Assembly (NCBI RefSeq): GCF_002998435.1
Contig: NZ_CP027231.1
Coordinates: forward strand, 1,839,001-1,903,000
Origin: Bacteroides zoogleoformans
GTDB taxonomy: Bacteria > Bacteroidota > Bacteroidia > Bacteroidales > Bacteroidaceae
Length of the DNA stretch: 64,000 nucleotides
Reading direction: 5' to 3'
Part shown: piece by piece, positions 1 to 64,000 of the stretch
Layout: the number at the start of each line of letters is the position of its first letter
Numbering within the stretch: the first letter of the stretch is position 1
Notes under the pieces: model-generated
Told to the model about the DNA's origin: nothing
What the model saw: the letters and a program-made list of their open reading frames with translations, nothing else
The model's database searches: none
Program-made: the position numbers and the translations under genes

Positions 1-1622
1 TTGTCCCACTCCCACACGCCGAAGATATTGAGGTATTCGTCTCCAGCCACGCGGATGTTCGTGGCTCCTTCGCTGAGGTAAGTGCCCAGAAGATTTTCGC
101 CGTTACCGCTTTCCGAACGGCAGGTGCGTGTGGAAACGGCGCGCACCGAGAAATCGTAATGCTTGCGGTTATGCAGCATGTAGTCCGAATATTCGTAAAA
201 CTTGTTGCGGTTGCTACGTCCGCGGGCCGGTTCTTTGGCCGCAAAACGGCGGGCGGCAGCGTCATACTCCTCCGCATGAGCAGGGTCAAGCTGCTTCATC
301 TTCTTGAACAAGTCGGCATAGTCGCCGAAGTCGAGGATGTTCTTCCGGCTTACGCTTCGTCCGCACACGCTGAAGTCCATGTAGCGCGAGCGGAACACAT
401 TCAGGTAAGTGCCACGCACGAACTCGGAGAATAGGCGTGTCTGTTCTTCGCTCATCGCATAGCGTGTGCCGGCAAAGAGCGGAGCAACGAGGGCCATGTT
501 ATTGACGAACACCGTGCCGTAGCCTCCGATATAGAGCTGATTGCCATGCTGCTGATAGGAAAGGTCTTCGCGGATGCCTTCGAAGTCGGTGATGCACACC
601 GGTTGGAAGAACTCGCCGACGTTGGTCTTTACGATGCTGTCGTTCTTCAACACACAGCCGCGAATCATGTGGTGCATGGCGATGTCTTGTTTATTGGCTC
701 CGGTCCACTTGCGCGGATCGCTTTTGGCCATCGTCTCCATCAAGCTTTGTATAATGGCGGGCGCCACCTTTACGGGTGCCGCTTCGTGCAAAGCGAGGAT
801 GTCGGCCAGCATCTTAGGCACCGATATGTCGTTATACCACCAGTTATAGGAAGCGGGCCTGCACTCTTTCCACGTCAGCAGCGCACGACTGATGGCACGA
901 TAGAGCACTTGGTTGCCATACAGGGAAGATTCGGGGCAGGTATATGCCGTGAGCATGCGCCGCACGCGGTTCAAGTGTTCCTGCGGTTCCCAATTGGTAC
1001 GGAAGAAGCACTTATAATCTATCTGCGGCCACTTGCCGTCGGGTGTCAGCTGTTTCATCAAGTCGGTGACGTTCTTGTTCAAGATATCTATCGGGGTGCT
1101 TTCGTATAATCTTTGGCGGACACGCTGCAACACCAACTCGTAGTCGTCTTTCGGTTGCGCAGGTTTGTAGTCGGCTTTCTTTCCCTTATCGGGGTCGAAG
1201 TGGTTGATATAGGGATGATGGGCGAGCCTCACTTTGCCGGTAAGAGTCAGTGTAACGGGGCCTCCTTTCCGGTTGGCAAATACCTCGGTAGGGATGCTGA
1301 AGAGTTCGGCCTTCCGTCCTTCCGGATGGTAGGTGATGCGAATGACGCCTTTCTCACCGGGCCTGTAGGGTTTGTCTTTCCATTTGGCGGAGGTGCATCC
1401 ACACCCTGTTATCACTTGCTTGATGACGAGCGGTTCACTGCCCGTGTTGATAAAACGGAAGTCGTAGCAGGCATCGCCTTCCGATTCGTCTATCCACCCG
1501 AGGTCGTGTTCCTTTTCCGCAAAAGTAATCTCCTGCGCCTGAGCGGCAGGCAGGAAGAGAAAGAAAACGGCAATGACGGTAACGGTGATTCTGTTCATCG
1601 GGCAAATAAAAGCTCTTTTCAT
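1..1622 (-). CDS. Polysaccharide lyase family 8 with N-terminal DUF1573 domain (partial, 3' end off window)
   Basis: Hyaluronate/chondroitin-type lyase acting by beta-elimination on uronic-acid glycosaminoglycans, probably in the periplasm. About 540 codons are present; the reading frame is still open at base 1. A signal peptide (residues 1-30, ending AQAQ) is followed by a DUF1573 domain (about 33-130, with GCGCT at 73-77). The alpha/alpha-barrel of family PL8 follows: NWW at 260-262, an Asn near 310, His359, Tyr368 within IGGYG, and the Arg pair of GRSVSR. These match the Asn-His-Tyr-Arg catalytic set known for PL8. The sequence stops just before the expected conserved WxW-K/R-IPG segment, so the C-terminal beta-sandwich lies outside. 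The start at 1622 was chosen; ATG at 1598 in the same frame is an equally good signal-peptide start. Substrate is inferred from family only. Confidence 0.85.
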   Translation of the reverse strand, partial: MKRAFICPMNRITVTVIAVFFLFLPAAQAQEITFAEKEHDLGWIDESEGDACYDFRFINTGSEPLVIKQVITGCGCTSAKWKDKPYRPGEKGVIRITYHPEGRKAELFSIPTEVFANRKGGPVTLTLTGKVRLAHHPYINHFDPDKGKKADYKPAQPKDDYELVLQRVRQRLYESTPIDILNKNVTDLMKQLTPDGKWPQIDYKCFFRTNWEPQEHLNRVRRMLTAYTCPESSLYGNQVLYRAISRALLTWKECRPASYNWWYNDISVPKMLADILALHEAAPVKVAPAIIQSLMETMAKSDPRKWTGANKQDIAMHHMIRGCVLKNDSIVKTNVGEFFQPVCITDFEGIREDLSYQQHGNQLYIGGYGTVFVNNMALVAPLFAGTRYAMSEEQTRLFSEFVRGTYLNVFRSRYMDFSVCGRSVSRKNILDFGDYADLFKKMKQLDPAHAEEYDAAARRFAAKEPARGRSNRNKFYEYSDYMLHNRKHYDFSVRAVSTRTCRSESGNGENLLGTYLSEGATNIRVAGDEYLNIFGVWEWD

Positions 1623-1830
1623 ACTGATTGATGTGTTTCTTGGTTTTTCGGGAGTTTGGTTCGGCGCACAAAGACTTTCCGGACGCCTGTTCGTTCTAAA
1701 AGAAATTCGGGTGTAAAGTTAGAATAACGAATGCAAGGAGGCGTATCAAATAGTACAAATTATGAGTAATTTCATCTTGAATGGGAGAAGAGCCTCTATC
1801 CGGAATACGGGGCACATAGAAAAAAGAAAA

Positions 1831-1866
1831 AGAGGCTGTTTCTTTGGGAGATTTGAAACAGCCTCT
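1831..1866 (-). terminator. Rho-independent terminator downstream of dps
   Basis: A perfect 12-bp inverted repeat (agaggctgtttc / gaaacagcctct) encloses a 12-base loop. On the minus strand the stem is followed by a T-rich run (complement of aaaaagaaaa at 1821-1830), as expected for the end of dps. It lies 30 bp past the dps stop codon. Confidence 0.85.
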
Positions 1867-1896
1867 TCATAGTTCATGCTTTTATTGCCACAGTCT

Positions 1897-2385
1897 TTAC
1901 TTCTCGCATCCTTTGGTGCTGAATGCGACGAGCATCCACACCAACTTTTCCTGCTCTTTCAGGTAGCCGGTCATCAGGTCGGCGGTTGCATCGTCGCCGG
2001 CTTCGTTTGCCAGTTCGATGAGTTTGCGCTCTTCACCGATGAGGTATCCGTAAGTAGCGAGGATATGGTCTACGGCGTCGCAGCTGCAAGAGATGTCGGC
2101 GACTTCCTTAATCTTCGCCGTCTTCAGGTATTCGCTGAAGCGGTTCTCGGGTGTGCCGCCCAGCATCAGGATGCGTTCGGCTATCTCGTCTACCTTCGCG
2201 GCGGTGTCGTCATACATGCTCTCGAATTTCTCGTGCAGCACAAAGAAGCCGTGCCCTTTTATGTTCCAATGCATGCCGCGCAGGTTGGTGTAGTGCACTT
2301 GAAAGTCGGCCAACAGTTGGCTCAATGCCGATACCACGCCGGCCACTTTCGTCTCATTCAAATGTAAGTAATCCAAAGTCTTCAT
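1897..2385 (-). CDS. dps: Dps family DNA-binding ferritin
   Basis: Ferritin-like dodecamer subunit of 162 aa that oxidises Fe2+ with hydrogen peroxide and protects DNA during oxidative stress. The ferroxidase ligands of the family are visible: His39 in HWN, His51, Glu55, Asp66 and Glu70. Length is typical. It is transcribed away from oxyR. A promoter and an OxyR-type operator lie in the shared 143-bp gap, which fits peroxide induction through OxyR. A strong terminator follows. Expression pattern is inference; family assignment is secure. Confidence 0.95.
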   Translation of the reverse strand: MKTLDYLHLNETKVAGVVSALSQLLADFQVHYTNLRGMHWNIKGHGFFVLHEKFESMYDDTAAKVDEIAERILMLGGTPENRFSEYLKTAKIKEVADISCSCDAVDHILATYGYLIGEERKLIELANEAGDDATADLMTGYLKEQEKLVWMLVAFSTKGCEK

Positions 2386-2434
2386 AATTTTTTTATTTTA
2401 ATGGTTTATACTATGTTTCGTTTCTTTTTCGATG

Positions 2435-2466
2435 CAAAGATAAGGGATGAATCGATGGCTGTCAAA
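2435..2466 (-). promoter_or_regulatory. dps promoter (Bacteroides type)
   Basis: On the minus strand TTTG (2466-2463) and TATCTTTG (2442-2435) are separated by 20 bp. This fits the Bacteroides -33 TTTG / -7 TAnnTTTG promoter. The OxyR-type operator abuts its upstream side, the usual place for an activator. Confidence 0.7.
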
Positions 2467-2501
2467 CAGATAATTTCTATCTTTGCATAGAATGTTTCTA
2501 T
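2466..2501. promoter_or_regulatory. OxyR-type tetramer operator in the oxyR-dps gap
   Basis: Pattern read directly: ACAG-N7-CTAT-N6-ATAG-N7-CTAT. The E. coli OxyR consensus is ATAG-N7-CTAT-N7-ATAG-N7-CTAT, so 15 of 16 core bases match with the centre one base shorter. It overlaps the oxyR -7 box (TATCTTTG, 2478-2485) and touches the dps -33 box. This suggests oxyR autoregulation and dps activation. Confidence 0.65.
2478..2485 (+). promoter_or_regulatory. oxyR -7 box
   Basis: TATCTTTG matches TAnnTTTG, 44 bp before the oxyR start. No good -33 TTTG is seen. It lies inside the operator, which fits a self-repressed promoter. Confidence 0.5.
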
Positions 2502-2528
2502 AACGACATACCTAAAGCCCTATTCATC

Positions 2529-3455
2529 ATGACTTTGCAACAATTGGAATACATCCTTGCCGTGGACCGCTTCCGCCATTTTGCCAAAGCGGCCGAACAT
2601 TGCCGCGTGACGCAACCCACGCTGAGCGCCATGATACAGAAACTGGAAGAAGAACTCGATACCAAAATCTTCGACCGCGGTCAGCAGCCTGTTTGCCCCA
2701 CCCCCGTAGGCATTCATATCATCGAACAGGCCCGACACATACTGATGCAGGCCGGGCACATCAGGCATATCATAGAGGAGGAGAAGCATGCCCTGACCGG
2801 CATTTTCAGGCTGGGCATACTTCCCACCATTGCCCCTTACCTCTTGCCGCGCTTCTTCCCCCAACTGGCAAAGAAGTACCCCAAACTGGACATCAGAGTG
2901 GTGGAAATGAAGACCGGCGACATCAAGAAGGCTCTACAGACCGGAGAAATAGATGCCGGCATCGTGGCGAGCCTGGCGGATATGGAAGAGTTCAGCCAAA
3001 CAACGTTGTTCTACGAGGAATTCTTTGCCTATGTTGCACGTGAGGAGGCTTTGTTCGAGCGTAAAATTATCCGTACCTCCGATCTGGCCGAAACGCAGCT
3101 CTGGCTGCTCGACGAAGGTCATTGCTTCCGCGACCAGCTGGTGCGCTTCTGTCAACTGAAATCGGCCCGTGCCAGCCAGCTGACCTATCGCTTGGGCAGC
3201 ATGGAGACATTCATGCGCATGGTGGAGAGCGGTAAAGGGGTGACCTTCATCCCCGAATTGGCCGTGCCGCAACTCAGCGAAGTCCGGAAAGAGTTGGTGC
3301 GTCCGTTCGCCATCCCTACCCCCACACGGCAAATCGTGATGCTGACCGACCGGAACTTCATCCGCCACACTTTGCTGGAGACGCTGACCCAAGAGATAAA
3401 GAGTTCTGTACCTCCTCAAATGCTTTCGCTGAAAGCAACTCAGGTTCTCGTATAG
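2529..3455 (+). CDS. oxyR: Hydrogen peroxide sensor, LysR-type regulator OxyR
   Basis: LysR-type transcription regulator of 308 aa. The N-terminal winged helix-turn-helix spans about residues 1-60 and the substrate-binding-like sensor domain about 90-300. The sensor carries Cys199 and Cys208 in GHCFRDQLVRFC, the same spacing and numbering as the disulfide pair of E. coli OxyR. This separates it from generic LysR proteins. It is divergent from dps and directly upstream of ahpC/ahpF, the classic OxyR targets. Its stop codon TAG is itself part of the operator in front of ahpC. Confidence 0.95.
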   Translation: MTLQQLEYILAVDRFRHFAKAAEHCRVTQPTLSAMIQKLEEELDTKIFDRGQQPVCPTPVGIHIIEQARHILMQAGHIRHIIEEEKHALTGIFRLGILPTIAPYLLPRFFPQLAKKYPKLDIRVVEMKTGDIKKALQTGEIDAGIVASLADMEEFSQTTLFYEEFFAYVAREEALFERKIIRTSDLAETQLWLLDEGHCFRDQLVRFCQLKSARASQLTYRLGSMETFMRMVESGKGVTFIPELAVPQLSEVRKELVRPFAIPTPTRQIVMLTDRNFIRHTLLETLTQEIKSSVPPQMLSLKATQVLV

Positions 3456-3487
3456 ATTTTGTCTATCGACCCATAAATTCTTTCAAT
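3452..3487. promoter_or_regulatory. OxyR-type operator upstream of ahpC
   Basis: Pattern: ATAG-N7-CTAT-N6-ATAA-N7-CAAT. The left dyad is perfect and the right dyad has two mismatches. The 6-bp centre equals that of the oxyR-dps operator. It ends about 8 bp before the putative -33 region of ahpC and overlaps the oxyR stop codon. Confidence 0.6.
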
Positions 3488-3495
3488 CGGAATTC

Positions 3496-3527
3496 TTGCT
3501 CTGCCGGGAAAAAATGCTATATTTTTG
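3496..3527 (+). promoter_or_regulatory. ahpC promoter
   Basis: TATTTTTG at 3520-3527 matches the -7 box TAnnTTTG. A weak -33 (TTG, 3496-3498) lies 21 bp upstream. Transcription would begin near 3534, which excludes the ATG at 3496 and supports the start of ahpC at 3580. Confidence 0.6.
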
Positions 3528-3579
3528 CAAGCAGAAACAAGAAAACAAGATTATAACATTACTAAAAACAAAAAGAATT

Positions 3580-4146
3580 ATGGAACCGATTATCAATTCT
3601 CAACTCCCTGAATTCAAGGTTCAGGCTTTCCAGAACGGAAACTTCAAAACTGTATCAAGCGAAGACGTAAAAGGCAAGTGGGCCATTTTCTTCTTCTATC
3701 CGGCAGACTTTACTTTTGTATGTCCTACCGAGCTGGTAGATATCGCCGAGAAATACGAGCAATTCCAGGCAATGGGCGTGGAGGTGTACTCGGTAAGCAC
3801 CGACTCGCACTTCGTGCACAAAGCATGGCACGACGCTTCCGAAAGCATCCGCAAAATCAAATATCCGATGCTGGCAGACCCCACAGGCGTGTTGAGCCGC
3901 GCGTTCGGTGTGATGATTGAAGAAGAAGGTATGGCCTATCGCGGCACGTTCCTCGTGAACCCCGAAGGCAAAATCAAGATTGCCGAGATTCAGGACAACA
4001 ACATCGGCCGCAATGCCGACGAGCTGTTGCGCAAGGTGGAAGCCGCACAATTCGTTGCCACGCACGACGGCGAGGTATGCCCCGCCAAGTGGAAAAAGGG
4101 CGGCGCAACGCTGAAACCCAGCATCGACCTTGTAGGTAAGATTTAA
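3580..4146 (+). CDS. ahpC: Alkyl hydroperoxide reductase peroxiredoxin subunit
   Basis: Typical 2-Cys peroxiredoxin of 188 aa that reduces hydrogen peroxide and organic hydroperoxides in the cytosol. The peroxidatic Cys48 lies in FVCPTE and the resolving Cys167 in VCPAKW near the C-terminus. The start MEPIINSQ was chosen because it aligns with the usual AhpC N-terminus and lies downstream of the predicted promoter; the frame is open further upstream but that part would not be transcribed. It is recycled by AhpF, encoded 136 bp downstream. A stem-loop with a T-run separates the two genes. Confidence 0.97.
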   Translation: MEPIINSQLPEFKVQAFQNGNFKTVSSEDVKGKWAIFFFYPADFTFVCPTELVDIAEKYEQFQAMGVEVYSVSTDSHFVHKAWHDASESIRKIKYPMLADPTGVLSRAFGVMIEEEGMAYRGTFLVNPEGKIKIAEIQDNNIGRNADELLRKVEAAQFVATHDGEVCPAKWKKGGATLKPSIDLVGKI

Positions 4147-4165
4147 GCCGTAGATTACTAACAGC

Positions 4166-4221
4166 GTCGGCTTCATCGGGCAGAGCGGATGGAAGCTCAC
4201 CGATGGAGCCGACAACTTTTT
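4166..4221 (+). terminator. Intercistronic terminator/attenuator between ahpC and ahpF
   Basis: A 14-bp stem (gtcggcttcatcgg / ccgatggagccgac, one G-U pair) with a 20-base loop is followed by aactttttctg. It begins about 20 bp past the ahpC stop. It would reduce read-through into ahpF, giving more AhpC than AhpF. Confidence 0.7.
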
Positions 4222-4282
4222 CTGTACTGCACGCCATCATTGATGGCACATGCGGTTCTTCACTTAACAACCCCATATTGTC

Positions 4283-5857
4283 ATGTTAGATACAACAACT
4301 TTAGAACAAGTGCGGAGCGTATTCCGGCATTTGCAATCCCGCTACGTCTTTCATATCAGTTATTCGCCGAAGCACGAGCAGAGTCGGGAAGTTATCGACT
4401 TCCTGAATGATGTGGCCGGCTGCTCCGATAAACTCTCCTGTCTACCTGTCGAGACAGATTCACTTGTGGCCGAATTCACCTTGCAGAAAGAAGGAGCGGA
4501 AACGGGCATCAAGTTCCGTGGCATACCGGGCGGACACGAGTTTACCTCCCTCCTGCTGGCTGTGCTGAACGCCGACGGAAAAGGCAAAAACCTGCCGGAT
4601 GAGGTCATCACCCGCCGCATCAAAGCCTTGAAAGGCCCCATTCGCTTGCAAACTTACGTCTCACTGACGTGTACAAACTGTCCCGACGTAGTGCAAGCGC
4701 TTAATATCATTGCCTTATTGAACCCGAATGTGACGCACGAGATGGTGGACGGCGATGCTTATCAAGAGGAAGTGAACGCATTGAAGATACAAGCCGTGCC
4801 GTCAGTCTATGCCAACGGAAAGCCTTTGCATGTGGGACGCGGCTCTTTAGGTCAACTGTTGCAGAAGCTGGAAGAGGCTTTCGGGAGTTTGCCGCAAGCG
4901 GATGCAGCCCCTGTCGAGAGGGCATTCGATACGATTGTACTCGGCGGAGGTCCTGCCGGAGCTTCGGCAGCCATCTACTCTGCCCGCAAGGGGCTGCGTG
5001 TGGCGATCGTTGCCGAACGGATAGGCGGACAGGTGAAAGAGACCGTAGGCATCGAAAACCTGATTTCCGTGCCGCAAACCACGGGCGCACAACTGGCCGA
5101 TGCACTCAGAAACCACATCGGGCACTATCCGATAGAACTGTTTGAAGACCGGCAGATAGAAAAAGCGGAGTTGCAAGGCAAGACGAAACGCATCTCAGCA
5201 GCGGGTGGTGAAACATTCATCGCTCCTGCGGTAATCATTGCCACAGGTGCAAGCTGGCGCAAACTGAATGTGGAGGGCGAAGCCGAATACATCGGCCGCG
5301 GCGTGGCTTTCTGTCCGCATTGCGACGGACCGTTCTACCAAGGCAAACACGTAGCCGTGATTGGCGGAGGCAACTCCGGCATAGAAGCGGCCATCGACTT
5401 GGCAGGTATCTGCCGGAAAGTCACCGTATTCGAGTTTGCCGATACGCTGAAGGCCGACCAGGTGCTCCAAGCAAAAGCCCAAAGCCTGCCGAACGTGGAA
5501 ATCTTCACCTCCTCGCAGACCACGAAAGTGGTGGGCAACGGCGAAAAGGTGACAGCCATCCGCATCAAAGACCGCCTTACGAACGAAGAACGTGACTTCC
5601 CTCTGGATGGCATCTTCGTGCAGATAGGCCTCTCGGCCAATAGTGCCCCTTTCCGCGACGCATTGGAGACCACTCCCATCGGAGAAATCAAGATAGATGC
5701 CTTTTGTCGTACCTCGCTTCCGGGTGTTTATGCCGCCGGAGACGTGTCGAGCGTGCCCTATAAACAGATTGTCATCGCCATGGGCGAAGGAGCCAAAGCG
5801 GCGCTTTCGGCGTTCGACGACCGTATCCGGGGTGTAGATTCAATCATAAAATCTTGA
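4283..5857 (+). CDS. ahpF: Alkyl hydroperoxide reductase flavoprotein subunit
   Basis: FAD-dependent, NAD(P)H-using disulfide reductase of 524 aa that recycles AhpC. Residues 1-200 form the tandem thioredoxin-fold N-terminal domain with redox pair Cys130/Cys133 (CTNC). The thioredoxin-reductase-like part follows: FAD motif GGGPAG at 221-226, redox pair Cys344/Cys347 (CPHCDGP), and a nucleotide motif GGGNSG near 360. Length equals that of E. coli AhpF. It follows ahpC on the same strand, probably co-transcribed past a partial terminator. Confidence 0.96.
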   Translation: MLDTTTLEQVRSVFRHLQSRYVFHISYSPKHEQSREVIDFLNDVAGCSDKLSCLPVETDSLVAEFTLQKEGAETGIKFRGIPGGHEFTSLLLAVLNADGKGKNLPDEVITRRIKALKGPIRLQTYVSLTCTNCPDVVQALNIIALLNPNVTHEMVDGDAYQEEVNALKIQAVPSVYANGKPLHVGRGSLGQLLQKLEEAFGSLPQADAAPVERAFDTIVLGGGPAGASAAIYSARKGLRVAIVAERIGGQVKETVGIENLISVPQTTGAQLADALRNHIGHYPIELFEDRQIEKAELQGKTKRISAAGGETFIAPAVIIATGASWRKLNVEGEAEYIGRGVAFCPHCDGPFYQGKHVAVIGGGNSGIEAAIDLAGICRKVTVFEFADTLKADQVLQAKAQSLPNVEIFTSSQTTKVVGNGEKVTAIRIKDRLTNEERDFPLDGIFVQIGLSANSAPFRDALETTPIGEIKIDAFCRTSLPGVYAAGDVSSVPYKQIVIAMGEGAKAALSAFDDRIRGVDSIIKS

Positions 5858-5897
5858 ATAGAAGACAAGCAGACACTGATAATTTAATATTTTTATT

Positions 5898-5905
5898 TAA
5901 GTTTG
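5898..5905 (+). promoter_or_regulatory. -7 box before the M16 peptidase gene
   Basis: TAAGTTTG matches TAnnTTTG, 29 bp before the start codon. No clear -33 box is seen. Confidence 0.4.
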
Positions 5906-5933
5906 TGCCCTTAAACTGTTTTGAAACATCATA

Positions 5934-7181
5934 ATGAAGAGAATAGCAAAGAGGGAGAAGCGGGTTTTCAACTCTTTCACCTTACCCAACGGACTGCGCA
6001 TCATCCATGAACGCACAGCCTCTCAAGTGGCCTATTGCGGGTTTGCCGTAGATGCCGGCACGCGCGACGAGCTTGAACACGAACAAGGCATGGCGCATTT
6101 TGTGGAGCATCTCATCTTCAAGGGCACGCGAAAGCGCAAGACATGGCACATCCTGAACCGAATGGAGAACGTGGGCGGCGACCTCAACGCTTATACCAAC
6201 AAGGAGGAGACGGTGATCTATTCCGCTTTCCTCACCGAGCATTTCAACCGCGCCACCGAACTATTGACCGATATCGTATTTCATTCCACCTTCCCGCAGC
6301 GCGAAATAGAGAAAGAGACCGAAGTCATCATCGACGAGATAGAGTCTTACAAGGACAATCCTTCGGAACTTATCTTCGACGACTTCGAGGATATGATATT
6401 CCGCGGGCATCCGTTGGGGCGGAACATTCTGGGGACTCCCGAAAGTTTGAAGCAATTCCGCAGTGAAGATGCCGTTGCATTCACTTCGCGCCTCTACTGC
6501 CCCGCCAGCATGGTCTTCTTTGTGCTGGCCGATGTGGACTTCAAAAAAGTATTGAGCCGCATGCAATTCTTGACGCAGGATATTCCCGCCTTCAAATCTG
6601 AACACCTCCGCACTCCGCCACCCATATACGTACCCGAACGACTTGTTCTCCATAAAGACACCCATCAGGCGCACGTCATGATTGGCGCACGTGCCTATGA
6701 TGCCTATGATGACAAGCGGACGGCTCTCTATCTGCTCAACAACATGCTGGGTGGTCCCGGTATGAACAGCAGACTGAACGTCTCTCTGCGTGAACGTAGC
6801 GGATTGGTCTATAACATTGAATCCAACCTGACGTCCTATACCGATACGGGTGTGTTTTGCATTTACTTTGGTTGCGACTTTCAGGACTTGAACCGTTGTA
6901 TCCGACTGGTTCATAAGGAGCTGAAGCGTATGCGCGAAACCAAGTTGACCTCTTCTCAGCTTGCAGCCGCCCGTAAACAATTGATAGGACAAATCGGAGT
7001 TGCCTCGGACAATAATGAAAACAATGCACTGGGCATGGGAAAAATCTTTCTGCACTACGACAAGTATGAAACCCCCGAAGAGGTGTTCAACCGCATAGAA
7101 CAGCTCACACCGGAAATATTACTGGAAGTGGCTAACGAAATGTTTGCCGAAGAGTATCTCTCTATGCTGGTCTATCGCTAA
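5934..7181 (+). CDS. M16 family zinc metallopeptidase
   Basis: Pitrilysin/processing-peptidase-type protease of 415 aa. The inverted zinc motif HxxEH is present as HFVEH (55-59), with the third ligand Glu135 found 76 residues later in VIIDE, the usual spacing. The C-terminal M16 repeat with the R/Y-type motif (RSGLVYNIES) is also present, so both halves are complete. There is no signal peptide, suggesting a cytosolic peptidase. It has its own -7 box and sits between ahpF and rubrerythrin. Substrate unknown. Confidence 0.9.
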   Translation: MKRIAKREKRVFNSFTLPNGLRIIHERTASQVAYCGFAVDAGTRDELEHEQGMAHFVEHLIFKGTRKRKTWHILNRMENVGGDLNAYTNKEETVIYSAFLTEHFNRATELLTDIVFHSTFPQREIEKETEVIIDEIESYKDNPSELIFDDFEDMIFRGHPLGRNILGTPESLKQFRSEDAVAFTSRLYCPASMVFFVLADVDFKKVLSRMQFLTQDIPAFKSEHLRTPPPIYVPERLVLHKDTHQAHVMIGARAYDAYDDKRTALYLLNNMLGGPGMNSRLNVSLRERSGLVYNIESNLTSYTDTGVFCIYFGCDFQDLNRCIRLVHKELKRMRETKLTSSQLAAARKQLIGQIGVASDNNENNALGMGKIFLHYDKYETPEEVFNRIEQLTPEILLEVANEMFAEEYLSMLVYR

Positions 7182-7303
7182 GCTTCTTTACTTTTATCAG
7201 CTTCGTTTTTTCGTCTATGTAACTACTCGGTTCACCACGGGACACTCCCCGGCAAAACGGGAAATTACAAGTTTTTAATATAGGCAATGAACTGAATAAT
7301 TAC

Positions 7304-7347
7304 AGCGGTGTGTCCGAAACTTAAATATTCGTTTCCGACACACCGCT
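7304..7347. terminator. Convergent stem-loop between the M16 and rubrerythrin genes
   Basis: A 17-bp inverted repeat with one mismatch (7304-7320 / 7331-7347, loop ttaaatattc) lies between two convergent genes. There is no strong T-run on either side, so it is called from position and stem quality. Confidence 0.5.
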
Positions 7348-7371
7348 TACTTAATGCTAAGGCGGGTCTTA

Positions 7372-7950
7372 TCAATAGTTCTCTTTCTTCACTTCGAAGT
7401 AAGCCTGCGGGTGCAGACAAGCCGGACAAGCCTTCGGAGCCTCCTTGCCCGTGTGAATGAAACCGCAGTTGCGGCACTGCCACACCACTTCACCCTCTTT
7501 GGCAAATACCGTGGCTGTTTCGATATTCCGGATGAAAGCACGATAGCGTTCTTCGTGTCCTTTTTCTGCAATGGCAATGTTGCGATACATCAATGCGATG
7601 GCGGGAAAACCTTCTTCATCGGCAATATCGGCAAATTTGGGATAGTCCAGCGTCCACTCCTCATTTTCACCGGCAGCTGCTGCTTGAAGATTCTCCAATG
7701 TGCTACCGATGACTCCCGCCGGATAAGAAGCAGTGATTTCTACCATACCGCCCTCCAACCATTTGAACATACGTTTGGCGTGTTCTTTTTCCTGATCAGC
7801 CGTCTCTGTGAAGATGGCGGCGATTTGTTCGTAACCTTCTTTCTTTGCCACACTTGCAAAATAAGTGTAACGCATTCTTGCCTGCGATTCGCCTGCGAAT
7901 GATGTCAACAGATTCTTCTCTGTACGGGTTCCTTTGATACTTTTAGCCAT
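7372..7950 (-). CDS. rbr: Rubrerythrin
   Basis: Peroxide-reducing non-haem iron protein of 192 aa, common in anaerobes. The N-terminal four-helix diiron domain carries the Glu and ExxH ligands (for example QEKEH near residues 53-57, and GHEERY near 130). The C-terminal rubredoxin domain has the FeS4 ligands Cys159, Cys162, Cys175 and Cys178. Its place in the oxyR/ahpCF block fits a peroxide-detoxification role. A -7 box lies upstream, but no OxyR-type operator was seen there. Confidence 0.96.
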   Translation of the reverse strand: MAKSIKGTRTEKNLLTSFAGESQARMRYTYFASVAKKEGYEQIAAIFTETADQEKEHAKRMFKWLEGGMVEITASYPAGVIGSTLENLQAAAAGENEEWTLDYPKFADIADEEGFPAIALMYRNIAIAEKGHEERYRAFIRNIETATVFAKEGEVVWQCRNCGFIHTGKEAPKACPACLHPQAYFEVKKENY

Positions 7951-8014
7951 AATCTCTTTTTTACTTGGTTAATATAATTACGTAACAATTCAATCTTTTC
8001 ACCAACCGAGAGCA

Positions 8015-8022
8015 CAAATCTA
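8015..8022 (-). promoter_or_regulatory. rubrerythrin -7 box
   Basis: On the minus strand TAGATTTG matches TAnnTTTG, 65 bp before the rbr start. A -33 TTTG is not evident. Confidence 0.45.
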
Positions 8023-8125
8023 AGCATTAACTCCGATATTATCAATCTTTTGTGCCATCATATTTGCCCATGCCCAAACATATGAAAATTGTGATTAAAA
8101 TCAAAGCATAATAATGAATGTTTAT

Positions 8126-8263
8126 CTAAAAAAGCGGACACCCATAAAAAATCTGTCCCATCACCTGTTTCACGGCCAAAAAGTCGGCATCCTTGGTAAG
8201 GTTAAAAAACAGATTCTTAAGACGCAGGATGACGCGTTTTTTCTTTAAAGCTTTGTGTATAGG
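8126..8263 (-). pseudogene. Possible C-terminal relic of an unknown gene
   Basis: The 419-bp gap 7951-8369 holds a 45-codon open frame ending in TAG, with no start codon. It uses codons common in neighbouring genes (ATC, CTG, GTG, CAG) and reads as a plausible mixed hydrophobic/charged peptide (for example NLFFNLTKDADFLAVK). It could be the decayed 3' end of a gene, or chance. No family is recognised. Apart from this and the two -7 boxes nothing else was seen in the gap. Confidence 0.25.
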
Positions 8264-8305
8264 TTTTTAGACATGGATAATTGCCACAGTTTGCACTATT
8301 TTAAT

Positions 8306-8313
8306 TAATTTTG
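8306..8313 (+). promoter_or_regulatory. -7 box before the SulP gene
   Basis: TAATTTTG matches TAnnTTTG, 57 bp before the start. A TTTG at 8290-8293 is too close (12 bp) to be a standard -33 element. Confidence 0.4.
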
Positions 8314-8369
8314 CATCCTCTATTCATAAAGACAATAAGAACAGTGAAATAAAGATTTTCAGATTACAA

Positions 8370-10055
8370 ATGAAAGTACTCGAATTCAAACCGAAGCTGT
8401 ACACAGCGCTTAAAAGTTACTCGAAAGAACTTTTCATAGCCGACTTGATGGCCGGTATTATCGTAGGCATCGTAGCCCTTCCGCTTGCCATCGCATTCGG
8501 CATCGCCTCCGGCGTGTCGCCGGAGAAGGGCATCGTCACGGCCATCATCGCAGGCTTCCTCATCTCTCTGTTAGGTGGAAGCAAGGTGCAGATAGGCGGA
8601 CCCACAGGCGCATTCATCGTCATCATCTACGGCATCATTCAGCAGTACGGCGAGTCGGGACTGATTGTGGCCACGCTCATGGCAGGCGTCATGCTCGTCC
8701 TGCTGGGAGTGTTCAAGCTCGGAGCGGTCATCAAGTTCATCCCCTATCCCATTATCGTGGGGTTTACGAGCGGTATTGCCGTCACCATCTTCACCACGCA
8801 GATTGCCGATATCTTCGGACTGACGTTCGGTGGCGAGAAAGTGCCGGGCGATTTCGTGGGAAAATGGATGATTTACTTCCGCCACCTCGATAGCATCAAT
8901 TGGTGGAACACACTTGTAAGTATCGTAAGCATCTTTATCATTGCCGTTACGCCCCGGTTCTCGAAGAAAATTCCGGGTTCGCTCATTGCCATCATCGTGG
9001 TGACGGTGGCGGTCTGGCTGATGAAGGTGTATGGAGGCATCGACAGCATAGATACCATCGGCGACCGTTTCAGCATCCGTGCCGAATTGCCCGATGCCGT
9101 GTTGCCCGCTTTGGATTGGGAGGCGGTACGCGAATTGTTTCCGGTGGCCGTGACCATTGCCGTGCTGGGGGCAATCGAATCACTGCTTTCCGCTACCGTG
9201 GCCGACGGTATGATAGGCGACAAGCACGACTCTAACACGGAACTGATTGCGCAAGGCATAGCCAACATGGCCACTCCCTTGTTCGGCGGCATTCCTGCCA
9301 CGGGCGCCATTGCACGCACCATGGCAAACATCAATAACGGAGGTAAATCGCCCGTTGCCGGCATGGTGCATGCCGTAGTGTTGCTGCTTATCCTGCTGTT
9401 CCTCATGCCGTTGGCACAATATATCCCGATGGCTTGCCTGGCAGGTGTATTGGTCATCGTGTCCTACAACATGAGCGGCTGGCGCACTTTCAAGGCATTG
9501 ATGAAGAGCCCCAAGTCGGACATCACCGTGCTGCTGATAACCTTTTTCCTGACGGTTATCTTCGACCTGACGATTGCCATCGAGATAGGGCTGGTTATTG
9601 CCTGCGTGCTCTTCATGCGCCGTGTGATGGAAACTACCGAGATATCCGTTATAAAAGATGAGATCGACCCGAACGCGGAATCGGACATCAGTACTCACGA
9701 AGAACATCTGATTATCCCCGAAGGTGTGGAAGTGTACGAGATAAACGGCCCTTACTTTTTCGGCATCGCCACCAAGTTCGAAGAGACGATGGCACAGTTG
9801 GGCGACCGTCCCAAAGTGCGCATCATCCGTATGCGCAAAGTTCCTTTTATCGACTCTACAGGTGTGCATAACCTGACAAGCCTCTGCCGGATGTCTCAGA
9901 AAGAGAAGATAACGATTATTCTGTCCGGCGTCAACGGGAAAGTGCACAAGGTGCTTGAAAAGTCCGGTTTCTACGAACTGCTGGGCGAAGAGAATATCTG
10001 TCCGAATATCAATGTGGCGCTGGAAAGAGCGGAAGAGAAATTAAATAGCGATTAG
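8370..10055 (+). CDS. SulP family inorganic anion transporter with STAS domain
   Basis: Inner-membrane permease of 561 aa. Residues 20-420 form the hydrophobic SulP core with GGPTGAF and repeated glycine-rich helices. The C-terminal cytosolic STAS domain (about 445-555) carries FIDSTGVHNL, the phospho-acceptor-like Ser-Thr loop of the family. SulP proteins carry sulfate, bicarbonate or other anions, and the substrate cannot be told from sequence. A single-gene unit is likely, since the next gene starts 57 bp downstream with no evident shared function. Confidence 0.93.
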   Translation: MKVLEFKPKLYTALKSYSKELFIADLMAGIIVGIVALPLAIAFGIASGVSPEKGIVTAIIAGFLISLLGGSKVQIGGPTGAFIVIIYGIIQQYGESGLIVATLMAGVMLVLLGVFKLGAVIKFIPYPIIVGFTSGIAVTIFTTQIADIFGLTFGGEKVPGDFVGKWMIYFRHLDSINWWNTLVSIVSIFIIAVTPRFSKKIPGSLIAIIVVTVAVWLMKVYGGIDSIDTIGDRFSIRAELPDAVLPALDWEAVRELFPVAVTIAVLGAIESLLSATVADGMIGDKHDSNTELIAQGIANMATPLFGGIPATGAIARTMANINNGGKSPVAGMVHAVVLLLILLFLMPLAQYIPMACLAGVLVIVSYNMSGWRTFKALMKSPKSDITVLLITFFLTVIFDLTIAIEIGLVIACVLFMRRVMETTEISVIKDEIDPNAESDISTHEEHLIIPEGVEVYEINGPYFFGIATKFEETMAQLGDRPKVRIIRMRKVPFIDSTGVHNLTSLCRMSQKEKITIILSGVNGKVHKVLEKSGFYELLGEENICPNINVALERAEEKLNSD

Positions 10056-10112
10056 TTATTAGCAACCAACTGACGTTAATCGCTCATCCCTCATCGCAAA
10101 ATACTAATCCAC

Positions 10113-11018
10113 GTGGCCCGAAAGAAGAAAAAGAAACAATCCAAAAGCATCTACTGCCTCATCGCTTTTATATGTGCGGTCTGTCTGCTCTATGAGCCTG
10201 TTGCCGGACTGATTGCAGAGAGAGAACAGAAAGAAAAGGAACTTCCTGTTTCCAAGACGGAAGAGCCTGCAAAGAAGAAAGCATTTGCTTCAACCGATAC
10301 GGGGGCGGCACTCCCATCCGAACCCCGCCTTGAGATACCGGGCAAAATGGCACATGCCGACGAGCTGATTCTGTACCGGAGGGGATATGCCGTGTCCTAC
10401 AACAGAGACTTGAAGATTCCCAATTGGGTGGCTTGGGAACTTACTCCGGCAAAACTGATAGAACGCGAAAGCCGCAGCAGCAAGTTCCTGCCCGACCCCG
10501 ACCTGCCTGCCGACGAGGCGGTGACGACCGACGACTACAAAGGCGCCGGACTGGATCGCGGACACATGTGTCCTGCCGGCGACAATCGTTGGCATTGGCG
10601 AGCCATGCAGGAAAGTTTCTACATGACCAATATCTGCCCGCAAGACCATAACCTGAACCGAGGTGACTGGAAGGAACTGGAAGAGGCTTGTCGTCGTTGG
10701 GCACAGGAGGAGGGCAGGATATACATTGTCTGTGGGCCTGTCCTTTATAAAAAAAAGCACCGCACCATAGGGAAGCGACACCTTATCACCGTGCCCGAAG
10801 CATTCTTCAAGGTGATACTCTGCATTGAAAGCAATCCTCCCAAAGCCATCGGCTTCATTTACAAAAACACGTCGGGCAACCGTCCGATGGACAGCTATGT
10901 CAATACGATAGACCAAGTGGAACGGATTACGGGCATCGACTTCTTTCCTGCACTGCCGGACAAGATGGAAAAAGAAGTGGAAGCGACGTATGACCTGAAG
11001 CTGTGGAAGATGAATTGA
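10113..11018 (+). CDS. Membrane-anchored DNA/RNA non-specific endonuclease
   Basis: NUC/EndoG-type nuclease of 301 aa starting at GTG. A lysine-rich N-terminus is followed by one membrane helix (about 12-35), so it is probably a periplasm-facing anchored enzyme. The beta-beta-alpha-metal motif is present: DRGHM with His151 as general base, and NxxxRGDWKxLE with Asn182 as the likely metal ligand. It resembles the nucleases many Bacteroides carry for scavenging or degrading external nucleic acid; the physiological role is inference. Confidence 0.88.
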   Translation: MARKKKKKQSKSIYCLIAFICAVCLLYEPVAGLIAEREQKEKELPVSKTEEPAKKKAFASTDTGAALPSEPRLEIPGKMAHADELILYRRGYAVSYNRDLKIPNWVAWELTPAKLIERESRSSKFLPDPDLPADEAVTTDDYKGAGLDRGHMCPAGDNRWHWRAMQESFYMTNICPQDHNLNRGDWKELEEACRRWAQEEGRIYIVCGPVLYKKKHRTIGKRHLITVPEAFFKVILCIESNPPKAIGFIYKNTSGNRPMDSYVNTIDQVERITGIDFFPALPDKMEKEVEATYDLKLWKMN

Positions 11019-11091
11019 TGTTTTGACAGATTCTTATGGTATAAAGCTCTAAATTGATGCACGGGAATGCTTTCATGAAACGTTTTTTTTG

Positions 11092-11099
11092 TATCTTCG
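11092..11099 (+). promoter_or_regulatory. Putative -7 box of the DUF5020 gene
   Basis: TATCTTCG differs from TAnnTTTG at one base and lies 36 bp before the start codon. Confidence 0.3.
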
Positions 11100-11134
11100 C
11101 CACTTAATTTTACTTTTTTTTATTTTTTAGCCTT

Positions 11135-11866
11135 ATGAATTACAAAAACATGCTTCTTGCCTGTCTGTTCCTCGTATGCGGAGGAGCCGGCTCTGTTGCA
11201 CAAAACGTGCAGTTACACTTCGATTCACGTCACAGCCTGTATGGAAATGATGCCGGACCGGTAAACTTCATGACTGCCACTTTCGAGATGTTCAAGCCCG
11301 ACAAGTGGGGTTCTACCTTCATGTTTGTTGATTTCGATTTCAGTGCCAAAGATGGAAATATGGGGCTGGCCTACATGGAGATAGCCCGCGACTTTAAGAT
11401 AAAGGGTTTTCCGTTGATGCCGCACATCGAGTATAACGGCGGTCTCGGTCTGGTACGGAACACCGACTTCGGGTTCTCCATTCCCAATGCTTACCTTGCC
11501 GGTCTTTCTTATCCTTTCCAACTAGGACAATTCTATATGGGCACGTATCTGGCCTATAAACTCAACGCCTTCAAGAAGAACAGCCATGATATTCAGTGGA
11601 CGGTGACATGGAATGCCAATCTGGCGAACAACAAGCTGACGCTTTCGGGCTTTCTCGACCTTTGGAGCGAGAATAAGGACACCACGGGCGAGAGCGGAAA
11701 ATCGGGAAAGAGGCTTATCTTGCTTTCCGAGCCGCAGATATGGTATAACGTGACGCCGAACTTCAGCGTCGGAAGCGAGGTGGAGTTGAGTTATAACTTC
11801 GTAAACGCCTCCCAACACAAACGTTTCTATGCCATTCCCACACTGGCTGCCAAGTGGAACTTCTAA
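11135..11866 (+). CDS. DUF5020 outer-membrane protein (Tsx-like channel)
   Basis: Protein of 243 aa with a cleavable signal peptide (about 1-22, ending SVAQ) and alternating amphipathic segments rich in aromatic residues, ending in Trp-Asn-Phe as outer-membrane beta-barrels do. The sequence resembles DUF5020, related to nucleoside-specific Tsx channels. It lies 36 bp before a purine permease, which supports a role in nucleoside or nucleobase passage across the outer membrane. The substrate is inference from context. Confidence 0.75.
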   Translation: MNYKNMLLACLFLVCGGAGSVAQNVQLHFDSRHSLYGNDAGPVNFMTATFEMFKPDKWGSTFMFVDFDFSAKDGNMGLAYMEIARDFKIKGFPLMPHIEYNGGLGLVRNTDFGFSIPNAYLAGLSYPFQLGQFYMGTYLAYKLNAFKKNSHDIQWTVTWNANLANNKLTLSGFLDLWSENKDTTGESGKSGKRLILLSEPQIWYNVTPNFSVGSEVELSYNFVNASQHKRFYAIPTLAAKWNF

Positions 11867-11902
11867 ACGAAATTCTCATCGAATATCCATTGTTTAAAAC
11901 GA

Positions 11903-13219
11903 ATGACTATGTTGGAAAAACTTTTTAAACTGAAAGAAAATCATACCACTGTCCGCACCGAGTTGATTGCGGGCGTCATCACATTCCTCACCATGTCCTA
12001 CATTCTGGTGGTGAATCCCAATATCTTGGGCGAGACGGGCATGGACAAAGCCGCACTTTTCACGGCAACGGCGGTGGCCAGTGTGTTGGGCACGCTGTTC
12101 ATGGCTTTCATCCCCAATCTTCCCATCGCTCAGGCTCCGGGTATGGGGTTGAACAGTTTCTTTGCTTTCTCCGTGGTGTTGGGATTGGGATATTCTTGGC
12201 AGATGGCACTGACGGCCGTCTTCATAGAGGGTATCATCTTCTTGGTGCTGACCCTGTTCAACGTGCGCGAGCTGATTGTGCAGACCATTCCGCAGACCAT
12301 CAAAGAGGCTATTCCGGTGGGCATCGGGCTGTTCATCACGCTGATTGGCCTGAAAAACGGGGGATTGGTGGTTGCCAACCCGAATACGATGGTTTCTTTG
12401 GGCGATATGGCCGACAAGAATGTATGGGTGGCGCTTATCGGTCTGGTGGTGACCGCCGTGCTGTATATAAGAAATGTATACGGTTCTTTCTTCATCGGTA
12501 TCGTGGTGGCTACGGCGTGTGCGGCACTTTTCGGATTGGTGCACCTGCCCGAAGGAAGCATCTTCTCACTTCCTCCCGACATTTCGCCCATCTTCCTGCA
12601 ATTCAGCTTTGACAAGATTTTCTCGCTCGATATGCTGATTATCGTCTTTACGTTCCTTTTCGTCAACCTGTTCGATACCATCGGCACGCTGCTGGGCGTG
12701 GCCAGCAAGGCAGGCCTGATTGACAAGAACGGTAATTTCCCCCAGATAAAGAAGGCTCTCTTTGCCGATGCGTTGGGAACTACTTTCGGCGCCATCACCG
12801 GAACGAGTACGGTGACTTCTTACGTGGAGAGTGCATCGGGCGTGGCTGCAGGCGGACGCACCGGACTGACAGCCGTGTCTACGGCGGTGATGTTCGCTTT
12901 GGCTCTGTTCTTGGCTCCGCTCTTCCTGATGGTGCCTGCGGCGGCCACTTCTCCGGCGCTCATCATCGTGGGCTTGTTCATGATTTCTTCCGTCGTGAAA
13001 ATCAATTTCGACGATATGGGCGAGGCGCTCCCTGCTTTCCTCACCATCACGATGATGCCGTTTACGTTCAGCATTGCCCACGGCATCGTGTTCGGTATGC
13101 TGTCTTATGTCATCATCAAGACGTTTAGCGGGAAGTTCAAACACATATCAGTCACGATGTGGGTTATCTTCGCGTTGCTGCTGCTCAAGCTGGTGCTTGA
13201 GGGCATGCACATACTTTAA
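11903..13219 (+). CDS. NCS2/AzgA-type purine nucleobase permease
   Basis: Inner-membrane transporter of 438 aa with about 12-14 membrane segments. Hallmarks of the AzgA-type hypoxanthine/guanine/adenine permeases are visible: an N-terminal TELIAGVITFLTM segment, APGMGLNSFFAF, and GTSTVTSYVESASGVAAGGRTGL around residue 300. It is probably co-transcribed with the upstream Tsx-like channel, giving an outer plus inner membrane route for purines. ATG at 11909 is an alternative start. A terminator candidate follows at 13274. Confidence 0.9.
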   Translation: MTMLEKLFKLKENHTTVRTELIAGVITFLTMSYILVVNPNILGETGMDKAALFTATAVASVLGTLFMAFIPNLPIAQAPGMGLNSFFAFSVVLGLGYSWQMALTAVFIEGIIFLVLTLFNVRELIVQTIPQTIKEAIPVGIGLFITLIGLKNGGLVVANPNTMVSLGDMADKNVWVALIGLVVTAVLYIRNVYGSFFIGIVVATACAALFGLVHLPEGSIFSLPPDISPIFLQFSFDKIFSLDMLIIVFTFLFVNLFDTIGTLLGVASKAGLIDKNGNFPQIKKALFADALGTTFGAITGTSTVTSYVESASGVAAGGRTGLTAVSTAVMFALALFLAPLFLMVPAAATSPALIIVGLFMISSVVKINFDDMGEALPAFLTITMMPFTFSIAHGIVFGMLSYVIIKTFSGKFKHISVTMWVIFALLLLKLVLEGMHIL

Positions 13220-13273
13220 AGGGAATTCGGAGGATGTTTCGGCGCTGCCGGAACACCTCTTTATGATTATTTT

Positions 13274-13353
13274 CAGGCGCGGATTTCGCAGATCTCACGG
13301 ATGCCGTTTGACAGGCACTGTGTTGTTTCGCGAATCCCGCGCCTGATTTTTTT
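13274..13353 (+). terminator. Terminator downstream of the purine permease
   Basis: Arms caggcgcggatttcgc (13274-13289) and gcgaatcccgcgcctg (13330-13345) pair with one mismatch across a 40-base loop. The run attttttt follows directly. Confidence 0.6.
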
Positions 13354-13512
13354 GTCTGTTTTGAAGTGTTTCCGTTTCTGTCCGAGATTTGTTTTTCTGC
13401 TCTTACTGAAGTATTTATTCTTGACATCATTCGGCACTCTCTCCATTGCTTCCGAACCTTGCTCAAAACATGTTCTGACGAGGGTGCTCCTCCCACACCG
13501 AGAAACGAGGGG

Positions 13513-13571
13513 TTCCTCACCGAGGAACGACGTCTTCCTCGGTGTCGAAGGCATCGTTCCTCGGTGAGGAA
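13513..13571. repeat. Compound intergenic palindrome
   Basis: A perfect 18-bp inverted repeat (13513-13530 / 13554-13571, arm ttcctcaccgaggaacga) encloses 23 bases that repeat part of the same motif (ttcctcggtg). Each arm is itself partly self-complementary, so several foldings compete. Confidence 0.7.
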
Positions 13572-13808
13572 GAAAACGAATGTCGGCGAAAATCTGCTCA
13601 AACATCCTTTTTTTATCAATTTATCTATACATCAGATGCGCCTATCAAAGGGTGTCGACGGTTTAGAGTGCCGGAAGAAGTATTTATTGCATAATGTTGC
13701 CCAATAGCACGTAGATAGAGGAAAAGGGGGAGAACTCCATTTGTCTGGTGAGGCGATGAGCTACTCTTTGATAACTATTTAGTTATATACATAGAAATGA
13801 TTTTTGCA

Positions 13809-14058
13809 TTATTTTACAATAAAAATTACATCAGCAAGAGCTTTATAGCTATTCTTTTTGAATGTAAAGTTAATTTCTTTCAATGATTTCTCTTTAAATT
13901 GATTCAAATAATTATTGATTTTAGGTTCAATTAGAGAAAATGCTCTTTTTATTTTCAGGAATAAATTGTGCAATCCATCCTCGATGAATAAATTTGGCCT
14001 CTAAATATTGCGGCTCTGGGAACTTGTAATCCAAATATTTTGTTTCAGTAAAAAGCAT
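13809..14058 (-). pseudogene. Frameshifted small gene of unknown family
   Basis: On the minus strand an ATG at 14058 opens 43 codons to a TGA at 13927. Reading continues in the +1 frame without a stop to TAA at 13809, about 82 codons in total. The two halves join smoothly around an A-rich run (AAATAAAAAGAG, near 13940), a typical place for a frameshift. The composite protein is basic and lysine-rich and matches no family I recognise. A -7 box (TATTTTTG on the minus strand) and a palindrome at the start codon suggest it was once, or still is, expressed. Base composition is much more AT-rich than the neighbours, suggesting acquisition. Confidence 0.4.
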
Positions 14059-14077
14059 AACAATCTCAATGTTATGC
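14055..14077. promoter_or_regulatory. Palindrome at the start of the small frameshifted gene
   Basis: gcataac-N9-gttatgc is a perfect 7-bp dyad, with the ATG of the minus-strand gene inside one arm. It could bind a regulator. The -7 box TATTTTTG (minus strand) lies immediately upstream. Confidence 0.35.
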
Positions 14078-14599
14078 AAAAATACTAATATTTGTGGGAA
14101 TAAGGATACTATTCTTTATTTCTTTTGAAAAAGGAATTGCGCTATTCTTAAAACGATATGCGCTTAAATATTGACTCTGTTTTTGTTTGGTTTCTTCGTT
14201 AAGCGAATGGCAGTGTTTCCGAACGGACTTGCAGCCGACTGTCTGCCGGATTGCAGTCGGCAAGCAGTTCGGGAAGTGCGAAAAAGAGGGATAATAGGCA
14301 GTAATTTAGTGAGTTATCCTATATACTCTCCCTCGCGCGCGTAATAGAGAAGAGAAGAAAAGAACAGAAAAGAGAAGAATAGAAAATACCTCTTCCTCTT
14401 TGAGGTTCCGCACCGTATGCATCGCAACGTGAGGGTACGGCGAGTACGAGGTGTGGGATTGCAGACGGTGAAGTGTGGAGTTACGGATGATGAAGTGTGG
14501 GGATTGAAGAACATGAATGAGGTTATAGAGATTTTTTCTGCTTGCAGTAAGGGTTCTTCCCGTTTCATGTGTCATATATAACAAAAGCAAGACGAAAAC

Positions 14600-15706
14600 A
14601 TGAAGCAACATATACCTTGGGACTTGATAATAGCCTGCCTGAGCCGCAAAGAAAATGAGGAGCAGGCACGGGAGCTGGAGCAGTGGACTGCTCTGCCGGA
14701 GAATCGGGCCCTCTACCAACAACTGTCTCGATTATGGGCCGGCATCCAAAAAGAAACCGGGACATATACCCCCGACAAAGAGTATTATTGGCGGAAGTTG
14801 CAGGCACGCATGCACGAGGAGAAGGCGTTAGACGTTAGAGGGGAGAGGTTAGACGTTAGGAAAATGCAGGGGCGTGCACGCAAGGCAGAGGCTCTTTCCG
14901 CATATAATACGAAAACAACGGCAGAGAACCGTAAAAGTCGGAAGCAGTCGGGAATGTCTTTCTTTCTGCGCTACGTGGCGGCAGCTTCCATTGTATTGGC
15001 AGTGATAACGGGAGGCATTGCTTATTATACAATGCGGGAAGCCCGGAACATGACGGCACAGGAAGTAAAGTTCGTCAATTTGAACGGAAAGTCGCAAGTG
15101 TTGCTTGCCGACGGCACTAAAGTATGGCTTCACAACAACACTTCGCTGAACTACCGTCGCCGGTCTTTCGGTGGCAATCGTGAAGTGAGTCTGGACGGAG
15201 AGGCCTTCTTTGATGTGTCTCACGATGCCCGGCATCCCTTTGTGGTGCAGATGGACGGGGTGAAACTGACCGTTTACGGAACAAAGTTCAACATCCGCAA
15301 CATGGAGGAGCAAAGCAAAGTGCAGATAAGCCTCATCGAGGGTTCTGTGGGACTGGAAACCTCGCGCGAAAACCGCAAGATGCACCCGGGTGAGACAGCC
15401 CTTTTCGACAGGCAGACAAACACCCTGCAAATAGAAAGCGGAGATGTGAACTTCGATTGCCTTTGGGCACAGAAACAGATTGTGTTCAACCAAAAAACAT
15501 TGGGATATATCTCCAGATACCTGTCCAAGTGGTACAACGTAGAGATAGAGCTGGCGCCCGAACTGACGGACAAGTATCTGTACACCTTTACTCTGCGCGA
15601 CGAGCCGCTGGAAGAAATCATGAGGCTGATAGCGCGCATCAATCCCGTCCACTATCAGTTTGACGAGAATAACAAACTGCTGATAACCGCCGGTAAAGCA
15701 AAATAA
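14600..15706 (+). CDS. FecR family anti-sigma factor
   Basis: Inner-membrane regulator of 368 aa. The cytosolic N-terminal part is about residues 1-118, one membrane helix spans about 120-143, the periplasmic FecR domain lies around 160-260, and DUF4974 around 298-366. FecR proteins receive a signal from the STN domain of a TonB-dependent transducer and control an ECF sigma factor. The SusC downstream has such an STN domain, so the pair fits trans-envelope signalling. No ECF sigma gene lies upstream, where it is normally found. The cytosolic part carries a 21-bp in-frame duplication (LDVRGER-LDVRKMQ). Confidence 0.93.
   Translation: MKQHIPWDLIIACLSRKENEEQARELEQWTALPENRALYQQLSRLWAGIQKETGTYTPDKEYYWRKLQARMHEEKALDVRGERLDVRKMQGRARKAEALSAYNTKTTAENRKSRKQSGMSFFLRYVAAASIVLAVITGGIAYYTMREARNMTAQEVKFVNLNGKSQVLLADGTKVWLHNNTSLNYRRRSFGGNREVSLDGEAFFDVSHDARHPFVVQMDGVKLTVYGTKFNIRNMEEQSKVQISLIEGSVGLETSRENRKMHPGETALFDRQTNTLQIESGDVNFDCLWAQKQIVFNQKTLGYISRYLSKWYNVEIELAPELTDKYLYTFTLRDEPLEEIMRLIARINPVHYQFDENNKLLITAGKAK
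14827..14859 (+). repeat. Short direct repeat inside the fecR gene
   Basis: gttagacgttag occurs at 14827-14838 and again at 14848-14859, a 21-bp period that keeps the frame and duplicates LDVR in a linker before the membrane helix. Confidence 0.7.
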
Positions 15707-15782
15707 ACGATATTATCGACCAATAATGTTTAACCTTAAAAAATACAAGATGCCTATGAGTTGACACGGAAAAAGAAAAACA

Positions 15783-15813
15783 GAAGGTACCATCCTTATC
15801 AGACAGTACCTTC
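15783..15813 (+). promoter_or_regulatory. Stem-loop in the susC leader
   Basis: Arms gaaggtac and gtaccttc are perfectly complementary across a 15-base loop, about 105 bp before the susC start. No function is shown; it may shape the 212-bp leader. Confidence 0.35.
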
Positions 15814-15918
15814 ATCACGAAAACCTTAAAATTAACCCGGGCCGGAGAGGAAGGAAAACCGCAACTTTTCCTTATCCAGCATAGAGGCCCCAACAGTTAA
15901 CTTCTAATTAACAAAGAT

Positions 15919-18900
15919 ATGAATAAAAAACTGTGTTTATTAATTTCTCTATTATTATTGAGCTTTCTCAATGTCTTTTCACAGACGGGAAAAGCCGAAA
16001 AAACGATTTCCATTCAATTCTCTAACCTATCTCTACAAACAGCCCTGAACAGATTTGAACAAGCGTCGGGCTATACGTTTTTCTATGACGCCGAACAAGT
16101 GAACTTGCAGCAAACCGTCAGTATGAACGTGAAGCAGGCCACCGTCAGCAAAGCTGTGACAGAATTGCTGAAGAACACAGGTCTCGGTTTCGAGATTTCC
16201 AACCTGCAAATCACTCTTTTCAATAAAAAAGAGCCCGCCCGGCAACAGAAGAAAGAGGTGCGGGTGACGGGTGTCGTCTCGGACGATACCGGCGAACCGG
16301 TCATCGGTGCCAACGTGTTGGTGCAAGGCACTACCATCGGTGCCATCACCGACCTTGACGGACGCTACATGCTGAATGTGCCCGCAGGCTCCACGCTGAT
16401 TATCTCCTACATAGGCTACACCAACAGCCAAGTCAAGGTGAATGCGGCCGGCAACTATGACATCCGCCTGAAAGAAGACACCGAGATGCTGCACGAGGTG
16501 GTGGTTGTAGGCTATGGCACGCAGAAGAAATCCAACCTGACAGGCTCTGTAGCATCTATCAACGCAGATGCTTTGGAAAGTCGTGCGGTGGCAAGCGTAT
16601 CTGCGGCATTGGCCGGCACAATGCCCGGTGTGACAACTATACAGAACTCCGGTGCTCCCGGTGCACAATCGGGTAGCATCACCATTCGCGGAAAGAACTC
16701 GATTAATGCCGCCAGTCCGCTGGTGATAGTAGACGGAGTGCCGGGAAGCATGAACAACATCGATCCCAGTGACATTGAATCGGTATCCGTTCTGAAAGAT
16801 GCTGCCTCATCAGCCATCTACGGTGTGCAGGCAGCCAATGGTGTAATCTTGATTACTACAAAAAAAGGTAAGGTAGGACAAAGAGCACGCGTAAATTACT
16901 CGGGCACGGTGTCTTGGGCAAGCCCCACGGCACGTCTTCAGTTCTTGGGAGCGGCCGATTATGCCACGTTATATAATGAGGCGGTGAAGAACGAAAACCC
17001 CAATGACCCTTACCCCTTCTCGGAAGAAGATATCCGGAAGTTCCGCGACGGCTCCGACCCCATCGGACACCCCGACACCGACTGGTACAACGAGGTGATG
17101 AAAAAAAGCGCACTTGAAACGCAGCACAGTATCTCCGTATCGGGCGGAACGGACAAAACATCGTACATGGCCTCGTTGGCCTATCTGTATCAAGACGGTT
17201 TGTCGCAAGATAAAAACTATGAACGATATAACGGACGTATCAATCTCGACTCACAGATTACCAACTGGTTGGCATGGGGGCTGAATACTTCGGCCTACCG
17301 TGGCATTGACAACGATGGATTCGTGACGTTTAACCAACTGATGCACCATGTAATCCGCATACCGCCCACTGATCCTATACGGGACAAAGATGGTAATTTC
17401 GTTCATCCCGGAAAAGACAATCCGGTGGCCGAACAAGGTAGAACCGGTATAGACCGCACATTGAACCAGCAACTGAATGCCACCGCATACCTGACGCTTA
17501 CACCCTTGAAGGGGCTTAGCATCAAGGGCGTCTACTCTCTCAGACACGACTACCGCGACCGTCGCCGCTTTAAGAAAGACTACAGCTATGGCGGCCAGAG
17601 TTCAGGCAAGCGCGAAGGTTATCACCATTACTACAATTGGAACTGGTATACCTCTCAACTGCTCGTAAACTACAACAAGAGCTTCGGTAAGCACTCGTTG
17701 GGCTTACTGGGCGGTGTGGAGCAAGTGGAATATACTTACAGATATACGGAAACCAGCCGTACGGGCGGCGGAAACGATGCCTTGCCCGAATCGTTAAACA
17801 CGCTGGACGCTTCCTCGCAAAAGAATAGCGATGGCGGTCACGAAATTGCCCGTCTGTCATACTTCGGCCGTCTGCAATACGACTACGAGAACAAATATCT
17901 GTTTGAAGCCAACATCCGTTCCGATGCCTCGTCACGCTTCCCCAAAGAAAACCGCTGGGGCGTGTTCCCTGCTTTCTCCGCCGGATGGCGTTTGTCGGAA
18001 GAAGCCTTCATCAAGGACAACGCGGAGTGGATAAACAACCTGAAGTTGCGTCTTGGTTGGGGTAAGACCGGTAACGAAGAGCTGAAGAACACCGACATCT
18101 ATCCCTCTGTGGGCACGTATGCCTACAACAAAACCATGTTCGACCATACGCTCTATGCCACTACCTACGAGTCGCGTTACGTCAATCCTAACCTGAAGTG
18201 GGCTACCGTGACCAACTACGAGTTGGGTCTGGAAGCCGGATTCCTGAACAACATGCTGGGTTTCGAGCTGTCGCTCTACAAGAAGCGCACCAACGACATG
18301 CTGCTCTACCTGCCCATATTGGGGGTGATAGGGATGAATGCCCCCGCACAGAATGCCGGCAGCGTTGAAAACAAGGGGTTCGACTTGAGCATCTTCCACA
18401 ATAACCAAGTGAACAAGGACTTCAGATACAGCGTAAACTTCAATGTGGCATACGTGAAGAATGAAATTACTGACATGAGTGGCACAGAAGGAGTTGATCC
18501 CGACAACGACAAATACTGGCGTCTGGAAGGCCATCCCATCGGTTCGTTCTACGGCTACGTGGCAAACGGATACTTCAACACGGAAGATGATTTGAAGAAC
18601 TATCCCAAACGCACGGGATCTGAAAAACTTGGCGACATCAAATACAAGGATTTGGATGGCAACAAGAAGATTGATTCGGCCGACCGTCAAGTAATCGGAC
18701 AGAACTTCCCCAGCTGGACGGCGGGACTTAACCTTGCCGCTACCTACAAGGATTTCGACTTCTCCATGCTGTGGCAGGGAGCGTTCGATGTAGACGCCTA
18801 CTATACGATGGAAGCCGCCTACTCGTTCTTCAACAGCGGAAAGGTGTTGAAAAGACATTTGGATCGTTGGACGCCCCAAAACCACAATGCTACGTACCCG

Positions 18901-19179
18901 CGTTTGACTCTCGGCTCGAAGATAAACTACTCCACGTCGTCATTCTGGCTGCAAGACGCATCGTACGTGCGCCTGAAGAACATCTCGTTGGGATATAACC
19001 TGCCCAAACGCTTCTTGGACAAGATTGGGTTCGAGCGCGTAAAGCTATATGTGGCCGGTGAGAACCTGCTTACGTTCTCCGGTTTGGAAGGCTTAGATCC
19101 CGAATCACCATCAGATACGCGCGGTAATTTCTACTCCAATGTGAAGAAAGTGACCGTCGGACTGAAAATGACATTCTAA
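15919..19179 (+). CDS. SusC/RagA family TonB-dependent outer-membrane transporter with STN domain
   Basis: Outer-membrane glycan importer of 1086 aa. Signal peptide about 1-22; STN signalling domain about 28-100; carboxypeptidase-regulatory-like domain about 115-190 (GEPVIGANVLVQG); plug about 200-320 (VVVGYGTQKKSNLTG, then LKDAASSAIYG); then the 22-strand barrel ending in Phe. The STN domain marks a transducer that signals to a FecR-type anti-sigma, and one is encoded immediately upstream. SusD follows after 24 bp and would form the lid of the same complex. The imported glycan is not readable from this protein; the nearby GH20 and GH2 suggest hexosamine and galactose. Confidence 0.96.
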   Translation: MNKKLCLLISLLLLSFLNVFSQTGKAEKTISIQFSNLSLQTALNRFEQASGYTFFYDAEQVNLQQTVSMNVKQATVSKAVTELLKNTGLGFEISNLQITLFNKKEPARQQKKEVRVTGVVSDDTGEPVIGANVLVQGTTIGAITDLDGRYMLNVPAGSTLIISYIGYTNSQVKVNAAGNYDIRLKEDTEMLHEVVVVGYGTQKKSNLTGSVASINADALESRAVASVSAALAGTMPGVTTIQNSGAPGAQSGSITIRGKNSINAASPLVIVDGVPGSMNNIDPSDIESVSVLKDAASSAIYGVQAANGVILITTKKGKVGQRARVNYSGTVSWASPTARLQFLGAADYATLYNEAVKNENPNDPYPFSEEDIRKFRDGSDPIGHPDTDWYNEVMKKSALETQHSISVSGGTDKTSYMASLAYLYQDGLSQDKNYERYNGRINLDSQITNWLAWGLNTSAYRGIDNDGFVTFNQLMHHVIRIPPTDPIRDKDGNFVHPGKDNPVAEQGRTGIDRTLNQQLNATAYLTLTPLKGLSIKGVYSLRHDYRDRRRFKKDYSYGGQSSGKREGYHHYYNWNWYTSQLLVNYNKSFGKHSLGLLGGVEQVEYTYRYTETSRTGGGNDALPESLNTLDASSQKNSDGGHEIARLSYFGRLQYDYENKYLFEANIRSDASSRFPKENRWGVFPAFSAGWRLSEEAFIKDNAEWINNLKLRLGWGKTGNEELKNTDIYPSVGTYAYNKTMFDHTLYATTYESRYVNPNLKWATVTNYELGLEAGFLNNMLGFELSLYKKRTNDMLLYLPILGVIGMNAPAQNAGSVENKGFDLSIFHNNQVNKDFRYSVNFNVAYVKNEITDMSGTEGVDPDNDKYWRLEGHPIGSFYGYVANGYFNTEDDLKNYPKRTGSEKLGDIKYKDLDGNKKIDSADRQVIGQNFPSWTAGLNLAATYKDFDFSMLWQGAFDVDAYYTMEAAYSFFNSGKVLKRHLDRWTPQNHNATYPRLTLGSKINYSTSSFWLQDASYVRLKNISLGYNLPKRFLDKIGFERVKLYVAGENLLTFSGLEGLDPESPSDTRGNFYSNVKKVTVGLKMTF

Positions 19180-19203
19180 ATCCTTAAAATCATTCTTGAA
19201 ATT

Positions 19204-20838
19204 ATGAAAATAAGAAACATATTATATGCAATAGCATTTACGATGCCGGTACTGACGTCCTGCGTCGACTTGGAACGTTATCCATTAGAGGAACTTTCAG
19301 ACAACAGTTATTGGAAAGCGCCTAAAGATGCTGAAATGGCGGTATCTGACCTCTATAGGTCATTGCCTTACTGGGACGTGGACGACGCCATCAACTCGGA
19401 TGATGCGGTGCATGGTATTAAATGGGCTGCAGGAAACGTCTCTATAGGTATCTATGACCCGTCGGACTTCAGTTGGTCGGATAACTATGCTGCCATACGT
19501 AAGGCCAATACAGTCTTTGCCAAGATAGACAATATAGTCAACTATGACACTGCCGAGAAGAACAAGGTGCTGGGACAAGCCCACTTCTTCAGAGCATTCC
19601 AATACTTCACCTTGATACAGCAGTTTGGAGATGTACCCTACACCGACTCGCCGCTTGCTTTAGCCGACCAAGCCGATGTGAAGCGTATGCCTCGTGATGA
19701 AGTGTATACCAAGATGATGGCTGACTTCGACAAGGCCATAGAATATCTGCCCAAAAGCTGGCCTGCGGCAGACTACGGCCGCATTACCAAAGGAGCGGCC
19801 ATGGCCATGAAAGCGAGAGCGGCTCTCTATTACAGCCAATGGAACGTAGCGGCAGAATATGCCAAGAAAGTTATGGATTTGGGCGAGTATGCGTTATACG
19901 ACAAAGAGAATACCGGAAAATATCAGGAACTGTTCTGGGAGAAAGCCGACGGCTGCGAAGAATTCATTTTGGTAAGACAGTTCAAGGAGTCGGAAAACAG
20001 TTGGTTTCTGATTGGCTGGGAAGCTTTCCCCACCAAAGGATGGGGAGGTATTGACCCAACGCAGAGTCTTGTAGATGCTTTTGAAGATATAGAAGGGGCA
20101 CCGATAGCAAAGTCAAAAATCTATAACGAGAAGAAGCCTTTCGAAAACAGAGACCCGCGTTTGGAGGTAAATGTGTTGCACGATGGTGAATCAATGTATG
20201 GCGTAAATATAAAGGTAGCTCCCTTGAAATCTTCGGGAGTGACGGGTATTGGCCAGCACGGTGACGCTACTGCCACGGGCTACTATCAACAGAAATGGCT
20301 TGATCCTTCTATCGAACCCTCTTCACAGGGATGGGATATGGGCAAAGACGCTGTCTTGATCCGTTATGCAGAGATGTTGCTTACGTATGCCGAGGCACAG
20401 AATGAGTTGTCTCCACTTGACCCCACTGCATTTGATGCTGTGAACCAAGTAAGAAAGCGTGTGGGCATGCCGGATTTACAGAATAAGGATGCAAGTAAAC
20501 CAACGTATTGCGGCACACAAGATGCCCTACGTCAGCGCATCCGCAACGAGTGGCGTGTAGAGTTTGCCCTCGAAGGAGGCAAACGCCAATGGGACATCCG
20601 TCGTTGGGGAATTGCCAAAGAGGTGTTGAACGCTCCGTTCTTGGGACTGAAATATAAGTTGGTAGATTCTTCGAGTGCCGTGGATGGAGACGGGGGAAAG
20701 ATTTGCATCCTTTATGAAGGAGAAAATATCAAACTTACGGGTAGCAAATACGAGGATCACAATTATCTGTATCCCATTCCGCAATCCGAACGTGACTTGA
20801 ACTCCAATCTGACTCAAAACCTCGGTTATCCGAACTAA
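19204..20838 (+). CDS. SusD/RagB family glycan-binding lipoprotein
   Basis: Surface lipoprotein of 544 aa forming the lid on SusC. Lipobox LTSC with the acylated Cys20. The TPR-rich SusD fold is supported by the N-terminal LERYPLEELSDNSYW segment, the RAFQYF helix and the C-terminal RNEWRVEFALEGGKRQWDIRRW region typical of RagB/SusD. It is 24 bp downstream of susC. A stem-loop without a T-run follows (20861-20889), perhaps separating expression of susCD from the downstream genes. Confidence 0.95.
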   Translation: MKIRNILYAIAFTMPVLTSCVDLERYPLEELSDNSYWKAPKDAEMAVSDLYRSLPYWDVDDAINSDDAVHGIKWAAGNVSIGIYDPSDFSWSDNYAAIRKANTVFAKIDNIVNYDTAEKNKVLGQAHFFRAFQYFTLIQQFGDVPYTDSPLALADQADVKRMPRDEVYTKMMADFDKAIEYLPKSWPAADYGRITKGAAMAMKARAALYYSQWNVAAEYAKKVMDLGEYALYDKENTGKYQELFWEKADGCEEFILVRQFKESENSWFLIGWEAFPTKGWGGIDPTQSLVDAFEDIEGAPIAKSKIYNEKKPFENRDPRLEVNVLHDGESMYGVNIKVAPLKSSGVTGIGQHGDATATGYYQQKWLDPSIEPSSQGWDMGKDAVLIRYAEMLLTYAEAQNELSPLDPTAFDAVNQVRKRVGMPDLQNKDASKPTYCGTQDALRQRIRNEWRVEFALEGGKRQWDIRRWGIAKEVLNAPFLGLKYKLVDSSSAVDGDGGKICILYEGENIKLTGSKYEDHNYLYPIPQSERDLNSNLTQNLGYPN

Positions 20839-20860
20839 GAAAACCGTGAATGTAACAACT

Positions 20861-20889
20861 GGGGTGTCCGGAAACACTCGGGACACCCC
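20861..20889 (+). promoter_or_regulatory. Stem-loop after susD
   Basis: Perfect 9-bp arms (ggggtgtcc / ggacacccc) with an 11-base loop, 22 bp past the susD stop. No T-run follows, so it is more likely an mRNA-stabilising or processing element than a full terminator. Confidence 0.5.
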
Positions 20890-20907
20890 TATAATTCAAT
20901 ATTCCTG

Positions 20908-22386
20908 ATGATGAGGTTTTTAAAGTATATCGTATTTGCCACACTTTTCATAGCCTATTTTTTGTGTTATCAAGGAGCATTGTCGCATGTGATTATCTAT
21001 CATGAGCAACATCATCTTTTTCTTTTCTCTTCGGCATATTTCCACCGTACCGTTCTGTCGGAGGGTTTCTTGTCGTATGCCACTAATTTCTTCATACAGT
21101 TTTTCTTTCATCCCACATGGGGAAGCGCCCTTTTGGCCTTTCTTTTGGCAGGAGTTTACTATCTCACCGACCGTTTGTACCGAATTGTCTTCAAATCTGA
21201 AGACCTGATGAACTTGGCGGTGATTCCTTCGCTTGCCCTCTTCCTTCATACCATGTCTGTAGACCACACTTTGAACATCGTAACAGGAAGTTTCTTCGCC
21301 TTATTGCTGGCCAACATGCTGCTATCCGTTGCCGGGCGGTTCGTAAACATTAATCCGGCGATTGTTCGTTTTCTGCCCAAGCGCAAGGCCATAAGCATCG
21401 GCATTGTGTGCCTCTTTTTGGCGCTTTATACGGCAGGCGGTTACTATTATTTCATAAAACAGTATAACGTTAGCGAACGTATCATGCTCCGTACCGACCA
21501 GTTTGCAAAGGCAAAACAATGGGACAAGGTGATGGAGTATACCGAAAACTATCTGCGCAGAGGCAGAAGCAACCAATTAATCTCTTATTACCACAACATG
21601 GCCTTATATCACGCCGGGCAAATGCCTTACCGATTGTTCGATTATCCGCAGGCCTTGGGAGTAAAAGGCCTGTACTTCCCGTGGAATGCCAACAGCAGGG
21701 AGAGTGAATACGGACACGTGCTTTACGAAGAACTGGGCCACCTGAACGAAGCTCACCGATGGGAGTTCGAGGCAATGGTGGTATGGGGCGAGACTGCTCC
21801 GCATCTGCTCAACTTGGCACGCTACAACCTTGCGGTTCAGCGTCCCCAGGTGGCGCAACGTTTCATCAATGTGCTTAAGCAATCCTTGTTTTACAGTGAT
21901 GCCGCCTGCTCATTGGAGCAGCAGTCAAAGGAGGCATCCGATGAATTACCCTACAACGCATTGATCGGAGTGAACGATGTTCCGGCACGCTTCTCGAATG
22001 TCGTCAACATAGGTCCGGAACTGAACTATCTGTGTGAGAAAGATACGGCCAACCGGATGGCTTTCGAGTATCTGATGAGTCACTTGCTGTTGAGCAACCA
22101 TGTAGAAAAATTTGCCAAGTCGCTGAAATACATATGCAACTTCTCTTACCCTGAACTGCCCCGGATTTATGAAGAAGCTCTGTATGTATATGAATTGGGA
22201 GTTCCCGAAGAGGAGTTCGCTAAAGTAGGCTTTCGCGTAAGCGAAGAAACAAAGCGTCGATTTGAACGCTACTATCACTTGGCCGAAAAGAATCAGATGA
22301 ATGAACTGCAACGGGAATTCGGTAATACGTATTGGTTTTACCTGAATTACATCAGTCCCTACGGCAATAAGGTTCTCACAAATTGA
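20908..22386 (+). CDS. DUF6057 family membrane protein
   Basis: Protein of 492 aa. Several membrane helices lie in the N-terminal 190 residues (for example 7-25, 60-80, 100-145 and 168-188). A soluble helical C-terminal part of about 300 residues with TPR-like helices (AKAKQWDKVMEYTENYL, HNMALYHAGQM) follows. It resembles DUF6057, a family of unknown function found in Bacteroides glycan loci. It sits between susD and the PD40 lipoprotein on the same strand, 25 bp from the latter, so they are probably expressed together. An assembly or scaffold role is only inference. Confidence 0.7.
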   Translation: MMRFLKYIVFATLFIAYFLCYQGALSHVIIYHEQHHLFLFSSAYFHRTVLSEGFLSYATNFFIQFFFHPTWGSALLAFLLAGVYYLTDRLYRIVFKSEDLMNLAVIPSLALFLHTMSVDHTLNIVTGSFFALLLANMLLSVAGRFVNINPAIVRFLPKRKAISIGIVCLFLALYTAGGYYYFIKQYNVSERIMLRTDQFAKAKQWDKVMEYTENYLRRGRSNQLISYYHNMALYHAGQMPYRLFDYPQALGVKGLYFPWNANSRESEYGHVLYEELGHLNEAHRWEFEAMVVWGETAPHLLNLARYNLAVQRPQVAQRFINVLKQSLFYSDAACSLEQQSKEASDELPYNALIGVNDVPARFSNVVNIGPELNYLCEKDTANRMAFEYLMSHLLLSNHVEKFAKSLKYICNFSYPELPRIYEEALYVYELGVPEEEFAKVGFRVSEETKRRFERYYHLAEKNQMNELQREFGNTYWFYLNYISPYGNKVLTN

Positions 22387-22410
22387 TAATGCAGTAATAC
22401 AGGTTTATCC

Positions 22411-23871
22411 ATGAAAAACTTTTTCCTACATATCTATATCATAGGTTCTCTCTTCCTGCTCGGAGGATGCGCACGCCATCATAAGCCCGACGCTTATCGC
22501 GAGGCTGTTCCTCAGATATATCCCGACTATACGAATGTTGTGTTTCCATGCAATATCGCTCCTCCGAACTTTGTCATAAAAGAAGACGGAACGGCTTATC
22601 AGGCGGAAATAGGATACGGTGCGGCCGTTAAGATGATTATAAGCAATGATGAGCCTACCATCAGGATTCCGGCAAAGCAATGGAAACAATTATTACAAGA
22701 AGCCAAAGGGGAGGATATATTTTTCCGTATCAGTGTGCTGCAAGGTGAGAAATGGACGGGCTATGCAGACATCGTCAACCGGATTTCAACTCACCCTATC
22801 GACCCCTGTCTGGTTTACCGGCTTCTCTACCCCGGCTATGAATTATGGAATGAAATGGGAATTTATCAACGCGACCTGACTTCTCATGAGCAAACTCCCG
22901 TTGTGGAGAATCGCGATTTCGGGAGACAATGCGTCAACTGCCACTCTTTCTCTCGGCATTCGCCCGACAACATGATGATGCATATTCGGGGTAAAGACGG
23001 AGGAACACTGATTTACAAGAACGGTAAGGTTGAAAAAACAAACCTGAAACCGGAGGGATTCAAGAACGGAGCGACTTATCCCTCGTGGAATCCCGACGGT
23101 CGCTATTTGGCTTTTTCCATGAATGAGGTACAACAGTTTTTCCACTCCGCCGGAAAGAAAATGGTAGAAGTCTCCGACTTGGAATCCGATATTGTCATCT
23201 ATGACACCGAAACGAATCGGATATTCACCGATTCGCTGGTATACACGAAAGCGTATATGGAAACATTCCCGACTTGGAGTCCTGATGGGGAGAACCTTTA
23301 CTTTTGCAGAGCGAAGGCTTATCGGAAAAATACTTCTTTAGACAGCATCCGCTACGACTTGTATCGCATCCGATTTGACAAGAAACAAGAAAGGCTGTAT
23401 GATTTGGAATGTGTGTATGAAGCCTCTTCGATAGGCAAGTCGGTATCTCATCCGCGTATCTCTCCGAACGGCAAATACCTGATGTTTACTCAATCCGATT
23501 ACGGCAATTTCTCCATCTGGCATGCGGAAAGCGACTTGTTTTTGTTGGAGCTGGAAACCAAGCAAGTCCGGGCATTGGACGAAGTGAACAGCAACGACGT
23601 GGACAGTTATCATACTTGGTCTTCGTCAGGATATTGGTTTGTCTTCAGCAGCAAGCGGTTGGACACACTATGGGCACGCCTTTTCTTCGCGGCTTTCGAC
23701 CCTGAAACAGGACGGGCAGGCAAACCTTTTCTCCTGCCGCAAGAAGATCCTGAATTTTACAACACATGTACCTATACATTCAATGTTCCCGAACTGATTA
23801 CTGCTCCCATAAACACTCAGCGGCAATTGTTGGACGGTACGCAAAAGAGAGCGAAAACAGTCAATAACTAA
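22411..23871 (+). CDS. PD40 beta-propeller lipoprotein with a CxxCH motif
   Basis: Lipoprotein of 486 aa with lipobox LGGC (Cys20). An N-terminal domain of about 150 residues precedes CVNCH (Cys174, Cys177, His178), the form of a c-type haem attachment site. TolB-like PD40 propeller repeats follow (YPSWNPDGRYLAFS, FPTWSPDGENLYF, HPRISPNGKYLMFT, YHTWSSSGYWFVFSS). Located in the utilisation locus between DUF6057 and GH20. The propeller suggests glycan or protein binding at the outer membrane. Whether haem is attached is not shown; the motif may bind metal or be structural. Confidence 0.8.
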   Translation: MKNFFLHIYIIGSLFLLGGCARHHKPDAYREAVPQIYPDYTNVVFPCNIAPPNFVIKEDGTAYQAEIGYGAAVKMIISNDEPTIRIPAKQWKQLLQEAKGEDIFFRISVLQGEKWTGYADIVNRISTHPIDPCLVYRLLYPGYELWNEMGIYQRDLTSHEQTPVVENRDFGRQCVNCHSFSRHSPDNMMMHIRGKDGGTLIYKNGKVEKTNLKPEGFKNGATYPSWNPDGRYLAFSMNEVQQFFHSAGKKMVEVSDLESDIVIYDTETNRIFTDSLVYTKAYMETFPTWSPDGENLYFCRAKAYRKNTSLDSIRYDLYRIRFDKKQERLYDLECVYEASSIGKSVSHPRISPNGKYLMFTQSDYGNFSIWHAESDLFLLELETKQVRALDEVNSNDVDSYHTWSSSGYWFVFSSKRLDTLWARLFFAAFDPETGRAGKPFLLPQEDPEFYNTCTYTFNVPELITAPINTQRQLLDGTQKRAKTVNN

Positions 23872-23889
23872 CATAACAATTTATTAACC

Positions 23890-25872
23890 ATGCTTACCTT
23901 AAAAAATACCCGATTATTGCTGGCTGTAGCAATCTTGTGCATTTCCTTTTCCGCTTTACGGGCGGAAAACAATCCCAAGCCTTTCACCATTCCCGAACTG
24001 AAAGAGTGGAAGGGAGGCAAAGGACATTTTGAGTTGAACGGAGAAACCTCGATAATCTTCGATAGAAAACAGCCTGAAGCCGAGAAAGTGGCGAAGCTGT
24101 TTGCCGAGGACTGCCGGCTGATGTTCGGATTCGCCCCGAAGGTGAATGCCGATGGTGGGAAAAAAAGTGGTATACGCTTCAGCCTGTCATCGAAATCCGA
24201 CTTGGGCGAAGAGGGTTATCGCATACGGATAGGCCAAGGCATAGAAGTGTCGGCTTCGCATGCGAAAGGGCTGTATTGGGCTACTCGCACCCTACTTCAA
24301 ATAGCCGAACAGGACGAACAGCGCCGGCTGCCTAAAGGTACAATAACGGATTCGCCCGATTATTCGGTTCGAGGATTCATGATGGACTGCGGGCGTAAGT
24401 TCATACCACTCTCTTACCTCCAAGACTTGGTCAAAGTGATGGCCTATTACAAGATGAACGTGCTGCAAGTGCACCTTAACGACAACGGCTTCAAAGAGTA
24501 CTTCGACAACGATTGGAACAAGACTTACGCCGCTTTCCGTTTGGAGAGCGACACATATCCCGGTCTGACCTCAAGAGACGGGCACTACAGCAAAGAAGAG
24601 TTTATCGCTTTTCAGGAAGAGGCACAGAAACTGGGGGTCGAAATCATACCCGAAATAGATGTGCCGGCACATGCGTTGGCGTTTACTCATTACAAGCCGT
24701 ACATTGGAAGCAAGGAGTATGGAATGGATCATCTGGATCTGTTCAATCCGGAAACTTATACGTTTGTCGATGCGCTGTTCAAAGAATATTTGGAAGGAGA
24801 AAAGTCCGTGTTCAGAGGGCCGCGTATACACATCGGCACGGACGAGTATTCCAACAAAGACAAAGCTGTGGTGGAACGGTTCAGGGCTTTTACCGACCAC
24901 TACATCAGATATGTGGAGAGCTTCGGCAAGCAGGCCGTTATTTGGGGATCGCTGACGCATGCCAAAGGCAGCACCCCGGTGAAAGTAGACAATGTTATTA
25001 TGGATGCTTGGTCTAATGATTATGCCAATCCGCTTGAGATGCTCGACTTGGGCTACAAATTAGTCAGTATTCCCGATGGACTGACGTATATCGTACCTGC
25101 TGCCGGATACTATTACGACTACTTGAATACGAAGCGCTTGTATGAGAGCTGGACACCGGCGCAAATCAATTCCGTAAAGATAGAGGAGCGTCATCCGAAT
25201 TTGCTTGGGGGCATGTTTGCCGTATGGAACGACCATGTGGGGAACGGTATTTCGGTGCAAGATATTCACCATCGCACGTATCCGGCTTTGCAAACATTGG
25301 CTGTCAAGATGTGGACGGGCGAAAACATTTCTTGGTCTTACGATGATTTTGAAGAAAAGAGGCTGGCGTTGAGAGAAGCTCCGGGAGTAAACCGGCTGGG
25401 GCGTATCGGTTCGACGAAAGGATTGGTGTACGAACTCTCCGAACTGAAACCGGGCTTTACCACCCCTTATCGCGAAATAGGATACGGTTATCGTGTTTCC
25501 TTCGATGTGGAAGGACGCGAAGAGTCGAAAGGAGCCGTGCTGTTCCGCTCGCCCGATGCCGAATTCTACCTTGCCGACCCAATAAGTGGAATGATGGGCT
25601 TTGCGCGCGATGGTTATCTCAATACTTTCAACTACCGGGTGATGCCGGGCGAGAAGGTTTCCATCTCCATCGAGGGAGATAATAAATCGACTCGCCTGTA
25701 TGTAAACGGCAAGTTGCGGGAAGAACTCAACATCCTGCGCCGCGATTTCGTACAAGACGACAGTCAGAAAACAAAGAAGATGTACTACGTACGTACGCTG
25801 GTGTTCCCGCTCAAAGAGGCCGGAACGTTCAACAGCATCGTCCGTAACCTGAAAGTATATAATGTAATCTGA
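23890..25872 (+). CDS. Glycoside hydrolase family 20 (beta-N-acetylhexosaminidase)
   Basis: Exported enzyme of 660 aa that removes terminal beta-GlcNAc or beta-GalNAc by substrate-assisted catalysis. Signal peptide about 1-25. GH20b N-terminal domain about 30-155, then the GH20 barrel from about 160, with the catalytic pair Asp318-Glu319 in HIGTDEY. The C-terminal 140 residues look like a beta-sandwich (YVNGKLREE) rather than catalytic. It starts 18 bp after the PD40 gene, in the same transcription unit. Together with GH2 it suggests trimming of host glycans such as mucin-type or milk oligosaccharides. Confidence 0.92.
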   Translation: MLTLKNTRLLLAVAILCISFSALRAENNPKPFTIPELKEWKGGKGHFELNGETSIIFDRKQPEAEKVAKLFAEDCRLMFGFAPKVNADGGKKSGIRFSLSSKSDLGEEGYRIRIGQGIEVSASHAKGLYWATRTLLQIAEQDEQRRLPKGTITDSPDYSVRGFMMDCGRKFIPLSYLQDLVKVMAYYKMNVLQVHLNDNGFKEYFDNDWNKTYAAFRLESDTYPGLTSRDGHYSKEEFIAFQEEAQKLGVEIIPEIDVPAHALAFTHYKPYIGSKEYGMDHLDLFNPETYTFVDALFKEYLEGEKSVFRGPRIHIGTDEYSNKDKAVVERFRAFTDHYIRYVESFGKQAVIWGSLTHAKGSTPVKVDNVIMDAWSNDYANPLEMLDLGYKLVSIPDGLTYIVPAAGYYYDYLNTKRLYESWTPAQINSVKIEERHPNLLGGMFAVWNDHVGNGISVQDIHHRTYPALQTLAVKMWTGENISWSYDDFEEKRLALREAPGVNRLGRIGSTKGLVYELSELKPGFTTPYREIGYGYRVSFDVEGREESKGAVLFRSPDAEFYLADPISGMMGFARDGYLNTFNYRVMPGEKVSISIEGDNKSTRLYVNGKLREELNILRRDFVQDDSQKTKKMYYVRTLVFPLKEAGTFNSIVRNLKVYNVI

Positions 25873-25941
25873 GCCCGATATAAAGATGGAATAGAGATGA
25901 AAAGAAGGACACTCGCCGGTAGTTTTTGATGCGGCTGAAAT

Positions 25942-26033
25942 GACTTCCCAAAGACGTGATGCATGACTTCCCAAAGGCATGACGCACGACTTCCCAAAGG
26001 CATGACGCACGACTTCCCAAAGGCACGGGCGGC
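25942..26033. repeat. Four tandem copies of a 23-bp repeat
   Basis: Copies begin at 25942, 25965, 25988 and 26011, each starting gacttcccaaag. Copies two and three are identical; the outer ones have diverged. They lie between the GH20 and GH2 genes and are not translated in either gene. Confidence 0.9.
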
Positions 26034-26138
26034 GACTAACGTTAGTGAGAGCAGCTCTTCTTTTTCTGTCGAAATCGGGTTATATTGCAAGTGATGTAAG
26101 AACTCTTAATATTCGATTAAAACAATTATTATTATCGT

Positions 26139-29100
26139 ATGAGAAAGCCACTTATTATCTTTTTATTGTGTGAAATGTTCGTCTCGACCGCATTTGCCGT
26201 GCGAGACAGTCTGCGCGGATTTCAGTACGCGTCCGTTCAATCGCCCGACGGAAAGGAATGGGAGTCGCCCGAACGGCTGGCGCTGAACAAGGAACAGCCT
26301 CGCGCTTATTTCTTTTCCTTTGCCGACGTCAGCTCCGCACGGAAAGTATTGCCCGAGCATAGCGCTTATTGGATGAGCCTCAACGGTGATTGGAAATTCA
26401 AATGGGTGCCCAATCCCGATGAACGACCGAAAGACTTCCAACGTACGGACTACGATGTGTCGGCTTGGGACGATATCTACGTGCCTTCGAGCTGGAACAT
26501 CTACGGCATCCGGAAAGACGGAACTCAGAAATACGGAACACCCATCTACGTGAACCAGCCCGTCATCTTCCAGCATAAGGTGGCGGTGGACGACTGGCGC
26601 GGAGGAGTGATGCGCACGCCGCCTGCCCACTGGACTACCTACAAGCATCGCAACGAAGTGGGGTCTTACCGCCGCGATTTCACGTTGCCCGCCGGATGGA
26701 ACGGCCGCGAAGTCTTCATCGACTTCGACGGGGTGGACTCTTTCTTTTATCTCTGGATAAACGGACAATACGTCGGCTTCTCCAAGAACTCGCGAAACAC
26801 GGCGAGCTTCAACATCACTCCCTACCTCGTAACCGGAAAGAACACCGTGGCCGTGGCTGTTTATCGCAGTTCGGACGCTTCTTTCCTCGAGTCGCAAGAC
26901 ATGTTCCGCCTGCCGGGCATCTTCCGCACGGTGGCGCTTACCTCGGTTCCTAAACTGCATGTGCGCGATTTGGTGGCTACACCCGACCTAAACTCCTCTT
27001 TTGAGGAAGGTACGCTCGCCATCAAGGCCGACATCCGCAACCTCGACAAGAAAGAGGCTAAAGGATGCAGCATGGTCTATTCGCTCTATGCCGACAAGCT
27101 TTATTCAGACGAGAATACGCCGGTGACAGGCGCCACAGCCGTTGCTGCCGTGATGCCTGTGGGTAAAGACGGCATCGTCACCAGCCAAACCACACTGACG
27201 CTGCCCAGACCTTTGCTGTGGTCGGCAGAGGCTCCTCACCGCTACACGCTGGTGGGCGAACTGAAAGACAGGAAAGGGCGCACCATAGAAACCGTTTCTG
27301 CCTATGTGGGATTCCGTAAGGTGGAAATCAAGGACACCCCTGCCTCGGAAGACGAGTTCGGACTGGCCGGACGTTATTACTACATCAACGGAAAGACCGT
27401 GAAACTGAAGGGCGTGAACCGCCACGAGACCAATCCCGCACTGGGACATGCCATCACCCGCGAACAGATGGAGCGGGAAGTGATGCTGATGAAACGCGCC
27501 AACATCAACCACGTGCGCAACTCGCACTATCCCGACGACCCTTACTGGTACTATCTTTGCGACAAGTACGGCATCTATCTCGAAGACGAGGCCAATCTGG
27601 AGTCGCACGAATATTATTACGGCAAAGCGTCCCTGTCTCACCCCATAGAGTGGGAAAAAGCGCATGTGGCACGCGTGATGGAAATGGTACACAGTCATGT
27701 CAACCATCCCTCCATCGTCATTTGGTCGCTGGGCAACGAGGCCGGGCCGGGCAAGAACTTCGTGACTGCCTACAATGCACTGAAAGCTTTCGACCTCTCT
27801 CGGCCGGTGCAATACGAGCGCAACAACGACATCGTGGACATGGGCTCCAATCAATATCCGTCCATCGCTTGGACGCGCGAGGCCGTGAAAGGGAAGTACG
27901 GCATCAAATATCCTTTCCACATCTCGGAGTATGCACACTCCATGGGCAATGCCGTGGGCAATCTGGTGGATTATTGGGAAGCCATTGAGTCGACCAACTT
28001 CTTCTGCGGAGGAGCCATCTGGGACTGGGTAGACCAAGCCATGTATAACTACACCCCCGAAGGCAAACGATACTTGGCCTACGGCGGCGACTTCGGCGAC
28101 ACGCCCAACGACGGACAGTTCGTGATGAACGGCATCGTGTTTGCCGACCTCGAACCCAAACCTCAGTACTATGAAGTGAAGAAGGTGTATCAGCACATCG
28201 CCGTGCAAGCCAAAGACATACGCAAGGGCAGCTTCGAAATCTTCAATAAATACTACTTCAAAGACTTGAACGACTATGAAGTGCGCTGGTCGCTCTACGA
28301 GAACGGTAGCGAAGTGCAAAGCGGAACACTGCCCGCCGCCCGTATCGCCCCGCGCAGCCGGGCGCTCGTACAGATTCCTTATAATTACGAGGCGTTGAAG
28401 CCCGCTGCCGAGTATTTCGTGAAGATGCAGTTCTGCCTGAAAGACAAGAAACCTTGGGCGGAAAAGGGCTATGCAACGGCCGAAGAGCAATTCCTCCTGA
28501 AGCCCGCGAGCAACCTGCCGGGCATCGCCACCCTGACCGATAATGCCGGAAACCTGCTGATAGACAAAACGGACGCACGCTTCACCGACATCCGTGGCAA
28601 GGAGTTCGACGCACGCTTCGACATGCAGACCGGAACCATCTATAGCCTGAAATACAAAGGCGAGACGCTTATAGCCGATGGAAACGGGCCGAAGCTCGAC
28701 GCCTTCCGTGCTTTCGTCAACAACGACAACTGGGTATATGCCGGATGGTTCGAAAACGGTCTGCACAACTTGCGGCACAAAGCCGTGCGCGCCACTACCC
28801 TGCAACGTCCCGACGGCGCCGTGGTACTGGCCTTCACTGTAGAGTCGCAAGCGCCGAACGCCGCACGCATTCTTGGCGGAACATCCAGCGGCAGGAACAC
28901 AATTGAGGAACTGACCGACCGCGCATTCGGCGAGAACGACTTCAAGTTCACGACCAATCAGGTATGGACGGTCTATCGCGACGGCTCGATAGAGCTGCAG
29001 GCAGGCATCACGTCCAACCGTCCCAAGCTGATATTGCCGCGCTTGGGCTACGTGATGAAACTTCCGCAGAAGTACGATAACTTCACCTACTACGGACGCG

Positions 29101-30164
29101 GGCCCGTCGAGAACTACCCCGACCGCAAAACAGGACAGTTCATCGAACTCTATCGCAGCACGGTGGAAAAAGAGTTCGCCAACTTCCCCAAGCCGCAGGA
29201 TATGGCCAATCATGAAGAGGTGCGCTGGTGTGCGTTGACCGATGCCGCAGGCGCAGGGGCACAATTCATTGCCACCGGCGGCAAGATGTCCGTGGCGCCG
29301 CTGCAACACACGGCTGTCGAAATGACGCTGGCAGGACATCCCTATCAGCTTCCGGAGACGACAGGCACTTATCTGCACCTCGACCTCGGCGTCACAGGCT
29401 TGGGCGGCAACAGTTGCGGACAAGGCGGACCGCTGGAGCCGGACAGAGTACTGGCAGGCCCGCATTCGTTCGGCTTCATCATCCGTCCGGCAGCAAAGAA
29501 CCTGACGGAAGCGGCACAGGTAAGCGGCAACGGCACCCTCCCCTTGAGCATCGTGCGCAACGAGGCGGGCGAGGTGAGCTTCTTGTCCTTGAACCCCGAA
29601 GCCGAAATCTGCTACACCTTGGGGAAAGAGAAGAAAGCAAGAACCTACAACGCCCCCATCCCCATGCGCGAAGGCGGCAGTGTGACGGCATGGTTCAAGT
29701 CCACCCCCGACATCAAAGCGTCGCAGACCTTCGGCAAGATAGAGAAAGTGCAAGCCGAGGTAATAAACGCCAGCAGTGAGGAGACCGATGGCGAAGAGGC
29801 CACGAACCTGACCGACGGGGACGCCGCGACCATCTGGCACACCATGTACTCCGTCACCCTGGCCAAGTATCCGCATTGGGTGGATTTAGACGCTAAAGAC
29901 GTGAAACTCGTCAAAAGCATCACTTACCTGCCCCGACAGGACAGCGACAACGGCAACGTGAAGGACTACCGCATCCAGGTGAGCACCGACGGCAAGACTT
30001 GGAGCGACCCCGTGGCCGAAGGCAGCTTCGAGAGAAACCGGAAAGAGAAAACCGTGCGCTTCGACAAACCCGTCAAGGCGCGCTACATCCGCTTCACCGC
30101 CTTGAGCGAGCAACAAGGACATGATTATGCGTCGGGAGCCGAAATAGGCATCTTGGCCGAATAA
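26139..30164 (+). CDS. Glycoside hydrolase family 2 beta-galactosidase with C-terminal discoidin-like domain
   Basis: Large exported LacZ-type enzyme of 1341 aa. Signal peptide about 1-21; sugar-binding jelly roll about 60-290; Ig-like domain to about 420; TIM barrel with acid/base Glu534 (WSLGNEAG) and nucleophile Glu597 (HISEYAHSMGN); a second Ig-like part and the LacZ small-chain domain to about 1120. The C-terminal 140 residues form an F5/8 type C (CBM32-like) domain (NLTDGDAATIWHT, YIRFTALS), a likely carbohydrate-binding module. Last gene of the utilisation locus, followed by a terminator. Its long form (E. coli LacZ is 1023 aa) is due to the added C-terminal module. Confidence 0.93.
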   Translation: MRKPLIIFLLCEMFVSTAFAVRDSLRGFQYASVQSPDGKEWESPERLALNKEQPRAYFFSFADVSSARKVLPEHSAYWMSLNGDWKFKWVPNPDERPKDFQRTDYDVSAWDDIYVPSSWNIYGIRKDGTQKYGTPIYVNQPVIFQHKVAVDDWRGGVMRTPPAHWTTYKHRNEVGSYRRDFTLPAGWNGREVFIDFDGVDSFFYLWINGQYVGFSKNSRNTASFNITPYLVTGKNTVAVAVYRSSDASFLESQDMFRLPGIFRTVALTSVPKLHVRDLVATPDLNSSFEEGTLAIKADIRNLDKKEAKGCSMVYSLYADKLYSDENTPVTGATAVAAVMPVGKDGIVTSQTTLTLPRPLLWSAEAPHRYTLVGELKDRKGRTIETVSAYVGFRKVEIKDTPASEDEFGLAGRYYYINGKTVKLKGVNRHETNPALGHAITREQMEREVMLMKRANINHVRNSHYPDDPYWYYLCDKYGIYLEDEANLESHEYYYGKASLSHPIEWEKAHVARVMEMVHSHVNHPSIVIWSLGNEAGPGKNFVTAYNALKAFDLSRPVQYERNNDIVDMGSNQYPSIAWTREAVKGKYGIKYPFHISEYAHSMGNAVGNLVDYWEAIESTNFFCGGAIWDWVDQAMYNYTPEGKRYLAYGGDFGDTPNDGQFVMNGIVFADLEPKPQYYEVKKVYQHIAVQAKDIRKGSFEIFNKYYFKDLNDYEVRWSLYENGSEVQSGTLPAARIAPRSRALVQIPYNYEALKPAAEYFVKMQFCLKDKKPWAEKGYATAEEQFLLKPASNLPGIATLTDNAGNLLIDKTDARFTDIRGKEFDARFDMQTGTIYSLKYKGETLIADGNGPKLDAFRAFVNNDNWVYAGWFENGLHNLRHKAVRATTLQRPDGAVVLAFTVESQAPNAARILGGTSSGRNTIEELTDRAFGENDFKFTTNQVWTVYRDGSIELQAGITSNRPKLILPRLGYVMKLPQKYDNFTYYGRGPVENYPDRKTGQFIELYRSTVEKEFANFPKPQDMANHEEVRWCALTDAAGAGAQFIATGGKMSVAPLQHTAVEMTLAGHPYQLPETTGTYLHLDLGVTGLGGNSCGQGGPLEPDRVLAGPHSFGFIIRPAAKNLTEAAQVSGNGTLPLSIVRNEAGEVSFLSLNPEAEICYTLGKEKKARTYNAPIPMREGGSVTAWFKSTPDIKASQTFGKIEKVQAEVINASSEETDGEEATNLTDGDAATIWHTMYSVTLAKYPHWVDLDAKDVKLVKSITYLPRQDSDNGNVKDYRIQVSTDGKTWSDPVAEGSFERNRKEKTVRFDKPVKARYIRFTALSEQQGHDYASGAEIGILAE

Positions 30165-30222
30165 GAAAGGAGAATCGAACAGAGATGAAAAGGGGGTGTG
30201 AGAGCTCTCTCTTTATGAAGAA

Positions 30223-30262
30223 TACCCCTGCCACAGATAGTTGTAGCAGGGGTAAATCTTTC
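30223..30262 (+). terminator. Terminator at the end of the utilisation locus
   Basis: Perfect 9-bp arms tacccctgc (30223-30231) and gcaggggta (30246-30254) followed by aatctttc. It lies 59 bp past the GH2 stop. Confidence 0.6.
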
Positions 30263-30412
30263 TATTCAGGTATCATGACACCTCTCTTTACTTGGCATCA
30301 ATAAGGTCTATATACTCGTCACTTAAAGAGCGTATCTGATTGAGACATTACAGTCAACAGCCTCTCTATGATTTTTGTAGAAAGGCTTGTGTCCCGTCCT
30401 TCTTCGCAGCGT

Positions 30413-31708
30413 CTACACCAGGCCGAATGCCGCCTTCACCTTATCCACATAGTCCAGCTTCTCCCAAGTGAAGAGTTCCACTTCCACCTCCTTGTCGCCC
30501 TCGTAGCGGCTCTGGAAGCGTTTGACGATGGTTTGCGGTTCGCGCCCCATGTGCCCGTAGGCGGCAGTTTCCTGATAGATGGGATTGCGTAGCTTGAGGC
30601 GGTCTTCGATAGCCTTCGGACGGAGGTCGAACAGTTCGTCTATTTTCCGGGCAATCTCACCGTCGCTCATGTGGACGTGGCTGCGTCCGTAGGTATCCAC
30701 GAAGATGTTGATGGGGCGTGCCACACCGATGGCGTAAGACACTTGCACCAACATCTCGTCCGCCACGCCGGCAGCCACCAGGTTCTTGGCAATGTGCCGT
30801 GCCGCGTACGCCGCGCTGCGATCCACCTTCGAGGGGTCTTTCCCCGAGAAAGCGCCGCCGCCGTGAGCACCCTTACCCCCATACGTGTCCACGATGATTT
30901 TGCGCCCCGTCAGCCCGGTATCTCCGTGAGGCCCGCCGATGACAAACTTCCCGGTAGGATTGACGTGGTACGTGATGCGGTCATTGAACAGAGCCAGCAC
31001 TTTCTCGGCACGGATGGAAGCGATGACGCGCGGCATCAGCACCTCGATGACGTCCTTGCGGATAACGGCCAGCATCTCTTCGTCGGCTTTCAGCTGTGCG
31101 GCTTCGCTGCCGTCGGCGGGGCTGACAAAGTCGTCATGCTGCGTGGAGACCACAATGGTGTCGATGCGGACGGGTGTCCCGTTGTCGTCATACTCTATGG
31201 TCACTTGGCTCTTGGCGTCGGGGCGGAGGTAGGTCATCACCCTGCCTTCGCGGCGGATGTCGGCCAGCACTTGCAGGATGCGGTGTGCCAGGTCGAGCGA
31301 GAGCGGCATGTAATTCTCCGTTTCGTTGGTGGCATAGCCGAACATCATTCCCTGGTCTCCGGCGCCCTGCTCCATGGGGTCTTGCCTTTCCACGCCGCGG
31401 TTGATGTCGGGGCTTTGCTCATGGATGGCGCTCAGCACGCCGCACGAGTTGCTCTCGAACATGTATTCGCCTTTGGTGTATCCAATCTTCTTAATCACTT
31501 CGCGTGCGATGAGTTGGAGGTCAACGTACGCTTTTGTCTTCACCTCTCCGGCCAGCACCACCTGTCCGGTAGTGACCAGCGTTTCGCAAGCTACTTTCGA
31601 GTTGGGGTCGTAAGCCAACAGTTTGTCAAGCACAGCGTCCGATATCTGATCGGCCACTTTGTCGGGATGTCCTTCTGACACCGATTCGGATGTGAATAAA
31701 TAGCCCAT
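30413..31708 (-). CDS. metK: S-adenosylmethionine synthase
   Basis: Makes S-adenosylmethionine from methionine and ATP in the cytosol. The 431-aa protein has the N-terminal [18 protein letters not shown] motif, the central [15 protein letters not shown]-binding motif and the [19 protein letters not shown] loop. Slightly longer than E. coli MetK (384 aa), as usual in Bacteroidales. It is a single gene with a leader of about 160 nt containing a SAM-II-type aptamer, suggesting feedback control by its own product. Confidence 0.97.
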
Positions 31709-31811
31709 TTCTTCAAAGATAATTGATGGTTAATAAAACAGATGTTTCAATGAAGAAGCGGAAAGGGAGATGAGCAGAGACGCGTCCGGCACGAAGCCGT
31801 CAGAAAAGGAT

Positions 31812-31862
31812 GTGTTTTTAGCATTTTTTTCTGTGGTTGCAAGCTACTCAAATCTTTCCACA
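31812..31862 (-). ncRNA. SAM-II (SAM_alpha)-type riboswitch aptamer in the metK leader
   Basis: Minus-strand RNA reads: P1 arm UGUGG, loop containing GAUUUGA, then GUAGC-UUGCAA, closing arm CCACA, a short A-rich linker, then AAAUGCUAAAAAC. P1 is UGUGG/CCACA. The loop bases UAGC can pair with GCUA near the 3' end, giving the H-type pseudoknot of SAM-II. GAUUU, CUUGCA and GCUAAAAA are the conserved segments of that class as I recall it. The putative -7 box (31886-31879) would start transcription about 10 nt before the aptamer. The aptamer ends about 100 nt before the metK ATG; the expression platform is not clear. Confidence 0.8.
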
Positions 31863-31878
31863 TTTCATTTTGTGGGGG

Positions 31879-31886
31879 CAAAAGTA
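31879..31886 (-). promoter_or_regulatory. metK -7 box
   Basis: On the minus strand TACTTTTG matches TAnnTTTG. Start of transcription is expected near 31872, just before the riboswitch aptamer. Confidence 0.55.
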
Positions 31887-31985
31887 ATGGTTTATTCCGG
31901 AACTCCCGCCTTTTTCGCACAGTATTAACATTCTATAAACAACCATACATCTCCATCGGCCTACTCTGCCCGTCTTCTTATCTCT

Positions 31986-32013
31986 CCCCCTCCCCCATAG
32001 GGAGGGGAGGGGG
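31986..32013 (-). terminator. GC-rich stem-loop after the glycosyltransferase operon
   Basis: cccctccc (31987-31994) pairs with gggagggg (32000-32007) with a short loop, extended by further C/G runs. It follows the last glycosyltransferase gene by about 10 bp. There is no clear T-run, so termination is inferred from position. Confidence 0.4.
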
Positions 32014-32021
32014 GAAAGGCT

Positions 32022-32936
32022 TTAGACACCGAAGTCGCCTTTCAGCGTACGTTTGATTCTTCGCAACGCTTTTGCCCAAAAGAAGTTGGTGCGACGATAG
32101 TAGCGGGCAAAGATGCGCCGTGCCTCGGCGTTTTCTGTCACTGGGCTGATTTTTACCACCGGAAGCGGCTCCGGCCAAAGCGAGGCGTCGTACAGGCCGC
32201 CGCCTCCACAATGGGTGCCGCTGCCGTCGAACCCTTTGTTCTGCACCAGCGATCTGCCGGTATTCAACGAAAGGATATCCGCCAGGAACAGGCTGGCGTT
32301 CCAGCGGATGGCCCATGAGTTGTTTTTCCCCTCGGTCTGCCGGCGTAGCATGCGGGTGAAGCCGTACGTGCCGTCGAAGTCGAAGGTGCGGGTCAGGCCT
32401 CTGTCTTCGAGTTGCTTCAGCAAGGCTTTTCCGTCGGGGTTGAAGTGTTGCCAGGCGCGCTTCCACGTGGCCCAGCCCCAGCTTCCCGTCCATTTAATGA
32501 GGAAAGTGGCGGGAAGGGAGGGGTCTTGGGTGAAGTCGCAGGCTTGGATATGCCCCACGCGCGGCTCATCTTCGTAGGCGCAGAGGGCATCGTTCATGAA
32601 GCGCAGAAAGCAGGGGGATACCATCAGGTCGTCTTCCAGCACAATGACCCTCCCGTGGCGGTTCACTTGTTCGGTGACGCCGGCTATCACGTTGGCCGCC
32701 AATCCTTGGTTCTCGGTGTGCTCTATCACCTCGACGGAGCGGAAGCCGGCAAGGGTGTGCAGGTAGCGACGCACTTCGTCCACCGCCGCTTGGTCGGCGG
32801 TGTTGCGAGCGGCGTCGGAATAGACGAACAGACGGCTGCGGGCGGCCTCTTCATTAGTCAGCAGGCTCTTTATCAACTGCCGGGTATGGGCAGGACGGTT
32901 GTAAGTGAAGAGCAGGATAGGGGCGTAATCTTTCAT
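32022..32936 (-). CDS. Glycosyltransferase, GT2-like
   Basis: Protein of 304 aa with a GT-A nucleotide-sugar-binding N-terminal half: LLFTYNRP at the start, a DxD-like VLEDDL near residue 98, and a GSWGWATWKRAW segment seen in sugar-transferase families of O-antigen and capsule clusters. Last gene of the four-gene minus-strand operon, 30 bp after the preceding gene. It should transfer one sugar during surface glycan synthesis; donor and acceptor are not identifiable. Confidence 0.8.
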   Translation of the reverse strand: MKDYAPILLFTYNRPAHTRQLIKSLLTNEEAARSRLFVYSDAARNTADQAAVDEVRRYLHTLAGFRSVEVIEHTENQGLAANVIAGVTEQVNRHGRVIVLEDDLMVSPCFLRFMNDALCAYEDEPRVGHIQACDFTQDPSLPATFLIKWTGSWGWATWKRAWQHFNPDGKALLKQLEDRGLTRTFDFDGTYGFTRMLRRQTEGKNNSWAIRWNASLFLADILSLNTGRSLVQNKGFDGSGTHCGGGGLYDASLWPEPLPVVKISPVTENAEARRIFARYYRRTNFFWAKALRRIKRTLKGDFGV

Positions 32937-32966
32937 GACTTTGTTTCTTTACTTGGTTCTAAATTA

Positions 32967-33878
32967 TCATATATACCATGTACCGCATCGTTTGTTCAGC
33001 TTGCGATAGCCGATGACCTTGCCTGTCCGGCCGAATACGCTTGCCGTGATGCGGAGATAGGCGACGGCATCTTTCAGATTTCCTTGCAGCAATGCTTTAA
33101 ACGTTTTCTTGATGCCCGCCGCCACTCCATAGGCAAATGCCTTGGGAAAAGAGTATTGCACGTTAGCATACTCGGACAACAGATAAACTTCCTCCGAATA
33201 TAGGAAGGCTTTGCGAGCCACGGGCCGGTATTCCCGGTCGTGGCATCCTTGTACGTAAGGCGAATACCCTATCCGGTAACCGCAACGGTGTAAACGGTTG
33301 ACGTAGTCCACGTCTTCGCCATAGTGTCGGAAGAGGGGGCAGAATCCGCCCACTTGCTTCAATACGGAAACAGGAATAAACCAGAATGCCGCATTGACGA
33401 AAGGCACTTCTATGGGAGGACAAAGGGACTTGTCTTTCGCACGATAGGTCTTCAACTCCGCCGAAGGGCTTAGTCCTGCATAACCGGCGAAACCTTTCTC
33501 CAACTTATCGCCCGCACCGGTCAGATGGGTGGGCGACAAGATGCCATATTGGGGGTATTTACCGCTAAGCGCGCTCAATGTGCCGAGCGTTTCGGCATCT
33601 ATCCACGCGTCTTGGTTCAGTAGGAAAACAGCCTCGTAGCCCTCTTCCAACGCCATTCTCATACCGAGGTTGTTGGCACGGCCGAAGCCGAGGTTCTCCT
33701 GGCTCTGGATGAGGCGGACTTCCGGATAGCGGCTTTCGATGAGCTGTACGGTACGATCTTGCGAGGCGTTGTCTATCACCACCACATCCGCTTGCAGCGA
33801 AGATTGGCGCAGACTGCCCAGGCAACGGTCCAGCCAACGCTCGAAGTTATAGGCTGCTATAATGGTCAGTATTTTCAT
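32967..33878 (-). CDS. Family 2 glycosyltransferase (rhamnosyltransferase-like)
   Basis: Protein of 303 aa with the GT2 fold: VVIDNASQDRTVQL and ENLGFGRANNLGM near residues 33-70, LLNQDAW as the DxD-type motif near 89, and EDVDYVNRLHRCGYRI near 196-211. The NLGFGRANN signature is common in rhamnosyltransferase-like enzymes. The start at 33878 was chosen because the protein begins MKILTIIAAYN like other GT2 enzymes and overlaps the upstream stop by 4 bp (ATGA coupling). The open frame extends upstream to 34127, but that part lies inside the upstream gene. Confidence 0.88.
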   Translation of the reverse strand: MKILTIIAAYNFERWLDRCLGSLRQSSLQADVVVIDNASQDRTVQLIESRYPEVRLIQSQENLGFGRANNLGMRMALEEGYEAVFLLNQDAWIDAETLGTLSALSGKYPQYGILSPTHLTGAGDKLEKGFAGYAGLSPSAELKTYRAKDKSLCPPIEVPFVNAAFWFIPVSVLKQVGGFCPLFRHYGEDVDYVNRLHRCGYRIGYSPYVQGCHDREYRPVARKAFLYSEEVYLLSEYANVQYSFPKAFAYGVAAGIKKTFKALLQGNLKDAVAYLRITASVFGRTGKVIGYRKLNKRCGTWYI

Positions 33879-34789
33879 GAGGTTTCGGCTTTTCGTTCTG
33901 TTTCGATGGTTTCTATGAGGGCGTCCGACTTTCCGCTCACCACTTTCCGGCAGAACATCTTGCCCGACAGCTTCAGTGCAGGCAGGTCTTCCGGAGTCAT
34001 GGTCTTGATGGATTGGCCGTATACGATATAATGCAGGGGCGTCAGTGCGTGGAGTCCGGCGTATCTGCCTTCGTACAGCAAGGCGCGGGCGGCAAAGGGA
34101 GAGTTGAACACAAGGGTCTGTACGCATAGCTCGCTGGGGACGAAGCTTGTCTTGAAGTAGCGGGTCATCTCCTTTTCAGTGCAGAGCTTCTCGTAGACAT
34201 AGCGGGCGCAAGGCAGGGTGATGGCCCAATAGTCGGAGCCGAAAAACACATCCGCTTCTTTGCCGCCAAGCTTTACGAAGGGGCGCTTCCTGAACGGAAG
34301 CAACTGCATCAGGTGGCGTGAGGCTACGATGAGCTTGTTCCGCAACCACCGACTTCCGATGTTCAGGTCGCGGAAGAAGTGGTAGTAGATGATTTTGGCT
34401 ATCTGCTGCTTGTCGGCAGAGCGGGTCAGGTTCATTGCCACGATGAACTCCGTCTCCTTGTGCCCGTCAAAGTAGCTGTGTATCTCGGTGTTGGGCCACA
34501 GAGGATAGTCTTGCCCGCTGAGGCAGACGACGCGGCCATAAGCGATGCCGCTGTGCAGCACGGCGGACAGCAGTTCCTTCTGATATTCCACCTGCCCCCA
34601 GCCTCCCCAGCTCACCCGATGCCGGGGCACAAAGGTCGTCTTGTCTTTCAGCAACTCCTTGAAAGGGCGGATGTCCGCATTCCGGTCGATGTGTATGTAG
34701 AAATCGGCGTCACCGGCCAGGGCATCTACCAGACGACGTAAGTGCGGCGCGTCTTTATAGGCGGATATGATGTAGGCGATGCGGCTCAT
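33875..34789 (-). CDS. Core-2/I-branching-type glycosyltransferase (GT14, Branch domain)
   Basis: Protein of 304 aa resembling beta-1,6-N-acetylglucosaminyltransferases of the Branch family: IAYIISAYKDAPHLRRLV at the start, FYIHIDRNAD near 30, RVSWGGWGQVEYQKELL near 58-75, LSGQDYPLWP near 92. The start at 34789 gives the family N-terminus and a 4-bp overlap with the flippase gene. Frame extends upstream but only as a shadow of the flippase. In bacteria this family occurs in exopolysaccharide and capsule clusters. Confidence 0.88.
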   Translation of the reverse strand: MSRIAYIISAYKDAPHLRRLVDALAGDADFYIHIDRNADIRPFKELLKDKTTFVPRHRVSWGGWGQVEYQKELLSAVLHSGIAYGRVVCLSGQDYPLWPNTEIHSYFDGHKETEFIVAMNLTRSADKQQIAKIIYYHFFRDLNIGSRWLRNKLIVASRHLMQLLPFRKRPFVKLGGKEADVFFGSDYWAITLPCARYVYEKLCTEKEMTRYFKTSFVPSELCVQTLVFNSPFAARALLYEGRYAGLHALTPLHYIVYGQSIKTMTPEDLPALKLSGKMFCRKVVSGKSDALIETIETERKAETS

Positions 34790-36231
34790 GGCTTCTTCTT
34801 TTTTAAGAGGAACTCGACGCTCTCTTTGAAGATGACGGATTGCAGCTTCCATAAGGTCAGGGCATAGAGGCCGGCCACAAACACCACTTTCGTAATCAGG
34901 CTCAGGTAGAGGTTTTCGATGGGGCGGGCGATGTAACAGGCGGCTGTGACGAGGGCGGCGGATAAGAGCAAATAAGGAGAGAGATCTTTCAGCATATCGC
35001 CGGCCTTCAACCCGATTTCTCTTCTCACAAACCCGAACCAGACAAACAGCCAGCCGATGTTGATGCCAACGAAGACGCGCAACATCCATTCCAGTCCGAA
35101 GGGATACATGGCGCATACGGCCACCAGTTGCAATACACTCAGGCAGATGGTATTCCACATGTAGATGGAAGAGTGTCCGCGGCTGATAACCAGGTTCGAG
35201 AATAAGTTTATAACAGGAATGAATGCGCCCCAGATGCAGAGAATCTGCATGATGTAAACGCTGCCGAGCCATTTCTCGGTAACGGCAATCACAATCAGCT
35301 CTCTTGCTATCAGGCTTAATCCGAACATGGCGGGAAAGGAGACGAAGGCCGTGAAGCGGAGCAGCTTACGGAACACAGCCAGTTGACGGGGCTTGTCGTC
35401 GGTCACGCGGGTGAAGACGGGTTGCGCAATGCCGTTTATCATGCCAGTGATGGTGTTGTGTCCCATTCCGTTCCATTTGTTTGCCTGCGTGAAGTTGCCG
35501 ACTTCCCGTTCGGAATAGAACCTGCCCAGCAGGACGGATAACAGGTTGTTGTTGATGATTGTGAAGACGTTCGTTACAATCATCTTGCTGCTGAATCCTA
35601 TCATCTCCCTGATGGGAGTGAAGTCTAACTGAAGTGTGGGGTGCCAACGGGAGAAGTAGAAGTTGAGTATCGTCACCATCGTTACAAAGGCGATGGATTG
35701 CAAGGCGATGCCCCAATAAGCGAATCCGTTGGCGGCCAGTATGATTCCGACGACTCCCGAGACGCACAGCGCGGAAAGAGAGACAACGGTGGTTTCTTTG
35801 ATCTTCAGGTTCCTGAAGAGGTAGGCACGCGGTGCAATGCTCAGGCTGGAAATGACAAAACCCAGGAATGAAAGCCGGGAAAGGGGAACCAATTCCGGTG
35901 TCTTGTAGAAGTCCGCAATGAGCGGGGCGGCGAAGAAGAGCAGCACATAAAGCGTGGTGCCGCACAGGGTGCTGAACCAGAACACGGCGTTATAATCCTT
36001 GTGAGAGACCTCCTTCCGGTTGGTCAGCGCCGAGATGAAACCTCCCTCCTGCAAGGCGGCCGCAATGGCGGAGAAAATGGTGAGCATGCCCACCATGCCG
36101 TAGTCCGAAACATCCAGCAGACGGGCCAGGACAATCCCGAAGACCAGATTCAGCAACTGTTGCATCCCGTTGCTGAAGCCTCCCCACAACAGTCCTTTGG
36201 CTGTCTTCTCTTTGAGTGATGTCTCGTTCAT
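34786..36231 (-). CDS. Polysaccharide flippase, MOP superfamily (Wzx/WzxC-like)
   Basis: Integral membrane protein of 481 aa with about 12-14 helices (Polysacc_synt-type). The N-terminal KEKTAKGLLWGGFSNGMQQLLNLVFGIVLARLL segment is typical of lipopolysaccharide/teichuronic-type flippases. Such proteins move lipid-linked glycans across the inner membrane. First gene of the four-gene operon with three glycosyltransferases. No polymerase, initiating sugar transferase or nucleotide-sugar synthesis gene is present in the window, so the cluster is an accessory or satellite one. Confidence 0.9.
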   Translation of the reverse strand: MNETSLKEKTAKGLLWGGFSNGMQQLLNLVFGIVLARLLDVSDYGMVGMLTIFSAIAAALQEGGFISALTNRKEVSHKDYNAVFWFSTLCGTTLYVLLFFAAPLIADFYKTPELVPLSRLSFLGFVISSLSIAPRAYLFRNLKIKETTVVSLSALCVSGVVGIILAANGFAYWGIALQSIAFVTMVTILNFYFSRWHPTLQLDFTPIREMIGFSSKMIVTNVFTIINNNLLSVLLGRFYSEREVGNFTQANKWNGMGHNTITGMINGIAQPVFTRVTDDKPRQLAVFRKLLRFTAFVSFPAMFGLSLIARELIVIAVTEKWLGSVYIMQILCIWGAFIPVINLFSNLVISRGHSSIYMWNTICLSVLQLVAVCAMYPFGLEWMLRVFVGINIGWLFVWFGFVRREIGLKAGDMLKDLSPYLLLSAALVTAACYIARPIENLYLSLITKVVFVAGLYALTLWKLQSVIFKESVEFLLKKKKP

Positions 36232-36246
36232 GCCGTTTTTGCTTTC

Positions 36247-36411
36247 TTATTCTTCCATCATTTTCAGAATAGAGATTGCCGCCTCGTTCAATTTTGAGAA
36301 AGCGAACACCTTTTTCCCTAAATCCTTAAGCGATGCGCCGATGTGATACACTTCATGATTATCTATGACGAGGAAACGATCGTGGCTGTTTCTATCTTCT
36401 GTCTCCCTTCG
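36247..36411 (-). pseudogene. C-terminal relic of an ORF6N-type (phage antirepressor-like) gene
   Basis: A 54-codon frame without a start ends at TAA (36247). It reads HDRFLVIDNHEVYHIG and then ASLKDLGKKVFAF, which I recognise as the conserved C-terminal tail of ORF6N-domain proteins of Bacteroidales. The N-terminal DNA-binding domain is gone, and the frame is closed upstream by TAA at 36412. It sits between metG and the flippase operon, marking a past insertion. Confidence 0.6.
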
Positions 36412-36415
36412 TTAC

Positions 36416-36442
36416 CCACATGTTCCAAAATGGAACATGTGG
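36416..36442. terminator. Stem-loop downstream of metG
   Basis: Perfect 12-bp arms (ccacatgttcca / tggaacatgtgg) with a 3-base loop, 26 bp past the metG stop. The T-rich side is on the plus strand (tttctttc), so strength as a metG terminator is doubtful. Confidence 0.4.
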
Positions 36443-36467
36443 TTTCTTTCATGGATAATTTATTTCT

Positions 36468-38510
36468 TTACCTCACCTCGCTTCCCGGCTTCACCTCCCG
36501 CAGCAGCGACGTCACGGCCAAAGCGCCGTCGTAGTTCTCGGCGGAGAGAATCATGCCTTCGCTCACCAGTCCGTTCTTGAACTGGCGGGGGGCAAGGTTG
36601 GCGATGAACAACACCTGTTTGCCCACCAGCTCTTCGGGTTGGTAGTGCTCGGCAATGCCGCTGACGATGGTGCGGTTCTCCAGTCCGTCGGCAATCTTGA
36701 ACTTCAGCAGCTTCTTCATCTTGGGCACGGCTTCGCACTCCAGCACCGTGCCCACGCGGATGTCCAGCTTCTCGAACTCCTCGAAGGCGATGGTCGGCTT
36801 GATGGGATTAGCCTTGTAGTCAGCCGCCTCGTTGGCCTTCTTGGTGGCCAGCAGCTTGTCTACCTGCGCTTGGATGACGTCATCCTCTATCTTCTCGAAC
36901 AGCAGTTCGGGGGTGCCCAGCCGGTGTCCGGCGGGCAGCAGGTCGGTGTGTCCCAGCTCGCTCCAGTCGAAGCTGTCCTTGTTCAGCATCTTGCGCAGCT
37001 TTTCGCTGCTGAAGGGCAGGAACGGCTCGAAGGCGATGGCCAGGTTGGCCGTCAGCTGCAAGGCGATGTTCAGGATGGTGGCCACCCGCTCCATGTCCGT
37101 CTTGGCCAGTTTCCAAGGCTCGGTGTCCGCCAGATACTTGTTGCCGATGCGGGCCAGGTTCATGGCCTCTTTCTGTGCGTCGCGGAACTTGAATGCGTCC
37201 AGCAGTTGTTCCACTTGCGTCTTGACGTCGGCAAACTCTTTCAGCGTTTCGCGGTCATAGTCGGTCAGCGTGCCTGCGGCGGGAACCGTGCCGTCGAAGT
37301 ATTTCCGGGTCAGTTGCAGGGCGCGGTTCACGAAGTTGCCATATACGGCCACCAGCTCGTTGTTGTTGCGTGCCTGGAAGTCTTTCCATGTGAAGTCGTT
37401 GTCTTTCGTCTCCGGAGCGTTGGCGGTAAGTACATAGCGCAGCACGTCCTGCTTGCCGGGGAAGTCGGCCAGATACTCGTGCAGCCATACGGCCCAGTTG
37501 CGCGAGGTGGAAATCTTGTCGCCCTCCAGGTTCAGGAACTCGTTGCTCGGCACGTTGTCGGGCAAGATGAAGCTGCCCTCCGCCTTCAGCATGGCGGGGA
37601 AGACGATGCAGTGGAACACGATGTTGTCTTTGCCGATGAAGTGGATGAGCCGTGTTTCGGGGTCTTTCCACCACTTCTCCCAAGAGTCCGGCAGCAGCTC
37701 TTTGGTGTTGCTGATGTAGCCGATGGGGGCGTCGAACCACACGTACAGCACCTTGCCCTCGGCGCCTGCTACCGGCACGGGGATGCCCCAGTCCAGGTCG
37801 CGGCTCACGGCGCGCGGCTGCAGCCCCATGTCGAGCCAGCTCTTGCACTGGCCGTAGACGTTGGGGCGCCACTCCTTGTGCTCCTCCAGAATCCATTGTC
37901 GCAGCCACGCCTCGTGCTTGTCCAGCGGCAGGTACCAGTGTTTGGTTTCGCGCATCACGGGCTTGCTGCCGCTGATGGCGCTCTTGGGGTTGATCAGCTC
38001 CGTGGGGCTGAGGCTGGTGCCGCACTTCTCGCACTGGTCGCCGTAGGCGCCTTCCGAGTGGCAGTGCGGGCATTCGCCGGTGATGTAGCGGTCGGCCAGG
38101 AACTGTTTGGCTTCCTCGTCGTAGTACTGCATGCTGCTTTTCTCGACGAACTCGCCTTTGTCGTACAGCTTGCGGAAGAAGTCCGAGGCCGTATCGTGGT
38201 GTATCTTCGAGGTGGTGCGGCTGTACACGTCGAACGAGATGCCGAAGTCCTCGAACGACTGCTTGATGAGGGCGTGATAGCGGTCTACCACGTCTTGCGG
38301 CGTGACGCCCTCTTTCCGGGCCCGGATGGTGATGGGCACTCCGTGCTCGTCGCTTCCGCCGATGAAGACGACGTCTTCTTTCTTCAGCCGCAGGTAGCGG
38401 ACGTAGATGTCGGCGGGCACATAGACGCCCGCCAGGTGGCCGATGTGCACCGGCCCGTTGGCATACGGCAAGGCGGACGTCACCGTGGTGCGTTTGAATT
38501 TCTTTTCCAT
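36468..38510 (-). CDS. metG: Methionyl-tRNA synthetase
   Basis: Charges tRNA-Met in the cytosol. 680 aa: HIGH motif as HIGH at 22-25 ([11 protein letters not shown]), a zinc-binding knuckle with CPHC and CEKC around 145-165, the KMSKS equivalent KISTSR near 335, anticodon-binding helices, and a C-terminal EMAPII/Trbp111-like tRNA-binding domain ([14 protein letters not shown]). The start at 38510 was chosen over 38540 because the family begins [19 protein letters not shown] and the -7 box at 38559-38552 would leave almost no leader for the upstream ATG. Confidence 0.97.
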
Positions 38511-38551
38511 ATATTTGTGTATCTCTTTTGTTATGAACATTTTTAGTGCGA

Positions 38552-38559
38552 CAAAGATA
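38552..38559 (-). promoter_or_regulatory. metG -7 box
   Basis: On the minus strand TATCTTTG matches TAnnTTTG. Transcription would start near 38545, supporting the ATG at 38510. Confidence 0.5.
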
Positions 38560-38653
38560 GCTGTTTTCTGATAAAATATGCATATTATCTACGTAAAAAC
38601 CGCCAATAATAGAGGCCTTGCAATTTACAGTCCACACCGTATACCCTCCTCAG

Positions 38654-38772
38654 CTCCGTATAACCTCCGTATCAGCTCCGTATAACCTCCGTATCAACTC
38701 CGTATCAGCTCCGTATCAACTCCGTATCAACTCCGTATAACCTCCGCTTATATAGATACGGAGTTGATACGG
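38654..38772. repeat. 11-bp tandem repeat array with an inverted copy
   Basis: Eight full units of 11 bp (ctccgtataac or ctccgtatcaa/g) run from 38654 to 38741, with a partial ninth. They are followed by an inverted copy, atacggagttgatacgg (38756-38772), that can pair with several of the units. Flanking bases (ccctcctcagc on the left and gctgagg on the right) extend the pairing. The array lies in the 553-bp gap (38511-39063) between divergent metG and the LruC gene; besides the two promoters nothing else is recognised there. Confidence 0.85.
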
Positions 38773-39000
38773 CTTTGATAAGGCTGAGGTATGGACGGCA
38801 CTTTCTTCAGAAGTTCTTAATAAAAGGAGTAGGAGACGAGGCACTCTTTTGTCTGATGGTAAAAAACGTTATTAACACCTCCCCTTATTTTTCTCGAAAG
38901 GTGATTCCGATATTCTTCCACTATTGGTTTCGATATTAGGATTTTGAGACAGAAATATGTTAAATATGTGGAAAAAAATCTCTTGTATTGGATAAAGCCC

Positions 39001-39008
39001 TATATTTG
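39001..39008 (+). promoter_or_regulatory. -7 box before the LruC lipoprotein gene
   Basis: TATATTTG matches TAnnTTTG, 56 bp before the start at 39064. It excludes the upstream in-frame start at 38944. Confidence 0.5.
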
Positions 39009-39063
39009 TAGAAAAAATGTAGAGAGTTGTATTATTCGTTCTATTTTTAATCTATATCCGAAT

Positions 39064-41442
39064 ATGAAAAAAGTAAAGTTTGGACTGATTGTATGGATGG
39101 GTGCTATGATGTTGGCATGCAGTCCGGATAATGATGTCTATAATCCAAAGTCTGAAGCTGCGAAAAAAAATCCATTGCAACTTACCACGACAGATGATTT
39201 CACGTGGGAAAACTTGCAGAAAGTAGGCATTACGGTGAAAGTGGCCGATCAATATAGTGCGACTTATACCTATGGTGTGGAAGTATTTGACAAGAATCCG
39301 ATTACGGCCAAAGATGCAACCTTGTTGGCACGAGGTACGGCTACGGGCAAGAAAGATTTCTTTGCCTCCCTTGAAATAGGTAAAGGTACGAGCACATTAT
39401 TCGTCAGACAAACCACACCGACAGGTGCCAAGCTGGTGAAATCGGCTGTGGTTGAAAGCTCAACGGCAACAGTTGATTTCAATGAGAAATATGTGGCGGG
39501 AACAAAGGCTGCTGTCACACGTGCCAAATCGGATTATACATCATTGCCCAAAACCCCTGCCGACAGTGATTTCCCGACAGCCGCACCGACAGATGCACAG
39601 ACTCCGAGCGGCAGCACCATTTCCGCTGCGGGAAACTATATGCTGACAAGCAGCATAACGAAGGTATCCGGCAGTAATGTCAATTTGTATGTTACAGGCG
39701 ATGTGAAATTGTCGTTCGGTAATGATGCAGACTCTTTCATTACCGGCAGCAACGTGAACATATACATCCTTCCGGGTGCCAAGTTGACCGTGGATGCACG
39801 CTACCGCTGGATTCTTCAAGCAGAAAAGACCACAATATACGTAAGCGAAGGCGGACAGCTGGTGAAAACAGGCGAATTCCCCGAAATAGGGCTGAAGAAG
39901 AACAGCGCCATCTACAACCGTGGTAAGGTAGAACTCCGCCTCATCGAGGCATCGGACAACGCCATTCTTTACAATCTGGCAAAAGGAGAACTCAAATGTA
40001 CAGGCAACCACAATGGTAAGTTGACTTTCTTCGGTCAAAGTTTCTTCATCAATGACGGTACAACCATTACCGATGAGTTCAATGAAGTAAGGGATGATCG
40101 TGGTGGTAATATATATAATTTCGGAACAATGTCCGTGACGGGGAAAACACATATCAGTGCCACTCATCCGGTATGGGTGAACGAAGGGAAATGGACTACT
40201 GAGAACTTTGACTATGCAGAAAAAGCTGAACCTGTACTTGTTATCAATAAATGTCGTCTCAATGTAAACAATAAGATGGAAGTATATGCCCTATTTACAG
40301 TAGATGCGCATGGCAGTGTAGTGACCAAAGATTTGTTGATGACCAAAGGTGGCGTGAACTTGCGTAGTGGTGCCTTATTCCGTGTAGATGGTACGGCTGA
40401 ATATAAACATGATGGCGGCGTATTTACCGGCGTTGGTAGCGAAAAAGCATTGCTTATCATGAATTGTGCCACCACACAAGGTGCGGCGACAGTATCATCT
40501 GGCCAGCATGCCCATTATAAAGGAAATCTTGTAGTGGCCTGCAACAACTATGTAGGCAATGTGAATGTGACAACTGCCGGCGGTGCCTTGCTGACAAGCG
40601 ATGTGAATAACACAGGGGTAAACATTCCTGTCACCGAATGTAACCCCGGACATGTGGAAACACCACCGGCACCGGCTTCGGTCAACTATCAGTATGCCGT
40701 TTCTTTCTCGGGCATCTATGCGATAGAAGACCAGTGGCCTAATTTTGGAGACTATGACATGAACGACGCTGTGGTGAAGTTGGTTCTCACCGCTTCCGGT
40801 AATGGTGAAGCGGCGTCAGAAGCGGAGGCAAAGAATATTCCGCTGACCAAGTTGGAAGTGACCGCTACATTTATGGCAGTAGGTGCAAACAACACTCTTG
40901 GCGCTTACGTGCAGTTGGATAATGTTGCAAGCAGTGCCGTTACTTTGGCGAGTGCTAATGGCGTTGAGTTGGAAAGCGGTCAGAGCAAAGCAGTGTTGAA
41001 GCTCAATGGAAATATTGCCCAATTGCTGGGGGGCCAATATGTGAACGTCAGCGGAGAACGTTCTGACACACGCTATAAGACAGTGACCGGCACACTTTCA
41101 ATCCCTGCCGGTATTCGTGCCTCCGACATCAGTTTTGACAAGGTGAACTTCTTCATCACGGTGGGCGACGCAAGCACAGGCAGACGCAAAGAGGTGCATC
41201 TCAAGAATTTTGCCATGACAGACAAAGGAGCCTCCAGCGGTGATAGTTTCGCAGATAAGTATCAGACGGCCGATAACTTCGTATGGGGTATATGTGTTCC
41301 GGGCGAAACTTATGCCTGGCCCAACGAACGAGTATCCATTAAGGATGTGAATGAGAGTTTCGTCAATTGGGTGACGTCGGGCGGTACGGCAGGCTTGCAA
41401 TGGTACAAGGGCGATACCAGCGAAAGCGTGTCGCCTCAGTAA
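39064..41442 (+). CDS. LruC domain-containing lipoprotein
   Basis: Lipoprotein of 792 aa with lipobox LACS (Cys19). The middle (about 160-560) is built of beta-rich, repetitive segments (NLYVTGDVKLSF, NVNIYILPGAKLTV, AIYNRGKVEL, IYNFGTMSVTG) that look like a parallel beta-helix. The C-terminal 230 residues carry the LruC/DUF4842 domain, with its EDQWPNFGDYDMNDAVV calcium-loop-like signature near 600. LruC proteins are surface lipoproteins of spirochaetes and Bacteroidetes with unknown function. Start at 39064 was chosen from the signal peptide. A strong terminator follows, so it is a single-gene unit. Confidence 0.85.
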   Translation: MKKVKFGLIVWMGAMMLACSPDNDVYNPKSEAAKKNPLQLTTTDDFTWENLQKVGITVKVADQYSATYTYGVEVFDKNPITAKDATLLARGTATGKKDFFASLEIGKGTSTLFVRQTTPTGAKLVKSAVVESSTATVDFNEKYVAGTKAAVTRAKSDYTSLPKTPADSDFPTAAPTDAQTPSGSTISAAGNYMLTSSITKVSGSNVNLYVTGDVKLSFGNDADSFITGSNVNIYILPGAKLTVDARYRWILQAEKTTIYVSEGGQLVKTGEFPEIGLKKNSAIYNRGKVELRLIEASDNAILYNLAKGELKCTGNHNGKLTFFGQSFFINDGTTITDEFNEVRDDRGGNIYNFGTMSVTGKTHISATHPVWVNEGKWTTENFDYAEKAEPVLVINKCRLNVNNKMEVYALFTVDAHGSVVTKDLLMTKGGVNLRSGALFRVDGTAEYKHDGGVFTGVGSEKALLIMNCATTQGAATVSSGQHAHYKGNLVVACNNYVGNVNVTTAGGALLTSDVNNTGVNIPVTECNPGHVETPPAPASVNYQYAVSFSGIYAIEDQWPNFGDYDMNDAVVKLVLTASGNGEAASEAEAKNIPLTKLEVTATFMAVGANNTLGAYVQLDNVASSAVTLASANGVELESGQSKAVLKLNGNIAQLLGGQYVNVSGERSDTRYKTVTGTLSIPAGIRASDISFDKVNFFITVGDASTGRRKEVHLKNFAMTDKGASSGDSFADKYQTADNFVWGICVPGETYAWPNERVSIKDVNESFVNWVTSGGTAGLQWYKGDTSESVSPQ

Positions 41443-41469
41443 GGCAACTAATTAAAGTATAGATAGGAC

Positions 41470-41510
41470 GAGGGTGTGGCAAATACAGTTTTGCCACACC
41501 CTCTTTTTTT
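41470..41510 (+). terminator. Strong rho-independent terminator
   Basis: Perfect 14-bp arms gagggtgtggcaaa / tttgccacaccctc with a 6-base loop, followed by seven T residues. Confidence 0.95.
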
Positions 41511-41518
41511 GTATCTCG

Positions 41519-41549
41519 TTTGTTTTTACACATAGAAAATGTATTTTTG
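41519..41549 (+). promoter_or_regulatory. Promoter of the ADP-forming acyl-CoA synthetase gene
   Basis: TTTG (41519-41522) and TATTTTTG (41542-41549) are 19 bp apart, an excellent -33/-7 pair. Transcription would begin near 41556, so the ATG at 41583 is the start. Confidence 0.75.
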
Positions 41550-41582
41550 TGCATGAATCGTGAACTTAATTCAAAACAAACT

Positions 41583-43652
41583 ATGATAACAAATCAATTG
41601 CTTCGACCGGACAGCATCGTGGTGGTGGGAGCATCCAACAATGTACACAAGCCCGGAGGAGCCATCCTAAGAAACCTTATCCAAGGAGGATATACGGGCG
41701 AACTCCGTGCCGTGAATCCCAAGGAAGCCGAAGTGCAGGGCATTGTCGCCTTTGCCGACGTGAAAGACATCCCCGACACCGATTTGGCGATTCTCGCCAT
41801 CCCCGCCTCGCTCTGCCCCGATGTAGTGGAGGTGCTTGCCGCCGAAAAACAGGTACGTGCCTTCATCATTCTGTCGGCAGGCTTCGGCGAAGAGACCCGT
41901 GAAGGAGCTTTGCTCGAGAACCGTATATTAGACACGGTGAATAAATACGGCGCATCGCTGATTGGCCCTAACTGCATCGGTCTGCTGAATACTTGGCATC
42001 ACAGCGTGTTCAGCCAACCCATTCCGCAGCTTCATTCAAAAGGAGTAGATCTGATATCCAGTTCGGGTGCCACAGCGGTGTTCATCTTGGAGAGTGCAGT
42101 CACTAAAGGTTTGCAGTTCAATTCCGTATGGTCTGTGGGCAATGCCAAACAGATTGGTGTGGAAGATGTGCTGCAATACATGGACGAGCATTTCAACCCG
42201 GAAACAGACTCCAAGATAAAACTCCTTTATATAGAAAGCATCGGAGACCCCGACCGCATGCTCTTTCACGCCTCCTCACTCATCCGCAAAGGATGCCGCA
42301 TCGCCGCCATCAAGGCAGGCAGCAGCGAAAGCGGGAGCAGGGCTGCCAGTTCACACACGGGTGCCATTGCAAGCAGCGACTCCGCCGTAGAGGCTTTGTT
42401 CCGCAAGGCAGGAGTGGTGCGTTGCTACTCGCGCGAGGAGCTGACAACGGTAGGTTGCATTTTCACCCTGCCCGAGCTGAAAGGAAAGAATTTCGCCATC
42501 ATCACCCATGCGGGAGGCCCGGGCGTGATGCTGACCGACGCCTTGAGCAAAGGCGGACTGAATGTGCCGAAATTGGAAGGTCCGGTGGCGGAAGAGCTGA
42601 AAAGCAAGCTTTACCCCGGCGCATCGGTGGGCAACCCCATCGACATTCTGGCCACGGGTACTCCGGAGCATCTACGCTTGTGTCTGGATTATTGCGAGGA
42701 GAAGTTCGACGAGATAGATGCCGTGATGGCTATTTTCGGTACGCCGGGATTAGTGACCATGTTCGAAATGTACGACGTGCTGCACGAAAAGATGCAGACC
42801 TGCCGTAAACCGATTTTCCCCATCCTGCCTTCCATCAATACAGCGGGAGCCGAGGTAGATGCTTTTCTTGCCAAAGGACATGTGAACTTTGCCGACGAGG
42901 TGACGCTGGGCACGGCACTTTCGCGCATCGTGAATGCTCCTCGTCCTGCCAATAATGAAATAGAATTGTTCGGAGTGGACGTTCCCCGCATACGCCGTAT
43001 TATCGACTCCATTGCCGAAGACGGTTACATCGAGCCACATAGGGTGCAGGCTTTGCTTCACTCGGCCGGCATTCCGGTAGTAGAGGAGTTCGTTTCGGAC
43101 AAAAAAGAAGAAGTGCTTGCTTTTGCCCGTCGCACAGGTTTCCCGGTGGTGGCAAAGGTCGTAGGGCCGGTGCATAAGTCCGATGTGGGCGGTGTGGTGC
43201 TGAATATCAAGAGCGAGCAGCATCTGGCGCTGGAGTTCGATCGTATGATGCAGATTCCCGAAGCCTGCGCCGTCATGGTGCAGCCCATGCTGAAGGGCAC
43301 GGAACTGTTTATCGGCGCTAAGTATGAAGCGAAGTTCGGCCACGTGGTGCTTTGCGGTTTGGGAGGCATCTTCGTGGAGGTACTGAAGGATGTATCTTCC
43401 GGTTTAGCGCCTTTGTCATACGAAGAGGCCTACTCCATGATTCGTTCGCTGCGTTCTTATAAAATCATCAAAGGCACACGCGGGCAGAAAGGACTGAACG
43501 AAGATAAGTTTGCCGAAATTATCGTGCGTCTCTCCACCCTGCTGCGTTTTGCCACCGAAATAAAGGAGATGGACATCAATCCGCTGCTTGCAACGGACAA
43601 GCAGGTGGTGGCGGTAGATGCACGCATACGGATAGAGAAAAAGCGGGAGTGA
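41583..43652 (+). CDS. ADP-forming acetate/acyl-CoA ligase (acyl-CoA synthetase, NDP-forming)
   Basis: Single-chain enzyme of 689 aa that interconverts acyl-CoA plus ADP and acid plus ATP. CoA-binding Rossmann domain about 8-130 (VVVGASNNVHKPG); succinyl-CoA-ligase-like domains to about 440, with the phospho-histidine His258 in ASSHTGA; ATP-grasp domain about 470-685 (GFPVVAKVVGPVHKSDVGGV, EMDINPLL). No GNAT domain is present, so it is not a Pat-type protein acetyltransferase. In an anaerobe it could make ATP from acetyl-CoA or other acyl-CoAs. Single-gene unit by promoter and upstream terminator. Confidence 0.9.
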   Translation: MITNQLLRPDSIVVVGASNNVHKPGGAILRNLIQGGYTGELRAVNPKEAEVQGIVAFADVKDIPDTDLAILAIPASLCPDVVEVLAAEKQVRAFIILSAGFGEETREGALLENRILDTVNKYGASLIGPNCIGLLNTWHHSVFSQPIPQLHSKGVDLISSSGATAVFILESAVTKGLQFNSVWSVGNAKQIGVEDVLQYMDEHFNPETDSKIKLLYIESIGDPDRMLFHASSLIRKGCRIAAIKAGSSESGSRAASSHTGAIASSDSAVEALFRKAGVVRCYSREELTTVGCIFTLPELKGKNFAIITHAGGPGVMLTDALSKGGLNVPKLEGPVAEELKSKLYPGASVGNPIDILATGTPEHLRLCLDYCEEKFDEIDAVMAIFGTPGLVTMFEMYDVLHEKMQTCRKPIFPILPSINTAGAEVDAFLAKGHVNFADEVTLGTALSRIVNAPRPANNEIELFGVDVPRIRRIIDSIAEDGYIEPHRVQALLHSAGIPVVEEFVSDKKEEVLAFARRTGFPVVAKVVGPVHKSDVGGVVLNIKSEQHLALEFDRMMQIPEACAVMVQPMLKGTELFIGAKYEAKFGHVVLCGLGGIFVEVLKDVSSGLAPLSYEEAYSMIRSLRSYKIIKGTRGQKGLNEDKFAEIIVRLSTLLRFATEIKEMDINPLLATDKQVVAVDARIRIEKKRE

Positions 43653-43724
43653 CAAAAAATGCAGCCATCATGCAGTATTTGTTACCTTTATGCGTTTCAT
43701 TGATATAACCTAAATAAACTGTCT

Positions 43725-44180
43725 ATGAAAAAATGGAAAAGACAATGGCTGACTGCCTGCAATGAAGTGTTATCCGGGATGTTGACCTTATTGGGGTTTG
43801 CATCGTGTATAGGAGGTGAAGCCCCGGCTGAATACGGGATGCCATACGCCAAGTATGAAATCAAGGGGAAGGTACAGAACGAAAAGAAGCAGCCGCTGAA
43901 GGGCATGCGCATGATTGTGAAAGAGCATCCTCCGGTAGCGAGCAGCTACTATTCCGATCGGAAAGATACGCTTTATACGGAAAACACGGGTGAATATGCT
44001 TTCAAAAAAGAGGATGCATGGCCTCGTATGAGCTATCGGATTGTCTGCGAAGACCCTGCCGGCGTATATAAAGCCGATTCCGTGGATGTGGAGATGAAAC
44101 CGGAAGGGGGTAAAGGCAATTGGTATGAAGGCAGCGACAGCAAGACAGTAGATTTTGAACTGAAGAAAAAACAACAATAA
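43725..44180 (+). CDS. Putative lipoprotein of the rSAM/lipoprotein system
   Basis: Small protein of 151 aa. N-terminal signal with a likely lipobox around GFASC (Cys28), then a conserved EYGMPYAKYEIKGKV segment and a carboxypeptidase-regulatory-like beta-sandwich (KKQPLKGMRMIVKE, YTENTGEYAFKKEDAWP). It lies 4 bp before a radical SAM/SPASM gene. The pair matches the uncharacterised system described by NCBI models as rSAM/lipoprotein (TIGR04133/TIGR04134, from memory). The lipoprotein could be the enzyme's substrate; this is inference. Confidence 0.75.
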   Translation: MKKWKRQWLTACNEVLSGMLTLLGFASCIGGEAPAEYGMPYAKYEIKGKVQNEKKQPLKGMRMIVKEHPPVASSYYSDRKDTLYTENTGEYAFKKEDAWPRMSYRIVCEDPAGVYKADSVDVEMKPEGGKGNWYEGSDSKTVDFELKKKQQ

Positions 44181-44184
44181 CCCC

Positions 44185-45252
44185 GTGGCAGCCCTTTCCA
44201 TCCGTAAACGTCTGGCGCTGGAGGTGGCGTGTAGAATCCGCAACAACCGAAAAGAGCTGCATCCGTTGAAGCAACTCTTCTGGGAGTGTACGCAGCGTTG
44301 CAACCTTCATTGCAAGCATTGCGGCAGCGATTGCAAGCGCACTTCCGAGGTGAAAGACATGCCTGCCGCAGACTTCCTGCGAGTGATTGATTCCATCACA
44401 CCCCATGTCAACCCGAGAGAAGTGAACATCGTTATCACCGGTGGCGAGCCGTTGATGCGCGATGACTTGGAGGAAGTGGGCCTTGCCCTCTACCGTCGCG
44501 GCTATCCGTGGGGGCTGGTATCCAACGGCCTTTACCTCACCGCCGAGCGTTTGCAGGGCTTGATGGAGGCGGGGCTTCATGCCATCACCATCAGTCTGGA
44601 CGGTTTTGCCGATGAACACAACTGGCTGCGGGGGCATCCTGACAGCTACGACAGGGCGATGGATGCCATCAAACGATTGGTGTGTGAGCCCGAACTGACG
44701 TGGGACGTGGTTACTTGCGTCAATCGCCGCAACTATCCTCACCTCGAAGCAATCAAGTCGTCGCTGTATAATAGTGGTGTGCGGCATTGGCGGCTGTTCA
44801 CCATCTTTCCCGTAGGCCGTGCGGCGCGGCATCCAGAGCTTCAATTGACGGACGAAGAGTTCACGGGGCTGATGGAGTTCATCAAAGGTGTACGTAAGGA
44901 GAAGAAGATGCACCTAAGCTATGGGTGCGAAGGGTTCTTGGGCAATTACGAGGGTGATGTGCGTGACAACTTCTATTCCTGCAATGCCGGCATCAGCGTG
45001 GGTTCCGTGCTGATAGACGGCTCCATATCGGCCTGCCCCAGCATTCGCAGCAATTTCCATCAGGGCAATATCTGTCGCGATGATTTCATGGAGGTGTGGG
45101 AAAATCGTTTTCACGCTTTCCGTCACCGCGAGTGGATGAAGAAAGGCGCTTGCGCCGATTGCAGCTTCTTTCGCTATTGCGAGGGAAACGGAATGCACTT
45201 GCGCGATGAGATGGGAGAGCCGTTGCTCTGCCATCTCAAACGATTGTCGTAA
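44185..45252 (+). CDS. Radical SAM/SPASM protein of the rSAM/lipoprotein system
   Basis: Iron-sulfur enzyme of 355 aa starting at GTG. The SAM-binding cluster motif CxxxCxxC is Cys39-Cys43-Cys46 (CNLHCKHC), with an extra Cys35. GGEPLMRDDL near 91 is the SAM-binding GGE motif. The C-terminal SPASM region has Cys-rich motifs binding auxiliary clusters: CNAG, a DGSISAC segment, CxxCx5C (CADCSFFRYC) and a final CHL. SPASM enzymes often modify peptides or proteins. The neighbour, a lipoprotein with its gene 4 bp upstream, is the obvious candidate target. It is cytosolic, so modification would precede export. Confidence 0.9.
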   Translation: MAALSIRKRLALEVACRIRNNRKELHPLKQLFWECTQRCNLHCKHCGSDCKRTSEVKDMPAADFLRVIDSITPHVNPREVNIVITGGEPLMRDDLEEVGLALYRRGYPWGLVSNGLYLTAERLQGLMEAGLHAITISLDGFADEHNWLRGHPDSYDRAMDAIKRLVCEPELTWDVVTCVNRRNYPHLEAIKSSLYNSGVRHWRLFTIFPVGRAARHPELQLTDEEFTGLMEFIKGVRKEKKMHLSYGCEGFLGNYEGDVRDNFYSCNAGISVGSVLIDGSISACPSIRSNFHQGNICRDDFMEVWENRFHAFRHREWMKKGACADCSFFRYCEGNGMHLRDEMGEPLLCHLKRLS

Positions 45253-45270
45253 GATCGTGCTCGCTGTCAT

Positions 45271-46692
45271 TTACCAATCATCCGTGCGGAACGGAACGGT
45301 GGGGAGTTCGTTCCCGCCAATCATCGTGCCGGGCAGGAAGTCGCGGAAACAATAGCGCACGGCAACGGGAGCGGCAACTTTTTCGGAAGAGACCACCACC
45401 TCATTGGTTTGCCAATGCAGCCACACCTTGTCTGCCGGATGAAACACACGGTCTTCGCCCGCCACTTCGAAACCGCGAAGGTCGTAGTTGCGACAGATAC
45501 CCATTTCGAGGTGGTCGAAAGATACCCATGCTTCTTTTCCTTTCGCTTTCCACGACTTGTATTGGGGACCGAAGCAATGTATCTGTTTCTGTCCGTAAGT
45601 GAGGTTCAGTGCCAGATAGCTGAGGCGGCGCCCCACTGCCGTCTTGTTACGGGGATGGATATTATAGACTTCATACGGCTCTACAAGGTCGTTGGTAGAA
45701 ACCATGTTGCTGTTCGGAATCAGGCTTTGGGCTTTGAACTGGGCTTCGCGCAGATAGGCCGCCGCTTGTCCTTGCTCTTCTCCGTAAGCATAAGGGGCAA
45801 TCTCCACGAAATAGAAAGGAATGTTGCCCAGCCCCCACTCCGTGCGCCAGAGGTTCACCATGTCGGCAAGGCGTCCGGCATAGGTGTCGTGGCGTCCCAC
45901 GTTCGACTCGCCCTGATACCAGATAATTCCTTTGATGGTATAGTTCTGAAGCGGTTTCAGCATGGCATTGTACATCAACATGGGGCGGTGCATGGGATGC
46001 CGTTTCTCAATGGAATCACGATGCAGAGAAATGTCCGGGTAAGTCTCCAGCAACTCGCGGTTTATCCATCCCTCCACCGTGGAGCCCCCATAGGAAGAGT
46101 TGATGATGCCCACGGGAATGCGGAGCGCACGGCTCAGCGAAGTGGCGAAGTGGTAGGCCGTGGCGCCGAAATCGGGTGCGGTCTCTATTGAGGAGACTTT
46201 CCAACTGCTTTTGCAGTCGGTTTGCGGCTCGTACGCTTGATGCTTGGGCACGGTGAACATGCGCACGCCTTTGTTCTCGGCGGAGGCGATGATGTCGTCC
46301 ACTCCGTTCAGGGTGCAGCAACCGGCAAAGCCTTTCAGAGGCATCTCCATGTTGCTCTGCCCAGAGGCAAGCCAGACTTCACCGACGAGGATGTTCTTCA
46401 AAGTTGTTTTCTCTCCGTCGTCAAAACAGATTTCATACGGTGTATATCCTGCCACGGGGGTTTTCACGGTGAGCAGCCAACGGCCGTCTTTGTCGGCACG
46501 GCACGTCCGTGTCTGTCCGTCCCACGAAGGAGTGACACGTACTTCAGCTTTCGGTGCAGCCGCCCCCCACAGCTTTACTTCGGCTTGTTGTTGCAGAATC
46601 ATGTTGTCGCCCATCAAGGCCGGCAGTTTCACTTTTGCACCCATAGAGACAGCACAACAAAGCAGAATGAATGCAAGAACTTTACTTCTCAT
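45271..46692 (-). CDS. Sialate O-acetylesterase (SASA family)
   Basis: Exported carbohydrate esterase of 473 aa. Signal peptide about 1-19. SGNH-type catalytic motifs: Ser113 in ASGQSNMEMP, WYQGESN near 265, and a C-terminal NIHPRNK that supplies the catalytic His. The family removes O-acetyl groups from sialic acids (or other sugars), opening glycans for sialidase. Third gene of a minus-strand operon after GH20 and GH2, 19 bp from the latter. A role in trimming acetylated host glycans is inferred. Confidence 0.88.
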   Translation of the reverse strand: MRSKVLAFILLCCAVSMGAKVKLPALMGDNMILQQQAEVKLWGAAAPKAEVRVTPSWDGQTRTCRADKDGRWLLTVKTPVAGYTPYEICFDDGEKTTLKNILVGEVWLASGQSNMEMPLKGFAGCCTLNGVDDIIASAENKGVRMFTVPKHQAYEPQTDCKSSWKVSSIETAPDFGATAYHFATSLSRALRIPVGIINSSYGGSTVEGWINRELLETYPDISLHRDSIEKRHPMHRPMLMYNAMLKPLQNYTIKGIIWYQGESNVGRHDTYAGRLADMVNLWRTEWGLGNIPFYFVEIAPYAYGEEQGQAAAYLREAQFKAQSLIPNSNMVSTNDLVEPYEVYNIHPRNKTAVGRRLSYLALNLTYGQKQIHCFGPQYKSWKAKGKEAWVSFDHLEMGICRNYDLRGFEVAGEDRVFHPADKVWLHWQTNEVVVSSEKVAAPVAVRYCFRDFLPGTMIGGNELPTVPFRTDDW

Positions 46693-46711
46693 GATATTCT
46701 TCTATTGTTTT

Positions 46712-49228
46712 TTATTTACTTTCAATCGTCAGCACACCTTTCGCCAATCCTTTGGCGGTGGCTTCCAGTGTAATCTTTCCCGGCGTTTCGGAAGAAGCAA
46801 CAATGGCGGTCATCATTCCACTGAAAACCTTCATCTTGGGAAGTTGGAAAGATTCGAGCGAAACGGGGTTGCCGTTAGCTCCCGCACGGTAGCTGCCGGC
46901 GCCTTTCACCTTGAAGCTTATCTCGTTCTCAGCCAGCGGACAGAGGTTGCCCTGCTCATCCACCACACGGACGGTGACAAAAGACAAATCCTTTCCGTCG
47001 GCTTTAATCTGCGAGCGGTCGGGCGTCAATTCGATGTGATGGGGATTTCCGGCGGTATGTATCTCTTTCTCGGCCACGGCTTTGCCGTTTTCATCATAGG
47101 CAACGACCTTTACCGTACCCGGCTCGTACTTCGTGTCCATCCACATTAGCCGATAACGCTGTTGGCGTTTGAAGCCGGACATGGAAAGAGAATCCGCACT
47201 GTTGTCGACCGTGACGGACAAGTCCTTCGTGCGTCTGCCCTGACTCTTGCCGTTGATGAAGAGTTCGGCCGACGGATAGTTGGTATATACGAACACCGGT
47301 GTCACTTCGCCTTCGCGCCCTTCCCAATTCCAGTGGGGCAGGATGTGGAGGGTCTCCTCTTTCTTGTTCCAATGGCTGCGATAGAGATAATAGCGGTCTT
47401 TGGGCAAGCCGGCAAGGTCGATGATGCCGAACAAGGAAGAGTGGCTGGGCCAATCGGTATAATAAGGAGTAGGCTCCCCCAGATAATCGAAACCGGTCCA
47501 TACGAACTCGCCGATGCAATAGGGCAGGTCGTCGTGCTGTATGAAATCGTCTTCGGGCAGGTTCGACCATGAGCAATGCTCCACGTCGTAGGAAGATGCC
47601 TGATGGTCGGGGTACTTCTGCATGGAGCGGCGAACCACCGGAAACTTATATACGCCTCGCGAACTGACCGTCGAGGCAGTCTCGCTGCCCAGAATAATCT
47701 GTTGCGGCAGTTTCTTGTAGTTCGCCTGATACTTGTGAGGACGGTAGTTGAATCCGGCCACATCCATCACGGCGGCCATATTGTTTTTCACCACGGCATC
47801 GGGGGCATCCATGCCTTGCGTCACAGGTCGCGAAGAGTCTTCACGGTGGCAGATGTCCTGCAAGAAGCGGGATAACTTCGGCCCCCGGTCGCCATTCCAT
47901 TGGTCGGACACTTCGTTGCCTATGCACCACATCACAATGCTCGGATTGTTGCGGTATTGGTGAATCAGGCTCACCAAGTCTTTTTCCGCCCATTCGTCGA
48001 ACAGTTTGTGATAACCGTTCTGCAACTTTGCCGCTTTCCATTCGTCAAACGTTTCGGCCATCACCATCATGCCCATTTCGTCGCAAGCGCGAATCAGTTC
48101 CGGCGCAGGCATGTTGTGCGAAGTGCGGATGGCATTACACCCCATGTCTTTCAGTATGCGAATCTGACGACGGATGCCGGCTTCGTTGGCAATCGTCCCC
48201 AAAGGTCCCAAGTCATGATGATTGCATACCCCTTTGAACGAAGTGCGCTCTCCATTCAGATAAAAACCTTTGTCCGGAATGATTTCGATGGAACGGATAC
48301 CGAACGGAGTGGTATATTCATCTTTCAACACGCTGCCCTCATAAATCTTTGAGACAGCCGAATAAAGCGTCGGCGAGTCGGGCGACCAGAGGGAGGGAGC
48401 ATCTACCGTAAACTCCTGCTTAAAGATTCCACCGTCGTACTTTGTACCTTGCTTCTCGTCGGAAGCCATTACACGGCCTTTCGCGTCTTTCACTTCGGTG
48501 ACGATGCGGTAGTCCGAAAAAGCCTTATGCAAGGGAATGTTCAGGCGGGTATTCAGGCAAATCTTGGCATATTCCCTCTTCACCACCGGTGTAGTAAGCT
48601 GTATTCCCCATGTGGGAATAAAAGCATCTTCATTGATAACCAGATGCACGTTACGGTAAATTCCCGCTCCCGGATACCAGCGTGAAGACTCGGTCTCGTT
48701 CTCCAGACGGACAGCCAGCGTGTTCTTACCCTCCGTCTTCAGATAGGGAGTGACATCCATATAAAAGGAGTTGTAGCCATAAGGTTGATAACCGGCTTCC
48801 TCTCCGTTGATGTATATGCGGGCATGGCTCATAGCGCCGTCAAAGATAAGCGTGGCCTTTTTACCTAAAGAGAAACCGGGAGCCTCGAATTTCAAACGAT
48901 ACCATCCTGCACCTACAAAAGGCAATCCTCCCGTACGTCCGGCATGTTCCATCGCTTCTTTCTGTCCATCCTGCGTAATGGCTACCTTCTGCATGTCGTT
49001 ATGGATACTGAAAGGTCCGTATATGGCCCAGTCGTGGGGCACGGCGACAGACTGCCACTTCCTGTCATCATAGGCTTCCGCGGCGAAGTCTCGACTGTCT
49101 TCGCGGGTAAACTTCCATCCTTTCTCTAACGTATGTCTGACACGTACTTGGGCGTGGACAAACAGCGGGAAAGCCATCAGCAAGGCCATGATGATTCCGC
49201 TCATTCTATGCTTTTTCATTCTTTGCAA
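46712..49228 (-). CDS. Glycoside hydrolase family 2 (beta-galactosidase type)
   Basis: Exported enzyme of 838 aa (815 if begun at the second Met, 49219). Signal peptide ending VHAQ. Jelly-roll N domain (GAGWYRLKFEAP), Ig-like domain, TIM barrel with acid/base Glu439 (WCIGNEVSDQ) and nucleophile Glu516 (GSETAST), then DUF4982-like (ELFINGKSQGRRT) and a C-terminal Ig-like domain. This architecture is common for Bacteroides GH2 beta-galactosidases; other beta-glycosidase activity is possible. Middle gene of the GH20-GH2-esterase operon. Confidence 0.9.
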   Translation of the reverse strand: MQRMKKHRMSGIIMALLMAFPLFVHAQVRVRHTLEKGWKFTREDSRDFAAEAYDDRKWQSVAVPHDWAIYGPFSIHNDMQKVAITQDGQKEAMEHAGRTGGLPFVGAGWYRLKFEAPGFSLGKKATLIFDGAMSHARIYINGEEAGYQPYGYNSFYMDVTPYLKTEGKNTLAVRLENETESSRWYPGAGIYRNVHLVINEDAFIPTWGIQLTTPVVKREYAKICLNTRLNIPLHKAFSDYRIVTEVKDAKGRVMASDEKQGTKYDGGIFKQEFTVDAPSLWSPDSPTLYSAVSKIYEGSVLKDEYTTPFGIRSIEIIPDKGFYLNGERTSFKGVCNHHDLGPLGTIANEAGIRRQIRILKDMGCNAIRTSHNMPAPELIRACDEMGMMVMAETFDEWKAAKLQNGYHKLFDEWAEKDLVSLIHQYRNNPSIVMWCIGNEVSDQWNGDRGPKLSRFLQDICHREDSSRPVTQGMDAPDAVVKNNMAAVMDVAGFNYRPHKYQANYKKLPQQIILGSETASTVSSRGVYKFPVVRRSMQKYPDHQASSYDVEHCSWSNLPEDDFIQHDDLPYCIGEFVWTGFDYLGEPTPYYTDWPSHSSLFGIIDLAGLPKDRYYLYRSHWNKKEETLHILPHWNWEGREGEVTPVFVYTNYPSAELFINGKSQGRRTKDLSVTVDNSADSLSMSGFKRQQRYRLMWMDTKYEPGTVKVVAYDENGKAVAEKEIHTAGNPHHIELTPDRSQIKADGKDLSFVTVRVVDEQGNLCPLAENEISFKVKGAGSYRAGANGNPVSLESFQLPKMKVFSGMMTAIVASSETPGKITLEATAKGLAKGVLTIESK

Positions 49229-49272
49229 ACTCTTAGTACATTATATCTTTATATTATATCTTTTATCGAACG

Positions 49273-49313
49273 GGCGTGGAGAGACAAGCGTTTAACGCCC
49301 GTTTCTCCACGCC
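49273..49313 (-). promoter_or_regulatory. Intercistronic stem-loop between GH20 and GH2
   Basis: Arms ggcgtggaga and tctccacgcc are perfectly complementary across a 21-base loop, in the 113-bp gap between two genes of the operon. No T-run follows on the minus strand, so mRNA stability or processing is more likely than termination. Confidence 0.45.
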
Positions 49314-49341
49314 TTTCGAATACCTTTTTTATCTCGACTTT

Positions 49342-51669
49342 TTATTCGATTACAATTTCATCTACGAACAAGAAAGCGGGTTTACCCTTTCCACCGTGCC
49401 AAGCGGGTATGCTCTTCTCGGAAGAGGCCACCACGTGTACATAGCGGGTCGTCGTGGGATTGAAGGTTGCTTTATGTTCGTGAAGTCCGTTGGGGTCGCT
49501 TTCCTTCATGGCGGGAAATTCTCCGGCGGACAGCCGGGTGAAGTTGTTGCCATCGTCCGAAACTTCTACAATGAAGTTGCGGGCATCGAATATCCAATCA
49601 CCTTTCTCCACACACGTAGTGAGAGATACGGTTGAGATTTCTGTAGGTCGCAACAAGTCGATGACCACATCCATATCGTTGTTGTGGAATGCAATCCACT
49701 TGCCGGTCTTGTAGTTGCCGTTACCTCTCAGTCCGTCCACCAAAGTGGTGATGCCGTTGAAGCGATATTGGTCATTCACGGGCTGTTTGGCCACAATAGG
49801 CTTGGCCGTAGACTTACTGAAAGTAAGTTCTTCGGTCAGCATGCGGCTGTTGCCCGTTTCGCGGACGGCAAGTGCCTTGAACACGCAGCTCTGCTTGATT
49901 GCAAGTACGGAATCGGCCACGGCCGAAGCGGCTGTAGGCTCTGTTCCGTCCAATGTATAATGTATGGGAGCTTTGTCGATGGTGAGCATGCTCACGTTTA
50001 TGGCCTCGCCGCTCGGGTCAATGTTGAAATCGGCTTTCACATCGAAAACATGTGTGGCGTAGTTGTAACCTTCGGCCTTATATATCTTGACGAGTCTTGT
50101 CAGGCGATCAAGGAAACACTCATAGTTTTTCTTTTCCGGATTTGTCCACTGCACTTCGGCCAAGGCTGCCCAACGGGGCAAAGCCATGTATTGCAGTTGA
50201 GAGAAAGTAGGAATGTATTCCGTCCAATGATTGGCCTGCACACCAACGATATGTTTTTGCTCATCGGCGGTCAACGAGGCAGGCATCGGTTCGTAGCTGT
50301 ATACCCGCTCTATGGGGAGGTATCCGCCGATGGCCAACGGTTCGTTTTCAGTGTCTTTGCTCTGATAATAGTCAAAGTAAAGATAGGTGTTGGGCGTCAT
50401 GATGACATCGTGCTTCTGACGGGCAGCTTCGATGCCTCCCGCTTCACCACGCCACGACATCACGGTGGCGTTCGGTGCCAATCCGCCTTCCAGTATCTCG
50501 TCCCAGCCAATGATTCGGCGCCCGTGGTCGTTCAGGAATTTCTCGGCATGGTTGATGATGAAGCTCTGCAGATATTCTTCTTTGCTGTGCTTGGAGTCGC
50601 CCTTGATACCCAATGCCTTAATACGCGCCTGACACTTGGGACAGGACTGCCATCTCACCTTCGGGCATTCGTCACCGCCTATGTGGATGTAGTCCGACGG
50701 GAAGATTTCCATTACTTCAGACAGTACATCGTCGATGAACGTCAGCACGCTGTCGTTTCCGGCGCACAGCACGTCTTCCGATACGCCCCATTGTGTCCAT
50801 ACTTCATACGGGCCACCGGTACATCCCAAATGCGGATAGGAGGCCAATGCGGCCTGCATATGTCCGGGAAGGTCTATTTCGGGGATGACGGTGATGTATC
50901 TTTCGGCAGCATAGGCAACGATTTCACGCGCTTCCTCCTGGGTATAGAAACCTTCGTAGGGCTTGCCGTCATACTCGCCGGAGTTTCGTCCGATGACGGT
51001 TTCCTTGCGTTTGGAACCTATCTCGGTGAGCAACGGATATTTCTTGATTTCCAATCGCCAACCCTGATCTTCGGTGAGGTGCCAATGCAGACGGTTCATG
51101 TTGTGGAGAGCCATCATGTCGATAAAGGTTTTTACCTCATCCACCGTAAAGAAGTGGCGGCTGACGTCCATGTGCGCACCACGATAGCCGAAGCGCGGGT
51201 AGTCGTTGATTTCTACGGCTGCGAGCACCGGCACGCTGTTGGCCTCCACGGGGATGGATTTGCGCAACGTCTGGATGCCATAGAATACGGCGGCCTCACT
51301 TGCTCCGGTGATTGTCACGCCATCGGTTGCCACCTCAAGTTTGTAAGCCTCCGGATTTTCAGAAGCCAATCCCAATGCGAGCAGGATGTTTCCTTTGCCC
51401 CCGGTTCCGGCTTCAACGGTATGATCCGTTCCGGTAGCTTTTTTCAGATAATCGGCAAGGTAGCCGGCATTGCGGCGCATTGCCTCGTTGTTCTCGGGAT
51501 AGATGATTTTTACACTACGGTTAAGTTCGAAACTTCCGTCGGTACTTTGGGTTATTTCCTGTGGTAAAGGAACGATGCGATAATCTGCCGTTGTCTTCTT
51601 CACATTACTGCAAGAAGACAATACTCCGGTCATAGCCAGCATCCCTGCCAGTTTAAATAAAGTTTTCAT
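49342..51669 (-). CDS. Glycoside hydrolase family 20 lipoprotein (beta-N-acetylhexosaminidase)
   Basis: Lipoprotein of 775 aa with lipobox LSSC (Cys20), so membrane-attached. GH20b domain about 30-155, barrel about 158-520 with the catalytic pair Asp333-Glu334 in HIGGDE. A chitobiase-type C-terminal domain follows (APIHYTLDGTEPT near 560), then an F5/8 type C-like domain (about 630-775, YVHVVASSEK). This is the classic Bacteroides hexosaminidase layout, longer than the GH20 of the upstream utilisation locus and only distantly related to it. First gene of the minus-strand operon. Confidence 0.93.
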   Translation of the reverse strand: MKTLFKLAGMLAMTGVLSSCSNVKKTTADYRIVPLPQEITQSTDGSFELNRSVKIIYPENNEAMRRNAGYLADYLKKATGTDHTVEAGTGGKGNILLALGLASENPEAYKLEVATDGVTITGASEAAVFYGIQTLRKSIPVEANSVPVLAAVEINDYPRFGYRGAHMDVSRHFFTVDEVKTFIDMMALHNMNRLHWHLTEDQGWRLEIKKYPLLTEIGSKRKETVIGRNSGEYDGKPYEGFYTQEEAREIVAYAAERYITVIPEIDLPGHMQAALASYPHLGCTGGPYEVWTQWGVSEDVLCAGNDSVLTFIDDVLSEVMEIFPSDYIHIGGDECPKVRWQSCPKCQARIKALGIKGDSKHSKEEYLQSFIINHAEKFLNDHGRRIIGWDEILEGGLAPNATVMSWRGEAGGIEAARQKHDVIMTPNTYLYFDYYQSKDTENEPLAIGGYLPIERVYSYEPMPASLTADEQKHIVGVQANHWTEYIPTFSQLQYMALPRWAALAEVQWTNPEKKNYECFLDRLTRLVKIYKAEGYNYATHVFDVKADFNIDPSGEAINVSMLTIDKAPIHYTLDGTEPTAASAVADSVLAIKQSCVFKALAVRETGNSRMLTEELTFSKSTAKPIVAKQPVNDQYRFNGITTLVDGLRGNGNYKTGKWIAFHNNDMDVVIDLLRPTEISTVSLTTCVEKGDWIFDARNFIVEVSDDGNNFTRLSAGEFPAMKESDPNGLHEHKATFNPTTTRYVHVVASSEKSIPAWHGGKGKPAFLFVDEIVIE

Positions 51670-51830
51670 GAATGGTTAGTGGTTAATGTTTTAAATATTA
51701 TACAAATAAAGCCGTTAAATCACCAATGTGCAAGTTTTATTATAAGTTTTTTTAGATTATACCTCAAAAGCAATACAGGGAACAATTCTTTGTTTGTCAA
51801 TACATTCCTCTTTCATCTGACAGTATAACT

Positions 51831-51910
51831 ACAAACAACATGTGCAAAAATAAGGCTTTTTTGCTCATGTTGTTTGTTTCATGTGCAAAAAAGGGGCGTT
51901 TTTGCACATG
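51831..51910. repeat. Interlocking inverted repeats (alternative hairpins)
   Basis: acaaacaacatg (51831-51842) pairs perfectly with catgttgtttgt (51866-51877). catgtgcaaaaa (51880-51891) pairs perfectly with tttttgcacatg (51899-51910). The first and last arms can also pair with each other over 15 bp (caacatgtgcaaaaa with tttttgcacatgttg). Two local hairpins thus compete with one long one. Confidence 0.8.
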
Positions 51911-51989
51911 TTGCAGCACAATACTATATATAGAGACTCCATTTCCAAATACGAGTGAAATGGCTTCAGTTGTATTGGGAAGCGGAATC

Positions 51990-52193
51990 TCATAGTAACG
52001 GGGAGGGGGTGAAACTTTTAGTCAAGGCCTCACGAGAAAGGTGAAACTTCAGTCTACCCAGCCGTACGACGACCTCTTTTGGAGCATGGAGAGCAACAAG
52101 GCGATGCAGGCAGTTTTCACCGTTCCGGCAGTCGGCTTTGAAGCAGTGAATATAGTTTTCGGGAACAAGACTGTAATCAAATTCTGTATTCAT
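51990..52193 (-). pseudogene. Truncated DUF6078 family gene
   Basis: A 67-aa frame starts MNTEFDYSLVPENYIHCF and contains CFKADCRNGENCLHRLVALHAPKE, which resembles the Cys-containing N-terminus of DUF6078 proteins (usually about 150 aa, from memory). After residue 43 or so the similarity is lost and a basic unrelated tail (VVVRLGRLKFHL) leads to the stop. This looks like a deletion or rearrangement that removed two-thirds of the gene. A -7 box (TATTTTTG, 52238-52231, minus strand) is retained 38 bp before the ATG. Confidence 0.55.
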
Positions 52194-52374
52194 AAGTGCT
52201 TTATTTCAAAAAGATATTCCAATGACAAGACAAAAATACGCATTGTTCCTTTAACGGCTTACTATTTTCTGCATTGTGCATTTCTCCACAAAGCTAAAAT
52301 CACGATATTTCCTTTATAAATAAAGAACACATTATTATTTTTATTGAACAGGCTTATAAATCAAGTTTTTTCAG

Positions 52375-52382
52375 TAAGTTTG
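52375..52382 (+). promoter_or_regulatory. proC -7 box
   Basis: TAAGTTTG matches TAnnTTTG. It lies downstream of the most upstream in-frame ATG (52344), ruling that start out. Confidence 0.5.
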
Positions 52383-52463
52383 CCATTTTATAACGCATTT
52401 AGGTTCTGTGGTTCAAAGAACTGTTTGAAAACAGATTTAACGATTATGGTTATACTCGAAGAT

Positions 52464-53237
52464 ATGAAAGTAGCGATCATCGGAGCCGGAAACATAGGGG
52501 GAGCCATCGCCCGAGGCATGGCAAAGGGTAGCATCGTCCCCGCCGGAAACATCACCGTGGCAGACCCCTCGCAAGAGAAATTAGACAAATTGCAGGCGGA
52601 ATACACTTCCCTGCATGTGACAACCGCCAACCGTGAAGCCGCGGACAAGGCCGACATGATAATCCTTGCCGTGAAGCCGTGGCAGGCGGAACCCGTGATA
52701 AAGGGATTGCAAATAGCACCGGATACCCTTTTCGTATCGGTGGCGGCAGGCATCACATGCGAACGGCTGGCAAAATACATCGGGAACAATAGGCAGACGC
52801 TGTTCCGCCTCATCCCCAACACCGCCATCAGCGAGATGCAGAGCATGACGCTTATCAGCAGCCACAACGCCTCCGCCGAACAGGAGCAACTGATGCTGGA
52901 CATCTTCAACGAGATGGGACTAGCCATGCTGCTGCCTGAAGAGAAGATGGCTGCCGCCACAGCCATGACCTCCTGCGGCATAGCCTATGTGCTGAAGTAC
53001 ATTCAGGCAGCCATGCAGGCAGGCATCGAGCTGGGCATCTATCCCAAAGACGGCATGAAGATGGTGGCGCAGTCAGTGAAAGGCGCGGCAGAGCTGATTC
53101 TTAACAACGATACGCACCCCGGCGTGGAAATAGACAAGGTGTGCACGCCCGGCGGCATCACCATACGGGGCATCAACGAGCTGGAGCACGAAGGATTCAC
53201 CTCGGCCGTGATAAAAGCAATCAAGAAGAGTGTCTGA
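52464..53237 (+). CDS. proC: Pyrroline-5-carboxylate reductase
   Basis: Last step of proline synthesis: reduces pyrroline-5-carboxylate with NAD(P)H. 257 aa from the chosen start MKVAIIGAGN, which matches the family N-terminus; ATG at 52446 adds six residues. Rossmann motif GAGNIGGAIA at 7-16, AVKPWQ near 73, and the C-terminal dimer/substrate motif CTPGGITIRG near 225. Cytosolic. Followed after 58 bp by the PAS histidine kinase gene. Confidence 0.96.
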   Translation: MKVAIIGAGNIGGAIARGMAKGSIVPAGNITVADPSQEKLDKLQAEYTSLHVTTANREAADKADMIILAVKPWQAEPVIKGLQIAPDTLFVSVAAGITCERLAKYIGNNRQTLFRLIPNTAISEMQSMTLISSHNASAEQEQLMLDIFNEMGLAMLLPEEKMAAATAMTSCGIAYVLKYIQAAMQAGIELGIYPKDGMKMVAQSVKGAAELILNNDTHPGVEIDKVCTPGGITIRGINELEHEGFTSAVIKAIKKSV

Positions 53238-53295
53238 CGAAGTCTATTCCAAACAATATTCCTCACAATTTATAACAGCTTAAATATCAACTCAA

Positions 53296-55095
53296 ATGGA
53301 TTTGAATCTTGCGGATATAGAAGAAGAGGTGCTCGACTTTATCATTGGAGAGGTACAAGCCGAGGTTCGCATTCTAACAGTGGCTGATGACCGGTTGTAC
53401 ATCTACAAAGAAAAAACGTTCGTTCCCGACGAGTTGGATTTTCAAACAACTACCATACTTATACATCCGGAAGACGCCCCCGGCTACGTGCAAATGTTCA
53501 ATGATATTTCAACGGGCAAGGTAGATAAAAACAGGAAAACTTTCAGAGCAAGAAGCGGTGACGGGACTTATCGCCATTATCGCATTCAGTGCATGCGCCA
53601 CGCAGACCAACAGGGCGAAACGGACTACATCCTTTTCACCCGATGCGATGTCACCGCTCATATAATGCAGTCCGAGAAGCATACGGAACTGGTTCATTAT
53701 ACCAATCAAGCCCATCTGATAAACCAAAACTGCGGCATTACCTTCTGGCGCTACAATCCATACACACGTATCTTCCACAACATCGATCCTTACCTCGATG
53801 AATACGAACCGGACATGAGTGCCGAGCAATTATTGCAATTCACCCATCCCGATGACAAAGAGACGGTAAGCAAATACCTTGAACGTAGCGAATCACTTTG
53901 CACGGAGATGCAACAGTTTCATTGCAGCTGTGCATGGGAGAACGGCATGGACTATCACTATTACAAGTTCATTCAGATCCCCTTCCTTGACGGAAAAGGG
54001 AAACTATTGGAATACGGCATTGCCCGCATAGACGAAACCCAAAAGGCAGAAACCGACCGGATGCTGCGCATCTCGCAGAGAGTGGGCAGAATAGGCTCGT
54101 GGAGCATAGATTACCAGATGGACAAATGTTTCTGCTCCGAAGAATTGCAAAAGCTGTTGGAGATGGATGAATACACTCCGGGCTTCAGCATCCGCAACTA
54201 CGTGCACGAAGACGATAAAGACGAGTACGACCGCATCATAGCCGAAAACAAGGAAAAAGGAACCGATTACTCTTTCATCATGCGATTTAACACCGCGGCC
54301 GGCCGGATAAAATGGATGGAGTTTCAAGCCATAGCTATCAAAAACATCGAAGACAAGACTGTGGGCTATTACGGCACACTGACCGACGTGACCGACATCT
54401 ACCTCGCTCGTCTGAAAGCTGAAGAGAGCGACCGCCTGAAGACGGCTTTCCTCGCCAACATGAGCCATGAGATACGCACACCGCTCAATGCCATTGTAGG
54501 GTTCAGCGACATACTGGCCACAGAAGAGATAAGCCCGGAAGATAAAAAGGCTTTTGGAAATATAATCCGGTCGAACAACGAACAATTACTCACGCTAATC
54601 AATGATATTCTCGACCTCAGCAACTTGGAGTCGGGCAGTGTGAAGTTCGTAAAGACTTCGTTCGATGTGGAAGAACTGATGAATGAAATCTACGCTTCCT
54701 ATCACCCCAAGTTTAAAGATCTACCTGTCAAATTCGTTTATATACCGAAAGGCAAACATATCACGATGTGTCAAGACCGCCAGCGCCTGACAACCGTATT
54801 GACGAACTTCGTGAACAATGCCATCAAATACACGGACAAAGGCTCCATCACTATCGGCTATCAGGAAGAAGACGAAGGAGTGAAGTTTACGGTAACCGAT
54901 ACCGGAACGGGCATACCGAGCGACATGTTGGACAAGATTTTCAACCGATTCGAGAAATTAGGCTCTTTGGTGAAAGGCACGGGCCTGGGCCTGAGCATTT
55001 GCAAGACACTTGCCGACCGCATGCACGGAACGATAGGCGTAGAGTCTGTTCCCGGTGAAGGCAGTACTTTCTGGTTCCGGCTGGGACTGAAATAA
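53296..55095 (+). CDS. Soluble PAS-domain sensor histidine kinase
   Basis: Protein of 599 aa with no membrane helix or signal peptide. Two to three PAS-like folds fill residues about 10-375 (for example GSWSIDYQMDKCFCSEELQKLLEMD near 271). The kinase core follows: H box FLANMSHEIRTPLNAIVG with His391, N box NFVNNAIKYT, G1 DTGTGI, F box IFNRFEK, G2 KGTGLGLSI. No receiver domain or response regulator gene is nearby, so its partner is encoded elsewhere. The signal is unknown; an intracellular cue is implied by the lack of membrane segments. Confidence 0.92.
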   Translation: MDLNLADIEEEVLDFIIGEVQAEVRILTVADDRLYIYKEKTFVPDELDFQTTTILIHPEDAPGYVQMFNDISTGKVDKNRKTFRARSGDGTYRHYRIQCMRHADQQGETDYILFTRCDVTAHIMQSEKHTELVHYTNQAHLINQNCGITFWRYNPYTRIFHNIDPYLDEYEPDMSAEQLLQFTHPDDKETVSKYLERSESLCTEMQQFHCSCAWENGMDYHYYKFIQIPFLDGKGKLLEYGIARIDETQKAETDRMLRISQRVGRIGSWSIDYQMDKCFCSEELQKLLEMDEYTPGFSIRNYVHEDDKDEYDRIIAENKEKGTDYSFIMRFNTAAGRIKWMEFQAIAIKNIEDKTVGYYGTLTDVTDIYLARLKAEESDRLKTAFLANMSHEIRTPLNAIVGFSDILATEEISPEDKKAFGNIIRSNNEQLLTLINDILDLSNLESGSVKFVKTSFDVEELMNEIYASYHPKFKDLPVKFVYIPKGKHITMCQDRQRLTTVLTNFVNNAIKYTDKGSITIGYQEEDEGVKFTVTDTGTGIPSDMLDKIFNRFEKLGSLVKGTGLGLSICKTLADRMHGTIGVESVPGEGSTFWFRLGLK

Positions 55096-55133
55096 TTCTA
55101 TCGCCAAGAAGCCCGAATAAACGGCAAAATGGT

Positions 55134-55141
55134 TACCTTTG
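55134..55141 (+). promoter_or_regulatory. -7 box before the XRE/cupin gene
   Basis: TACCTTTG matches TAnnTTTG, 31 bp before the ATG at 55172. It excludes the in-frame start at 55139. Confidence 0.45.
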
Positions 55142-55171
55142 CCGACATATCAAAATAAATACATCTACCTA

Positions 55172-55726
55172 ATGGACGAACAGATTAGACAAATAGCCGA
55201 GCGCCTGCGCGGACTGCGCGACGTATTGGAACTGACCGCCGAGGATATTGCCCGAGATTGTGACATCTCTGTCGAAGAATATCGTCTTGCCGAAACCGGC
55301 GACCATGACATCTCCGTCAGCATGCTGCAAAAAATCGCCCGCCGCTACGCCATCGCACTCGATGCGCTAATGTTCGGGCAAGAGCCTAAAATGACCTCCT
55401 ATTTCCTGACACGTGCCGGAAAGGGAACCAGCATGGAACGTACCAAAGCCTATAAATATCAATCGCTGGCCGCCGGCTTCATCAATCGTACAGCCGACCC
55501 ATTCATCGTGACCGTGGAACCTAAGTCCGACGACACGCCGATGCACTTCAACAGCCATCCCGGACAAGAGTTCAACCTTATACTCGAGGGACGCATGATG
55601 ATTTGCATCGACGGTAAAGAACTGATTCTGAACGAGGGAGACAGTCTGTACTTCAACTCCAAACTGCCGCATGGCATGAAAGCGCTGGACGGAAAAACCG
55701 TGCGCTTCCTTGCAGTCATCATGTAG
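55172..55726 (+). CDS. XRE-family regulator with C-terminal cupin domain
   Basis: Transcription regulator of 184 aa. Helix-turn-helix about 5-62 (LRGLRDVLELTAEDIARDCDISVEEY); cupin about 105-182 (HPGQEFNLILEGRMMI, EGDSLYFNSKLPHGMKAL) with His ligands for metal or small-molecule binding. It lies 60 bp before an acyl-CoA synthetase gene, a pairing common in Bacteroides, and probably senses a small acid or acyl product and controls that gene. Start set by promoter position. Confidence 0.88.
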   Translation: MDEQIRQIAERLRGLRDVLELTAEDIARDCDISVEEYRLAETGDHDISVSMLQKIARRYAIALDALMFGQEPKMTSYFLTRAGKGTSMERTKAYKYQSLAAGFINRTADPFIVTVEPKSDDTPMHFNSHPGQEFNLILEGRMMICIDGKELILNEGDSLYFNSKLPHGMKALDGKTVRFLAVIM

Positions 55727-55786
55727 AAATGCAATATTGTGCAATCTGCACATCAGCCATATAATATACGTTAGCACATCAGCAAA

Positions 55787-57442
55787 ATGTTAGAAAGATT
55801 TTTATCGCAAACCTCTTTTTCTTCGCAAGAAGATTTCATCAAGAATTTTAAAGTAAACGTGCCGGAGAACTTCAACTTCGGCTATGACATAGTAGATGCC
55901 TGGGCTGCCGAAGAGCCTGACAAGAAGGCCCTGCTCTGGACCAACGACCAAGGCGAATGCCGCCAATACACCTTTGCCGACCTCAAGGCCGAAACCGACC
56001 GTACTGCCGCCTACTTTCAAAGGCTCGGCATAGGTCATGGAGATATGGTGATGCTTATTCTGAAACGTCGTGTGGAATTCTGGTTCAGCATCATCGCCCT
56101 GCACAAATTGGGTGCGGTGGTCATCCCTGCCACACACCTGCTGACAAAGAAAGACATCGTCTATCGATGCAATGCCGCCGGCATCAAGATGATAGTCTGC
56201 GCAGGTGAAGAGGTTATCATCAAGCACATTGTGGATGCCATACCGCAATCACCCAGCCTGAAAACACTTGTCAGCATCGGGCCGGACATGCCCGAAGGCT
56301 TCGAAAACTTCCATAAAGGAGTGGAGGCAGCTCCTGCTTTCGTCCGCCCGGCGCATGCCAACAGCAACGAAGACACCTCGCTGATGTACTTCACCAGCGG
56401 CACCACGGGCAACCCGAAGATGGTGGCACACGACTTCACCTATCCACTGGGGCACATCGTCACCGCCGGATTCTGGCACAACCTGCACCGTGACAGCCTG
56501 CATTTCACCATTGCCGATACCGGCTGGGGAAAAGCCGTCTGGGGGAAACTGTACGGACAGATGATTGTTGGTGCCAATATCTTTGTCTACGACCATGAGA
56601 AATTCACCCCTGCCGACATACTGGACAAAATACACGAGTACCGCATCACCTCGCTTTGCGCACCGCCCACCATATACCGCTTCCTCATCAAAGAGGATAT
56701 CACGAAGTACGACCTCTCGTCGTTGGAGTACTGCACCACCGCCGGCGAAGCACTCAACTTCTCAGTCTACGAAACTTTTAAGAAGGTCACCGGCATACGC
56801 CTGATGGAAGGATTCGGGCAGACGGAAACCACGCTTACGCTGGGTACCTTCCCATGGATGGAACCGAAACCGGGCAGCATGGGTGTGCCCAATCCGCAGT
56901 ATGCCATCGACCTGCTGACTCCTGACGACCGTTCGGCCGAAGACGGCGAACAGGGACAAATCGTTATCCGCACAGACAAAGGAAAACCTATAGGTCTGTT
57001 CAAAGAGTATTACCGCGCCCCCGGACTGACGGAAGACGCATGGCACGACGGCATCTACTACACGGGCGACGTGGCATGGCGCGACGAAGACGGCTACTAC
57101 TGGTTCGTGGGGCGTGCCGATGACGTCATCAAGAGCAGCGGCTACCGCATCGGCCCGTTTGAGGTGGAAAACGCACTGATGACCCACCCCGCCGTAGTAG
57201 AATGCGCCATCACCGGAGTGCCCGACGAAATACGCGGACAAGTGGTGAAGGCCACCATCATATTGAGCAAGGAATACAAGGAGCGTGCCGGCGAGGAGCT
57301 TATCAAAGAGTTGCAGAACCACGTAAAGAAAGTGACCGCACCCTATAAATATCCGCGTGTCATCGAATTCGTAGACGAACTTCCCAAGACCATCAGCGGT
57401 AAAATCCGTCGCGTGGAAATCAGGAAAAACGATGAAAAATAG
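55787..57442 (+). CDS. AMP-forming acyl-CoA synthetase (acetyl/medium-chain type)
   Basis: ANL-superfamily enzyme of 551 aa that activates a carboxylic acid with ATP to acyl-AMP and then acyl-CoA. ATP loop YFTSGTTGNPKM near 203, EGFGQTET near 343, YYTGD near 424, hinge GRADDVIKSSGYRI near 442, and the catalytic lysine region PKTISGKIRR near the C-terminus. The acid substrate cannot be told; the family includes acetate, propionate, butyrate and aromatic acids. It is 60 bp after the XRE/cupin gene and 30 bp before the outer-membrane deacylase gene, so likely part of one operon. Confidence 0.92.
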   Translation: MLERFLSQTSFSSQEDFIKNFKVNVPENFNFGYDIVDAWAAEEPDKKALLWTNDQGECRQYTFADLKAETDRTAAYFQRLGIGHGDMVMLILKRRVEFWFSIIALHKLGAVVIPATHLLTKKDIVYRCNAAGIKMIVCAGEEVIIKHIVDAIPQSPSLKTLVSIGPDMPEGFENFHKGVEAAPAFVRPAHANSNEDTSLMYFTSGTTGNPKMVAHDFTYPLGHIVTAGFWHNLHRDSLHFTIADTGWGKAVWGKLYGQMIVGANIFVYDHEKFTPADILDKIHEYRITSLCAPPTIYRFLIKEDITKYDLSSLEYCTTAGEALNFSVYETFKKVTGIRLMEGFGQTETTLTLGTFPWMEPKPGSMGVPNPQYAIDLLTPDDRSAEDGEQGQIVIRTDKGKPIGLFKEYYRAPGLTEDAWHDGIYYTGDVAWRDEDGYYWFVGRADDVIKSSGYRIGPFEVENALMTHPAVVECAITGVPDEIRGQVVKATIILSKEYKERAGEELIKELQNHVKKVTAPYKYPRVIEFVDELPKTISGKIRRVEIRKNDEK

Positions 57443-57472
57443 TTTCTTCCAACCCAAAGACTGACAGGTATT

Positions 57473-58717
57473 ATGGAACATAACAAGCGGACATGGAAGC
57501 TGCTGCCTCTCATCATGGGAGCCATGCTTCTTTGGTCTGACATACTATATGCGCAAGCAAGAACAGCCAATGACGCTCAGCAAAACGCCTCGGACACGGT
57601 TTCGTTTACAAAGCGCTTCATCCACCGGTTGGAAGTGGAGGGGCGTGCCGGTTACATTTTTCCTACCAATGCTTTTCTGAAAGGAGAAAACAGCGGGATG
57701 AAGAGAATGGAAACGGCTTATGCCGGCCATTTGAAGTACGCCCTCCAGTTTCGCCCTCACACGAAAGCTTCGCAAGCCTACATCAGTGCTTATCAAGGCA
57801 TAGGTCTGGGTTATTTCAACTTCGGCAACCATCGGGAAATAGGTAATCCGCTTGCTCTCTATCTGTTTCAAGGCGGAAGTATTGCCCGCCTCTCTCCTCG
57901 TTTATCACTCAACTACGAGTGGAATTTCGGTATTTCGTGGGGTTGGCAGCCTTACAACGAGACAAGCAATCCCAACAACAAGGTGATAGGTTCGCGTATC
58001 AACGCCTATCTCAACACCCACCTTTATCTGAATTGGACAATCTCCCCCCTGTTCGACCTCACGCTGGGAGCCACTGGCAGCCACTTCTCTAACGGAAACA
58101 CCCGATACCCCAATTCGGGATTGAACACGATAGACAGCAAAATAGGGCTGATATACAACTTCAACCGCAAAACTTACGAGACTGCAGGTTTGTGCCAACA
58201 TCCGGCCGTTCCTCCTTTTCCCCGACACGTCAGCTATGACTTGACACTGTTCGGATCATGGAGAAAAAAAGCGGTGGATGTCCCCGGCGGACAAGTACCT
58301 GCTCCCGACACCTACCCCGTGTTTGGCTTCGGCTTTGCACCGATGTACAACTTCGGTTACAAGTTCCGTGCGGGCGTATCGTTGGATGGTGTATATGACG
58401 GCAGTGCCAATATCCGGGCTACAAACGATTCTCAAGAGTTTCTCATACCGGCATTGCACAAGCAGTTGGCCTTAGGCTTATCTGCGCGCGGAGAGTTTGC
58501 GATGCCTTATTTCACCGTGGGCATCGGGGTCGGTGCCAACGTGCTGCATGGTGGTGGTGACATGAATACCTTCTACCAGATACTGGCACTAAAGATAGAC
58601 ATGTGGCGCAACTCCTACCTACACATAGGCTATAGCCTCTGCGAATTTCACGACCCTAACTTCCTGATGCTGGGCATCGGCTATCGCTTCAACAATAAAC
58701 TTCCTAAGTTGTTCTGA
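57473..58717 (+). CDS. PagL-like acyloxyacyl hydrolase (lipid A deacylase-related)
   Basis: Outer-membrane protein of 414 aa. Signal peptide ends near residue 28 (YAQA). Many alternating beta strands indicate a barrel, and the C-terminus ends in Phe. The catalytic His-Ser motif of PagL is present as HFSNGNT (His204, Ser206) followed by PNSGLN. PagL removes the 3-position acyl chain of lipid A. At more than twice the length of Pseudomonas PagL (173 aa), this protein has extra N- and C-terminal strands, as in Bacteroidales homologues. Activity on lipid A is by family only. Confidence 0.8.
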   Translation: MEHNKRTWKLLPLIMGAMLLWSDILYAQARTANDAQQNASDTVSFTKRFIHRLEVEGRAGYIFPTNAFLKGENSGMKRMETAYAGHLKYALQFRPHTKASQAYISAYQGIGLGYFNFGNHREIGNPLALYLFQGGSIARLSPRLSLNYEWNFGISWGWQPYNETSNPNNKVIGSRINAYLNTHLYLNWTISPLFDLTLGATGSHFSNGNTRYPNSGLNTIDSKIGLIYNFNRKTYETAGLCQHPAVPPFPRHVSYDLTLFGSWRKKAVDVPGGQVPAPDTYPVFGFGFAPMYNFGYKFRAGVSLDGVYDGSANIRATNDSQEFLIPALHKQLALGLSARGEFAMPYFTVGIGVGANVLHGGGDMNTFYQILALKIDMWRNSYLHIGYSLCEFHDPNFLMLGIGYRFNNKLPKLF

Positions 58718-58866
58718 AAAGGGAAGGGAGGATTTTCCGAAAGGAACTTTCAGGCTCGAATGACGGGACCACCGGTACTACACTTCATTGCGCTTCATAG
58801 GCAGACGAAAGGAAACAGAAAGAACAAAAACTTACAGTTTCTCCGTGTAGTATGTGTCTAAAGTTG

Positions 58867-58874
58867 TATCTTTG
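58867..58874 (+). promoter_or_regulatory. -7 box of the PASTA-rluD-ddl operon
   Basis: TATCTTTG matches TAnnTTTG, 27 bp before the PASTA gene start. Confidence 0.5.
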
Positions 58875-58900
58875 TCCGGAATAACGTACAACAATAGCTT

Positions 58901-59557
58901 ATGACAATCAAAGATTTTTTCTCTTTCAGGCAGAATAAGTACTTTTGGGTGAATATCATCGCAATGGTTGTTACCATAAATGTCGTGCTATTCGGGGTTC
59001 TGAAGGGATTGGATATATATACGCACCATGGCAATGCCGTGGTGGTGCCCAACGTAAAAGGAATGGGCGTGGAAGAAGCAGAAAAGATATTCCGTAACCG
59101 GGGATTGAACTGCGTGGTGACTGACTCCAACTACGTAAAGACAATGCCCTTCGGAAGTATCCTTGAATATAGTCCGGCCGCCGGACAGAAAGTGAAAGAA
59201 GGCCGTGTCATTTACCTCACCATCAACTCTCGGAGCACCCCTTTGCAGAGCGTTCCAGACGTGGCGGACAACAGCTCGCTGCGCCAAGCGGAAGCACGTT
59301 TGCTGGCCGTCGGCTTCAAGCTGGCCGAGATACAGTATGTGCCCGGTGAGAAAGATTGGGTATACGGGGTGAAGTACAAAGGCAGGCAACTGGCAACCGG
59401 AGAGAAAGTACCCATGGGCTCGGCCTTGACGCTGATGGTAGGCGGAGGAGGTGCCTTGCCGCAAGAAGCTGATTCGCTGGATAACGGGCTGATAGGAACC
59501 GACACCAATCCTGCGACATCACCTGACAAATCGGCAACAGACGAACCTTGGTTCTGA
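58901..59557 (+). CDS. PASTA domain protein
   Basis: Single-pass membrane protein of 218 aa: short cytosolic N-terminus, membrane helix about 14-36, then two to three PASTA modules in the periplasm (VVVPNVKGMGVEEAEKIF near 47, SVPDVADNSSLRQAEARLL near 117). There is no kinase domain. PASTA modules bind peptidoglycan or muropeptides. It heads the operon that contains rluD and ddl; the link with D-Ala-D-Ala ligase supports a cell-wall role. Confidence 0.87.
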   Translation: MTIKDFFSFRQNKYFWVNIIAMVVTINVVLFGVLKGLDIYTHHGNAVVVPNVKGMGVEEAEKIFRNRGLNCVVTDSNYVKTMPFGSILEYSPAAGQKVKEGRVIYLTINSRSTPLQSVPDVADNSSLRQAEARLLAVGFKLAEIQYVPGEKDWVYGVKYKGRQLATGEKVPMGSALTLMVGGGGALPQEADSLDNGLIGTDTNPATSPDKSATDEPWF

Positions 59558-59618
59558 CACGTAACAGAACAAAACGCTTGCTAATTGCAAATAGTCAAAA
59601 AAAACAGTAAGTGCATAG

Positions 59619-60686
59619 ATGATAGAATTGCCGGACAATATAGAGAATGATGAGTTGGACGATATAGAACCTGTGGGTAACGAAGCGCAACTCTATGAAC
59701 ACTTCCGCATAGTAGTGGACAGGGGGCAGGAGATGATGCGTGTGGACAAATATCTTTTCGACCGACTGACCAACGCTTCACGCAACCGCATACAGAAAGC
59801 CGCCGATGCCGGCTTCGTAATGGCCAACGGCAAACCTGTAAAGAGCAGTTACAAAGTGAAACCACTGGATATCATCACCGTGGTAATGGATCGTCCGCGT
59901 TACGAAAACGAGGTCATCCCCGAAGATATCCCCCTCGATATCGTATATGAAGACAAATGCCTCATGGTGGTGAACAAGCCCGCCGGATTAGTGGTACACC
60001 CCGGACACGGCAACTATCGCGGCACACTTGTCAACGCCATTGCCTGGCACCTGAAAGATACCCCCGACTATGATGCCAACGATCCGCACGTGGGGTTGGT
60101 ACACCGTATCGACAAAGATACTTCCGGTCTGCTGGTGATAGCCAAAACTCCGGATACAAAGACCAGTCTCGGCAATCAATTCTTTTATAAGACCACCAAG
60201 CGACGCTATCGTGCACTGGTATGGGGGAACGTAGAACAAGACGAAGGCACCATCGAGGGAAACATAGGACGCAATCCCAAAGACCGCATGCAGATGACCG
60301 TCCTCCCCGACGATCAGGGCAAGCATGCCGTGACCCACTACCGGGTGGTGGAGCGTATGGGCTACGTCACTCTGGTAGAATGCATCCTCGAAACGGGGCG
60401 CACCCATCAAATCCGTGTGCACATGAAGCACATCGGTCACGTCCTCTTCAACGACGAGCGCTACGGCGGCCACGAGATTCTGCGGGGAACTCATTTTACC
60501 AAATACAAACAATTTGTAAATAATTGCTTCGACACCTGTCCGCGGCAGGCGTTGCACGCCATGACACTGGGATTCATACATCCCGCCACCGGAGAAGAGA
60601 TGAATTTCACCTCCGAACTGCCTGACGACATGACTCTGCTGATAGACAAATGGAGAAGCTACATCAGTAACAGAGAATTAGAATGA
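59619..60686 (+). CDS. rluD: RluD-type 23S rRNA pseudouridine synthase
   Basis: RluA-family enzyme of 355 aa. S4 RNA-binding domain about 40-92 (MRVDKYLFDRLTNASRNRIQKAADAGFV), catalytic domain with Asp165 in HRIDKDTSGL, and RTHQIRVHMKHIGHVLFND near 265. The length and S4 domain fit RluD, which modifies helix 69 of 23S rRNA; another RluA-family specificity cannot be excluded. The last 4 bp overlap the start of ddl (ATGA). Confidence 0.9.
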   Translation: MIELPDNIENDELDDIEPVGNEAQLYEHFRIVVDRGQEMMRVDKYLFDRLTNASRNRIQKAADAGFVMANGKPVKSSYKVKPLDIITVVMDRPRYENEVIPEDIPLDIVYEDKCLMVVNKPAGLVVHPGHGNYRGTLVNAIAWHLKDTPDYDANDPHVGLVHRIDKDTSGLLVIAKTPDTKTSLGNQFFYKTTKRRYRALVWGNVEQDEGTIEGNIGRNPKDRMQMTVLPDDQGKHAVTHYRVVERMGYVTLVECILETGRTHQIRVHMKHIGHVLFNDERYGGHEILRGTHFTKYKQFVNNCFDTCPRQALHAMTLGFIHPATGEEMNFTSELPDDMTLLIDKWRSYISNRELE

Positions 60687-61666
60687 TTAGAATGAAACGT
60701 ACCATTGCTATTGTAGGAGGAGGTGATACCTCCGAATTTCAGGTGTCCATGTGCAGTGCGCAAGGAGTCTATTCCTTTATCGACAAGGAAAAATACACAC
60801 CTTATATCGTGCAAATGTGCGGCAGGGATTGGCATGTACAGCTTCCCGACGGAACAACAGCCCCCATAGACCGTAATGACTTCAGTTTCTTGCTGAACGG
60901 CGAGAAAGTGGTGTTCGACTTTGCCTATATCACCATTCACGGCACTCCGGGCGAGGACGGACGCTTGCAAGGCTATTTCGACATGCTGAACATCCCCTAC
61001 TCTTGTTGCGGCGTGCTGACAGCTGCGCTCACCTACAATAAGTTTGCCTGTAACCAATATCTCAAATCTTTTGGCGTGCGCATTGCCCGTTCGTTACTGC
61101 TGCAAAAAGGACAAGCTGTCTCCGATGAGTACATCATTGAGAGAATAGGCCTGCCTTGTTTCATCAAGCCCAATATGGGAGGCAGCAGTTTCGGCGTCAC
61201 CAAGGTAAAAACCCGCGAACAGATACAGCCCGCAATCGCCAAAGCTTATAAAGAGTCACGAGAAGCAGTAGTGGAGACTTTTTTGAAGGGAACGGAACTG
61301 ACCTGCGGGTGCTACAAAACGAGAAAAAAGGGTGTGGTATTCCCAATCACGGAAGTGGTGTCCCACAATGAGTACTTTGACTATGAAGCCAAATACAATG
61401 GCAAATCTGACGAGATTACTCCCGCCCGCATTTCAGAGGGATTGCACAACCGCTTGGTTCAACTCACTTCCTCCATTTATGACCTGCTGAAAGCTCGTGG
61501 AATCATCCGAGTGGACTACATTATTACGTCCGGTGAAAAGATAAATCTGCTGGAAGTGAACACGACCCCGGGCATGACTCCCACCAGCTTCATCCCACAA
61601 CAGGTGCGTGCCTCCGGACTGGATATGAAGGATATAATGACAGAAATTATAGAAAACGCATTTTAG
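60683..61666 (+). CDS. ddl: D-alanine--D-alanine ligase
   Basis: Makes the D-Ala-D-Ala dipeptide for peptidoglycan. 327 aa (ATG at 60692 is an alternative, giving MKRTIAIVGGG). ATP-grasp fold: HGTPGEDGRLQGYFDMLNIPYSCCG near 88-112, PCFIKPNMGGSSFGV near 155-169, and the Mg-binding EVNTTPGMTPTS near the C-terminus. Translationally coupled to rluD by a 4-bp overlap. The IPYSCCGV segment, with Tyr before the active loop, is usual for D-Ala-D-Ala rather than D-Ala-D-Lac enzymes. Confidence 0.95.
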   Translation: MIRMKRTIAIVGGGDTSEFQVSMCSAQGVYSFIDKEKYTPYIVQMCGRDWHVQLPDGTTAPIDRNDFSFLLNGEKVVFDFAYITIHGTPGEDGRLQGYFDMLNIPYSCCGVLTAALTYNKFACNQYLKSFGVRIARSLLLQKGQAVSDEYIIERIGLPCFIKPNMGGSSFGVTKVKTREQIQPAIAKAYKESREAVVETFLKGTELTCGCYKTRKKGVVFPITEVVSHNEYFDYEAKYNGKSDEITPARISEGLHNRLVQLTSSIYDLLKARGIIRVDYIITSGEKINLLEVNTTPGMTPTSFIPQQVRASGLDMKDIMTEIIENAF

Positions 61667-61690
61667 CGGTAACACTAATCCCCGATAATT

Positions 61691-62845
61691 ATGAACGCGA
61701 ACGTAGAATTTGATGAAATCCGACCTTATTACGATGAGGAGCTTCCACAGATTTATGAGGAATTGATTGCTGATGCGGCATTCCGCGAAGCTGTTTCAAG
61801 GGTTATGCCCGGTGTGCCTTTTGAACAGATCGCTCAACAGATGCGTGCCTGCAAGACCAAATTGGCGTTTCAGAAAGCTTTCTCCTACAACCTTATACAG
61901 AACATTATCAAAAAGGCTACGGATGGAGTGACATTGGATCATACCGCCTTGCCCGACGAAGGAAAGAATTTCACCTATATCTCCAACCACCGCGACATCA
62001 TACTCGACTCCGGATTCCTCTCCGTCTTGCTGGTAGACGTGGGACTGGACACTCCGGAAATAGCCATCGGAAACAACCTGCTCATCTATCCGTGGATAAA
62101 GAAGCTGGTGCGTATCAATAAATCGTTCATCGTACAGCGCGGACTGTCGATGCGCCAAATGCTGGAGTCTTCCATCCGCATGTCGACCTATATGCACTTC
62201 GTCATTCACACGAAAAAACAATCCATCTGGATTGCCCAGCGCGAAGGACGTGCCAAGGATTCTGACGACCGCACGCAGGAAAGCGTATTGAAGATGCTTG
62301 CCATGGGGGGCGAAGGCTCCGTCATTGACCGATTGATGGAGATGAACATTGCACCGACCGCCCTCTCCTACGAGTATGACCCGTGCGACTATCTAAAGGC
62401 GTGGGAGTTTCAACTGAAACGTGACAATCCGGAATATAAGAAGTCTACCACCGATGACCTACTGAACATGAAGACCGGTCTTTTCGGTTATAAAGGACAC
62501 GTACACTTCCGGCCCGGCACTTGCATCAATGATGAATTGAGCCGGATGGACAACACTCTGCCCAAGACGGAACTCTTCGCCCGCATATCGGCGTTGATAG
62601 ACAAGCGTATCCATTCCAACTACAAGATGTATCCGAACAACTACGTTGCGCACGATCTTCTTGAAGGTAACGATAACTTCGCATCGCACTATACGCCGGA
62701 AGACCGTGAACGCTTCCTCTCCTATTTGGAAAAACAACTGGGCCGCATTGAGATTGTAGACAAAGACGAGAGTTTCCTGCGTGAGAAAATGTTGTTAATG
62801 TATGCCAATCCTTTGAAAAACTATCTGGCCGCAACAAAAGAATAA
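61691..62845 (+). CDS. 1-acyl-glycerol-3-phosphate acyltransferase family protein
   Basis: PlsC-type acyltransferase domain protein of 384 aa, longer than standard PlsC (about 240). The N-terminal 90 residues are an extra domain. The active-site block reads YISNHRDIILDSGFL with His100 and Asp106, that is H-x5-D instead of the usual H-x4-D. Downstream motifs include FIVQRGLS near 148 and AQREGRAKDS near 185 (EGRAK is the substrate-binding block). It should acylate a lipid precursor at the inner membrane face. The lysophosphatidate substrate is family-based only. Confidence 0.8.
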   Translation: MNANVEFDEIRPYYDEELPQIYEELIADAAFREAVSRVMPGVPFEQIAQQMRACKTKLAFQKAFSYNLIQNIIKKATDGVTLDHTALPDEGKNFTYISNHRDIILDSGFLSVLLVDVGLDTPEIAIGNNLLIYPWIKKLVRINKSFIVQRGLSMRQMLESSIRMSTYMHFVIHTKKQSIWIAQREGRAKDSDDRTQESVLKMLAMGGEGSVIDRLMEMNIAPTALSYEYDPCDYLKAWEFQLKRDNPEYKKSTTDDLLNMKTGLFGYKGHVHFRPGTCINDELSRMDNTLPKTELFARISALIDKRIHSNYKMYPNNYVAHDLLEGNDNFASHYTPEDRERFLSYLEKQLGRIEIVDKDESFLREKMLLMYANPLKNYLAATKE

Positions 62846-62849
62846 TGAT

Positions 62850-63533
62850 ATGAACAGATATTCTTATGCATGGTTTCTGTCCGTACTGACCTGCTTGTCG
62901 GTGTCTTGCAGCGGTGAAGAGGAGCACTATTATCCGTCAGTAAAATCAGAGTTTCTGACCGGATTCTCAGGAGCTGATGGCACTTTACAGTCTGTGCAGA
63001 CAGATGCCGGAACCACCTATCAGATATTGGAAAACGCTACAAAGACCACCATTCCTGCCGATTCGCTGATTCGGATGGTAGGCAGCTATACCGAAGCAAC
63101 AGGCACAGACGGCACCACGGGAGTGAAGCTGTACGGCTGGATTGTTGCCGTATCTCCATTTCCGGTATCGCCCGACCGATTCAAGGAAGGTGTGAAGACA
63201 GATCCTGCCGATGTGCAAAGCATTTGGCCGGGTCTCGGCTACATCAATATCATATTGACCGTCAAGATGCAGAAGGCACTCCACCTTTTCCACTTTATTG
63301 AAGATGACGTACACGTAGATAAGGAAAGCGGTCGATGTGATGTTTTCTTGAGACTCTATCACGATGCAAAGAACGATGTGCAAGCTTTCACAAAACGCAT
63401 CTATCTCTCCGTGCCTCTGCATCGCTACGTCGCAGCAGAAGGAATGAAGCAAGTAACCATACATTTTTCTCTGAACACGACCTCCGGAGAGCTAAAGACC
63501 TACAGCCTTAATTATACCCCACCTAACATGTAA
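62850..63533 (+). CDS. NigD-like lipoprotein
   Basis: Lipoprotein of 227 aa with lipobox SVSC (Cys20). The body matches NigD-like proteins of Bacteroidales: SEFLTGFSGADGTLQSV near 34, TGTDGTTGVKLYG near 85, and a C-terminal LYHDAKNDVQAFTKRIYLSVPL segment. NigD was named from the Prevotella nigrescens bacteriocin locus; the general function is unknown. It starts 4 bp after the acyltransferase gene stop and precedes the rhodanese lipoprotein by 7 bp. Confidence 0.85.
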   Translation: MNRYSYAWFLSVLTCLSVSCSGEEEHYYPSVKSEFLTGFSGADGTLQSVQTDAGTTYQILENATKTTIPADSLIRMVGSYTEATGTDGTTGVKLYGWIVAVSPFPVSPDRFKEGVKTDPADVQSIWPGLGYINIILTVKMQKALHLFHFIEDDVHVDKESGRCDVFLRLYHDAKNDVQAFTKRIYLSVPLHRYVAAEGMKQVTIHFSLNTTSGELKTYSLNYTPPNM

Positions 63534-63540
63534 TATACCA

Positions 63541-63927
63541 ATGAAATTTCTATTTACAAGCCTTTGTCTGTTCTTTTCCGCTCTCTTCTCTTGCCAGCAA
63601 AAGGGAAGCGGCTTCAAAAGTCTTTCCGTTGACGAGTTCACCACATTGATAGCTAACCCGGAGGTGCAACGATTGGACGTACGCACGGTCGTTGAATATT
63701 CCGAAGCGCATATCCCCGGTAGTATCAACATCAACGTGCTGGACAAGAATTTCGAGACAGTGACAGATTCTGTTTTGCAGAAAGACAAACCGGTCGCCTT
63801 ATATTGCCGCAGTGGAAAACGCAGCAAGAAAGCCGCCTCCATATTAAGTGAGAAAGGATATACCGTCTACGATTTGAATGACGGTTTCATAGGCTGGCAA
63901 ACAGCAGGAAAGGAAACAGAGAAATAG
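63541..63927 (+). CDS. Rhodanese-like lipoprotein
   Basis: Protein of 128 aa with lipobox LFSC (Cys18), so it is exported and membrane-anchored. A single rhodanese domain follows, with the active-site loop CRSGKRS (Cys89) and the upstream LDVRTVVEYSEAHIPGSININ motif. Sulfur-transfer or thiol-redox function at the cell envelope is possible. It is the last gene in the plus-strand run; the window ends 73 bp later with no recognisable terminator. Confidence 0.9.
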   Translation: MKFLFTSLCLFFSALFSCQQKGSGFKSLSVDEFTTLIANPEVQRLDVRTVVEYSEAHIPGSININVLDKNFETVTDSVLQKDKPVALYCRSGKRSKKAASILSEKGYTVYDLNDGFIGWQTAGKETEK

Positions 63928-64000
63928 AAGCGCAAAGACAACAGGCCTCTTCTTTGATTTGTCCCGATTCAATCCGGACATGAGCAGTGTGCTTTAACAA

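Follow-up and report, generated by a model that had tools for sequence, protein, structure and literature searches.

Introduction

The metA element, now the SAM-II riboswitch, was placed in the Bacteroides group in sections of the report of Corbino 2005, where Bacteroides thetaiotaomicron appears in the alignment legend and putative terminators are noted for many representatives. Passages of Barrick and Breaker 2007 also record SAM-II in Bacteroidetes, and describe the class as most often terminator-associated in alpha- and betaproteobacteria, and Table 1 of Weinberg 2010 carries an entry 'SAM-II long loops, Bacteroidetes, marine' that corresponds to RF01726. Members from Bacteroides have been in print since 2005 (Corbino 2005; Weinberg 2010) and neither the class nor the host is therefore new; the first-pass annotation of the locus studied here, which took SAM-II to be described mostly from Alphaproteobacteria, is not supported on this point. 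Given these earlier reports of SAM-II in Bacteroidetes, the switch that we describe is a typical representative of an established class.

The action of riboswitches in Bacteroidota is little described in those parts of the literature that we searched. An RNA-seq survey of riboswitch termination includes data for B. thetaiotaomicron, and its main text does not use the term SAM-II. We found no description of the expression platform of Bacteroidetes SAM-II in the main-text passages searched (PMC2864571, PMC6061858, PMC12121620, PMC2258182, PMC1273637, PMC10043782, PMC7366714). Here we analyse the leader of metK in a 64 kb stretch of DNA from Bacteroides zoogleoformans, the whole of which is called the window, together with the corresponding leaders of related genomes.

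The metK leader and its aptamer

The minus-strand leader of metK contains all of the parts that the first-pass annotation had picked out, namely P1 (UGUGG/CCACA), GAUUU, CUUGCA and a 3′ segment AAAUGCUAAAAAC (Table 1). The assignment to SAM-II is borne out by a full-length match to RF01726 (the SAM-II 'long loop' family), which scored 62.0 bits in cmscan and was the sole Rfam match above cut-off in the 64 kb. The family actually named, RF00521, was the wrong one: membership is rejected by a score of 14 bits against a gathering cut-off of 36, and RF01726 is the correct model. On the strength of this match the window RNA is a SAM-II riboswitch of the RF01726 type, and would as such bind SAM. The genome has one RF01726 match above cut-off; a second candidate (L002, 18.9 bits against a cut-off of 44) was taken as a chance match.

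Table 1. Features of the metK leader and gene, in window coordinates.
Feature	Position	Strand	Basis or remark
SAM-II (long loop) aptamer, RF01726	31808..31867	-	62 bits against a gathering score of 44; E 1.6e-9 over the entire 64 kb
P1 5′ strand UGUGG	31858..31862	-	sequence and RF01726 match
P1 3′ strand CCACA	31832..31836	-	sequence, RF01726 match and covariation
GAUUU loop	31854..31850	-	sequence
CUUGCA	31843..31838	-	sequence
AUGCUAAA, pseudoknot P2 3′ strand, with AUG inside	31817..31824	-	sequence
Anti-aptamer strand	31758..31787	-	predicted fold; duplex with aptamer 5′ half
Predicted helices of the alternative fold	31861..31854/31765..31758 (8 bp); 31850..31844/31777..31771 (7 bp); 31841..31839/31783..31781; 31836..31835/31787..31786	-	
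UUUUCUG	31801..31807	-	predicted partner in the alternative fold: CAGAAAA 31833..31827
UUCUUCA	31751..31757	-	can pair with UGAAGAA 31715..31709 beside the metK AUG
GCUCAU, within the anti-aptamer strand	31770..31775	-	can pair with AUGGGC 31708..31703 (metK start codon)
-7 type promoter box TACTTTTG (TAnnTTTG)	31879..31886	-	sequence fit; would put the mRNA 5′ end directly ahead of the aptamer
metK, S-adenosylmethionine synthetase, 431 aa	30413..31708	-	ORF; PF00438, PF02772, PF02773

For comparison we fetched 228 loci, a sample weighted to high scores: of 266 matching genomes in the order draw, it takes in the top-listed part. In accord with the proposal that metK is the target, whose product in the window has all three S-AdoMet_synt Pfam domains, 225 of these loci have metK downstream; the exceptions are L125, L228 and L002, the sub-threshold match in the window's own genome. 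An aptamer upstream of metK and on the same strand could be parsed in 218 of the 225, and each of the seven loci outside the parse pattern (L087, L111, L175, L216, L223, L225 and L227) shows, on inspection by eye, a core resembling the aptamer ahead of metK. The folding analyses below cover 213 of the 218 leaders, those with linkers shorter than 40 or longer than 220 nt (L055, L057, L110, L124 and L168) being left out.

P1 covaries. Of the 218 leaders, 126 fit a single register; in these its two outer pairs are paired in 126/126 (G-C 122 and A-T 4 for one; T-A 115, A-T 9, C-G 1 and G-C 1 for the other), and the two inner pairs are invariant, being fixed by the parse pattern. For P2a, in the same leaders and with both strands (UUGCA and GCUAA) part of the parse pattern, one of the four pairs counted is C-G in 45 and T-A in 35 and is paired at a frequency of 0.75 against 0.61 expected, and three are close to expectation (observed/expected 0.90/0.90, 0.71/0.70 and 0.63/0.57). 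The pairing of a loop UAGC with GCUA, which had been read as the pseudoknot, is possible in the window sequence itself; as a conserved pairing it was rejected, UAGC being found in the loop of 13 of the 213 parsed leaders (GAGTAGC in 12, GAATAGC in one) in a count for which GCUAA was a prerequisite of the parse. The partner of UGAGUAG is located farther downstream, in the linker, in the window and its close relatives. The AUG within the pseudoknot strand is replaced by UUG in L007, L018, L021 and L031 and by AAG in L076, with the rest of the aptamer core kept.

Upstream of the aptamer, TACTTTTG matches TAnnTTTG, which we take to be the -7 promoter motif. Of the 218 leaders, 192 carry this motif in the stretch of about 60 nt that precedes the aptamer. 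This agrees with the earlier placement of the aptamer towards the 5′ end of the mRNA as predicted, and it is thus likely that the transcript opens with the aptamer as its first structure. The distance from GCUAA to the metK AUG, given before as about 100 nt, is 109 nt in the window and has a median of 80.5 nt (5-95% range 59-139) in the 218 leaders. An outlier is L057 (genome G425), where the aptamer lies 6 nt from the metK start codon, no TAnnTTTG was found upstream, and folding of the aptamer would cover the start directly.

The surroundings of metK in the window comprise polysaccharide genes upstream (32022-36231, minus strand: two family 2 glycosyltransferases and a flippase-like polysaccharide biosynthesis protein) and a convergent gene for a GH2 beta-galactosidase (26139-30164, plus strand), whose 1341 aa include an F5/8 type C domain at the C-terminal end. 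Between a glycosyltransferase gene and metK there is a 21-base palindrome-like repeat, CTCCCCTCCCTATGGGGGAGG (31989-32009, minus strand), of which the genome holds 11 copies at one mismatch or fewer, with none in a backward control; it is perhaps a small intergenic repeat family.

Distribution among related genomes

Matches to RF01726 above cut-off were found in 263 of 393 genomes drawn from the order, in 48 of 61 drawn from the family and in 41 of 296 drawn from the phylum. The matching genomes of the phylum draw that lie outside the window's genus belong to the same class, bar one weak match (31.9 bits) in another class. The best 80 of at least 594 metK relatives supplied a second, named set. 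In it 45 loci show the SAM-II pattern, another 2 match it loosely, and 44 have a linker in range; these species may overlap with the genomes of the fetched loci. Within these best 80 of at least 594, the fitting loci include Tannerella forsythia, Porphyromonas loveana, Petrimonas and several Flavobacterium, and several Prevotella loci, P. ruminicola among them, showed no fit to the pattern; one Prevotella MAG (L250) does fit. The closest named metK among the matches listed is that of a Mediterranea massiliensis MAG (92%).

Twenty genomes without an RF01726 match were searched for metK, and by eye no SAM-II core was seen in the leaders inspected. Four loci of the same family (L312, L313, L314 and L316) have metK leaders in which no SAM-II core is visible and TAnnTTTG stands near the gene, so inspected, and both the aptamer and the long leader look absent from them. 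In L310, L311 and L317 a reading frame seems, again by eye, to extend close to metK instead.

A linker strand complementary to the aptamer 5′ half

Folding the window leader to minimum energy, with an energy model that includes neither the pseudoknot nor SAM, leaves the aptamer unformed and its 5′ half paired with the linker at 31787..31758. The leader (31880..31680) folds better than its shuffles (z -3.04), and the duplex of aptamer 5′ half and linker, at -24.0 kcal/mol, was matched by 9 of 1000 shuffled linkers. The same arrangement recurs with altered letters, as UGAGUAG/CUGCUCA in the window, UGAGUAG/CUACUCA in L043, GAGCA/UGCUC in L054 and a UUGGG/CCCAA version in L049, L050 and L061; the letters of UUUUCUG/CAGAAAA also recur, by eye, in the relative L043.

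Across the 213 leaders the duplex between 5′ half and linker has a mean energy of -17.6 kcal/mol against -13.4 with shuffled linkers (p<=0.05 in 52% of leaders with 60 shuffles), and a reversed-linker control gave a mean z of +0.2. With 100 shuffles the own linker beats the shuffle mean in 199 of 213 leaders, or 155 of 166 after thinning, and reaches p<=0.05 in 105/213, so that about half of the leaders miss significance singly. Closely similar proportions come from the named set, where 40 of 44 beat the shuffle mean and 22 of 44 reach p<=0.05. The linker, moreover, fits its own aptamer. Foreign aptamers, taken in this test from another loop class, pair as well as the own one in a mean fraction of 0.218 (0.5 expected), and 35 of 41 loop classes fall below 0.5; after thinning the fraction is 0.213, with 144 of 166 leaders favouring their own aptamer. 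Exact complements of at least 7 nt to the own loop segment are present in 38/213 leaders as compared with 3.2% for foreign linkers, an effect that is modest when tested by class (28/41, p 0.014). Pairing between the aptamer 3′ half and the linker was rejected as a candidate, being weak (p<=0.05 in 24/213 leaders, against 105 for the 5′ half).

Taken as a set, the linkers hold a strand that pairs with the aptamer, excludes its formation and suits its own aptamer better than those of other leaders, which cannot be said of each leader. In relatives the strand stops short of the AUG by a median of 32 nt; in the window the gap to the metK start is about 48 nt. This strand complementary to the aptamer 5′ half is, to judge from predicted folds, likely to be the expression platform.

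Predicted pairing at the metK start region

The two short linker segments listed in Table 1 as able to pair at the metK start, GCUCAU with AUGGGC and UUCUUCA with UGAAGAA, form a predicted composite duplex of -14.6 kcal/mol in the window. When a slightly shorter stretch was taken, the best duplex between linker and start was matched by 34 of 1000 shuffles; in that stretch, which lacks the G, this duplex still covers the start codon, via another short helix.

The mean computed cost of opening the metK start over the 213 leaders is 4.63 kcal/mol with the aptamer free to pair and 6.43 without the aptamer, a rise of 1.80 that compares with 0.56 for shuffled upstream linkers. Shuffling of the whole linker gives a rise of 0.03, as against 1.75 for own linkers, and the cost without the aptamer is itself no higher than chance (own 6.63, shuffled 6.96); if the last 22 nt are kept, the own aptamer-less cost exceeds that of its shuffle in 61% of the 213. 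The rise in the window, 4.06, was matched by 0 of 150 shuffles, its aptamer-less cost of 9.0 by 18 of 150 and its low cost in the presence of the aptamer by 21 of 150; of the opening-cost measures, only the difference stands out from the shuffles here. The difference exceeds 0.5 in 25 of the 44 leaders of the named set and is negative in several named leaders, for example those of Tenacibaculum and Flavobacterium notoginsengisoli. Linker and start show a slight fit, at 0.409 against 0.5. The anti-aptamer strand holds 36% of those linker bases that pair with the start, against 33% by coverage, and none of 12 family relatives tested singly has a start duplex at p<0.1. Start-codon occlusion is, as a general rule, a weak proposition.

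A model of the switch and its alternatives

From the aptamer, its link to metK and an anti-aptamer strand that fits its own aptamer, all observed here, we infer the binding of SAM, the direction of control and the output. When SAM is absent, the aptamer 5′ half (P1 5′ strand, L1 and UUGCA) would pair with the complementary linker strand; this alternative pairing would break the aptamer, tie up the anti-aptamer strand and leave the metK start region more open. When SAM is bound, the aptamer would retain its 5′ half and the anti-aptamer strand would be set free. We consider it fairly probable that the element is an anti-aptamer switch of this kind, lowering metK when SAM is plentiful, whatever its output. 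The output that we favour, tentatively, is a lowering of translation initiation, in which the freed strand would pair across the start of metK; GCUCAU and UUCUUCA would serve for this in the window.

The main alternative output, which we regard as unlikely, is Rho-dependent termination. It shares the aptamer and the anti-aptamer strand with the preferred model, the freed C-rich, G-poor strand acting as a Rho loading site that is hidden when SAM is absent. The composition of the metK SAM-II leaders, which were analysed on their own, is consistent with such a site, with 24.0% C and 12.7% G in the upstream linker, C exceeding G in 93% of the 213, and a C/G skew of +0.45 inside the anti-aptamer strand against +0.19 outside, and intrinsic terminators are too rare to serve in its place. 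However, an excess of C over G inside the strand is to be expected in any case, because the strand is complementary to a G-rich aptamer strand.

Intrinsic transcription termination, as described in parts of the literature for many alphaproteobacterial members of SAM-II, is very improbable here. A hairpin followed by a T run at -6, -8 or -10 kcal/mol or lower occurs in 14, 7 and 6 of the 213 leaders respectively (6.6, 3.3 and 2.8%, against 3.6, 1.7 and 0.9% in shuffles), which is a mild excess of about twofold, yet rare. At -8 kcal/mol 206 of 213 leaders have no such site, so terminators were rejected as the general output, and a search of 31600..32050 found 0 terminator-like sites in the window, just as the first-pass annotation had remarked for the interval between aptamer and ATG.

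It is equally hard to credit that the pseudoknot AUG starts a regulatory upstream ORF that is translated only when SAM is absent. Of the 218 leaders, 201 have AUG at this codon and 216 have NUG; its context is A-rich, and in the window it opens an ORF of 25 codons ending at 31747. Against this, its UG belongs to the aptamer consensus, the ORFs range from 3 to 335 codons and their peptides are dissimilar, and among 211 leaders none of the three frames is favoured (stop densities of 0.027, 0.023 and 0.033; median first stops at 48, 58 and 50 nt). Stop density that is alike in all three frames gives no sign of selection on the peptide, and a coding ORF was therefore rejected. Least credible of all is that the aptamer has decayed and regulates nothing, given its 62 bits, the covariation of P1 and its retention beside metK, which is seen in many genomes of this order and extends to further orders of the class.

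Shine-Dalgarno sites are weak in Bacteroidota. In its widest form, our model would have the Bacteroidales and their Flavobacterium-type relatives share one largely terminator-free SAM-II platform, a near reverse complement of the whole aptamer 5′ half, which on release by SAM would turn metK off, whether by covering the start region or through the loading of Rho, in organisms that rely little on Shine-Dalgarno sites. We hold this extension to be possible, with confidence short of even. A metK switch that is present in two-thirds of the genomes drawn from the order (263 of 393), together with a strand fitted to its own aptamer, makes for a clear and easily tested model.

Comparison with known SAM-II and SAM-V riboswitches

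The window element resembles RF01726 along its full length, with P1, L1, UUGCA, the A-rich strand and AUGCUAAA in common, and no difference in the aptamer was seen. As far as the sources searched extend, the anti-aptamer strand is undescribed, yet it is textbook in kind. With RF00521 (SAM-II/metA, mainly alphaproteobacterial), as portrayed in sections of the published accounts, the element shares the pseudoknot class and a likely promoter immediately ahead of P1. Members of that group stand in front of several methionine and SAM genes, often with intrinsic terminators, whereas here the gene is metK in 225/228 loci and terminators are rare; it is plausible that the output differs from that of alphaproteobacterial SAM-II, as had been suggested at the outset. 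SAM-V is absent from the Rfam matches of the window. It has a SAM-II-like pseudoknot, as is predicted for the present element, and passages of the literature propose a translational output for it; there, however, the SAM-V aptamer covers the Shine-Dalgarno site, whereas the aptamer described here ends 109 nt before the start codon.
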